From contig JAJHSB010000007.1 of the NCBI GenBank assembly GCA_022684035.1, positions 1 through 37,711 on the forward strand: a DNA stretch of 37,711 nt, given 5' to 3'. Shown here piece by piece: positions 1-37,711 of the stretch. The translations under genes and the position numbers were made by a program. This DNA comes from Candidatus Acetothermia bacterium (GTDB lineage: Bacteria; Bipolaricaulota; Bipolaricaulia; UBA7950). Positions within the stretch are counted from its first letter, which is position 1; every line of letters starts with the position of its first letter. A model generated the notes under the pieces. The model saw nothing but the letters and a program-made list of their open reading frames with translations. It ran no database searches and was not told the DNA's origin.

Positions 1-281
1 AATCAATTTACAGGTATCCCCGCATGCGTAACTTTGGGCCTGGATATACACGTAAATTACTTATGCTTGCTGCCCACTCGGTAGCAACACATAATGACTC
101 ATTCAAAGAGTATTATCTACGCAAGCAGGCCGAAGGCAAACTTAAACAGCTTGTGCTTAATAACATTGCTAACAAGATACTTAAAATTGCGTGTGCGATG
201 ATAAAGAACGATAAACCTTACATTCAAAACTATCGTTCAGTCAACCCATTCTGCTTAAAATTTAGCTTGACAAAGTCATAG
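1..281 (+). pseudogene. IS110-family transposase, C-terminal fragment (cut by window edge)
   Basis: The reading frame is open from the window edge to a TAG at 279-281. Its C-terminal part resembles the end of IS110/IS116/IS902 transposases: a basic helical stretch around 'YLRKQAEGK' followed by 'LVLNNIANKILKIACAMIKND' style residues (helical, Lys-rich) and 'KPYIQNYRSVNP'. The catalytic DEDD part would lie to the left, outside the window, so I cannot tell an intact element from a remnant. The first ATG in the window (position 24) is not the real start. No terminal inverted repeats are expected for IS110 and none were seen. The end of the element is not defined; a dispersed 'CATTGCGA' repeat starts directly after the stop. 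Confidence 0.75.
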
Positions 282-282
282 T

Positions 283-311
283 GTTCGCAATGACAGAGGA
301 AGGTTTCGCAA
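283..311 (-). repeat. Dispersed intergenic repeat family C, copy 1
   Basis: Read on the minus strand this is TTGCGAAACCTTCCTCTGTC followed by ATTGCGAA. The same block recurs at 4171-4205 and 15308-15351, with looser relatives at 21901-21942 and 22071-22130. It lies in the short gap between the transposase tail and the next gene. Confidence 0.7.
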
Positions 312-356
312 CGTGGGCACGGCATACTTTTCCCTCCATGTTATTTGATCTCTTTC

Positions 357-407
357 CAAACCATGAACTTTTTCCGAACCTTGAACTCTACGAATTATAC
401 GAACCTG
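357..407 (-). repeat. Dispersed 'GGTTCG-GTTCGTGG' repeat family E, copy 1
   Basis: On the minus strand this carries AAGGTTCGGAAAAAGTTCAT, closely matching GAGGTTCGGGAAAAGTTCGT at 25567. Shorter relatives are at 10185-10209 and 15181-15217. It overlaps the last few codons of the Ldh-family gene, so the protein C-terminus there may be shaped by repeat sequence. Confidence 0.5.
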
Positions 408-1482
408 ATTTACAAGGTAGATCAAACTTTACGCCGAGCCGGCGGCCTGCATCCTCCAATCCTCTGATTATCGAAATGTGCAACGGGATTCCTTCCTGCC
501 GGCGTTGCTTGGCCAGTTCAAATTCTTTCTCGCCATGGATGTAGATACGATCTTGGCCTGGCATCAAAGCAGTCGTTTTCAGTCGTTGAATCAATCGATC
601 CATATCAGCGGTAAATTCTTCTTTTGAACGGAAAGCACTGATCTTAATCGCACCGAAGAAATGTCCCACATTCGCTCGCTTGTTTTTATTCGGACTACCG
701 ACGTCTGATCCAAATGCAGCGCCAGAAAGCACCCCAGACAAAATATCCACCAGCAACATCAATCCGTAGCCTTTGTAACCACGCATAATCTCATCGCCGC
801 CTAACGGCAACAGACTTCCTCCGTTTAATACTGCAGCAGGATCTGTTGTCAATTGCCCTGATTTATCGATCGCCCATCCAACAGGGATCTCTTTACCTGT
901 CTTCTGGTGCACGACGATTCGTCCAATACTGACTATACTGGTAGCCATATCCAGCACATAGGGGAATTCCTTACCAGCAGGGACGGCAACAGAGATTGGA
1001 TTGGTCCCCAAAACTGCTTCGCGGCCATGCGTCGGTGCGACCGATGGCTGAGAATTACTCACACTGATACCGATCATATCCTGAGGCAGCGCCATCATAG
1101 CATAATAGCCGGCAATACCATAGTGATTGCTGTTGCGAACAGCGATAAACGCAACATTCGACTGATTAGCCTTCTCAATACACCGCTCCATTGCCCGATA
1201 GGCGATTACCGGGCCAAGTCCGTTCCCGCCATCTAACAGTGCGGTGACCGGCGTTTCAGTTATCACGTGTATTGGAGAACGTGGATCGATATATCCTTGC
1301 TCAAGCGGCATGCCGTAGTAACTATCTAACCGGATGATTCCATGGGAGCTGATACCTCGCAGATCAGCCGTGATGAGAACATCAGCGGTGATCTTGGCGT
1401 CTCCTCGCGATACTCCTACTCGTTGGAAAAAACGGATCATATAAGCATGTAAATCTTCGGCCTGAAATAAAAATTCTTCCAT
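388..1482 (-). CDS. Ldh-family (malate/lactate/ureidoglycolate) NAD(P)-dependent oxidoreductase
   Basis: A 364-residue member of the Ldh (LDH2/MDHG2-type) family, which oxidises 2-hydroxy acids with NAD(P); it is not related to classical Rossmann malate dehydrogenases. What shows it: the family signature 'DLRGISSHG' with the catalytic-type His at residue 47, 'RNSNHYGIAGYYAM', 'THGREAVLGTNPISVAVP' and the C-terminal 'GYKGYGLMLLVDILSGVLSG'. The chosen ATG is the one preceded by GAGGAGAG; it puts SHG at the usual distance from the N-terminus, whereas a longer in-frame start at 1599 would add 39 unconserved residues. It lies 138 nt downstream of the reductase gene on the same strand and may be co-transcribed. 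Exact substrate (malate, lactate, sulfolactate, ureidoglycolate) cannot be read from sequence. Confidence 0.9.
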   Translation of the reverse strand: MEEFLFQAEDLHAYMIRFFQRVGVSRGDAKITADVLITADLRGISSHGIIRLDSYYGMPLEQGYIDPRSPIHVITETPVTALLDGGNGLGPVIAYRAMERCIEKANQSNVAFIAVRNSNHYGIAGYYAMMALPQDMIGISVSNSQPSVAPTHGREAVLGTNPISVAVPAGKEFPYVLDMATSIVSIGRIVVHQKTGKEIPVGWAIDKSGQLTTDPAAVLNGGSLLPLGGDEIMRGYKGYGLMLLVDILSGVLSGAAFGSDVGSPNKNKRANVGHFFGAIKISAFRSKEEFTADMDRLIQRLKTTALMPGQDRIYIHGEKEFELAKQRRQEGIPLHISIIRGLEDAGRRLGVKFDLPCKSGSYNS

Positions 1483-1620
1483 CTCTCCTCGGTCTATGGT
1501 CGACAGGCAAGAGTCGGCGGTAGGGGTATCTACCTGTCTTGCGAGAATAGAGTATTCCACACGGGGCCATGCCCAGCGGTATCTGAACCCAAAACTCAAA
1601 ATCTAACACCGTCTTCCTCG

Positions 1621-2559
1621 TTACAGCGATGCGATACTTTCGCCGCCATCTACGGTCAATATTGCGCCGTTGACCCATGCCGCTTCATCAGTACACAACA
1701 GGCAGATAAAGTTTGCCACATCTTCTGGTCGGGTCAGTCGGCCAAATGGGTTACGCAGTTGTGCTACTGCTTTCATCTGTGCGCTACCAGGAATGGCGCG
1801 CATGGCTGGTGTATCTGTCACTCCTGCCTGAATAACATTGGCGCGAATACCATACGGTGCGTATTCACGAGCGATCGCGCGCGAGATCGCTTCCAGTGTT
1901 ACCTTTGCCGCTGCAACCGCAGCATAACCAAGCCAGGAGACCCTATTCCCCTCGCTGGTGAGGCCGAGAACGCGCGCATCTTCACAGAATAAATTCCGGT
2001 GATGTAAGTCGCGTACCCAACTCAACAAATTTGTCCCCATCGCATAAATTGTGCGCGCTAATTCTTCATCATTCAAAATATCTGCTCCGTACTCAGGTTG
2101 AATCAATCCATGTACATGGAGTGTACCAGCATTAAAACTCTCTTTGATCTGGGTGTGTAACAGATCCGGATCAGTCTTTAAAATAGCTGCCAGCCTATCG
2201 ATCGTCTCCTGTAGTTGCAAATCCGGTCTTGCAGGGGCGATTAATTTAAGATAACCGAGTGCGATTGAGTGCAACAGCAGCCGGACACGTCCGTGCTCCC
2301 CCATTCTTTTAGTCAGTGCATCCAGCGTTGTCGTGCGATCATCATCGGCAAGTGCGTTTAAGTTGAGCGCGAGAAACCCGTTACCACATGAACGGATCTC
2401 ATCAAATTGCCGCTCGATATCGGCCATTACTTGCCGGCGATCACGGTGGACAATACATACACTCATTCCATGACGACTGAGTTTCTTTGCTGTCGCCAAA
2501 CCAAACCCACTCGATCCGCCGAGAATTAATGCCCATTGATTGCGCTGAAATTCAATCAT
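1621..2559 (-). CDS. Short-chain dehydrogenase/reductase, FabI/FabL-like enoyl-ACP reductase type
   Basis: A 312-residue Rossmann-fold SDR. The N-terminal cofactor loop reads 'LGGSSGFGLATAKKL'. The active-site pair is Tyr212 and Lys219 with six residues between, the Y-x6-K spacing of enoyl-ACP reductases FabI and FabL rather than the Y-x3-K of classical SDRs. The C-terminal 'WVNGAILTVDGG' is also typical. An enoyl-ACP or enoyl-CoA reductase role in fatty acid synthesis is therefore the best guess, but an insert of about 50 residues (roughly 105-160) makes it longer than FabI (about 260). The start is set by AGGAGG five nt before the ATG; an upstream in-frame ATG at 2577 lacks this. The leader directly upstream is a dispersed repeat copy (2570-2681). 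Confidence 0.8.
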   Translation of the reverse strand: MIEFQRNQWALILGGSSGFGLATAKKLSRHGMSVCIVHRDRRQVMADIERQFDEIRSCGNGFLALNLNALADDDRTTTLDALTKRMGEHGRVRLLLHSIALGYLKLIAPARPDLQLQETIDRLAAILKTDPDLLHTQIKESFNAGTLHVHGLIQPEYGADILNDEELARTIYAMGTNLLSWVRDLHHRNLFCEDARVLGLTSEGNRVSWLGYAAVAAAKVTLEAISRAIAREYAPYGIRANVIQAGVTDTPAMRAIPGSAQMKAVAQLRNPFGRLTRPEDVANFICLLCTDEAAWVNGAILTVDGGESIASL

Positions 2560-2569
2560 TATTCCTCCT

Positions 2570-2681
2570 TTGGTCATTGAGATTTGTTTGGAAATTGGTG
2601 CTTGGAATTTGTGATTTCAATTCTTGCCGTTCCCCGCCTTCGCGAGGACAAGTTTGCGCAAGACTTCAGATTTTAGTATCT
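2570..2681 (+). repeat. Long dispersed repeat A, copy 1 (about 112 bp)
   Basis: Nearly identical to 4366-4478: it starts TTGGTCATTGAGATTTGTTT and ends in CAGATTTTAGTATCT; by eye only two substitutions and one single-base indel separate the copies. It abuts the Shine-Dalgarno of the reductase gene, so it forms that gene's leader. Confidence 0.9.
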
Positions 2682-2687
2682 TATATG

Positions 2688-2716
2688 GTAGAGATGGGTT
2701 TAAAACCCGCCCCTAC
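2688..2716. repeat. Inverted repeat GTAG...GGGTTTAAAACCC...CTAC
   Basis: A near-perfect palindrome, GGGTTTAAAACCC at 2696-2708 flanked by GTAG and CTAC, lying 70-95 nt past the stop codon of the MFS gene. There is no adjacent T-run for minus-strand transcription, so it may be a stem-loop repeat rather than a terminator. Confidence 0.5.
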
Positions 2717-2782
2717 GACTTTTCTTAATCCATCACCTTGTTCCTCACTCTCCTTAATTGACCTCTGTGGTTGTTTTTTTTC

Positions 2783-4048
2783 TTAGCTCGACGGCTTCTC
2801 TTCTTCAGAGTTCCCACCAAATTCAACTGCCGACTCTTTACTGACAGTAGCTATAGTACCATCAGCAATATCAGCCGCAGTTTGCCAGCGACGCAGCCAC
2901 AACAGGACGAAGATACTACCTACCAACCCGACCACGCCGCCGAACGGAAAGACAGAATTTACACCCTCTAAATCAGCGATTAACCCAAAGCCCAGTGGAC
3001 CGGTGGCCTGTCCAGTGCTGAACGCACCGCTCTGCAAACCGGAGACAGCTCCCATTCCGTGCGTGCGACCAATATCAGTCTGGATGGCCAATAGCGAAGC
3101 ACGTGCCAATGCACCCCATCCTCCCATCGCAATGACGATAAGAATGATGATCCACATTTGGTCGACGAACGGAACAATCAATAACAGCACTGGCGCCAGG
3201 ACGCTGCCGAGCACGATCTGCGGCAACCGCGGGTAACGATCCGCAAGGTAGCCAAATGGAATCTGTGCCAACCCCTCAGTAAATAGATAGATCGATAAGA
3301 TAATGCCGATTCCCACTTCACCGATGCCGATTACTGTAGCGGCAAATATCGGAAAGAATGAGCTAAACCCCTGTCGCCAAAAACCACGCGTCCCTACATG
3401 GAGACAGATCGCTTTCACTCCGTCATTTGTCATCACTTTGTCGATCGTCAGCAACGATCGATTGGAAGCAGGAACTGACTTTCGCTCTACTGATCGTTGA
3501 TCTTGTGGAACATAAAGCAGAGTAAAGGCTAGCGCGATAAAGCTCAAAGCACCCATTGCATAAAAAGCGGCATCTGCAGACCACATTGCCCCTAACGTTC
3601 CCCCGAGGAGCGGCCCAATAGCAGTTCCGATGAAAATTGAAGCAGAAAAGAGGTTTACATATTGGCCCTCTTTCCCCGGCGGTGTGATATCGCCGATATA
3701 GGCTTGCGCAACTGGTAAGACCATCGCCGCGGCCATCCCCTGCACGAAACGGACTACCGCCAACTGCCAGATCGTCTCTGCAATAACATAGAGGAAAGAG
3801 ACAATCGTAAACCCCAACAGTCCAATGATAATTAGCCAACGGCGGCCGATCCGATCGGAAATATATCCGATCAGCGGGCTGCCGAGAATCCGCGGAATTG
3901 AAAACGCAGCAAAGACAAATCCAATCGCAACACCGCTCGCTCCGAGCGCGTGGGCGTAGAGCGGTATGATCGGAATAATAATCCCGATTCCAACCATCGC
4001 CGTTGCAACAGCGATAAATAAGCTGATGAAAGCCCGATGTTGATTAAT
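2783..4048 (-). CDS. MFS transporter (drug/tetracycline-exporter type), probable ATT start
   Basis: A 421-residue major facilitator with about 12 hydrophobic segments. Motif A of the first cytoplasmic loop is visible as 'GYISDRIGRRW', and 'RFVQGMAAAMVLPVAQAYIGD' is like the motif region of proton-coupled drug exporters (TetA/MdtG group). The first ATG (3997) would cut transmembrane helix 1 in half: the upstream frame reads RAFISLFIAVATA joined to MVGIGIIIPIIPL. No ATG, GTG or TTG exists in that extension. An ATT at 4046-4048 with AGGGAGAG four nt upstream is the best candidate. It is transcribed towards the reductase gene but separated from it by 223 nt of repeats. Substrate unknown. Confidence 0.85.
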   Translation of the reverse strand: MNQHRAFISLFIAVATAMVGIGIIIPIIPLYAHALGASGVAIGFVFAAFSIPRILGSPLIGYISDRIGRRWLIIIGLLGFTIVSFLYVIAETIWQLAVVRFVQGMAAAMVLPVAQAYIGDITPPGKEGQYVNLFSASIFIGTAIGPLLGGTLGAMWSADAAFYAMGALSFIALAFTLLYVPQDQRSVERKSVPASNRSLLTIDKVMTNDGVKAICLHVGTRGFWRQGFSSFFPIFAATVIGIGEVGIGIILSIYLFTEGLAQIPFGYLADRYPRLPQIVLGSVLAPVLLLIVPFVDQMWIIILIVIAMGGWGALARASLLAIQTDIGRTHGMGAVSGLQSGAFSTGQATGPLGFGLIADLEGVNSVFPFGGVVGLVGSIFVLLWLRRWQTAADIADGTIATVSKESAVEFGGNSEEEKPSS

Positions 4049-4170
4049 CGTTCTCTCCCTAAAATACGAAAGGATGCAGGTTAAAGTTCAATACTTAATC
4101 TTCGTCGAATAAGATTTAAAATTCAAGTTTAAGCCGGCAAGGCAGCGACTGGCGGAGAAAGAGTAAATTA

Positions 4171-4205
4171 CCTTCCTCTGTCATTGCGAGTCTGCGAAGC
4201 AATCC
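4171..4205 (+). repeat. Dispersed intergenic repeat family C, copy 2
   Basis: Begins CCTTCCTCTGTCATTGCGAG and continues TCTGCGAAGCAATC. It matches the minus strand of 15308-15351 almost base for base. The sequence that follows (CCTACAGAGTTTGT near 4220) recurs at 22141. Confidence 0.75.
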
Positions 4206-4365
4206 CGTTCCTTATAATCCTACAGAGTTTGTTTTGCCTCTAACCCGGACAAGCCGGAAATCCCAATCACCAAATCTCAATTTCCAAACAATAACCAAAC
4301 TTCTATGAGCGATTTGTCAACAATCGAGGAAAAGACTCCGGCCTTTCTGTTTGAGATTTTGGTCA

Positions 4366-4478
4366 TTGGTCATTGAGATTTGTTTGGAAATTGGTGCTTG
4401 GAATTTGTGATTTCAATTCTTTCCCATTCCCCGCCTTCGCGAGGACAAGTTTGCGCAAGACTTCAGATTTTAGTATCT
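4366..4478 (+). repeat. Long dispersed repeat A, copy 2 (about 113 bp)
   Basis: Direct repeat of 2570-2681 in the same orientation, including TTCGCGAGGACAAGTTTGCG near its right end. The two copies flank the MFS gene, so homologous recombination between them would delete that gene. Confidence 0.9.
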
Positions 4479-4499
4479 AAACGAGCATTATCTCTTTGA

Positions 4500-4533
4500 G
4501 ATTGCCACGAGTTCTGCGAACTCTCGCAATGAC
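4500..4533. repeat. Hairpin repeat family D, copy 1
   Basis: GATTGC, then CAC, then the perfect inverted repeat GAGTTC-TGC-GAACTC, then TC and GCAATGAC: outer arms ATTGC/GCAAT also pair. The same 34 nt with two changes is at 22007-22040. It sits just beyond the stop of the phosphatase gene, but the T-rich tract lies on the wrong side for a minus-strand terminator. Confidence 0.75.
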
Positions 4534-4542
4534 AAGAAAAAA

Positions 4543-5025
4543 TCAGAATAACTTTGTAAGACGCGGCTTGCGGTCAATTCGTATCGAGTAAATGCCGAGG
4601 CGATTGGCACCCCAAATGTCAGTCAAGAGACGATCACCTATCATCACGGTATCAGCCGGTGTTACGTTCATCTTTGCCATCAGTGTCAAAAACCCTTCTT
4701 TACCCGGTTTGCCTGCAGCACAGATAAGTGGGTATCTCTGCGCTAGTTCAGCGATAAGTTGGTCTTGTTTCACCCAAAAGCGGCGATTGGTAAGAATAGC
4801 AACTGCAAATCCTCGCTCTTGGAGCGAATTCAGCAGTCGATATACTTGCGGATGTAAATTCGCTCTTCGGTGCGCAGCAAGTGTCCGATCGAGATCGAAG
4901 ATCAGTGCTCTTTTACCTTGGTTCCATAGATATTCAAAATCAATATCGAAGATCGTCGGCACGCTTGCTTGTGGTTGAAATCTATTCGGCAGTAGATTAC
5001 GAAAATCGATCTTAGCAGCGCTCAT
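4543..5025 (-). CDS. YqeG-type HAD-superfamily phosphatase
   Basis: A 160-residue HAD hydrolase of subclass IIIA, resembling YqeG/phosphatidylglycerophosphate phosphatase-like proteins. All HAD motifs are visible: motif I 'FDLDRTLA' with Asp44 and Asp46, motif II Thr79 in 'ILTNRR', motif III Lys in 'GKPGKEGF', and motif IV 'MIGDRLLTDIWGAN' with Asp131 and Asp136. The N-terminal 'NLLPNRF...IFDIDFEYLWNQG' also fits YqeG. There is no cap domain. Its ATG overlaps the stop of the preceding small gene (ATGA), so the two are translationally coupled. It is the last gene of the mazG block. Substrate is inferred, not shown. Confidence 0.88.
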   Translation of the reverse strand: MSAAKIDFRNLLPNRFQPQASVPTIFDIDFEYLWNQGKRALIFDLDRTLAAHRRANLHPQVYRLLNSLQERGFAVAILTNRRFWVKQDQLIAELAQRYPLICAAGKPGKEGFLTLMAKMNVTPADTVMIGDRLLTDIWGANRLGIYSIRIDRKPRLTKLF

Positions 5026-5273
5026 TGAGCTTGCACAATATCAGTGATCGGCACATACTTCTTGCATCGCTCGATGATCGAGAAAAATTCATCATCCATT
5101 CCATCAGCAACAAAGACTTTAAAATAAGTTTTCCCCTCTTTTATTGTGTAATCACGTCGCACATTGGCCACACCATCGTAGGCGGTTATGATTCCATCAA
5201 TAAAATGTATCGCCTCTTTGTTTGTCTGTATCCAAAAAATCAATGCTTCGTTTGTATTATAGTGGGAGTTCAT
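5022..5273 (-). CDS. Small conserved protein, possible DUF4911-like
   Basis: An 83-residue soluble acidic protein with no signal peptide. It reads as alternating strands and helices, with 'IHFIDGIITAYDGVANVRRDYT' and 'TYFKVFVADGMDDEFFSIIERC'; this layout (a short chain about an 'ideology' of one beta-alpha-beta unit) resembles small DUF4911-type proteins, though I recognise it only weakly. It is placed 12 nt after mazG and overlaps the phosphatase gene by four bases, so it is almost certainly real and co-transcribed. Function unknown. Confidence 0.65.
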   Translation of the reverse strand: MNSHYNTNEALIFWIQTNKEAIHFIDGIITAYDGVANVRRDYTIKEGKTYFKVFVADGMDDEFFSIIERCKKYVPITDIVQAQ

Positions 5274-5285
5274 TCTCGGATGCTC

Positions 5286-5891
5286 TTAAGTCTTATGCGC
5301 TGACGGAAGAGAGTTCATGAGCTGGCTCAATTTTGCTATCACATTCCTTAAGGCAAGTTCAGGGTCTATGTCTGCATTGTGTGCTTCTTTAATTGCGTGC
5401 AAAATTATCAATCCGGCTCGTTGCTCTTCTGTTGCCCCAATCTCTAAATCGAGCTCAATCCCTAAATTGGCTGCTCGATCGAGTAATTTGCGGGCAGCTA
5501 ATAATGCCGGCATAGCATGAATAGACCGCTTCTCTTGCTGTTTTATCTTCTCCCAATTGGCTTTTACTGCTTTAAGCTCGCGGTTTCTATGCGCGAAAAC
5601 ATGCGGATGGCGACGGATCACTTTCTCTTTGAGATCGGCGAGTAGATCGTCGAGCGTAAACTCACCGTTTTCCGTCGCTATCTGGGCATGGAGAAGAATT
5701 TGCAGCAGCAGATCACCCAACTCACTTGCCAGGCCTTTCATATCTCCGGCATCGATTGCTGCTACTGCCTCATATGCCTCTTCAACTATATATGGTCTCA
5801 GAGATAGATGGTCTTGTCGGCGATCCCATGGACAGCCTGCTGGCGAACGCAGCTTTGCAATAAGGAAGGTCAATTCGTTGAATAGACTCAT
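5286..5891 (-). CDS. mazG: MazG nucleoside triphosphate pyrophosphohydrolase
   Basis: MazG hydrolyses NTPs and dNTPs to monophosphate and pyrophosphate, a housecleaning activity that also influences ppGpp-linked stress. The all-alpha catalytic domain is complete: 'GCPWDRRQDHLSLRPYIVEEAYE' with metal ligands Glu37/Glu38/Glu41, then 'ELGDLLLQ' with Glu57 and Asp60, and the conserved 'RRHPHVF'. At 201 residues it is shorter than the two-domain E. coli enzyme (263), and the second domain (from about 130) keeps no clear EExxE motif, so only one active site is evident. Its start overlaps the PPIase-TPR stop by four bases (ATGA), implying coupling. Confidence 0.93.
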   Translation of the reverse strand: MSLFNELTFLIAKLRSPAGCPWDRRQDHLSLRPYIVEEAYEAVAAIDAGDMKGLASELGDLLLQILLHAQIATENGEFTLDDLLADLKEKVIRRHPHVFAHRNRELKAVKANWEKIKQQEKRSIHAMPALLAARKLLDRAANLGIELDLEIGATEEQRAGLIILHAIKEAHNADIDPELALRNVIAKLSQLMNSLPSAHKT

Positions 5892-8545
5892 TCCCCACTA
5901 CCATGTTGGCCTTGTGACCCATCTGATGGCGGAGACTCTTCGACAGGCGGCGTGATCTGAGCGAGTAATCCTTGCACCTCTTCGACGCGGTGGGTAGGAT
6001 CATCAGCTTGGATCTTCTTCAGCAACTCCCGTGCTTGGTCGATATTCTCTCGCGCAATATGGATCTTTGCCATCTCCAACCGGGCATCTAATCCGGATCT
6101 TCCTAAGGGGCGATCACGCCCGACTTTAGCGCGCTCGATATCGATGATCTGCTGATATATCGAGAGTCTTTCGTCATCATCTTGAGTATGGGGAATGGCG
6201 CGCCACAGATATTCCTGCGCAATATCATGGTCTGCTCGCTGTAGATGCGCATTGGCAATTTCGCGCCACGCTGCAATCGATATTGGATCAAGCTCGAGAA
6301 TAGCGGCATAATGACGGATCGCTCCGCTCCACATAAAGTGATCTTCGTAGACCCGTGCCACTCTAAACCGCATCTGGACATCATCAGGGGCGAGTTCGAT
6401 AATCTGTCGTCCCAGCGCCAAACGGAGAGCAGCTTTATCCGGCTCTAATGTTATACTGCGGTAGATTGTCCGGTCAAAGCCGAGACGGAAGTTTACCAAC
6501 GCAGCCTCTTCATTGCCCTGCTGGAGGTGAATATTACCCAGGTAATAAAAAGCCTCACCAGTGAACGGCGCGCGGCGGATAATCTCTTCGAATATCGACT
6601 TTGCTCTTTCAATAGATCCGGCAGCAAGATGAGCTCGGCCCAGTCGCAGTTGAAGATCGAGCGACGGAGTTATCTGCATCACCTGCTGATAATAGTTGAT
6701 CGTCTTAGAGCTGTGATATCCGATCTCAGCTTGCAGTTTGCTGAGCCGTCTCTCTTCTTCAGCTGTAAGATCATCGCGTGCCTGTAATGTCTCAGCCTCG
6801 CTAGCGGCAATGCGTCGGCGCTCATAGGATAAATCCCCCATTCCGGTTAATGCGTGCGGATTGCGTGGGTCTTTCTGTAAGACTGCTGTCAGCGTTGCTG
6901 CTGCTTGATCGAGTTCTCCCACTCTTATATACGCCTGGCTGAGATTGACCAGTATCTGTATAGCACCGGGTTGCAGCTCCAGCGCTCGTTGAAAGTGTTC
7001 CACAGCAACGCGATAAAATCCTTGTGCGAATGCAATTTCACCCACAGCGATAACCGCCGGAAGAAAGGCTGGATCGATACTGATCGCTTCCCGGAACCGG
7101 CTGTCTGCTCCAAAGCGATCACCCTGTTCCTGGTGAAATCTTCCCAGATGGTAGATAGCAATAACGCTTTTGGGGTCAAGGCTGAGTATCCGCAGCAGAA
7201 ACCGTTCGTCAAGCTCGGCTCTTCCTTGTTGTAGTACTAACTCATAGTTGGCGACCGCAGTAGTGCGATAGTGTGCACTCTGTTCAATCAGTTCTGCCAA
7301 TCGTCTTTGTTCGGCAGGTGTCCGTTCCTCTTTCGCCTCCAGAGCGCCACGCTCGGTCAGCATTTCCCGCCACTTCGCTTCGTATATCTGCCCGATAAAG
7401 AAACCGAGATGAGGATCGTCGACTATTCTCTGATCTCTGATTCTCTTAAATTCCGCCAACCCAAGGAGGGGATCTTGTTGATACAATAGCTGTGCTGCGA
7501 CAAGTGGAAGCTTGATCTCCACAGTAGCAGCCTTCCGTAGTTCTTCTTCATACCAGTCTTCAAACCGTCTTTGTTCTTCTGTCGTAATAAAATCCGCTGT
7601 AACTCTTGTTCTTATCTCGTCTAACGCCGGTCGATGCGCTGGCCACCGACCAGTCAGTTTGATGATATGGTAGCCGAACCTGGTGCGGGTGATCTCACTT
7701 ATTCCCCCGACTTCTAAGCCGAAGGCCGCCACTTCAAATTCTCTGTCCATTCTACCCCGACCGAACCGGCCGAGGTCGCCGCCCTGAGCTGCCGAGGGAC
7801 AAGTAGAATATTCTCGTGCCAGCTCAGCAAATGGTGCTCCTGCTGCAAGCTTAGTCGATATCTCTTTTGCCAGCGCTTCATCAGCCACCAGAATATGCGA
7901 TGCCTGAACCTCTTCTGGTTGTTCATAGCGGGCAATATTCTCCGCAAAAAAGGCTTCCAGTTCAGCTTCAGTCGGAATGATCGTTCCCACTACTCTTCTA
8001 CGTAATTCTTCCTCTTGCAGCCGGCGCTGAATATGGTTCCGCATATTATCTTTGAACTCGTGCAAGGTCCGTCTATGTGCGGCAAGTAACTCACGCAGCC
8101 GCTCTTCTGTGAGGCGATGAACCCGTAATAGTTCATCGTATTCCCGCTGAAACTCTGCCTCGATCCTTCGACTATCGGGTCTGATCCGTTGCCGCGTGAT
8201 CTCTTGCCCAAGTAATGTATGGCGAATCACTCTTTCCATCGTCTGAGCACGCAATTGCAGTTGTAGTAATGCTCCGGTTACGCCTCGCAGTAATGGGGTG
8301 AACTCGCGTCCCATCCGCGCGTGGAACTGCTCGTGTTGGCGGATAAAAGCTGCATGATCTGCTTCAAAGTGCGCTATTTCGATCTTCTCTCTATTTACCA
8401 CTACCGCAATCCGGCCTATACCCATCTCGGCCTGGGCTGCTCCTGGTCGGCGCATAAAGGCGTAGAGCCCTATGCTGCTTACAATAAAAGCAATAACAAT
8501 ACCCCAGATGATCGCTATTTTAAAACGAATAAAGAATTGTTGCAT
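5888..8545 (-). CDS. Membrane-anchored parvulin-type peptidyl-prolyl isomerase fused to TPR repeats
   Basis: An 885-residue protein. Residues 8-30 form a single uncleaved membrane anchor, residues about 45-200 a SurA/PpiD-like N-terminal chaperone region rich in charged helices, and residues about 211-299 a parvulin (PpiC) rotamase domain with 'VQASHILV', 'GGDLGRFGRG' and 'FGYHIIKL'. From about 330 to 850 come many TPR units such as 'AIYHLGRFHQEQGDRFGADS'. The expected role is periplasmic folding or outer-membrane protein chaperoning at the inner membrane; the TPR tail suggests a scaffold. The start has AGGAGG four nt before the ATG. A promoter with a tandemly duplicated -10 box lies about 100 nt upstream. 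It is first in a tight run with mazG, the small gene and the phosphatase. Confidence 0.88.
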   Translation of the reverse strand: MQQFFIRFKIAIIWGIVIAFIVSSIGLYAFMRRPGAAQAEMGIGRIAVVVNREKIEIAHFEADHAAFIRQHEQFHARMGREFTPLLRGVTGALLQLQLRAQTMERVIRHTLLGQEITRQRIRPDSRRIEAEFQREYDELLRVHRLTEERLRELLAAHRRTLHEFKDNMRNHIQRRLQEEELRRRVVGTIIPTEAELEAFFAENIARYEQPEEVQASHILVADEALAKEISTKLAAGAPFAELAREYSTCPSAAQGGDLGRFGRGRMDREFEVAAFGLEVGGISEITRTRFGYHIIKLTGRWPAHRPALDEIRTRVTADFITTEEQRRFEDWYEEELRKAATVEIKLPLVAAQLLYQQDPLLGLAEFKRIRDQRIVDDPHLGFFIGQIYEAKWREMLTERGALEAKEERTPAEQRRLAELIEQSAHYRTTAVANYELVLQQGRAELDERFLLRILSLDPKSVIAIYHLGRFHQEQGDRFGADSRFREAISIDPAFLPAVIAVGEIAFAQGFYRVAVEHFQRALELQPGAIQILVNLSQAYIRVGELDQAAATLTAVLQKDPRNPHALTGMGDLSYERRRIAASEAETLQARDDLTAEEERRLSKLQAEIGYHSSKTINYYQQVMQITPSLDLQLRLGRAHLAAGSIERAKSIFEEIIRRAPFTGEAFYYLGNIHLQQGNEEAALVNFRLGFDRTIYRSITLEPDKAALRLALGRQIIELAPDDVQMRFRVARVYEDHFMWSGAIRHYAAILELDPISIAAWREIANAHLQRADHDIAQEYLWRAIPHTQDDDERLSIYQQIIDIERAKVGRDRPLGRSGLDARLEMAKIHIARENIDQARELLKKIQADDPTHRVEEVQGLLAQITPPVEESPPSDGSQGQHGSGE

Positions 8546-8631
8546 ATTGCCTCCTGTCTATATTAGGTTGAAGAGCGAAGGCTTAAAGTAACTTTCCTTC
8601 AGTCTATCCACCTAAGTAGTTACCTTACATT

Positions 8632-8661
8632 TATCAATTATACATGTATCAATTATACATG
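8632..8661. repeat. Perfect 15-bp tandem duplication carrying a -10 box
   Basis: TATCAATTATACATG occurs twice head to tail at 8632-8646 and 8647-8661. On the minus strand each copy contains TATAAT. Confidence 0.9.
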
Positions 8662-8680
8662 AACTTTCCCCGGCGATCAA
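8652..8680 (-). promoter_or_regulatory. Sigma-70-type promoter for the PPIase-TPR/mazG genes
   Basis: On the minus strand TTGATC (8680-8675), a 17-nt spacer, then TATAAT (8657-8652). A second TATAAT at 8642-8637 is produced by the 15-bp duplication but has no good -35 at the right distance. The promoter begins just after the rny stop codon. Confidence 0.65.
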
Positions 8681-8698
8681 ATAGATTGCATCTTCTGC

Positions 8699-10114
8699 TT
8701 AATGTGCAGTCTCGGCGAATTGCGTCTGCCTGATCACATTAACCTTGATCTCTCCCGGGTAATTTAACTCGTTTTCGATTGCGCGGGCGATGTCATAGGC
8801 CAATTTGGCTGACATATTATCGTCAGCGCGATCAGGTTGAACAATGACTCTCACTTCACGACCCGCCTGAATGGCGTAAGCCTCAAAAACTGCCGGAAAG
8901 GAACAACAAATCTGTTCCAGATCTTGCAATCTCTGTATATATCGCGCGACCGTCTCCTGGCGCGCTCCTGGACGGGCAGCAGAGAGGGTGTCGGCTGCCT
9001 GTAATAAGAAGGCGATAATCGTTTTCGGCTCGATATCTCCATGGTGGGCAGCAATGGCGTGAACAACCTCAGGACTCTCTCCGTACCGCTGCGCTAGATT
9101 AGCACTTATCAGCGCGTGCGCACCATCGACTTCATGATCAACTGCCTTGCCGATATCGTGGAGAAGGCCGACACGAATAAGACTTTTCGAATTCACGCCC
9201 AGCTCTTCGGCGAGCATCTTGGCGATGATGCTCACTTCCCGGGCATGGGTCAGTTGGTTTTGGCCGTGACTGGTTCGGTAATTCAATTTACCGAGCAGCG
9301 TGGTAAGTTCAGGATGAAGATTGACTCCGAGATCGAACGCTACCTTCACTCCTTCTTCTTTGATCTTTTCCTCCAAGCGCGCCTTTGCCTTACGAACCTT
9401 CTCCTCTATCTGTGCCGGGTGAATACGGCCATCTTCAATCAGACGTTCCAATGCCATTCGCGCCACTTCGCGTCGTAAGGGGTTAAAAGACGAGAGCACG
9501 ACCATCCCTGGTGTGTCATCGACAAGTACTTCGACGCCTGTTAATGCTTCAAATGTCCTTATATTCCGCCCTTCCCGACCGATGATTCTCCCTTTGAAAT
9601 CTTCTGAGGGGAGCGCAACCGAAGTGACGGCATTCTCTTCAATGTATTCCGCTGAATATCGTTGTACTGCTGTGGCGATAACCTGTAAAGCTTGTTGCTT
9701 AGCCTCATCGCGGGTTTGTTCTTCCATTGCTGCTATCCTATGCGCAAAGAATCGCTCTGCATCGGCTTCTACTTTTTCCAGAAGATATTCCCTTGCTCTC
9801 TCGGCTGACCACCCGGATATCATTGTTAGACGTTCTTCCAATGTAGTGATGAGTTGTAATCCCTTCTTCTTAAGAGCTTCGAGTTGTTCCTCGTCCTGGC
9901 GCAACGAGTTTTCAATCTTCTCCAAGTAGGTGCTCTTTCTCTCCAATCGATCTTCGCGTGCAAGGACTCGTTTCTCAATTCGCAGCAGTTCTTCTTCGTG
10001 TACTCTCTTAAGGCGTTCTTCCACTATCTGTTGACGGCGCAAATTACCGATTAGAAACCCGAGTACCAATGCTGCGATGATTCCTATCCCGATTATTATA
10101 ATCTCAAACACCAT
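8699..10114 (-). CDS. rny: Ribonuclease Y
   Basis: RNase Y is a membrane-anchored endoribonuclease that initiates mRNA decay. Residues 3-23 form the N-terminal anchor, followed by a long charged coiled coil to about 150. The KH domain follows, with 'GRIIGREGRNIRTFEALTG', then the HD domain with 'LLHDIGKAVDHEVDGAH' and 'AIAAHHGDIEP'. At 471 residues it is somewhat shorter than the usual 510-520, mostly in the coiled coil. It lies between the RND gene and the PPIase gene on the same strand, 93 nt after the former. Presence of RNase Y together with an outer membrane argues against an enterobacterial-type organism. Confidence 0.95.
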   Translation of the reverse strand: MVFEIIIIGIGIIAALVLGFLIGNLRRQQIVEERLKRVHEEELLRIEKRVLAREDRLERKSTYLEKIENSLRQDEEQLEALKKKGLQLITTLEERLTMISGWSAERAREYLLEKVEADAERFFAHRIAAMEEQTRDEAKQQALQVIATAVQRYSAEYIEENAVTSVALPSEDFKGRIIGREGRNIRTFEALTGVEVLVDDTPGMVVLSSFNPLRREVARMALERLIEDGRIHPAQIEEKVRKAKARLEEKIKEEGVKVAFDLGVNLHPELTTLLGKLNYRTSHGQNQLTHAREVSIIAKMLAEELGVNSKSLIRVGLLHDIGKAVDHEVDGAHALISANLAQRYGESPEVVHAIAAHHGDIEPKTIIAFLLQAADTLSAARPGARQETVARYIQRLQDLEQICCSFPAVFEAYAIQAGREVRVIVQPDRADDNMSAKLAYDIARAIENELNYPGEIKVNVIRQTQFAETAH

Positions 10115-10184
10115 CTTACTTCCCTTCTGTGATTACGTTATGCATGGAGATCCTAAAGTTATTTTTGCGATTGACAGATTCTGG

Positions 10185-10209
10185 CTCTGAACCACGAACC
10201 ACGAACCTC
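10185..10209 (-). repeat. Dispersed repeat family E, copy 2
   Basis: Minus strand GAGGTTCGTGGTTCGTGGTT followed by CAGAG, related to 15181-15217 and 25567-25609. It straddles the stop of the RND gene. Confidence 0.5.
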
Positions 10210-13021
10210 ATTCCTTGCTCCTCGCCTCCCTTCTCTTCTCCGTCATCTTAAGCGTTGCCGGAAGAAAAGAGAGGCTGAAGATAAGCGTAAAAGAGATTCC
10301 GAGCAGTGCTGAAACACCAAGTAATTGCAGCCCTGGTGTATGTGCCCCGACAAGACCACCGAAGACGATCATCGTTGTCAGCGACGTTACAATAATCGCG
10401 ATCGCGATCGTTGAAACGGCTCGTTCCACTGATTTTTTCTCTCCTCTCTCTCTCTCTTCCCAGTAACGATGGAGAATGTGAATTCCATTATCAACTCCAA
10501 CTCCAATCAGTAACGGCGAGATAAGTATATTGATAAAATTAAACTCCATTCCCAGCAAGTACATTCCTCCGAGCATCCAGATATAGCCGAGGATCAGTGG
10601 TGCGAGGCCGATAATGACTAGTCGTTTGCAACCGAGAGCCCACCAGAGGGAGACTACGATCAACAGTGCCGATATAAGAGTAGAGAGCCAAAAATCTTGC
10701 TTTATGTATTGTTCCAGACGGACGGTAACCATCGGTCTACCCAAGAAATCATCGGAGACAACAGCGGCAAAATCGATGAATAGGGGTAGATTACCGGCAT
10801 GATGAATTGCCGGATTCATTCGCGCATAGATGATAAACCGACCATCCCGTGTGATATAACGGGATTTGAGCCCATCCGGCAAGGTCTTTACAATATCACG
10901 TAGCATTGTCTCGATCGGCGGAAGCTCTCTTAGAACATCGAGATTGAGATCCAACTTTGTCAATGCCCGCCGTAAATCACTGATTGTGGTCTGCGCTGCT
11001 CGTGTATCCAGTGCAGCAAGCACACTTTGTAATTCCCATAATTGATGCTGCAGAGCAGCCGAGGAGAGGGCAATTGGTCCCCACCCAGAAATAGTCGCCA
11101 TATACTGCACCATGCTGAGATCAGCGATCAGACTCTTAATATAGGTGGTCGTTCTCTCTCGATCGGCAATGGACTCTTCGACAGTCGCTAATTGATCGAT
11201 ATACGCGGAGATATCAATCTCTCCCAACAGAACCTGCTGCTGAGCCAAGGTAACAGGAAGAAGATCCTTGGCTGAGCTTATCGCATCGATCAACTCACTC
11301 TCTTCTAAATGCTCTACCATCGTTACCAGTTCTTTCTCGGAGGCGGCGAAAAAGACGAAATAATCACCTATTTCTATTTCACCGAGACCGAAATAGGCAT
11401 GTATCTGTGACAGAACACGGTGGCTCTCTACCCGGGGAATCAGATCAGTGCTGACAAACTGAAACTGTGTCTGTACCGCTCGAAAAGAGACGAATAAGGT
11501 CAGTATGATAACTACGACGAATATCGCTCGTCCTTTGCCGGTGATCCAATGGGAAAACGGTGATATCTTCGGACCGTAATCGCTAATCACTCCGCTGAAT
11601 CGGCGAGGCAGAAGACGATGTGCAATTGTAATAAGCGCCGGAAGCATAATGATAGTCATCAAATAAGCTACGATGATCCCAACACTGGTAATGGCTCCTA
11701 TTTCAAAGAGGGCGCGTGAATGCGCAAAGAGAAGGCTCAAGAAGACCAATGAAGTAGTGAGGGCGGCAGAAAAAGAAGCTCTTCCTTTCCGAAGGAGTGT
11801 CTGCCATAGAGCTTGATTCAGAGATGCTCTGTTTCGGCGTTCCTCAGCATAGCGGACGATGAAATGGATCCCATAATCAATCCCCAATCCTAAGACTAGT
11901 GCCGGTAAAAACGACGTAAGCAAATTGAATCCGCCGACCGCAAAGCGGGCCCAAGCCACGGTAAAGACGATACTGATTAGCAGAGGAATCACTGCGATCA
12001 CTACCCATAAGAGCGACCGGAAGGCAACTAAGAATAGAAGAATAACCCCAACAGCTGTAATGACCGTTGTTCTCTGCATATCCGTAGTCACTACGGCATC
12101 AGTTTCAACGGCAAAGGTATATGACCCGGTAAGACCTGCTTTAATACCCTGTGCATCAAGGTCAGCTTCATCCAACGCATTTTGCACGATATCGATTACC
12201 AGTCTACTGTAAGCCAGCCCGTGTGCGGCCGAGAAGCGAGGCCGGATATTAATCAGCAGCATAGACCGATCAGGTGAGAAAAATGGTTTACCTTCTTCTT
12301 GCTCGTCGTTGTGGTTTCTTGCTTCAATGAAGATTTCCGACAGGTCGGTCGCGGCAATGGTAACTTGTTCCAGTTGATCAAGGTTGGCGATCGCATATAG
12401 AAGTGCGGCATTAAATTTGTATAGCTGTAATAAATTGGCCTGTATTCTATCGATCATCACAGGAGTGATCTCTACCGCGAATGCATCAACCAGCTTCGCG
12501 TCGATCATCTGATGAGCTGAGCTGAAATCGGTCCTTTCCGTTACTATCAGTTCCTCTGCAGCTAAAGAGTGGCGGATTCGGACGATTCCTTTTTCAAGAC
12601 GCTCGATTCTCTTGCGATCAAGCGCATAAATGACCATAAACTGAGGTGGTATATCTGGGTGGGGCGGGCGACGATAGGTAGCAGAAATGATCTCCTCACT
12701 TTGACGTAATCGGGAAGTTATCCTCGCTGCTGTATGGAGAAGAGATCGCTCCCTCTCTGCAGTTGTCATCTGCTCGGCGTCACGCAGCGAGAGAAGGATA
12801 ACGAGATAGTCGACCGCCAAATATTCTTCTTTGGCCCGAAACTCGTTGATCAATGGATCGTCTCGCGGCAGTAGATCAAAGAAAGAAGTTCGCATAGGGA
12901 TATCCCGGATGTAAAAGATCCCCGCGATAGCAGCAAGAAGAATAAAAATAAGAACCAGCCCGGCATGGCGCCGACTCAACCAAAAGATACTTTTAAAGAG
13001 TCTCTCTGTTATCTTTTCCAT
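10208..13021 (-). CDS. RND-superfamily transporter, MMPL/HpnN type
   Basis: A 937-residue protein with the duplicated RND layout: one transmembrane helix, a large periplasmic loop, five helices, then a repeat of the same. Helix 1 is near residues 20-38. The sterol-sensing-type signatures 'LGLGIDYGIHFIVRYAEE' and 'IGVGVDNGIHILHRYWEE' occur in the two halves. 'FFDLLPRDDPLINEFRAKEE' after helix 1 is typical of the MMPL/hopanoid-exporter (HpnN) subgroup, which move lipids or hydrophobic molecules rather than act as tripartite drug pumps; no membrane-fusion protein or TolC is nearby. It begins 21 nt after nusA and is probably co-transcribed. Cargo unknown; a lipid or envelope role is an inference. 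Confidence 0.88.
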   Translation of the reverse strand: MEKITERLFKSIFWLSRRHAGLVLIFILLAAIAGIFYIRDIPMRTSFFDLLPRDDPLINEFRAKEEYLAVDYLVILLSLRDAEQMTTAERERSLLHTAARITSRLRQSEEIISATYRRPPHPDIPPQFMVIYALDRKRIERLEKGIVRIRHSLAAEELIVTERTDFSSAHQMIDAKLVDAFAVEITPVMIDRIQANLLQLYKFNAALLYAIANLDQLEQVTIAATDLSEIFIEARNHNDEQEEGKPFFSPDRSMLLINIRPRFSAAHGLAYSRLVIDIVQNALDEADLDAQGIKAGLTGSYTFAVETDAVVTTDMQRTTVITAVGVILLFLVAFRSLLWVVIAVIPLLISIVFTVAWARFAVGGFNLLTSFLPALVLGLGIDYGIHFIVRYAEERRNRASLNQALWQTLLRKGRASFSAALTTSLVFLSLLFAHSRALFEIGAITSVGIIVAYLMTIIMLPALITIAHRLLPRRFSGVISDYGPKISPFSHWITGKGRAIFVVVIILTLFVSFRAVQTQFQFVSTDLIPRVESHRVLSQIHAYFGLGEIEIGDYFVFFAASEKELVTMVEHLEESELIDAISSAKDLLPVTLAQQQVLLGEIDISAYIDQLATVEESIADRERTTTYIKSLIADLSMVQYMATISGWGPIALSSAALQHQLWELQSVLAALDTRAAQTTISDLRRALTKLDLNLDVLRELPPIETMLRDIVKTLPDGLKSRYITRDGRFIIYARMNPAIHHAGNLPLFIDFAAVVSDDFLGRPMVTVRLEQYIKQDFWLSTLISALLIVVSLWWALGCKRLVIIGLAPLILGYIWMLGGMYLLGMEFNFINILISPLLIGVGVDNGIHILHRYWEERERGEKKSVERAVSTIAIAIIVTSLTTMIVFGGLVGAHTPGLQLLGVSALLGISFTLIFSLSFLPATLKMTEKRREARSKE

Positions 13022-13042
13022 AACCGAACGCCGGCAACTGGT

Positions 13043-14002
13043 CTAAGCTGCGGAATCAAGCAGAATACCCGTCTCTTTCGGACTTGTGACATCGATATTG
13101 TACTGCGTCAGTTTGGCAGTCAACCTTACATTCTGTCCGCCTTTGCCGATTGCCAGTGAGAGTTCATCATCAGGGACTATCACTTTAGCGCTGCGGGTAG
13201 TTTCATCGATCGTTATCGAAATGACCGCAGCCGGCGCAAGGCTCCGCTTGATAAGCTCTTTGATATCCTCGCTCCAATGGATGAGATCGATCTTCTCTCC
13301 ATTTAATTCGCGAGTTATCATCCTTACGCGTGCTCCTCCGGCTCCAACGCAGGATCCTACTGCATCAACATTATTATCGAGTGATTCCACTGCGACTTTA
13401 CTCCGGCGACCTGCTTCGCGAGCGATTCTGCGTACTACCAAAGTGCCGTCTTCGACCTCCGGGACTTCCAAGCGTAATAATTGATGAACAAATCCAGGAT
13501 GAGACCGCGAAAGAATGATCAATGGATCACCTTGAGTTCTCTGTACACTAACTACATAAGCACGCAGCCGTTCTCCCGGACGATAGCGCTCACCAGGAAC
13601 CCTCTCTTCTTCTGGCAGCAGGGCCTCTGTCTCTCCTAAGTTAATCCATACATCGCGCCGTTCAAACCGATGGACCAAGCCACCGATTATTGTTCCTATT
13701 TTATGTGAGTACAGATCATAAATAATTTCCCGTTTTTTGTTAATTATCGCGTGGCGGATCGTCTCTTCAGCCTTTTTCGTTGCGACACGGCCGAAACTAG
13801 TAAGCTCAATTTGTTCTTTGTTGATCAATATGTCGCCGGAGTTTCTATCGATTTCAACGGTGATCTTCTCCGCTTCATCGATATTATGTTCCATGCGATA
13901 GGCAACGCCAAGGCCGTGTTTAATCGCCTCATAAAGATCATCGCGGGCTATTCCCTTCTCTTTTGCCATTTCCTCTAATGCTTCAATAAAGTCGATATTC
14001 AT
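13043..14002 (-). CDS. nusA: Transcription termination/antitermination factor NusA
   Basis: A 319-residue NusA comprising only the core: N-terminal RNA-polymerase-binding domain (1-100), S1 domain (about 105-170, 'IGTIIGGLVHRFERRDVWINLG'), KH1 with 'VGAGGARVRMI' and KH2 with 'AIGKGGQNVRLTAKLTQYNIDV'. It lacks the C-terminal acidic repeats of E. coli NusA. It begins the gene block here: the next gene upstream (rluD family) is divergent, so the usual rimP-nusA-infB order is absent, and an RND exporter follows 21 nt later. The divergent 280-nt gap should hold its promoter, but I found no strong match. Confidence 0.95.
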   Translation of the reverse strand: MNIDFIEALEEMAKEKGIARDDLYEAIKHGLGVAYRMEHNIDEAEKITVEIDRNSGDILINKEQIELTSFGRVATKKAEETIRHAIINKKREIIYDLYSHKIGTIIGGLVHRFERRDVWINLGETEALLPEEERVPGERYRPGERLRAYVVSVQRTQGDPLIILSRSHPGFVHQLLRLEVPEVEDGTLVVRRIAREAGRRSKVAVESLDNNVDAVGSCVGAGGARVRMITRELNGEKIDLIHWSEDIKELIKRSLAPAAVISITIDETTRSAKVIVPDDELSLAIGKGGQNVRLTAKLTQYNIDVTSPKETGILLDSAA

Positions 14003-14234
14003 CGTATTACCGCTTAAGTATTCAGGTCCCGCTCTTTAAGCTGCTATTTTCGGGCAGACACTATATATCAATATCAAAAATCTCGATAGCAGATTGGCCG
14101 CCATCATCCGCACCATCTTTAGCTTTAGTTTCTGTAAACCGGATCCAAGCAGAATAATCTCGTTCACAAAAAGTTATCCTGAAGATAGTTATTTCCTCTT
14201 CCGTTATTCACTTTATTTTGTTACTATTATACGG

Positions 14235-14252
14235 GTAGACTCAATTGTCTAC
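14235..14252. promoter_or_regulatory. Hairpin in the rluD leader
   Basis: GTAGAC-TCAATT-GTCTAC, a perfect 6-bp stem with 6-nt loop, ending 30 nt before the GTG start. It could be an RNA stem or an operator in the divergent nusA/rluD gap; no function can be assigned. Confidence 0.35.
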
Positions 14253-14282
14253 AACTACTATCGCCGAAGGAGAAGAGAGGAC

Positions 14283-15197
14283 GTGGAAGAGAAGATATTC
14301 GACGTAGCCCAAAAAGATGCAGGGCAGCGGCTCGATCGTTACTTGGCGGCGCTTTTTCCTGATCTATCGCGTGGCGCGATTCAACGCGCAATTCGCCGTG
14401 AAGAGATATCATTCAATCATACGCATGGAATAGATAAAAGTGCGGTGCCAAAGAGACTCAAGCCGGCATTTATTCTGCAGGGAGGAGAACGGATTATTTG
14501 GAAGATGGTGGAACGTCCTTCTCTCGTGCCGCGCCGATTGGATATTACGATCATTTACAAAGACAATGATATTCTTATTATCGATAAACCGTCCGGCTTA
14601 GTGGTCCATCCAGGGGCAGGGACCAAAGGAGTGACTTTGGTGGAAGGACTTCTTATGGAGCAGGAATTACCGGTCGGGGACGACCCAATTCGCCCTGGGA
14701 TTGTCCATCGACTGGACAAAGAGACGAGTGGGGTAATGGTAGTTGCGTTGACAAGTTTAGCCATGGAAGACCTTAAACAACAATTTGCTGCACACCGGGT
14801 AGTCAAAAGATACCTTGCAGTAGTCGACGGAGTAATCGTTGAAGATAAAGGTATGATTGACAGTCCGGTCGGTCGTGATATCAAGCGGCCGTGGCGGATG
14901 GCGGTCGCTGCTGCGGGACGAAGTTCGCAAACTGAATTCCGAGTGTTGAAGCGATCGGCAAAACAGACCCTGCTTCTGATAACGCCCAAGAGCGGACGGA
15001 CACATCAGATACGAGTCCATATGAGCCATATCGGCCATCCGGTCTACGGTGATCTTCTTTATGGGGGCACAAAAGCAAGTCGTCTCTTTCTCCATTCCTG
15101 GCGTCTTGCCATGTTTCATCCACAAACCAAAGAATGGATGAAATTTACAACGGATGTTCCATTGGAATTTTTGGGTACAGAGGTTCAAGGTTCGTAG
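14283..15197 (+). CDS. RluD-family 23S rRNA pseudouridine synthase
   Basis: A 304-residue RluA/RluD-type enzyme that isomerises uridine in large-subunit rRNA. The N-terminal S4 RNA-binding domain is at about 10-70 ('AGQRLDRYLAALFPDLSRGA'). The catalytic motif 'GIVHRLDKETSGVMVVA' supplies Asp145. 'LLLITPKSGRTHQIRVHMSHIGHPVYGD' is the family's C-terminal signature. I chose the GTG start after GGAGAAGAGAGGAC because the S4 domain then starts at the usual distance; an in-frame ATG at 14094 would add 63 unconserved residues. It is divergent from nusA and convergent with hflC. Whether its target is U1911/1915/1917 (RluD) or another site is not certain. Confidence 0.92.
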   Translation: MEEKIFDVAQKDAGQRLDRYLAALFPDLSRGAIQRAIRREEISFNHTHGIDKSAVPKRLKPAFILQGGERIIWKMVERPSLVPRRLDITIIYKDNDILIIDKPSGLVVHPGAGTKGVTLVEGLLMEQELPVGDDPIRPGIVHRLDKETSGVMVVALTSLAMEDLKQQFAAHRVVKRYLAVVDGVIVEDKGMIDSPVGRDIKRPWRMAVAAAGRSSQTEFRVLKRSAKQTLLLITPKSGRTHQIRVHMSHIGHPVYGDLLYGGTKASRLFLHSWRLAMFHPQTKEWMKFTTDVPLEFLGTEVQGS

Positions 15198-15217
15198 TTC
15201 GTGGTTCTGAACTACGA
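15192..15217 (+). terminator. Candidate terminator after rluD (repeat family E, copy 3)
   Basis: TCGTAGTTC (15192-15200), 8-nt loop, GAACTACGA (15209-15217), followed by the pyrimidine-rich GCTCGTTTCTTCTTT. The left arm overlaps the stop codon. The T tract is interrupted, so termination may be weak. The hairpin is also a member of the dispersed GTTCGTAGTTCGTGG family. Confidence 0.45.
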
Positions 15218-15307
15218 GCTCGTTTCTTCTTTAACTATTCACCATCTACCAATTACTAATCACCTCTTTAAACCGTGCACTGTGAACCTCTTAACCTCTC
15301 TGTCTTA

Positions 15308-15351
15308 GATTGCTTCGCAGACTCGTAATGACAGAGGAAGGTTTCGCAAGG
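15308..15351 (-). repeat. Dispersed intergenic repeat family C, copy 3
   Basis: Minus strand: CTTGCGAAACCTTCCTCTGT, then CATTACGAGTCTGCGAAGCA, then ATC. Nearly identical to 4171-4205 and 283-311. It lies in the gap between the convergent rluD and hflC genes. Confidence 0.75.
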
Positions 15352-15367
15352 AACGAGGTTACCACAC

Positions 15368-16237
15368 TCATTCCCTGGGTTGCGGACTCTGCAAAAATCT
15401 TAGGAGTTCGGAGTCGGCGCTCAGCACCAGCGTAGTTCCCCCGCCCATGAATTTCTCGTATGCCTCCAGGCTCCTCAGAAAGGCAAAGAACTCAGGGTCT
15501 TGCTCAAAGGCTGCGGCATAAATTGCAGCAGCTCTGGCATCTCCATATCCTCTCAGTATCCTGCTCTGCTTCTCCGCCTCAGCCAGTATAACCACTACCT
15601 CTCTATCTGCCTCGGCCCTGATTTTCATGGCCGCTTGCGCTCCTTTAGCACGAAACTCCTTGGCCATCCTCTCTCGCTCCGCCCTCATCCGGGCAAAGAC
15701 AGCCTCCTCCACCCCAGCAGGAAGGTCAATCCTTTTTATGCGAACATCGATTACTTCTATACCAAAGTCACGCTGGGCAATTTTATCCGTATGCCGGCCG
15801 ACGCGATCCATAATCGGCTTCCTTTTGACGCCGATTATGTCCCAAAGGTTATGTGCGGCAAGCTTCTGCCGCAATTTCGAGATAGCAATGTCATTTAGCC
15901 TGAGTCTAGCGCGATACTCATCTGTTACTGTTTTAAAGAATCGATGAGGATCTACAATGCGCCAGCGACTGTAACTATCCACCACCAGCCTCTCCTTGTC
16001 TAAGGTAATAAACTCCGTCGCCGGGGCATCGGCGACCAGCACCCTCCGTTCAATACGGACTATTGATTGAATAAACGGGATTTTGAAGTGCAGTCCCGGC
16101 TGATCGATCGTCCTTATATATTTTCCAAGTTGAAGGATAATCGCCTGTTCCCTCTCATCAATGGTGAAGACGGCCTGAAAGATGACGATCAGGGCAAGTA
16201 TCACCGCAATTAGAATTGCCAATATTTTACCCATCAT
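15368..16237 (-). CDS. hflC: HflC, membrane SPFH protein regulating FtsH
   Basis: HflC pairs with HflK to form the large periplasmic-facing cage that surrounds and modulates the FtsH protease. This 289-residue protein has an N-terminal membrane helix (about 5-24), an SPFH/band-7 domain ('VDEREQAIILQLGKYIRTIDQPGLHFKIPF' like region at 25-60) and a long charged helix with 'FRAKGAQAAMKIRAEADREV'. The C-terminal 'EQDPEFFAFLRSLEAYEKF' is the HflC signature. Its ATG overlaps the hflK stop (ATGA) and the end of hflK supplies its AGGAGG. No ftsH is in the window. GATC is less frequent here than in most other genes of the window. Confidence 0.95.
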   Translation of the reverse strand: MMGKILAILIAVILALIVIFQAVFTIDEREQAIILQLGKYIRTIDQPGLHFKIPFIQSIVRIERRVLVADAPATEFITLDKERLVVDSYSRWRIVDPHRFFKTVTDEYRARLRLNDIAISKLRQKLAAHNLWDIIGVKRKPIMDRVGRHTDKIAQRDFGIEVIDVRIKRIDLPAGVEEAVFARMRAERERMAKEFRAKGAQAAMKIRAEADREVVVILAEAEKQSRILRGYGDARAAAIYAAAFEQDPEFFAFLRSLEAYEKFMGGGTTLVLSADSELLRFLQSPQPRE

Positions 16238-17274
16238 TCTCCTCCTCTCGGTGTAATATCTAATGGCAGAAACTGTATTAGGCCACCGCCAACTGCGGGA
16301 TCGATAATAAATTTCTCGGTTCCGGCCAGGACCCGCTCGATCATCTCGAGGAATAGTCTCTGGCGGGTTACTACCGGCGCCTTGCGGTACTCTGCGAGAA
16401 TCTTGATAAACCGTTCCGCCTCACCTTCAGCTAGTGCTATCCTTTCGTCTCGATAGGCGGTGGCCGCAAGGATTATCGCTTTTGCCTCTCCCCTGGCTCG
16501 GGGGACTATATCCAAGGCATATCCTCTAGCTTCCATGATGAACCTTTCCCTATCTGCCTTAGCCCGCACTACGTCGTAGAATGCTTCCCTGACCTCATCG
16601 GGGGCATCTACCACCTGCAGTTCCACTCCAACCACGTGCAGTCCAGTCTGATGATCATCCAGCAGAGACTGCAGAAACTCCCAGGTTTCAGCTTCGACCT
16701 CAGGCCGGCCCACGGTCATCGCACGATCAATCGCCATCTGGCCGATAACGCTCCTCAGGGCGACCTCAGTATTCACCCGCAGCGCCAACTCAGGGGCTTC
16801 AGCCCGGAAGAGATATTTTACGGGATCCATCACACGATAACGCACCAGAATCCGGACATCAGCTATATTTTTGTCGCCGGTAAGCATCATTGCTTCGCCA
16901 TCCACTCGTATATGTCTTGCCGGTCTTCTCGGCTCTTCTACAGTCCTGAACCCGATCTCTGCTCGCCTTTCCTCGATCACATTGACGATATTGTGCGCCT
17001 GGATCGGCCAGGGTAGGCGAAAGTTCAATCCAGGATCCCTTAGGGATACAAATCTCCCGAATTGCGTCACCACACCCCGTTCGGCAGGCCCAACGGAAAA
17101 TATCCCGCTTGCCAGCCAGATTACCGCCACAATTACGATCACAATCCATACCACTGGCCCTGTTGTTCCCAGTTTCCGGTTCCCCTTACCCCTTTGACCT
17201 ACTATCTTCTGCCAGATATCCTCCCAGGGCAGATTCTCCCCGGGTCGCTGACCTCTTTCTGGTTCTTTAGGCAT
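16234..17274 (-). CDS. hflK: HflK, membrane SPFH protein regulating FtsH
   Basis: A 346-residue partner of HflC. It has the typical Gly/charged N-terminus ending in 'LPWEDIWQKIVGQRGKGNRK', a membrane helix at about 43-63, and an SPFH domain with 'SVGPAERGVVTQFGRFVSLRDPGLNFRLPWPI'. The C-terminal part has 'AEGEAERFIKILAEYRKAPVVTRQRLFLE', characteristic of HflK. Two ATG codons are adjacent; the second is 5 nt from GAGGTG and is taken as the start. It forms a two-gene operon with hflC, four bases overlapping. Confidence 0.95.
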   Translation of the reverse strand: MPKEPERGQRPGENLPWEDIWQKIVGQRGKGNRKLGTTGPVVWIVIVIVAVIWLASGIFSVGPAERGVVTQFGRFVSLRDPGLNFRLPWPIQAHNIVNVIEERRAEIGFRTVEEPRRPARHIRVDGEAMMLTGDKNIADVRILVRYRVMDPVKYLFRAEAPELALRVNTEVALRSVIGQMAIDRAMTVGRPEVEAETWEFLQSLLDDHQTGLHVVGVELQVVDAPDEVREAFYDVVRAKADRERFIMEARGYALDIVPRARGEAKAIILAATAYRDERIALAEGEAERFIKILAEYRKAPVVTRQRLFLEMIERVLAGTEKFIIDPAVGGGLIQFLPLDITPRGGE

Positions 17275-17497
17275 CATTGCACCTCTATATGGTCTTTCAG
17301 TTATTTATCCGTATTTTCGCTTATTATCGTATCTCGATATACCAACCCTTGTTACAATGTTGCTCACAATCGCGATCCGTGAACTCTGGATATGAAAGCC
17401 ACTTATAGCATAGGCTACCACAGACTCTTTGTCAAGCTTGAGACTTCTCTTACGCAAGATGGCATGACATGTCAGGTGGAAGGCTGAAGGTAGAAGA

Positions 17498-20400
17498 CTA
17501 AAAATTTGCGACAACAGAGAGTTCGCCAATTAGGCTGTGATAGAATCCCGGGGAGCCAGCGGTATTTCCGATCGCGTAAGCAGCAGCGAAGACGAGGCTC
17601 CAATTATCCGCGATTTGCCAGTTTAAGGCTGGCCGTAAGCTGGCAGTCAAGTCGATACCCGTGATCATCCGTTGTGCTTCGCTACGCAGTTCGATATACG
17701 CCGATAGATTACCAGCAATGTTATAACTCAGCGTATTGCTGATCGTATATGTTATCGTCGTCTCTTCATGGCGAGTAACCGCATGCAGGGTGGAAGAGAA
17801 GTCATTATTCAATCCATCTGCAAGTTCCCATGTCAGTCCAGTGGTCAGGGTATGAGTGATCGTTGCCCGTGTCTCGCCGCGAAAGGTAATCGAATTGGAA
17901 ATTCGGCTGATCGTCAGATAAGGAATAAGGAATGGTATTCCCTGGTAGTCGATGCGCCCGCTTAACCGGTCAATCTGCTGTTGCCGTTCTTCCCATACTC
18001 CCAGCAGTTCACGCCGTAGGGTAACCGCAGCACCCAGATTCCCTAATTCGGCACGGAGACTCCCTGCGACTGTGAGATCGTCTCTTTGACGATGATTCTT
18101 CCACATCAGCGTGACTGCAGGGAAGAGTCTTATGCCGCGTAGATCCACCCGACTGAAGCGGAAGTCGAGATTGGCGAGATGCTCTATTTGTAAATATTTA
18201 TCGACCAGCGAGCGACTTGCTGTCAGATCATAGCGAGAGGTCAAGGTCATCGTGGCGAAGCGCTGTGACCACGCGAGCGTAAGACCTCCATAATCACGCC
18301 CACTGAACCTGCCGGCAAAATAGGTTGTCGGTCGTGTCCAATTGATAATGAGCGAAAGATCTTCAGTTATCTGGTGGTGAATTTGCGCCGCTACTCTACT
18401 TGCACGGCGCATCTTTACTGGCTCAAAATCACCGGCAAATGAATCGCTCCAACTGAGCGAAAGGGCGAGAGTATCATGGAAGAATCGCTTGTCAATGCCG
18501 ATGGTATACGCGAATTTTGTTCGGTCAAAGCCAGTTCGATCTTTGGCATCATCGATCAAACTATGCGTAGCAGAAAGAGCGAGCTGCCCTCCGAAGTCCC
18601 ATGTCATTGCAAGTGTATGGCTAAGCAGAGTTTGTGGTACATCTCCAGCGGCATCGATCCGCTGGTAAGTATGAGTTGCAGTAAGTGAGATCCCGGGTGT
18701 AATGGCGTGTGTGCCGCTCAAAGTCCACCCTGTGCGATCATGACGATCGGCGCGGCCGATCGCCAAAAATTGCGGCGAAATCCGCTTAAAGGTGCCTGCA
18801 AGCTGAAATCCACCGAAGTCACGCTGGAAAGAGGCACTGATCAGCATTCCTCTGTCGCTGTGCTCAGCAGCTGGAATGTCAACAAAGCGGGTGATATCCC
18901 GACCATCAATCTTCGTAGTATAGCGGGTGAATTCCGTTTTCTGTTGACCATCGAACCGCCACAGCGAGAGATCGTAATCTGCAGTGGCGCGCGAACCGGC
19001 CCAGAGAATGCCGTCAGGAGTAATTGCGATTGCAGTGATAGCTGTTTGTGCAATCAGCGTATCGTCCCATGAAGAATAAAGACCGCGTTCGGTGCCGAAG
19101 AAGAGTTTGTCATCGCGAAAGGCAAAAGAATTTACTCGTTGTCCGGTGATAAGCCAGTCGATAAACTCGCCGTTTTCAAACCGACGCAAGCCACGAGTAC
19201 AGGCAACATAAAGGATCGATTCCACTAATCGTAAATCTGTGATTCTGTCTCCTGCTGTTCTATCGAGAGTAGTAAATACCTCCTCTGCTACCTCGAATCT
19301 GATCACTCCATTATCAGTGCCAAGATAGATCACTTCGCCATTACCGACAATCTCAAAGATCATATCGCTTCGCATCTGCGGATTATCTTCGGTGGTGTAA
19401 GTGACCCAGCTCGCTTGATCATCGATCTGCGCGATCGGAACGCGGGCCAGGCCGGCTGCCGTGCCTATCCATAGTATTCCTTCGATAAGCGCGAGGGAGT
19501 AGACCGTCTCGTCAGGGAGACCGTCTTCCTGAGAGTAACGACGCCAGTTTCCCACCCAATCGAGCGGAGCAACTCCCTTCAGGGAAACGACGGTCAATCC
19601 GGCGTTGGTGGCAAAGAAGACTTTATTGCCGGATCCGGCGATCGCATAGACCCGGCGGCCGGAGAGACCATGGAAAGTATCGTAACTACGCCAACTCCCA
19701 TCGTAATAGACGCTGATCCCTCCTAAATGGGAGAAGAAGAGGTACTCTCCGATACGTGCGATATCCGTTATCTCATTAGGCATATTGCGCCGTAGATTAT
19801 CATCAAACGGAAACCGATTCTCTGCCCAACCAACGGAAAAATCCGCCGCAAAGCCGGGACGGTCGATTCTCCCGGTGATGCCGGCGACAGTATGCATGTT
19901 CGGCATGGTATGAGCACGGTCTCTCTCCTCTGGGGGAAGAGGAGTGTCTGCTCCACGCAGCAAGCTAATGCCGATCGTAAACTCTTCACTTAACGGAAGG
20001 TTAAGCGTAATTCCGTAGAAGGTTCGCTGATGTTCGGCGAATCCGCCCCACCAGCCGCGAGCGCTTTCGAATTCCACGCGGATGATATCCTCTTCTCTCA
20101 CCTGACGGAAGATGATCAACAGACCGATTTCATAATCGATTGAATAGTCGATAGCGCGGGTAAGACGAGCATTATTAAGATAGACTCGTACGCTGTCAGG
20201 GATGAGCGCTAACCCCAACATGAACATATTGCCTAGGACGGCATAGTCAAAGGTAACGCGTACTGCATGCTTCTCTCCACGGAGAAAATCCGGTGGGAAG
20301 TGTAACTCGATGATCCCTTGATCAGGGAAGAGAGTGAATCGGTAGAGGACGCCGTCGATAGGGTGGAAAATCCGGTTATCAAAACTGATCTCCACGACCA

Positions 20401-21451
20401 CGGAATCCGTGATAATCCCTCTTCGCCCCAGATCGTAAAATCGTTGTCGCCTCGCATCGGTCAATCGATGGACGGCATTGTCGATGATGATCTGTCCATA
20501 GGCGGCAAGTGCAGACAGAAAGGCTAATTCGTAGTCAGACCCTTCATGCCAGGGATAAATTCTGCGCGCCTCATCGACGAGTCCGTGTTTGGTATTATAA
20601 GTATCGATATAATTGTGAATTCTTCGGCGTAACAGACCGTTTATCCCCTGGCGCAATAACAGATAATCGGATTCACTACGCAAGATGATGAACTCTTCCT
20701 TTTCCAACTCAGTCTGCAATTCTGCTTCGATTACCGATAGCAGATATTCCAAATTGTGGTCGATCAGTAGAGCGCGTAAAGAAGGGACGAGTTCAAATTG
20801 CACATAACTGCGGGAAAAATCATCGATAAACGGCACAGTGAGAATGAGATAATCGAGACCAGCAAGATGGCGGCGATAAGGCGGCGCTTCCCACGGTCGA
20901 GCAGGAATTTGCCGGGCAAAGACGACCTCCGCCCGACTCGTCATACCGCGGAAAATCCTCTGCTGGGGAATTCCCAGCATTCGTCCCACCACAGCGTGGA
21001 GCGTCCCTTTTTCATGGCGGTATTTCACTTGCAATCCCAACAATGCTGGGGAAGCAACGAATGCTCCCTCGCCGGCAAAGATAAACTCGCCCAACAGACC
21101 CTGCACTCTCTCTGTGTCGAGACTGATCGTAAATTCCTGCATCTGCAGAGGTCTTTGATCATCGATCTGTGCTGCGATCGTCAGCACTCCGAATGCAGTA
21201 CCGCTGATATCAGCCGCTAATGACTGATCAAAGATAAATTGCCCCGGCGCAGTGCCGAATCTTCCTAACCCACGCAGATCTCCGATTCCATAACGCAGCG
21301 TCCACGTCTTCTGGCCAGAGATATTGATTTGGAATCGCTCATCATTTTGGGCGAATACCGGATGAGCAATTACAATAATCATAATAACTGTTATAGCTAC
21401 CAGTAACGAACGGTATCCGCTATATTTAACTTCTCTTTGATCGGTTCTCAT
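17498..21451 (-). CDS. Large outer-membrane beta-barrel protein with internal beta-propeller
   Basis: A 1317-residue protein I do not recognise as a named family. It has a signal peptide (1-34, cleavage after 'HPVFA'). An N-terminal beta-rich part contains helices around 215-320 and strand pairs such as 'VYLNNARLTRAIDYSIDYEIGLLIIFR', like the 'surface-exposed strand' modules of SprA-type proteins. Residues about 550-835 form repeats 'GRRVYAIAGSGNKVFFATNAGLTVV' in style, matching two-component-regulator propeller blades. Residues about 850-1317 are amphipathic strands ('ATITHTLTTGLTWEL') ending in Phe, as expected for a BamA-inserted barrel. The start is set by AAGGAG eight nt before the ATG; an ATG at 21469 lies upstream of the Shine-Dalgarno. 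It is divergent from the LptF/G-LptD fusion. Role unknown: export, adhesion or sensing are all possible. Confidence 0.8.
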   Translation of the reverse strand: MRTDQREVKYSGYRSLLVAITVIMIIVIAHPVFAQNDERFQINISGQKTWTLRYGIGDLRGLGRFGTAPGQFIFDQSLAADISGTAFGVLTIAAQIDDQRPLQMQEFTISLDTERVQGLLGEFIFAGEGAFVASPALLGLQVKYRHEKGTLHAVVGRMLGIPQQRIFRGMTSRAEVVFARQIPARPWEAPPYRRHLAGLDYLILTVPFIDDFSRSYVQFELVPSLRALLIDHNLEYLLSVIEAELQTELEKEEFIILRSESDYLLLRQGINGLLRRRIHNYIDTYNTKHGLVDEARRIYPWHEGSDYELAFLSALAAYGQIIIDNAVHRLTDARRQRFYDLGRRGIITDSVVVEISFDNRIFHPIDGVLYRFTLFPDQGIIELHFPPDFLRGEKHAVRVTFDYAVLGNMFMLGLALIPDSVRVYLNNARLTRAIDYSIDYEIGLLIIFRQVREEDIIRVEFESARGWWGGFAEHQRTFYGITLNLPLSEEFTIGISLLRGADTPLPPEERDRAHTMPNMHTVAGITGRIDRPGFAADFSVGWAENRFPFDDNLRRNMPNEITDIARIGEYLFFSHLGGISVYYDGSWRSYDTFHGLSGRRVYAIAGSGNKVFFATNAGLTVVSLKGVAPLDWVGNWRRYSQEDGLPDETVYSLALIEGILWIGTAAGLARVPIAQIDDQASWVTYTTEDNPQMRSDMIFEIVGNGEVIYLGTDNGVIRFEVAEEVFTTLDRTAGDRITDLRLVESILYVACTRGLRRFENGEFIDWLITGQRVNSFAFRDDKLFFGTERGLYSSWDDTLIAQTAITAIAITPDGILWAGSRATADYDLSLWRFDGQQKTEFTRYTTKIDGRDITRFVDIPAAEHSDRGMLISASFQRDFGGFQLAGTFKRISPQFLAIGRADRHDRTGWTLSGTHAITPGISLTATHTYQRIDAAGDVPQTLLSHTLAMTWDFGGQLALSATHSLIDDAKDRTGFDRTKFAYTIGIDKRFFHDTLALSLSWSDSFAGDFEPVKMRRASRVAAQIHHQITEDLSLIINWTRPTTYFAGRFSGRDYGGLTLAWSQRFATMTLTSRYDLTASRSLVDKYLQIEHLANLDFRFSRVDLRGIRLFPAVTLMWKNHRQRDDLTVAGSLRAELGNLGAAVTLRRELLGVWEERQQQIDRLSGRIDYQGIPFLIPYLTISRISNSITFRGETRATITHTLTTGLTWELADGLNNDFSSTLHAVTRHEETTITYTISNTLSYNIAGNLSAYIELRSEAQRMITGIDLTASLRPALNWQIADNWSLVFAAAYAIGNTAGSPGFYHSLIGELSVVANF

Positions 21452-21742
21452 CTTATCGCTCCTTACCATTTGTCATCCGGCATAATTTGATTTTATTTAA
21501 TATTAGCACATCAAGCAAATTATAACCGAAATTACATCCCATAATCTTCGCTTCACTTTAGGAGATGTTCCATGAAGTTCCTTCTTATGGGGTTTGGATA
21601 TTTAAAGGCAATGGCGCTGCATACCTTCTTTTTATAGTCAACGGCATAAATCATTGCAAAAAACTAACAACACGCAAATCCTAAATTCTAAAACCTAAAT
21701 CCCAAACCCCTGCCTTCGCAGGGGCAGGCAAAATCCAAATGA

Positions 21743-21791
21743 CCAAAATTCAAAATACAAAACGTTTTGAACATTCGGATTTTGAATTTGT
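21743..21791. repeat. Nested inverted repeat around CAAAACGTTTTG
   Basis: Outer arms CAAAATTCAAAAT (left) and ATTTTGAATTTG (right) can pair around the perfect 12-bp palindrome CAAAACGTTTTG at 21758-21769. It is AT-rich, cruciform-prone and non-coding. Confidence 0.65.
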
Positions 21792-21900
21792 TTAGAATTT
21801 AGAGCTTCGAATTTAGAGTTTTATACTTCGCATGTGCAAAGATTTTTGCAAGACACTATAATACGTGAGTAGCACAAGCGATGACTCGGAGCGGTTTTCT

Positions 21901-21942
21901 CTTCCGTCATTGCGAGCCGCAGCCCTGAGCGAAGTAATTCCG
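21901..21942 (+). repeat. Dispersed repeat family C, copy 4 (diverged)
   Basis: CTTCCGTCATTGCGAGCCGC followed by AGCCCTGAGCGAAGTAATTC: same start and GAAG-AAT end as other copies, but with a different middle. Confidence 0.6.
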
Positions 21943-22006
21943 TTTGTAGAGGCTTCTGGTTGCTGGTTGCTGGTGGCTGGTTTCTGGCTTCTGTCTCCTG
22001 ATTTGG

Positions 22007-22040
22007 GATTGCCACGAGTTCTACGAACTCTCGTAATGAC
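22007..22040. repeat. Hairpin repeat family D, copy 2
   Basis: GATTGCCACGAGTTCTACGA followed by ACTCTCGTAATGAC. It differs from 4500-4533 at two positions, one of them keeping a G-T pair in the outer stem, while the GAGTTC/GAACTC stem is unchanged. Confidence 0.75.
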
Positions 22041-22070
22041 AAGAAAAAAGAGACGCTGCTCCCCCCCTTC

Positions 22071-22130
22071 TGTCATTGCGAGGAGCTGTATACCCGAATG
22101 CAAAGAGGGGGACAGCGACGAAGCAATCCT
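22071..22130 (+). repeat. Dispersed repeat family C, copy 5 (with insertion)
   Basis: Begins TGTCATTGCGAGGAGCTGTA and ends CAGCGACGAAGCAATCCTG. About 25 extra bases separate the usual halves. The following CCTACAGAGTTTGT is shared with 4220. Confidence 0.65.
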
Positions 22131-22297
22131 GTTGCTTAATCCTACAGAGTTTGTCCTACACCTAACCGAGCATTATCTCCTGCGGCATATGTTCTTACCC
22201 GCTGCCTGCTGAATACTGAATGCTATCTGCCGTGCCCCTATAATTTCGCAACTGTCTTACAGCCTTACGAACTTGAAGAACTTTTTCTTCTGTGTCC

Positions 22298-22326
22298 TTG
22301 GCGCAACGGATCAAGTGTGCTATCAT
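22298..22326 (+). promoter_or_regulatory. Putative promoter of the LptF/G-LptD gene, leaderless type
   Basis: TTGGCG (22298-22303), 17-nt spacer, TATCAT (22321-22326). The first ATG of the gene begins 10 nt beyond the -10 box, so the predicted transcript would start within a few bases of the start codon; no purine-rich Shine-Dalgarno is present. Confidence 0.5.
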
Positions 22327-22336
22327 TATCTTGGTG

Positions 22337-25300
22337 ATGATGAAAAAACTGGATAGATACTTGTTACAAGAGTTAGCTGGTCCATTTTTTCTCGCGGTGA
22401 TGGGGCTAGCAATCTTCTTGGTACTAAATTTGATCATCGCTCTATCAGGATTGATGGCTGGGCACGGTGTGGGAGTCCTCGCAATGGCGAGATTGATTCT
22501 CCGGCGCCTTCCTGATCTGATGGTCGTTGCCTTTCCAATGGCGCTTCTCTTTGCTATCTTTCTCGGATTAGGACGACTGGTCCATGATCGCGAGGTAATG
22601 GGCATGGAAGCAGGCGGGATATCCCGCCGTCGATTCCTGGCTCCATTATTCCTTGCCGGGTTAATAGTCGCCATTGGTAATTTCTTCTTCCATAACTGGG
22701 TCGCGCCGCATGCCGAACATGCATATCAGATGGAAATTCGCCGGATTATCTTTCGTGGACGTCTCCCACATATTCGTGCCCATACTTTCTTTACCGGTCC
22801 AGGAGAGACATTTTTCTATGGGCGAAGTTTCGATGAACGTGATGGCACGCTTTCAGGAATTCTTATCCATGACATGGGTGGAGATCTCGTGCCCCGGAAA
22901 GGCGATGCGACGATGATGGTTGTCACAGCAGAAACAGGCCGTTGGATAGATGACACCTGGATCCTCTTCGATGGGGTTATCTTTGGCTATGATCGCCAGG
23001 GAAGGCTCGTTTATACAGCGAGGTTTGCTTCCATCGAAATTGCCACCGGCCTTGCAAGCGCTGATTTTGTCCTCGGAGCGAAATCACCATCGGAGATGAG
23101 GTTGGAAGAGCTATTGGCACGGATCGAAATACTCCGCCGCGCCGGGCTTGATATCACCAGGCTGCGGGTGGAATTACACTCTCGTTTTGCCATTCCGCTT
23201 ACGGCATTAATCTTCGCTCTGATCGGTGGCCCGCTCTGTCTTATCTTCAGTAAGCGCAGTCGCGCAATGGGAGTGGTGATCAGTCTCCTCCTCGTCGGAT
23301 TCTTCCAGGGGACTCTTCTGTGGGCGGAGACAATGGGAAGGGGCGGAGTAATCTCTCCTGCTATTGCAGGGTGGGGTCCGAATCTGCTTTTCGGACTTAT
23401 CGGTCTCTACCTCTATCTGCGGCTGGATAGTCTCAGTCACCCCATTCGGTGGCGCGGGTTCCAGCACAAGTTGCTGTTAGGATTATTCATCGTTACTTTA
23501 TCCAGTTCCTTCCTTGCTGTAGCCGGCGAGCCTGTGATAGAGATCACTGCTGATCGGTTGACAGTGGCAGCAGAAAAAGAAGCGATCCACGCCCAAGGCG
23601 CAGTGACGGTAAAGTATGGTAATACGATCTTGCACGCCGATGAAGTAAGACTCAATCGCATCGATGGTGCGCGATGGAAATTTCAAGCTCAGGGAGCGGT
23701 CGATCTACAGATCGGTGAAGACTTCAAGTTACAGAGTGATCAGTTATTTGCCTTTCTCCGCGCCAAAGACGAAGAGCTCATTACTACGGCCGCAGAAGCA
23801 GAGCAACTCCGCGGTCAAACGATCTTTACAAATGCGCAAGGAGAAGAGCATATACTCAATTTCACCGGTCATCACGCCCTGATCAGATTCGACAACGCCG
23901 GGGAAGTGGAAGCAATAGAACTGACTCGCGGTACCGCCACTACTTGCGATAAGTGTATGGTCCCGATCAGAGATCAACCGTTCGCAATTGACATGGGAAG
24001 AATGATCATCTATCCTGATCGGCTTATCGTCGCCTTTGACATAACTGTTCGCGCATTCGGCCTGCCTATCTTCTGGCTGCCGGCGTATATTAGACCTCTT
24101 GATGAAATATTAGAGAGCCCGCTTTTCCCCGCTACTGGAACACATCCATTGCGTGGCTGGTTCCTTAAGTGGAATCTTCCGTTCTTTATCGATCAATTTA
24201 ATCACGGAACGATTCTCATCGATTTTTACTCTCGCTTCACCGAGATCGGAGCAGGGGCAATATTCCATTATCAGTTTTTCGGACAACGCGGAAGAATTAG
24301 ATTTTATCATTTTCCCGCTCGCGTCGGAGATGCCCGCACAGAGATCTCGATCGACAATATCTGGACGATCGTCCCGGAATTTGAGCTGGCAAAACGCGCT
24401 GATTTTACCCAGATAGGAGCTCAACGTCATCTCACTTTCGCTGTATTGACTGCAACCACTTTCCATGATTGGCGGATCGATCTGCGCAGCGAACGGACTG
24501 AAAAAGAGGAGGACGGGGTCATCAAGATAATCGAGCGCATCCCGGAAATTACCATTGCACGTACTGCCTTCACTCTCCTCCCAATTACAATTACCCCAGG
24601 TGCAAGCATAGGCCGGTTTCGCGAACTGCGCGGTATCGAAGAGATCGGGTCCGGACTGCGCGCCGACGGCAGTCTTAGTTTCCATTTGCCATCGGTCTTG
24701 CTCTGGTCCTCGCCAGGGCAAGATATCTCCTTTACCAGCACAGCAGGAGTCCGGATCTCATACTATTACGCAGATGATTTGATCTTCTCTCGCGAAGTAG
24801 TCGACCTATCGGCCAACCTCACCTACAGACAAAGTGGAATCAGAAGTGAAATTACGCATCGTTACCGCCGCGTTGTGGGAAGAAGTCCATTTGAGTTTGA
24901 TCGTATAGACAAAAGACACCATATCACCGCCAATTTGCGGATCGGAATGGAGAGTCCTCTGCAGCTAACGATTGCTGGAGGATATAATCTGGGCATCGGG
25001 CAGATCGATCCGCTATCTTTCAATATTAATTATCGCTTTGGCGCGGGATCAGTGACCTTGAAAGGAGTATACAACATACCATTTGCGCGACTCGACCGGT
25101 TGACTTTGACCGGCGATTGGCGGCGGGAGAAGGTGCATCTATCGTTTACTGTTCCGTATAATGTTGCGCGGGGAATCTTCGATACCAGTTTATTGCGGTT
25201 TGCCACCGGTAATGAGAGCGGAGAAATATCACTCTCCTTGAAATATGATCTGAATACCATGCATCTTATCTCAACGACCCTCAGCACCGAACTAATTTGG

Positions 25301-25498
25301 GAAGCGCAATGGGGAGTTGCGCTCGGTTTTACTTACCACGTAGACGGATCCCTCACCGGAGTAACCGCCCGCTTATTCCGTGAATTTTATGATTGCATGC
25401 GGATTGGAGTTGAATATCGAGCAGGACAATTCTTGTTTTACGTCTCTATTCTCGCCTTTCCTGAAGCAGTTTTGCGTTACGCTCCGCCAATACGATAG
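22337..25498 (+). CDS. Fusion: LptF/LptG-type inner-membrane permease - internal signal peptide - OstA/LptD outer-membrane LPS assembly protein
   Basis: One uninterrupted 1053-residue frame. Residues 1-about 370 are a complete YjgP/YjgQ (LptF/G) permease: 'KLDRYLLQELAGPFFLAV' start, three helices, a periplasmic domain (about 100-280) and three more helices ending 'LIGLYLYLRL'. A basic tail and a hydrophobic stretch 'KLLLGLFIVTLSSSFLAVA' (378-396) follow, ending in AVA before Gly397: a textbook signal peptide with cleavage site. Residues 397-about 520 are OstA/LptA-like ('ITADRLTVAAEKEAIHAQGA'). The rest is LptD-like, with 'TTCDKC' and 'VRAFGLPIFWLPAYIRP', then barrel strands. LptF/G bring lipopolysaccharide out of the inner membrane; LptD inserts it in the outer membrane. 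I see no internal Shine-Dalgarno or ATG at the junction. The start is the ATG pair fitting LptF/G; an ATG at 22292 is upstream of the predicted transcript start. Confidence 0.88.
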   Translation: MMKKLDRYLLQELAGPFFLAVMGLAIFLVLNLIIALSGLMAGHGVGVLAMARLILRRLPDLMVVAFPMALLFAIFLGLGRLVHDREVMGMEAGGISRRRFLAPLFLAGLIVAIGNFFFHNWVAPHAEHAYQMEIRRIIFRGRLPHIRAHTFFTGPGETFFYGRSFDERDGTLSGILIHDMGGDLVPRKGDATMMVVTAETGRWIDDTWILFDGVIFGYDRQGRLVYTARFASIEIATGLASADFVLGAKSPSEMRLEELLARIEILRRAGLDITRLRVELHSRFAIPLTALIFALIGGPLCLIFSKRSRAMGVVISLLLVGFFQGTLLWAETMGRGGVISPAIAGWGPNLLFGLIGLYLYLRLDSLSHPIRWRGFQHKLLLGLFIVTLSSSFLAVAGEPVIEITADRLTVAAEKEAIHAQGAVTVKYGNTILHADEVRLNRIDGARWKFQAQGAVDLQIGEDFKLQSDQLFAFLRAKDEELITTAAEAEQLRGQTIFTNAQGEEHILNFTGHHALIRFDNAGEVEAIELTRGTATTCDKCMVPIRDQPFAIDMGRMIIYPDRLIVAFDITVRAFGLPIFWLPAYIRPLDEILESPLFPATGTHPLRGWFLKWNLPFFIDQFNHGTILIDFYSRFTEIGAGAIFHYQFFGQRGRIRFYHFPARVGDARTEISIDNIWTIVPEFELAKRADFTQIGAQRHLTFAVLTATTFHDWRIDLRSERTEKEEDGVIKIIERIPEITIARTAFTLLPITITPGASIGRFRELRGIEEIGSGLRADGSLSFHLPSVLLWSSPGQDISFTSTAGVRISYYYADDLIFSREVVDLSANLTYRQSGIRSEITHRYRRVVGRSPFEFDRIDKRHHITANLRIGMESPLQLTIAGGYNLGIGQIDPLSFNINYRFGAGSVTLKGVYNIPFARLDRLTLTGDWRREKVHLSFTVPYNVARGIFDTSLLRFATGNESGEISLSLKYDLNTMHLISTTLSTELIWEAQWGVALGFTYHVDGSLTGVTARLFREFYDCMRIGVEYRAGQFLFYVSILAFPEAVLRYAPPIR

Positions 25499-25566
25499 AG
25501 AAACGAGGAATGAAAATCAGGTAATGGGTGATGAGTTTAGGAAATTTGAGAACAAGGATCAAGTTA

Positions 25567-25609
25567 AGAGGTTCGGGAAAAGTTCGTAGTTTGTGGTTTG
25601 AAACCAGAG
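25567..25609 (+). repeat. Dispersed repeat family E, copy 4
   Basis: GAGGTTCGGGAAAAGTTCGT followed by AGTTTGTGGTTTGAAACCAGAG. The first part matches 357-407 (minus) and the second matches 15191-15210. Confidence 0.55.
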
Positions 25610-25687
25610 TTTATCATTGCACATCCTCACAGCAATCTTCTTTGTAAAAGGAGATCTTCTTACCCGTTGACCGCTGATTGCTGACTA

Positions 25688-25716
25688 TTGACTCTTGACA
25701 CAATTTAGAGTATAAC
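25688..25716 (+). promoter_or_regulatory. Sigma-70-type promoter for the coiled-coil gene
   Basis: TTGACT (25688-25693), 17-nt spacer, TATAAC (25711-25716): five of six matches in each box. It gives a leader of about 95 nt before the gene at 25817. Confidence 0.7.
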
Positions 25717-25816
25717 TTGCGTAATTTCTTGCTTGGGGTAAATTTAGGGAGATACCGGTTCTTTGATCTGCCGTTAAATCTCTTTAAGTTAAAACATAAC
25801 AGAAAAAGGGGGAAAA

Positions 25817-26512
25817 ATGAATAAACAGATCGCTATTCCAGTTATTCTGGTTCTATCAATAGGGGCTCTTTTGACCGGATCTTTGTTGCTAAGGGAACAC
25901 AACAAGTTAACGGACGCTCAGGCAGTGATAGGTGTCATGAGAGAAAGTCTTTTCTCGTTAGAAACTGTTCTTACAGAGGAGACCAGCATGCGAAAGCTCG
26001 CCGAGGCAGCGTTAGCAGAGGAGACCAGCAAACGACAGCTCGCTGAGGCAAAGATAATCACCCTGACACAGACTATCTCCGGTTTAAGACAGACTATCTC
26101 CGGTTTAAAAGAGAATGTCGCTACTTTGGAAATAACTTTGGCAGAAGAGACTAGCAGGCGAAAGCTCGCCGAGGCAGAGGTTGCTACTTTGGGCATTGCG
26201 TTAGCAGAAGAGACCAGCAGGCGAAAGCTCGCTGAGGCAAAGATAATCACCCTGACACAGACTATCTCCGGTTTAAAAGAGAATGTCGCTACTTTGGAAA
26301 TAACTCTGGCAGAAGAGACTAGCAGGCGAAAGCTCGCTGAGGCAAAGATAATCACCCTGACACAGACTATTGCTACTTTGGAAACAACTCTGGCAGAAAA
26401 GACCAACATGCGAAAGCTCGACGAGGCAAAGATAATTACCCTAACGCAAACTATTTCCAGTTTGGAAGAAATTGTTTCAGCAATGAGGTGGGTGATGCCG
26501 CATTCGCATTAA
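25817..26512 (+). CDS. Membrane-anchored coiled-coil repeat protein
   Basis: A 231-residue protein not assignable to a family. Residues 5-25 are a hydrophobic N-terminal anchor without a lipobox Cys. The rest is predicted to be almost entirely helical coiled coil built from six copies of a 13-residue unit L(A/T)E(E/K)T(S/N)xR(K/Q)L(A/D)EA. Most are separated by 'KIITLTQTISGL' or 'ATLEITLAEE' spacers. The repeats are also nearly identical as DNA, so copy number probably changes by recombination. GGGGGAAAA precedes the ATG. It lies 69 nt before the S9 peptidase on the same strand and may share its transcript. A structural or envelope-spacer role is only a guess. Confidence 0.8.
   Translation: MNKQIAIPVILVLSIGALLTGSLLLREHNKLTDAQAVIGVMRESLFSLETVLTEETSMRKLAEAALAEETSKRQLAEAKIITLTQTISGLRQTISGLKENVATLEITLAEETSRRKLAEAEVATLGIALAEETSRRKLAEAKIITLTQTISGLKENVATLEITLAEETSRRKLAEAKIITLTQTIATLETTLAEKTNMRKLDEAKIITLTQTISSLEEIVSAMRWVMPHSH
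25974..26440 (+). repeat. In-frame DNA repeats within the coiled-coil gene
   Basis: The block AAGATAATCACCCTGACACA-GACTATCTCCGGTTTA occurs from 26051 and from 26240, and its first half again from 26345. GCAGAAGAGACTAGCAGGCG occurs at 26141 and 26309, with one change at 26205. The first block has an extra 21-bp internal duplication (AGACAGACTATCTCCGGTTTA). All keep the reading frame. Confidence 0.85.
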
Positions 26513-26581
26513 CAAATGGCACGTGCAGGCGGTCCCAAACCTATAGTTACAGCAACTAATCCGATTATTAAGGAGGAAAAG

Positions 26582-28534
26582 ATGGCCAATAACCAGATTA
26601 CTTCACTCATCCCGCGTGAAGTACTTTTCGGTAATCCAGATAAGGCGTTGGCAACACTCAGCCCTGATGGAAGCAGAATCAGCTATCTTGCACCAGTAAA
26701 CGGTGTATTGAATGTTTGGGTAGGACCGGCTGATGATCCGACCGCAGCCCAGCCGGTCACCGCCGACAGAGATCGCGGCATTCTTTTCTATGGGTGGGCC
26801 TATACGAACGATCACATCCTCTATATCCAAGATAAGGACGGCGATGAAAATTGGCATCTGTACAGTGTTGATCTGAACACCAATCAGACCAAGGATCTCA
26901 CTCCGATCGAGGGAGTTCAGGCACAGATCCGGCAAGTCAGCCATAAGTCACCGCAGAAGATCATCGTCGGCTTAAACGATCGCAACCCTCAGTTTCACGA
27001 CCTTTATCTAATCAATATTACAACTGGAGAGCGCCGGTTAATCCAGCGCAACGATCGCTTTATCGGATTTGTCACCGACGATGATTACAACATCCGCTTT
27101 GCCATGCGGATGACTCCGGACGGTGGAAGCGAGATCCTAAAGCCGACAGGAGACGATAGTTGGGAGCTGTTTAGCACGATTGCGATGGAGGATCTGCTCA
27201 CTACAACACCGGTCGGGTTTGACAAGACCGGCAAACTCTTATATATGATCGATAGTCGTGATCGCAACACCGCGGCGCTGACTGTGATCGATCTTAAAAC
27301 TGGTGGGCAAACCTTACTCGCCGAAGATTCCCAGGCTGATGTCAGCGGCGTAATGGTTCATCCGCTTAAGAAGACTGTGCAGGCGGTCTCCTTCACACGT
27401 GAGCGTAAGCGATGGCAGATCCTTGATGATTCTATAACCGCAGATATGGCAACGCTGCGTAAAATAGCAGACGGTGATATCGAGGTGATCAGCCGTACCC
27501 TCGATGATCGTCACTGGATCGTCGCCTATGAGATGGATAACGGGCCGATCCGCTATTACCACTACCAGCGCCCTAAAAAGAAAGCACAGTTCCTGTTCAC
27601 CAACCGCAAGGCGCTCGAAGGACTGCCGCTCGCTGCGATGCACCCTGTAACGATCAAATCGCGTGACGGGCTTGATCTTGTCAGTTACTATACCTTGCCG
27701 GCAGCCTTTGTCAATGCACCTCAACCTGATGCTCCCCTGCCGATGGTACTGCTGGTTCACGGCGGCCCATGGGGCCGTGACACCTGGGGCTACGATCCAT
27801 TGCATCAGATGCTTGCCAATCGTGGTTATGCTGTGTTGAGCGTCAACTTCCGCGGCTCTACCGGGTTCGGCAAAGCGTTCATCAATGCCGGCAACTACGA
27901 ATGGGCCGCGAAGATGCACGATGATTTAGTTGATGTAGTCAAGTGGGCGATCGATAAAGGAATCGCTGATCCAGAGAGAGTGGCGATCATGGGTGGAAGC
28001 TACGGCGGCTACGCCACGCTGGTTGGAATGACATTCACCCCTGATCTCTTCGCCTGCGGAGTGGACATCGTCGGCCCGTCAAACTTGGTAACGCTCCTTG
28101 AATCGATCCCACCATACTGGCAGCCGCAGATTGATTTGTTTGCCACCCGCGTCGGTGATCACCGCACTGAAGAGGGACGTGCATTCCTGACTGAGCGTTC
28201 ACCGCTAACGCATGTCGATCGGATCAAGCGTCCGCTGCTGATCGGGCAAGGTGCCAACGATCCGCGTGTTAAGCAGGCCGAATCGGACCAGATAGTGCAA
28301 TCGATGCAAGAGAAAGAGATACCAGTAACATACGCCCTATATTCCGATGAAGGGCATGGATTCGCCCGCCCGGAGAATAGGCTGTCGTTCTATGCTGTTA
28401 CTGAAGCGTTCCTTGCCGCACATTTAGGCGGAAGATGCGAACCGATTGGCAATGCTTTCGTTGGTTCAACGATCGCCGTACCGAGCGGGGCAGAGCAGAT
28501 ACCCGGACTCTCCGTGTTCCTGTCGCGCGATTAG
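26582..28534 (+). CDS. S9-family prolyl oligopeptidase / acylaminoacyl peptidase-like
   Basis: A 650-residue serine peptidase of family S9, expected to cleave short peptides. The N-terminal two-thirds form a beta-propeller with 'LSPDGSRISYLAPVNGVLNVWVG' typical of S9C. The C-terminal alpha/beta hydrolase domain carries 'HGGPWGRDTWGYDP' (oxyanion region), 'GGSYGGYA' with Ser473, Asp560 in 'GQGANDPRV' and His592 in 'DEGHGF', a complete triad. No signal peptide: probably cytoplasmic. The start has AAGGAGG seven nt before the ATG; a longer frame from 26516 contains this Shine-Dalgarno inside it and is rejected. A strong terminator follows. Confidence 0.95.
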   Translation: MANNQITSLIPREVLFGNPDKALATLSPDGSRISYLAPVNGVLNVWVGPADDPTAAQPVTADRDRGILFYGWAYTNDHILYIQDKDGDENWHLYSVDLNTNQTKDLTPIEGVQAQIRQVSHKSPQKIIVGLNDRNPQFHDLYLINITTGERRLIQRNDRFIGFVTDDDYNIRFAMRMTPDGGSEILKPTGDDSWELFSTIAMEDLLTTTPVGFDKTGKLLYMIDSRDRNTAALTVIDLKTGGQTLLAEDSQADVSGVMVHPLKKTVQAVSFTRERKRWQILDDSITADMATLRKIADGDIEVISRTLDDRHWIVAYEMDNGPIRYYHYQRPKKKAQFLFTNRKALEGLPLAAMHPVTIKSRDGLDLVSYYTLPAAFVNAPQPDAPLPMVLLVHGGPWGRDTWGYDPLHQMLANRGYAVLSVNFRGSTGFGKAFINAGNYEWAAKMHDDLVDVVKWAIDKGIADPERVAIMGGSYGGYATLVGMTFTPDLFACGVDIVGPSNLVTLLESIPPYWQPQIDLFATRVGDHRTEEGRAFLTERSPLTHVDRIKRPLLIGQGANDPRVKQAESDQIVQSMQEKEIPVTYALYSDEGHGFARPENRLSFYAVTEAFLAAHLGGRCEPIGNAFVGSTIAVPSGAEQIPGLSVFLSRD

Positions 28535-28563
28535 AAGATACAGCGATTACTGATATCTAATAA

Positions 28564-28592
28564 CGGCGGGCTTTTAAGCCCGCCGTCTCTTT
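28564..28592 (+). terminator. Rho-independent terminator after the S9 peptidase gene
   Basis: CGGCGGGCT-TTTA-AGCCCGCCG, a perfect 9-bp GC-rich stem (28564-28585) followed by TCTCTTT. Confidence 0.8.
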
Positions 28593-28685
28593 GAGATACG
28601 ATATTACTAACTGCGATAGGACATCCATGATCCATCATCGACCACAGTTAATACCAATCGAGTCAAAACTAAGGAGGATATAAAA

Positions 28686-29180
28686 ATGCGTGAAATCTCA
28701 GCAATTGAAGCATGGAAACAGAAATATCCGGAAAGTATCGTCCTGGCAAGCTCAGTTGATGCTGCCGGTCTTCCAAATATTATCTCTTTAGGTTGGAGTA
28801 TGTGTACTTCATTTATTCCACCGATGGTGGCAATCTCGATCGGGAAGACTCGCTATAGTCACAAACTGATTTCAGAGGGGAAGGAATTCGTCTTTGCCTA
28901 CCCCGGTGAAGATATGGAAAAAGAGGTGCTTTATTGCGGCACCCATTCCGGGCAGGATGTCAACAAGTTCAAAGAACTGGGGCTGATAGCTATACCTGCT
29001 AAGAGAGTGCGCCCTCCGCTGATCGATAGATGTATTGTCAATATGGAGTGCAAAGTTGTTGGTCAACTCGATACTGGCGATCATACTATCTTTGTGGGGG
29101 AGATTGTAGCCTCTTATATATCAGATGAGAAAAAGAGACGTTTGTACAACCTGGGAAATGAAAAATTCGGCGGGCTGTAA
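28686..29180 (+). CDS. Flavin reductase family protein (FMN-binding split barrel)
   Basis: A 164-residue protein with the flavin-reductase-like split-barrel fold: 'PNIISLGWSMCTSFIPPMVAISIGKTRYSHKLI' is the typical FMN-binding start, 'EFVFAYPGEDMEKEVLYCGTHSGQDVNKF' the middle, and 'CKVVGQLDTGDHTIFVGEIVA' the C-terminal strands. These proteins use or supply reduced flavin, or serve as flavin-bound reductases. AAGGAGG lies eight nt before the ATG. It is 112 nt upstream of tryptophanase on the same strand with a hairpin between. No flavin-dependent monooxygenase partner is visible. Confidence 0.9.
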   Translation: MREISAIEAWKQKYPESIVLASSVDAAGLPNIISLGWSMCTSFIPPMVAISIGKTRYSHKLISEGKEFVFAYPGEDMEKEVLYCGTHSGQDVNKFKELGLIAIPAKRVRPPLIDRCIVNMECKVVGQLDTGDHTIFVGEIVASYISDEKKRRLYNLGNEKFGGL

Positions 29181-29222
29181 GATTCAGAGACTCTCCTAAT
29201 ACGCTGTTTATGAGACTAATCA

Positions 29223-29250
29223 TGGCTTCTTCCCGAGACGGAAGAGGCCA
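29223..29250 (+). promoter_or_regulatory. Stable hairpin in the tryptophanase leader
   Basis: TGGCTTCTTCC (29223-29233), loop CGAGAC, GGAAGAGGCCA (29240-29250): an 11-bp stem with one G-U pair. No T-run follows, so it is not a simple terminator. It ends about 27 nt before the tnaA Shine-Dalgarno and could affect RNA processing or translation. Confidence 0.55.
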
Positions 29251-29292
29251 GAGAAGGAGATATCAATCACAATTACTAAGGAGACGATGTAA

Positions 29293-30681
29293 ATGACGAA
29301 GCGTTGCTTTAAACCATACAAAATTAAAGTTATCGAGCCGATAAAGATTCTATCACGGAAAGACCGGGAAGAACGGATCCGTGCTGCGGGTTATAACGTA
29401 TTTAATCTGCAAGCAGACGATATTTACATTGATCTACTCACTGATTCAGGCACCAGCGCAATGAGTCAAGCGCAGTGGTCAGCACTGATGTCCGGCGATG
29501 AGTCATACGCCGGCAGCCGGAGTTTTGCTCAGTTTGAGACTGCAGTGCGTGATATATTCGGCTTTAACTACATATTACCGACCCATCAGGGCCGCGCAGC
29601 AGAGAATATTCTCTTCTCATCACTTGTCAAACCAGGCGATATAGTTCCAAACAATATGCACTTTGATACTACACGTGCCAATATCCTTGCCAACGGCGGA
29701 GAGCCGGTCGATTTGGTCATCGATGAGGCGTTCGATCCCTATTTTGATCATCCATTCAAAGGGATGATCGACATCAACAAGTTGACAGCGCTAATTGCTG
29801 AGCAGGGTGTCTCGCGTATTCCATTGATTATGCTTACGATCACTAATAATAGTGGCGGTGGTCAACCGGTTTCTCTCGCCAATATCCGAGCCGTAAGCGC
29901 GGTAGCGCGACAACATAAGATTCCATTCTTCATTGATGCCTGCCGCTTTGCCGAGAATATTCTATTTATCCACGAACGCGAAGCAGGCTATGCAGAAAAA
30001 AAACCGATTGAAATCGCACGTGAGATATTTGCACTTGCTGATGGTGTGACAATGAGCGCTAAGAAGGATGGTTTAGCGAATATCGGCGGGTTCTTGGCAA
30101 TGAACTCTAAATCACTCTTTGAGCGAACACGGGAAAAACTTATATTGATAGAAGGATTTCCCACTTACGGCGGCCTTGCCGGCCGGGACCTATCAGTCAT
30201 TGCTCAGGGATTATACGAAGTGCTCGATATTCATTATCTACGAGATAGAGTCAGCCAAACGCGTTTCTTAGGCGAACGCCTCAAAGAGAGTGGAATACCG
30301 ATCATGGAACCGATCGGTGGCCATGCAGTATATATTGATGCCAAGGCTTTTTTACCTAATTTTCCCCAATCGCAATTTCCTGCGCTGGCGATCACAATTG
30401 AATTATATAAAGAAGGTGGAATACGCGCTGTGGAAGTGGGAAGCGTGATGTTCGCGCATCAAGACCAATCAGGTAAAGAGATCTACCCTGCACTTGAGTT
30501 GGTGCGATTAGCAATACCACGTCGCGTCTACACTGAATATCATTTGGAAGAAGTCGCAACAGCAGCAAAAGCAATTGCAGCGCGCAAAGGCGATATTACA
30601 GGCTATCAAATCATTGCAGGAGAAGGACCGTTGCGTCACTTCTTCGCTCGCTTTGCACCGTGTGGTAGTCGCCGATCTTAG
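29293..30681 (+). CDS. tnaA: Tryptophanase (beta-eliminating lyase, PLP-dependent)
   Basis: A 462-residue PLP enzyme of the tryptophanase/tyrosine phenol-lyase family, full length. Tryptophanase splits tryptophan to indole, pyruvate and ammonia. Visible hallmarks are '[14 protein letters not shown]', '[10 protein letters not shown]', '[10 protein letters not shown]', '[16 protein letters not shown]' and '[14 protein letters not shown]' with the PLP lysine at 258. I prefer tryptophanase over tyrosine phenol-lyase because the active-site position that is Thr124 in the latter is Asp125 here ('HFDTTR'), as in E. coli TnaA, and the position of Arg381 is Val382 ('RAVEVGS'). AAGGAG precedes the ATG. 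It suggests amino-acid fermentation and indole production. I see no tnaB transporter or TnaC-like Trp peptide. Confidence 0.9.
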
Positions 30682-30822
30682 AAAATCACGCAGAACGGAA
30701 AGGTTTCAGTTTTAAGTGTTGGGTTTCAGAAAGAAGAAAATTCTGGATCTGAACTTTGGATTTATGGACTGATGACTCTCGACTTTCTTGACCTCTGTCC
30801 TCATCGCTGTTCGCAAAAGTCT

Positions 30823-30853
30823 TTGTCTAACAATACCTGTTACAGTCTATAAT
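30823..30853 (+). promoter_or_regulatory. Putative promoter of the transglycosylase gene, leaderless type
   Basis: A perfect -10 TATAAT at 30848-30853, with TTGTCT (30823-30828) 19 nt upstream as a poorer -35. The ATG starts only 7 nt after the -10 box and no Shine-Dalgarno lies in between. Confidence 0.5.
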
Positions 30854-30860
30854 ATAAGTT

Positions 30861-32870
30861 ATGAGAGAGGAATTTATCTATTTGATTTCCGGCTTGATCC
30901 TTCTCATTGCCGCATTCCTGTTTGCTGCTGCACCGGCTGATCCATTCACACAGGGATTAGAAGAACTTGCAGCTGGAAATCCGGCAGCAGCGATCAACAG
31001 TTTTCGGCGAGTGCGTACAGATCATCCTCTGATTGAGTATGTCTGGCTTTATCGGGCACAAGCTTATCTTCAGCGCAACGATCCTGCTCAGGCGATCGCA
31101 GTACTTGCCAATGTGAATATTCCGTTTGAAGCTGCTCTTCTGCGCGGCAAAGCTCATCTCCTACAGGGTAATCTATCTTTAGCCACAACGAATGCCCAAG
31201 AAGCTCTTCGTACTGCACTTTTACGTGAGGAACAAGAAGTAGCTCTATTTCTGCTCCTTGATATTGCAGAAAGAGCAGACGACCATCTGCAGCAGGTCAA
31301 GACCATCCTCCAATTGCTCGATATTATCTATATTCGGTTTATCGGCTATGGAGGACGAGTGTTGCATACTCATCTTGCAGCAGCAGTAGCATTTCTCGAT
31401 CCAGCAGATAACCGAGAACGGCAGGCACTACTTGATTATGGTCTCCACCTGGTCAGAGATGATCCAATAACTGCGCATCGTGTATTGAGCGATATTCTTC
31501 CGTTCCTTACAGGAGAGAATATGTATAAAGTTCTCTTCCAGCTTGCATTTATCGAGATGACCCATCTCCGAGACTACCGATCAGCGCAGCAGCGGTTCAA
31601 CGATTTAATCAGCGTTGGTCCACAAACCATGGTCGTTCGCAGCCGCTATTTCACTGCTCACAACTTCCTTAACCTCGGTCAAAGGCAGGAAGCGAAAAGA
31701 TTATTTAGGCAGATTATCACAACTGGAGATAGAGATTGGGCTCCATTGAGTCTCTACTGGCTCTTTCGTCTTTATTTAGGCCGCAATGTGATCGATGCCT
31801 GGGAATTACTCCGCGGAGCACAAAGAGATTTTACCCCCTCAGCGCACTATCATCGCAGTCTCTTCCGTCTCTTCTTCCATCATCTTGCTGCCGGCAACTA
31901 CACCGAGAGTCTACCAGTGATCAAGCTGCTGCTCTCTCTTCCACTGGGTCACCATGACCATCCGCGTGCCCTGTTTTGGCGCCATCGCCTAGGAGAGATT
32001 TTGGGAGATACGGCAGAGCGGTACCTGCAGCAACTCGGTCTTCTTTACCCGTTAAGTTACTATAGCCTCATTGCTCGCGAGCGAGGATATCTCAGCGGAC
32101 CACTCTTTATTCCGGACCGTCAACCAACAATCGATGCACTGCTGACTGAAGCAAGCGGGCGGCTTAAAGCAGATAATGAAGCGCAAGAAAAATTGTCACG
32201 CTTAATCCTTCTAATCAACTATCGCATCTGGCGACCGTCACTGCGCTATCTCGTATCACTTGCGCCTGTATTGGGAGATTATCTTTACCTACAGTTAAAA
32301 TCTCATCTATACGAAGTGAAAGGAGAGCTGCGGTTGGCGATCTCTTATGCAACGATCCTTGCTGAGATGCTACCTGACCCAATTATCACTCGGTCGCTCC
32401 TCACGCGGATCTATCCGCGCCATTATCAGTCGATAGTCCAACAAGCAGCAGCGCAGTTCAACACAGAAGAAGCATTGATCTTTGCAATTATTCGCCGCGA
32501 GAGCGCCTTCGAGACGATAGCCCTCTCCCGCTCTGATGCGCACGGGCTGATGCAGATCATCCCGACCACAGCAAATGATATCGCCCGTCGTCTTGCATTG
32601 GATGACTTTGAGCTGGTTGATCTATTTGATCCGCAAACGAATATTATCATGGGAACATCGTATATCATCCGCCAACTGACGCGGTTTGGAGATCTTCGGC
32701 TCGCGATTGCTGCCTACCACGGTGGATCAGGGAATTTGCGCCGCTGGTTGGATGCTCTGCCAAATGATGATATTGATCTGTTCATCGAATTGATCCCGAG
32801 AGAAAGCACACGTCTTTACGTTAAAGCCGTTTATCAAGCGTTATTGATCTATCGGGCGATTTATTTCTAA
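30861..32870 (+). CDS. slt: Soluble lytic murein transglycosylase (Slt70-like) with TPR-like superhelix
   Basis: A 669-residue periplasmic enzyme that cleaves peptidoglycan between MurNAc and GlcNAc, forming 1,6-anhydroMurNAc ends. A signal peptide (about 1-24, 'LILLIAAFLFAAA') is followed by a long helical TPR/U-like region (30-520). The C-terminal lysozyme-like SLT domain has the catalytic Glu547 in 'IIRRESAF', then 'GLMQIIPTTA', 'DPQTNIIMGTSYI' and 'AIAAYHGGSGN'. The acidic start 'MREEF' is odd for a signal peptide. A TTG at 30882 preceded by GAGAGG would remove it, so the exact start is uncertain. The stop codon overlaps the exoD stop on the other strand (convergent). Confidence 0.9.
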   Translation: MREEFIYLISGLILLIAAFLFAAAPADPFTQGLEELAAGNPAAAINSFRRVRTDHPLIEYVWLYRAQAYLQRNDPAQAIAVLANVNIPFEAALLRGKAHLLQGNLSLATTNAQEALRTALLREEQEVALFLLLDIAERADDHLQQVKTILQLLDIIYIRFIGYGGRVLHTHLAAAVAFLDPADNRERQALLDYGLHLVRDDPITAHRVLSDILPFLTGENMYKVLFQLAFIEMTHLRDYRSAQQRFNDLISVGPQTMVVRSRYFTAHNFLNLGQRQEAKRLFRQIITTGDRDWAPLSLYWLFRLYLGRNVIDAWELLRGAQRDFTPSAHYHRSLFRLFFHHLAAGNYTESLPVIKLLLSLPLGHHDHPRALFWRHRLGEILGDTAERYLQQLGLLYPLSYYSLIARERGYLSGPLFIPDRQPTIDALLTEASGRLKADNEAQEKLSRLILLINYRIWRPSLRYLVSLAPVLGDYLYLQLKSHLYEVKGELRLAISYATILAEMLPDPIITRSLLTRIYPRHYQSIVQQAAAQFNTEEALIFAIIRRESAFETIALSRSDAHGLMQIIPTTANDIARRLALDDFELVDLFDPQTNIIMGTSYIIRQLTRFGDLRLAIAAYHGGSGNLRRWLDALPNDDIDLFIELIPRESTRLYVKAVYQALLIYRAIYF

Positions 32871-33439
32871 GCAATGATCTTCCATCCTCCGAGCAGGATC
32901 AGCACGTAGAATGCTATCGCACCCAGTCCGGCCAGCACTCCACCGGCGAGAACAAGACCGTCTTTGAGCAAGAGACCGATTCCGATCAGAAAGACGACTG
33001 CTGCCGGCACAGTATTGGTAAGAGGAATCGGAATCATCATCAATGTTCCCATGAGCAGGATCATCACACCGGAGAGGATTCGCCCCAGAGGCGTAAAGAA
33101 GAGGGACATCCGCGGCTGCATCACCTTCTCTATCCGGTGAATCAGCGGCCCTCCCTTCTCTTTCATCCCTTTTACCAATGGAGACGACAATGATCGGCGC
33201 AAGATGAATCGGGGCAGCCATGGTTGCGGCCGGGCAATGATAAATTGAAACGAGAGAAGGACAATTGCAAATCCAAACGGGGTTGCAAATCCTGCTGCCG
33301 GTATCGGGAGCGCAGCAGGTAGGGCTAACAGGCTGAACAGGATTCCAAACCCCTTTTCGCGGGCCAATAATAATAACTCCTTAAGCGACAATGCATCGGG
33401 CAGGCTGGCAAGCCAAACTGAAAGGCGTTCATCGATCAT
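32867..33439 (-). CDS. ExoD-family membrane protein
   Basis: A 190-residue protein of the ExoD (exopolysaccharide synthesis D) family. It has about four hydrophobic segments and the family's conserved core 'ALPIPAAGFATPFGFAIVLL' followed by 'QPWLPRFILRR' and 'PLGRILSGVMILLMGTLMMIPIPLTNTVPA'. ExoD was named for a Rhizobium exopolysaccharide phenotype; its biochemical function is unknown. The start is set by GGAGAG about 6-8 nt upstream of the ATG; an ATG at 33463 adds eight residues across the Shine-Dalgarno. Its stop overlaps that of the transglycosylase by four bases, without any terminator between. Confidence 0.85.
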   Translation of the reverse strand: MIDERLSVWLASLPDALSLKELLLLAREKGFGILFSLLALPAALPIPAAGFATPFGFAIVLLSFQFIIARPQPWLPRFILRRSLSSPLVKGMKEKGGPLIHRIEKVMQPRMSLFFTPLGRILSGVMILLMGTLMMIPIPLTNTVPAAVVFLIGIGLLLKDGLVLAGGVLAGLGAIAFYVLILLGGWKIIA

Positions 33440-33644
33440 CTTTTTCTCTCCGGAATAGATCACAGTAATATAAATAAGATGATAGACGATCTCTTTTGCA
33501 TATGCAACGAAGAATTAGTAGTCTTTGCATTGTAGTCGGGCTCGTTCCTGAGTCTGACGGAGAGGGAAGATTCAACTTGCATTTTTCGGGGTCAGGGACG
33601 ACTCCGCCTACTCGATAGAAGGGGTTTGGTGAATATGTACTTAC

Positions 33645-33673
33645 TTGTACTACTACTTGCTGGACTATATAAT
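33645..33673 (+). promoter_or_regulatory. Putative promoter of the HypB-like gene, leaderless type
   Basis: TTGTAC (33645-33650), 17-nt spacer, perfect TATAAT (33668-33673). The likely start codon begins 10 nt beyond the -10 box and has no Shine-Dalgarno. Confidence 0.55.
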
Positions 33674-33683
33674 AAGACTTAAT

Positions 33684-34328
33684 ATGTACAAAACTCAATC
33701 GAAGACCGAGGATCTCCTGATACAACAATTGGAGGCAGCAGCGAAGAATTATCATTTACTGCAAGAGCACGGATTACAGGCGATCAACGTAATGGGAGCA
33801 ATCGGCAGCGGCAAGACAGAGCTCATCAAGCGACTCATTGAATATTTGCAGAGGGAAGGGATACGAGTTGGAGTCATTCTCGGCTCTATATCGGATAACA
33901 ATGATCAGCAACGATTTACAACTTATAAAATCCCTGTTTATAGTTTGCATACCGAGGAAGCAAGTTACCTTGACGCAGCTATGGTAGCGATTGCTTTAAA
34001 ACGATTTCCGCTTCAGGAAGTCGATCTCCTATTTATTGAGAATGTGGGCAACCTGGTAGACCCGGCTAACTTTCCCTTGGGAACAGCACAAGAGATCATT
34101 GTCATATCAGCCACCGAAGGGGAGGCCACAGTGCGTAAATACCCTAAAATATTTGCGCAGACCGAGGTGTTAGTGATCAATAAAATCGATCTGGCTTCTG
34201 TAATGGAAATTGATCCACAGGTACTTATCGCCGACTATATGCAAGTTAATCCGTATGGCAAGACAATCCTTACCGATGCCAAAACCAGTCGTGGGATGGA
34301 GCAACTGATCGCAGCGTTAAAGATATGA
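33684..34328 (+). CDS. HypB-like GTPase lacking the metal-binding residues
   Basis: A 214-residue SIMIBI-class GTPase most like HypB, the GTPase that helps load nickel into [NiFe]-hydrogenase. P-loop 'GAIGSGKTE' (38-46), 'LLFIENVGNLV' and 'VLVINKIDLA' are intact. The Cys-His pair of the G-domain metal site ('CHLDA' in HypB) is Ser94-Tyr95 here ('SYLDA'), and the Cys of 'GNL(V/I)CP' is Asp126 ('GNLVDP'). The Asp of the 'GDV' segment is also changed ('GSI'). The N-terminal His-rich stretch is absent. No hydrogenase, urease or other hyp genes lie in the window. The ATG at 33684 is chosen over one at 33645, which lies in the -35 box. It ends 12 bases inside the convergent ABC gene. Confidence 0.82.
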   Translation: MYKTQSKTEDLLIQQLEAAAKNYHLLQEHGLQAINVMGAIGSGKTELIKRLIEYLQREGIRVGVILGSISDNNDQQRFTTYKIPVYSLHTEEASYLDAAMVAIALKRFPLQEVDLLFIENVGNLVDPANFPLGTAQEIIVISATEGEATVRKYPKIFAQTEVLVINKIDLASVMEIDPQVLIADYMQVNPYGKTILTDAKTSRGMEQLIAALKI

Positions 34329-36171
34329 GCCGTCAATACTCGGTTGTCTGCGAAACTGACTCGTATACAGCCGATGGTAGAATCCTTGCGCTGCCAGTAA
34401 TTCGGTGTGAGTGCCATGTTCGATAATGCGACCATCGTCGATGACGAGCACCTGATCGGCATGGCGAATTGTAGAGAGACGGTGGGCGATGACAAAACTC
34501 GTCCGGTTCTTCATTAACTCCCTGAGCGCTGTTTGGATATAGACTTCAGTTCGTGTATCAACGCTGCTCGTCGCTTCGTCGAGAATGAGGATCTGAGGAT
34601 CGGCAAGGAGAGCGCGGGCAATGGAAAGTAGCTGTCGTTGTCCTTCACTCAGATTGCTGCCGCGTTCTGATAGCGGTGTCTCGTACCCCTGTGGCAGACG
34701 GCAAATGAATTGATCGGCATAAGCGAGCTTTGCTGCGGTAATACACTCTTCATCAGTGGCCTCAAGTCGCCCGTAGCGGATGTTCTCCATTACTGAGTCA
34801 GCGAACAAAAACGTACTTTGGAGAATGATTCCCAGTTGTCGCCGCAGGCTCTCTCTGCTTATTGTGCGGATATCATGACCGTCGATACGGATCGAACCGC
34901 TGTTAATCTCATAAAACCGCGTTAACAGGTTGATGATCGTCGTCTTTCCTGCTCCGGTCGGTCCGACAAGTGCGATCATCTGGCCGGGTTTGGCTGTAAA
35001 GCTGACTCTTTTTAAGACCGGAACGTTCGGCACATAGGAAAAATCAACGTTGTCAAAGGTAACCTCGCCGTCGATTGCATCGAGAATGATTGTATTAACA
35101 GGATCGGTTAGTTCCGGCGGCTCGTCGATGACGGCGAATATTCGCTCTGCCCCAGCGAGTGCGGCCTGAATCTGATTGTATATTTCCCCTAATTGGCCTA
35201 ATGGCATAGCAAACCGGCGTGAATAAGCGATGAATGCAACAATATTTCCGACGCTCGCCAAGCCGTTGATCGTCATCCAACCACCCAAACCAGCGATGAT
35301 AGCGATATTGGCGTTGCTCAAAATCCCCATCAGCGGGGGGACGAGCATTGCATAAGTATGAGCACGGATTCCTACCTGGCGTACGGTCTCATTTGCGCAA
35401 TCGAATTGCCGCTCCGCTGCACTCTGTTGCCCGAATGCGACGACCACTCGTTGGCAGCTGTACATCTCTTCCAATACTGCATTTAATTGACCGATATTCA
35501 TCTGTAGTCGGCGGAATTCACGGCGAGTCCGCTTGCCGATAAACCCGACTATTCCGATCATCAACGGGAAGACAACCATCGATCCTAATGTCAACAGGGG
35601 GGTTGAGGATAAGCATTGCCACCAGGATTCCCACCAGCGAGAGTAATCCGGAAAAGAATGCTGTCACATTTTGTGCTAAAAGGACGCTGATCGCATCCAT
35701 GTCGTTGGTAAGACGGCTCATCAACTCTCCATGCCGATCTCGGTCAAAGAAACGCAGCGATAGGGTCTGTAAATGCGCAAACAGGTGACGGCGAAGTTCG
35801 CGCATCGCCCGCTGCGAGACACGTGCCATCAGCAAACTTTGGCCTGTCTGCGTGAGCCATGATCCAAAGTATACTCCCAACATAAGGAATATCATCCGCA
35901 GTAGTCCTGCTATATCATGGCCGATGATGAAGCGATCGACCGCCACCCCGAGCAACAGAGGGCCCAACAGCAAAAGCAATGTACCAATAAGCGCCATGAT
36001 AAATACACAGGAGAGCATGAGCCGGTATGGTCTCAGATAGGAGAGAAGTCTCCATGCTGTATTGCGGATCTCTTTGGCTGTTTCGATCTTTGTGTCGCGA
36101 AAGCGTCTGCCAGAACCGGGCATAGCGAGCGGTTGCCTGATAGGTGGCTGCGTAGTTCTCTCTCTATTCAT
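34317..36171 (-). pseudogene. ABC exporter subunit B (canonical ATPase site), frameshifted in a C6 tract
   Basis: A half-size ABC exporter. The N-terminal piece (36171 to about 35600) has helices 1-3 and 'RFFDRDRHGELMSRLTNDMDAI'. The rest (35594 to 34317) resumes mid-helix and contains Walker A 'GPTGAGKTT', signature 'LSEGQRQL', Walker B 'ILILDEATS' with catalytic Glu, and the switch His in 'IAHRLST'. The frames join perfectly ('LNP-LLTLGSM') if one base is removed from six C at 35602-35597. The signature is degenerate (SEGQ rather than SGGQ) while the Glu is kept, as in one half of heterodimeric exporters (TM287/288, BmrCD type). Its start overlaps the partner's end by four bases. It could be a true mutation, phase-variable tract or assembly error. 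Confidence 0.85.
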
Positions 36172-37582
36172 CGCTGGTCTCCGCGTAAGTGTCGGCCGTC
36201 ACCAAGCTGCGAGCGATAGATATCCTGATAGAGAGAGCTAGTGGACAACAATTCATGGTGCGTCCCCATCGCAGTGATCCGTCCCTTATCGAGGACGATT
36301 ATCTTATCTGCCAACAGAACAGTGCTGATCCGCTGGGCAACGATGATCCGTGTCGCGCCTCCCCATTCGCTGTTGCGCGACTGTTGCAGTAACTGATCGA
36401 GTGCATCTTGTAATTTACTCTCGGTCTCCACGTCGACAGCGCTCGTACTATCGTCGAGGATCAATATCTTTGGTTTAACGAGCAGTGCGCGGGCAATGGC
36501 GATGCGCTGTTGCTGTCCGCCTGACAGGTTCACCCCTCGCTGGCCGATGATCGTATCATAACTCTGCGGAAGCGCTTTGATGAATTCATGTGCCTGTGCT
36601 GCCTGTGCCGCGGCGATTATCTCATCGTCACTGGCCTGGGGTTGGCCGTAGCAGATATTGTTGCGGACTGTTTCGGAAAAGAGGATTGCTTCCTGCAGTG
36701 CAATGCCGATCTGCCGGCGCAGAAAATCAAGTTTCAAGTCCCGTACGTTGATTCCATCGATGGTCACTCGACCTGCTGTTACGTCATAAAAGCGGGGGAT
36801 GAGGTGGATGAGGGTCGATTTTCCCGCTCCGGTCGTTCCGAGGATCGCTACCGTCTTTCCCGGTTCAATGATAAAACTAATATCTTTGAGTACCGGATTA
36901 CTGCCGTTGCCGGAGTAATTAAACGAGACACCTTCAAAGGCTATCTTTCCTTGCACACGACTGAGATGACGTGCATGCGACGATTCCTGTACGTCAGCGC
37001 TGCTATCGAGAATTTCGAGGATACGCTGGCAGATGCATCTGCCGCTGATAACGGTCCGATCATCCCGGCAAGCATCATTATCGGGAAGAGAACGAATGAG
37101 AGATAACTGATTGCAGCGACGATCTGTCCCACCGTCATCTCTCCTCGGATTGTCGAAATTCCACCGAACCACACTACGCCGACGATCCCCAGATTGACAA
37201 TCAACATCATCGTTGGCATAAGCAGAGCCATCAATTGCATTACCTGAATCGTTTTTGTCATCAGTTGACGATTCGCTTCATCGAAACGCGCCGTTTCATG
37301 GTCTATGCGCACAAATGCTTTTACTACGCGTACTCCGGCCAGATTCTCTTGCAGTACAGTGTTTAACTTATCGAGTTGCTTCTGGACCAATAAGAATAGC
37401 GGTTGTGCTTTGCGCGCAAAGAGCCACATCAACCCCATAATCAACGGGATAAATGTAGTCACCATAAGCGCTAATTGACGATTAATCAGGACCAACATCA
37501 CAGCACTGCCTGCGAACCACACTGGAGCACGGGCAAGGATGCGCAGCGTCATGCGCACAACTAATTGCACGGTATCGTTCAA
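36168..37582 (-). pseudogene. ABC exporter subunit A (degenerate ATPase site), 5'-truncated and frameshifted
   Basis: The partner half-exporter. What remains starts at 'LNDTVQLVVRMTLRILARAP', the point normally about 130 residues into such a protein, so helices 1-2 and the start are missing; a stop is at 37607-37609 in frame and a new plus-strand promoter follows. The transmembrane part is in frame to 'GPLSAADASA'; then a missing base near 37040 shifts to 'QRILEILDSSAD' (GCCAGCG for expected GCCCAGCG). The ATPase domain has Walker A 'GTTGAGKST', signature 'LSGGQQQR' and Walker B 'ILILDDSTS', with Asp in place of catalytic Glu, the degenerate half of a heterodimer. Probably non-functional. Confidence 0.82.
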
Positions 37583-37620
37583 GCGTGGTTGACGATAAAT
37601 TGGGTTCTATTCGTTTGGGG

Positions 37621-37649
37621 TTGACATAGCTGTCTAAGTCTGCTATAAT
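37621..37649 (+). promoter_or_regulatory. Perfect sigma-70 consensus promoter
   Basis: TTGACA (37621-37626), 17-nt spacer, TATAAT (37644-37649), 12 of 12 consensus bases with ideal spacing. It drives the partial gene starting at 37675. Confidence 0.85.
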
Positions 37650-37674
37650 AGTCCAGTTTAATTTAGGTGGTTCT

Positions 37675-37711
37675 GTGCAATTTGGTCTGCGTATTATTCT
37701 GGTTTTGTTAA
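37675..37711 (+). CDS. Start of an unidentified gene with hydrophobic N-terminus (cut by window edge)
   Basis: A GTG start with AGGTGG four nt upstream, 25 nt after the -10 box of a perfect promoter. The twelve visible residues MQFGLRIILVLL look like the beginning of a signal peptide or membrane helix. Nothing more can be said about its identity. Confidence 0.6.
   Translation, partial: MQFGLRIILVLL

Follow-up and report, generated by a model that had tools for sequence, protein, structure and literature searches.

Can a single translated product supply both the inner-membrane and the outer-membrane end of a lipid export machine? The question is raised by a locus of a Candidatus Acetothermia bacterium (Bipolaricaulota; assembly GCA_022684035.1), in which one uninterrupted reading frame appears to join an LptF/LptG-type permease to the outer-membrane protein LptD. 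The window analysed here is the whole stretch of 37,711 nucleotides of contig JAJHSB010000007.1, read on the forward strand. The original prediction, made from the letters of this stretch, knew of no described case of such a protein, and the literature that we searched, consisting mainly of titles, abstract openings and passages with few subscription papers covered, likewise contained no report of a permease-LptD fusion. One passage of PMC10353723 cites Putker et al. 2015 as listing Lpt orthologues of Thermotoga maritima, and the fusion may be mentioned there. The nearest published statement, in a passage of PMC8871954, confines lptD to (most) true diderms with LPS and so runs counter to the present finding.

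In this report we describe the architecture, distribution and natural variants of the fused gene. The reading that we favour, at a probability of about 0.83, is that of a precursor polyprotein which would be cut by signal peptidase I to provide the two ends of an Lpt machine that has a single permease and carries a lipid other than LPS; the cleavage, the homodimeric state of the permease, the disulfide of LptD and the cargo are the parts of this reading that we infer.

Architecture of the fused gene

The frame lies on the forward strand at 22337-25498 and encodes a protein of 1053 residues, starting at ATG 22337 or alternatively at GTG 22292, with the stop at 25498. An LptF/LptG permease comes first; a basic linker and a signal-peptide-like segment then lead to an OstA domain, which is followed by an LptD barrel. 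The same architecture is found in two phyla. The nearest relative, from another Acetothermia MAG, is 81% identical. A full-length AlphaFold2 model (pLDDT 83.3, pTM 0.52) displays six long helices followed by a helix at residues 369-386, and pLDDT falls below 50 only at residues 140-146, at 239-247 and at the junction, 378-399, which lies between two folded bodies. The order of domains first read from the frame was borne out by Pfam, AlphaFold2 and Foldseek, and the six long helices of the model agree with the proposal that the chain, having crossed the membrane an even number of times, ends up on the cytoplasmic side. Structure prediction, which had been suggested as a check, gave these six helices for the permease half and an OstA-like part with a large barrel for the LptD half.

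Permease half

The permease (residues 1-365; 22337..23431) consists of six helices and a periplasmic beta domain. Pfam LptF_LptG (PF03739) matches residues 7-362 with an E-value of 1e-81 and 275 bits against a cut-off of 27.9, covering the full model (positions 1-353 of 353). A profile search of the genome of origin (1.56 Mb, 92.6% complete) placed the PF03739 match at 22355-23422 (E 3.7e-83), and this was the sole PF03739 match in the genome. The NCBIfam equivalogs for LptF and LptG scored 166 and 161 bits, under their cut-offs of 230 and 240. Judged by these profiles, the permease is a member of the LptF/LptG family and neither LptF nor LptG proper. Because the genome, at this level of completeness, holds a single LptF/G match, a homodimeric permease is suggested. 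In a quick tree, the permeases of Bipolaricaulota and Thermotogota fell on one side of a branch (SH-aLRT 99) that separates them from 28 rows drawn from 16 genomes of other phyla.

LptD half

The OstA/LptD_N domain occupies residues 402-527 (23540..23917), where strands appear in the models. The match to Pfam LptD_N (PF03968) is marginal, with an E-value of 2.9e-4 and 21.5 bits against a cut-off of 20.4 (E 1.0e-5 in the search of the genome of origin), and the same model was found in one of the seven fused relatives scanned, below the cut-off (E 0.0023). The Pfam barrel models, including PF04453, gave no match in the window protein or in the seven fused relatives; a split relative matched PF04453 weakly, below the cut-off (E 0.004). 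Since LptD_N is marginal and the barrel models are unmatched, the identification as LptD rests on the fold.

AlphaFold2 modelled residues 397-1053, with 28 relatives, as an OstA-like part and a large barrel (pLDDT 89.5, pTM 0.68), the barrel extending over residues about 599-1048 (24131..25480). When the model was compared with the PDB using Foldseek, ranks 1-38 were all LptD entries, with a best E-value of 3.6e-23 and modest TM-scores on the query (0.29-0.53). We take 4q35, 4n4r and chain F of 9p1u to be LptD; the titles do not name that chain LptD. By its predicted fold the C-terminal half is LptD-like, so that the LptD assigned to residues 397-1053 from the sequence was recovered by the marginal PF03968 match, the modelled barrel and the 38 best Foldseek matches.

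Two cysteines are placed as candidates for an inter-domain disulfide. The first, C537, belongs to a TC-x-x-C motif (C537 to C540; 23945..23956; TTCDxC in the window protein) and is invariant in two alignments; across both phyla, TC was recovered in 24 of the 33 relatives compared, and the search pattern missed the remaining nine. The second, C1020 (25394..25396), lies near the C-terminus and is likewise invariant, a cysteine being present in the C-terminal strand of all 33 tails compared (24 from Bipolaricaulota and nine from Thermotogota; L140 and L146, which gave no hit, were left out). These are presumably the counterparts of the cysteines that form the disulfide of E. coli LptD, and their pairing here is a proposal based on conservation. 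Four of the Thermotogota LptD halves have just two cysteines each.

The junction

Beyond the sixth helix the chain runs through a basic stretch into a hydrophobic core that ends in small residues. The basic linker (residues 365-377; 23429..23467) would correspond to the n-region of a signal peptide, and the core (residues 378-396; 23468..23524) ends in a predicted signal peptidase I site after residue 396 (AVA/GE), as judged from hydropathy, conservation, the small residue at -1 and low pLDDT. Among 27 Bipolaricaulota homologues, the window protein included, the mean pairwise identity of the core is 0.27 as against 0.46-0.68 for TM1-6, where the helix limits were set by eye and TM6 fails a plain hydropathy cut of 1.6. 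The barrel (0.30) and the OstA domain (0.35) are close to the core in identity, and fast evolution alone is not diagnostic. At the position aligned with 396, 26 of the 27 homologues have A, G or S; at -3, all 27 have one of A, V, S, C, G and L, and 19 have one of A, V, S, T and C. All 81 distinct junctions from both phyla passed a loose test, with a mean core hydropathy of 2.76 and a mean n-region charge of +2.3 (range 0 to 5; net charge 0 in six). With n-, h- and c-regions and small residues at -1 and -3, the window junction looks like a signal peptide at the level of sequence, and position 396, originally read as the end of the internal segment, carries a small residue in nearly every homologue. 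A chance hydrophobic segment or a seventh helix was rejected as an explanation, the stretch being less conserved than all six helices while it stays hydrophobic and keeps the small residue at -1.

The two halves might instead be separated by other means, namely an internal translation start or another protease, which we consider quite improbable. A methionine does occur in the junction stretch in 10 of 30 rows; the other 20 have none, and neither has the window, whose only in-frame alternatives near the core are TTG at codon 379 and CTG at codon 380. A start within the core would, moreover, truncate the signal peptide. The internal start was rejected on the lack of a methionine at the window's junction.

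Distribution in Bipolaricaulota and Thermotogota

A first search of the genome of origin and 39 relatives gave a match to the fused protein in 35 of the 40, in 30 of these within frames of at least 968 residues. In larger samples, with a frame of at least 860 residues taken as a proxy for fusion, a permease above the cut-off was present in 90 of 100 Bipolaricaulota genomes (the genome of origin included), 77 of the 90 in such a frame, and in 90 of 91 Thermotogota genomes drawn from a larger group, 83 of the 90 in such a frame. A profile of the LptD half recognised 40 of the 41 Thermotogota frames checked, a count that is partly non-independent as four genomes appear twice and eight rows had trained the profile; the frame without a match was L146. 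In the Bipolaricaulota loci examined, the LptD half was also recognised by profile.

Permease frames of at least 985 residues occur in 23 single-contig genomes, two from Bipolaricaulota (G036 and G038) and 21 from Thermotogota. In one Thermotogota genome (G220), the neighbours of the fused gene match PDB entries 1sum and 1yt5 over their full length; we take these entries to be proteins of T. maritima, in line with the assignment of this second phylum to Thermotogota. Fusion is the usual state in the two phyla and not a single oddity. Its recurrence across many genomes, including the single-contig ones, rules out an assembly artefact, a frameshift or chance, and the single frame of the window, which the original prediction had treated as open to this doubt, stands.

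The shorter frames fall into a few kinds. Of the 13 in Bipolaricaulota, three are split genes (G028, G080 and G081), four are cut by contig ends after LptD has begun (G005, G011, G041 and G044) and six are fragments (G026, G065, G072, G073, G074 and G076). The seven in Thermotogota comprise one split gene (G275), one with an in-frame stop within the barrel (G148), two cut at a contig or locus end (G276 and G267), two fragments (G273 and G277) and one genome with two permease genes (G263), for which the LptD half was not found in the stretch fetched. Members of five families (f3, f5, f7, f8 and f9) carry a second OstA-like segment.

Natural splits

Where permease and LptD are separate genes, the start of LptD can be compared with the junction. 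In G028, a single chromosome, the permease ends in a vestige of the junction, RRAVPFLGGLAAG, and LptD lies about 1.08 Mb further along the contig, its likely start opening a signal-peptide-like stretch. In G275, which is nested among fused Thermotogota, an ATG comes four bases after the permease stop, and the N-terminus of LptD is again signal-peptide-like; this is a draft genome, in which a sequencing indel is possible. In G080 and G081 the genes are adjacent, a GTG start lying two bases from the stop. In all four genomes in which the two halves were located as separate genes, LptD thus begins with a signal-peptide-like segment at the place where the internal one lies in the fused proteins. 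Their positions in the tree make fission of a fused ancestor the simplest account of G028 and G275. A search for relatives with a split gene had been proposed as a check on the fusion; it yielded these four, and together with the A, G or S at -1 in 26 of 27 homologues they strengthen the idea that one product gives rise to both a permease and an LptD.

The same splits bear on the alternative raised with the original prediction, in which the protein stays uncut and ties the inner-membrane permease covalently to the outer-membrane barrel. Such a link would be in keeping with a single frame that runs without a stop in most genomes of two phyla, and the second OstA segment of some families would lengthen the connection. 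The hydrophobic segment and the OstA domain are, however, only about five residues apart, so that one OstA domain would have to span the periplasm. An OstA domain measures roughly 5 nm, and the widths of bacterial envelopes make a span by one such domain unlikely. The segment is, in addition, the least conserved hydrophobic stretch of the protein, with a small residue kept at -1, and it is replaced by signal-peptide-like N-termini in the split genes. For these reasons the uncut link is disfavoured and seems to us improbable.

Partner components and cargo

Genes for LptB, LptC, Omp85 and signal peptidase I were found. In the genome of origin, an LptC-family protein (contig 40, about 5167-5955; PF06835, E 1.7e-13) is followed by LptB (5955-6701; 317 bits against a cut-off of 240). 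Of 16 genomes, 15 have an LptB match above the cut-off; in the remaining one, G002, permease and LptD were not found either. Four genes stand in a row on one strand in G081, namely one for a protein whose OstA_2/LptC matches are below the threshold and those for LptB, the permease and LptD. Omp85 was present in 17 of 17 genomes. Signal peptidase I was found in 15 of 16, the genome of origin included, with no match in G081 (85% complete), whose LptD is a separate gene. PF03968 matched only the fused gene in the genome of origin (92.6% complete), giving no separate LptA there.

LpxC, by which alone the lipid A pathway was judged, was found in none of the 40 genomes, the genome of origin included, and the same search was positive in 4 of 14 control genomes. 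In keeping with this, a passage on Bipolaricaulis Ran1 reports no LPS genes (PMC6092417), and LPS genes are described as apparently absent from Thermotogae in a passage of PMC5007114. Since LpxC was not found, ordinary LPS is an unlikely cargo, and a glycolipid of another kind than lipid A-based LPS is the probable one.

That LpxC was found in none of these genomes also admits a further explanation, in which the machine no longer exports lipid and the fused protein survives as a relic that does something else. In one genus of the same order, the machine appears to be dispensable, because neither permease nor LptD was found in four genomes, of which G002 and G003 retain Omp85. Against a relic stand the many invariant residues in the permease and in LptD, the retention of LptB and LptC, LptB being missing jointly with the fusion in G002, and the case of other LPS-less diderms, which keep Lpt with a glycolipid proposed as cargo, as stated in a passage of PMC10353723. 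We regard the relic, too, as quite improbable.

Proposed mechanism and related systems

Under the precursor reading, residues 1 to about 365 would form the LptF/G permease of the inner membrane, which is presumably homodimeric, driven by LptB and helped by the LptC-like protein encoded elsewhere. After an even number of helices the chain would be back in the cytoplasm, and residues 365-396 could serve as an internal signal peptide for Sec. A cut by signal peptidase I after residue 396 would then release a mature LptD of 657 residues, which would form its inter-domain disulfide and be inserted into the outer membrane by BamA. Because one precursor would yield permease and LptD alike, each translation event would supply the two ends of the bridge in equal numbers.

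An internal signal peptide between a membrane protein and an exported one has a precedent in fbcH of Bradyrhizobium, a cytochrome b/c1 precursor in which the two are joined in this manner and cut by signal peptidase. The resemblance lies in that arrangement; the difference is that both products of fbcH stay at the inner membrane, whereas here one would go to the outer membrane. If cut as proposed, the fused protein would be an uncommon example of a single precursor that supplies two membranes.

Compared with the LptB2FG-C/LptA/LptDE machine of E. coli, the system has in common a permease of the LptF/LptG family, LptC, LptB, an OstA domain, an LptD-type barrel and cysteines in both LptD domains. 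It differs in having one permease gene and not two, joined to LptD in one polypeptide, in the lack of a separate LptA by PF03968 in the genome of origin and in that LpxC was not found. The Lpt machine of Borrelia similarly operates without lipid A, with a glycolipid proposed as its cargo, but has LptA, LptC, LptD, LptF and LptG as separate genes, according to passages of PMC10353723. The Lpt cluster of diderm Firmicutes resembles the present one in its single LptF/G homologue; in the part of PMC5007114 that treats it, a clear LptD/E homologue was not found there, and LPS is made.

A fixed 1:1 ratio of permease to LptD, combined with a homodimeric permease, could give a two-fold symmetric exporter with two LptD gates for each LptB2 engine, as opposed to the single bridge of E. 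coli LptB2FG. This extension is speculative and, in our view, unlikely; if true, it would mean that a nascent polyprotein is used in building a trans-envelope machine.

With these findings, an LptD and thereby a near-complete bridge for lipid export can be assigned to Thermotogota and Bipolaricaulota. If the result holds, the earlier published view would need revision for Thermotogota, and the fusion would be a shared marker of the two phyla for the debate on the origin of bacterial envelopes. The proposal can be tested in cultured Thermotoga.

Genomes outside Bipolaricaulota

A permease match was present in 76 of 88 genomes from outside Bipolaricaulota; among the matches listed is G148, a member of Thermotogota that is fused. 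When 30 of the 88 were searched again, the permease matches above the cut-off all lay in frames of 127-587 residues. Of the 17 loci chosen for a long frame or for having the permease gene in single copy, only that of G148 gave a match to the LptD half. A different kind of joining was observed in G132, G175, G181, G183 and G185, which carry tandem fusions of LptF with LptG.

Gene arrangement and apparent loss of the Lpt machine

The Lpt machine for lipid export appears to have been lost in four genomes of one genus of the same order as the window's genome, with the outer-membrane marker Omp85 retained in two of its members (G002 and G003). Neither the permease nor the LptD half was matched in these four (G002, G003, G015 and G023), and the LptB search, which among these covered G002, returned nothing above the cut-off there. 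In G081, a member of the Bipolaricaulota with separate permease and LptD genes, LptC-like, LptB, permease and LptD genes follow one another on the same strand (L076, 3788-9588), a candidate operon for the Lpt machine. The larger fusions (loci L079-L085) carry an extra OstA-like segment before LptD, which is perhaps an LptA part.

The LptD barrel of G148, a member of the Thermotogota, is interrupted by an in-frame stop (L092:2781-2783), downstream of which the next open stretch keeps the same reading frame. G263, placed by the tree within the fused Thermotogota, has two adjoining LptF/G-like genes and no match to the LptD half at its locus (L148).

Five genomes of other phyla (G132, G175, G181, G183 and G185; loci L094-L098) encode LptF and LptG as a tandem fusion in one open frame.

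A neighbouring protein

A 1323-aa protein is encoded on the reverse strand of the window (17498-21469). Its weak SprA-like stretch matched at an E-value of 3.4e-9, far below the cut-off; propeller-like repeats and a weakly porin-like C-terminus were also observed.
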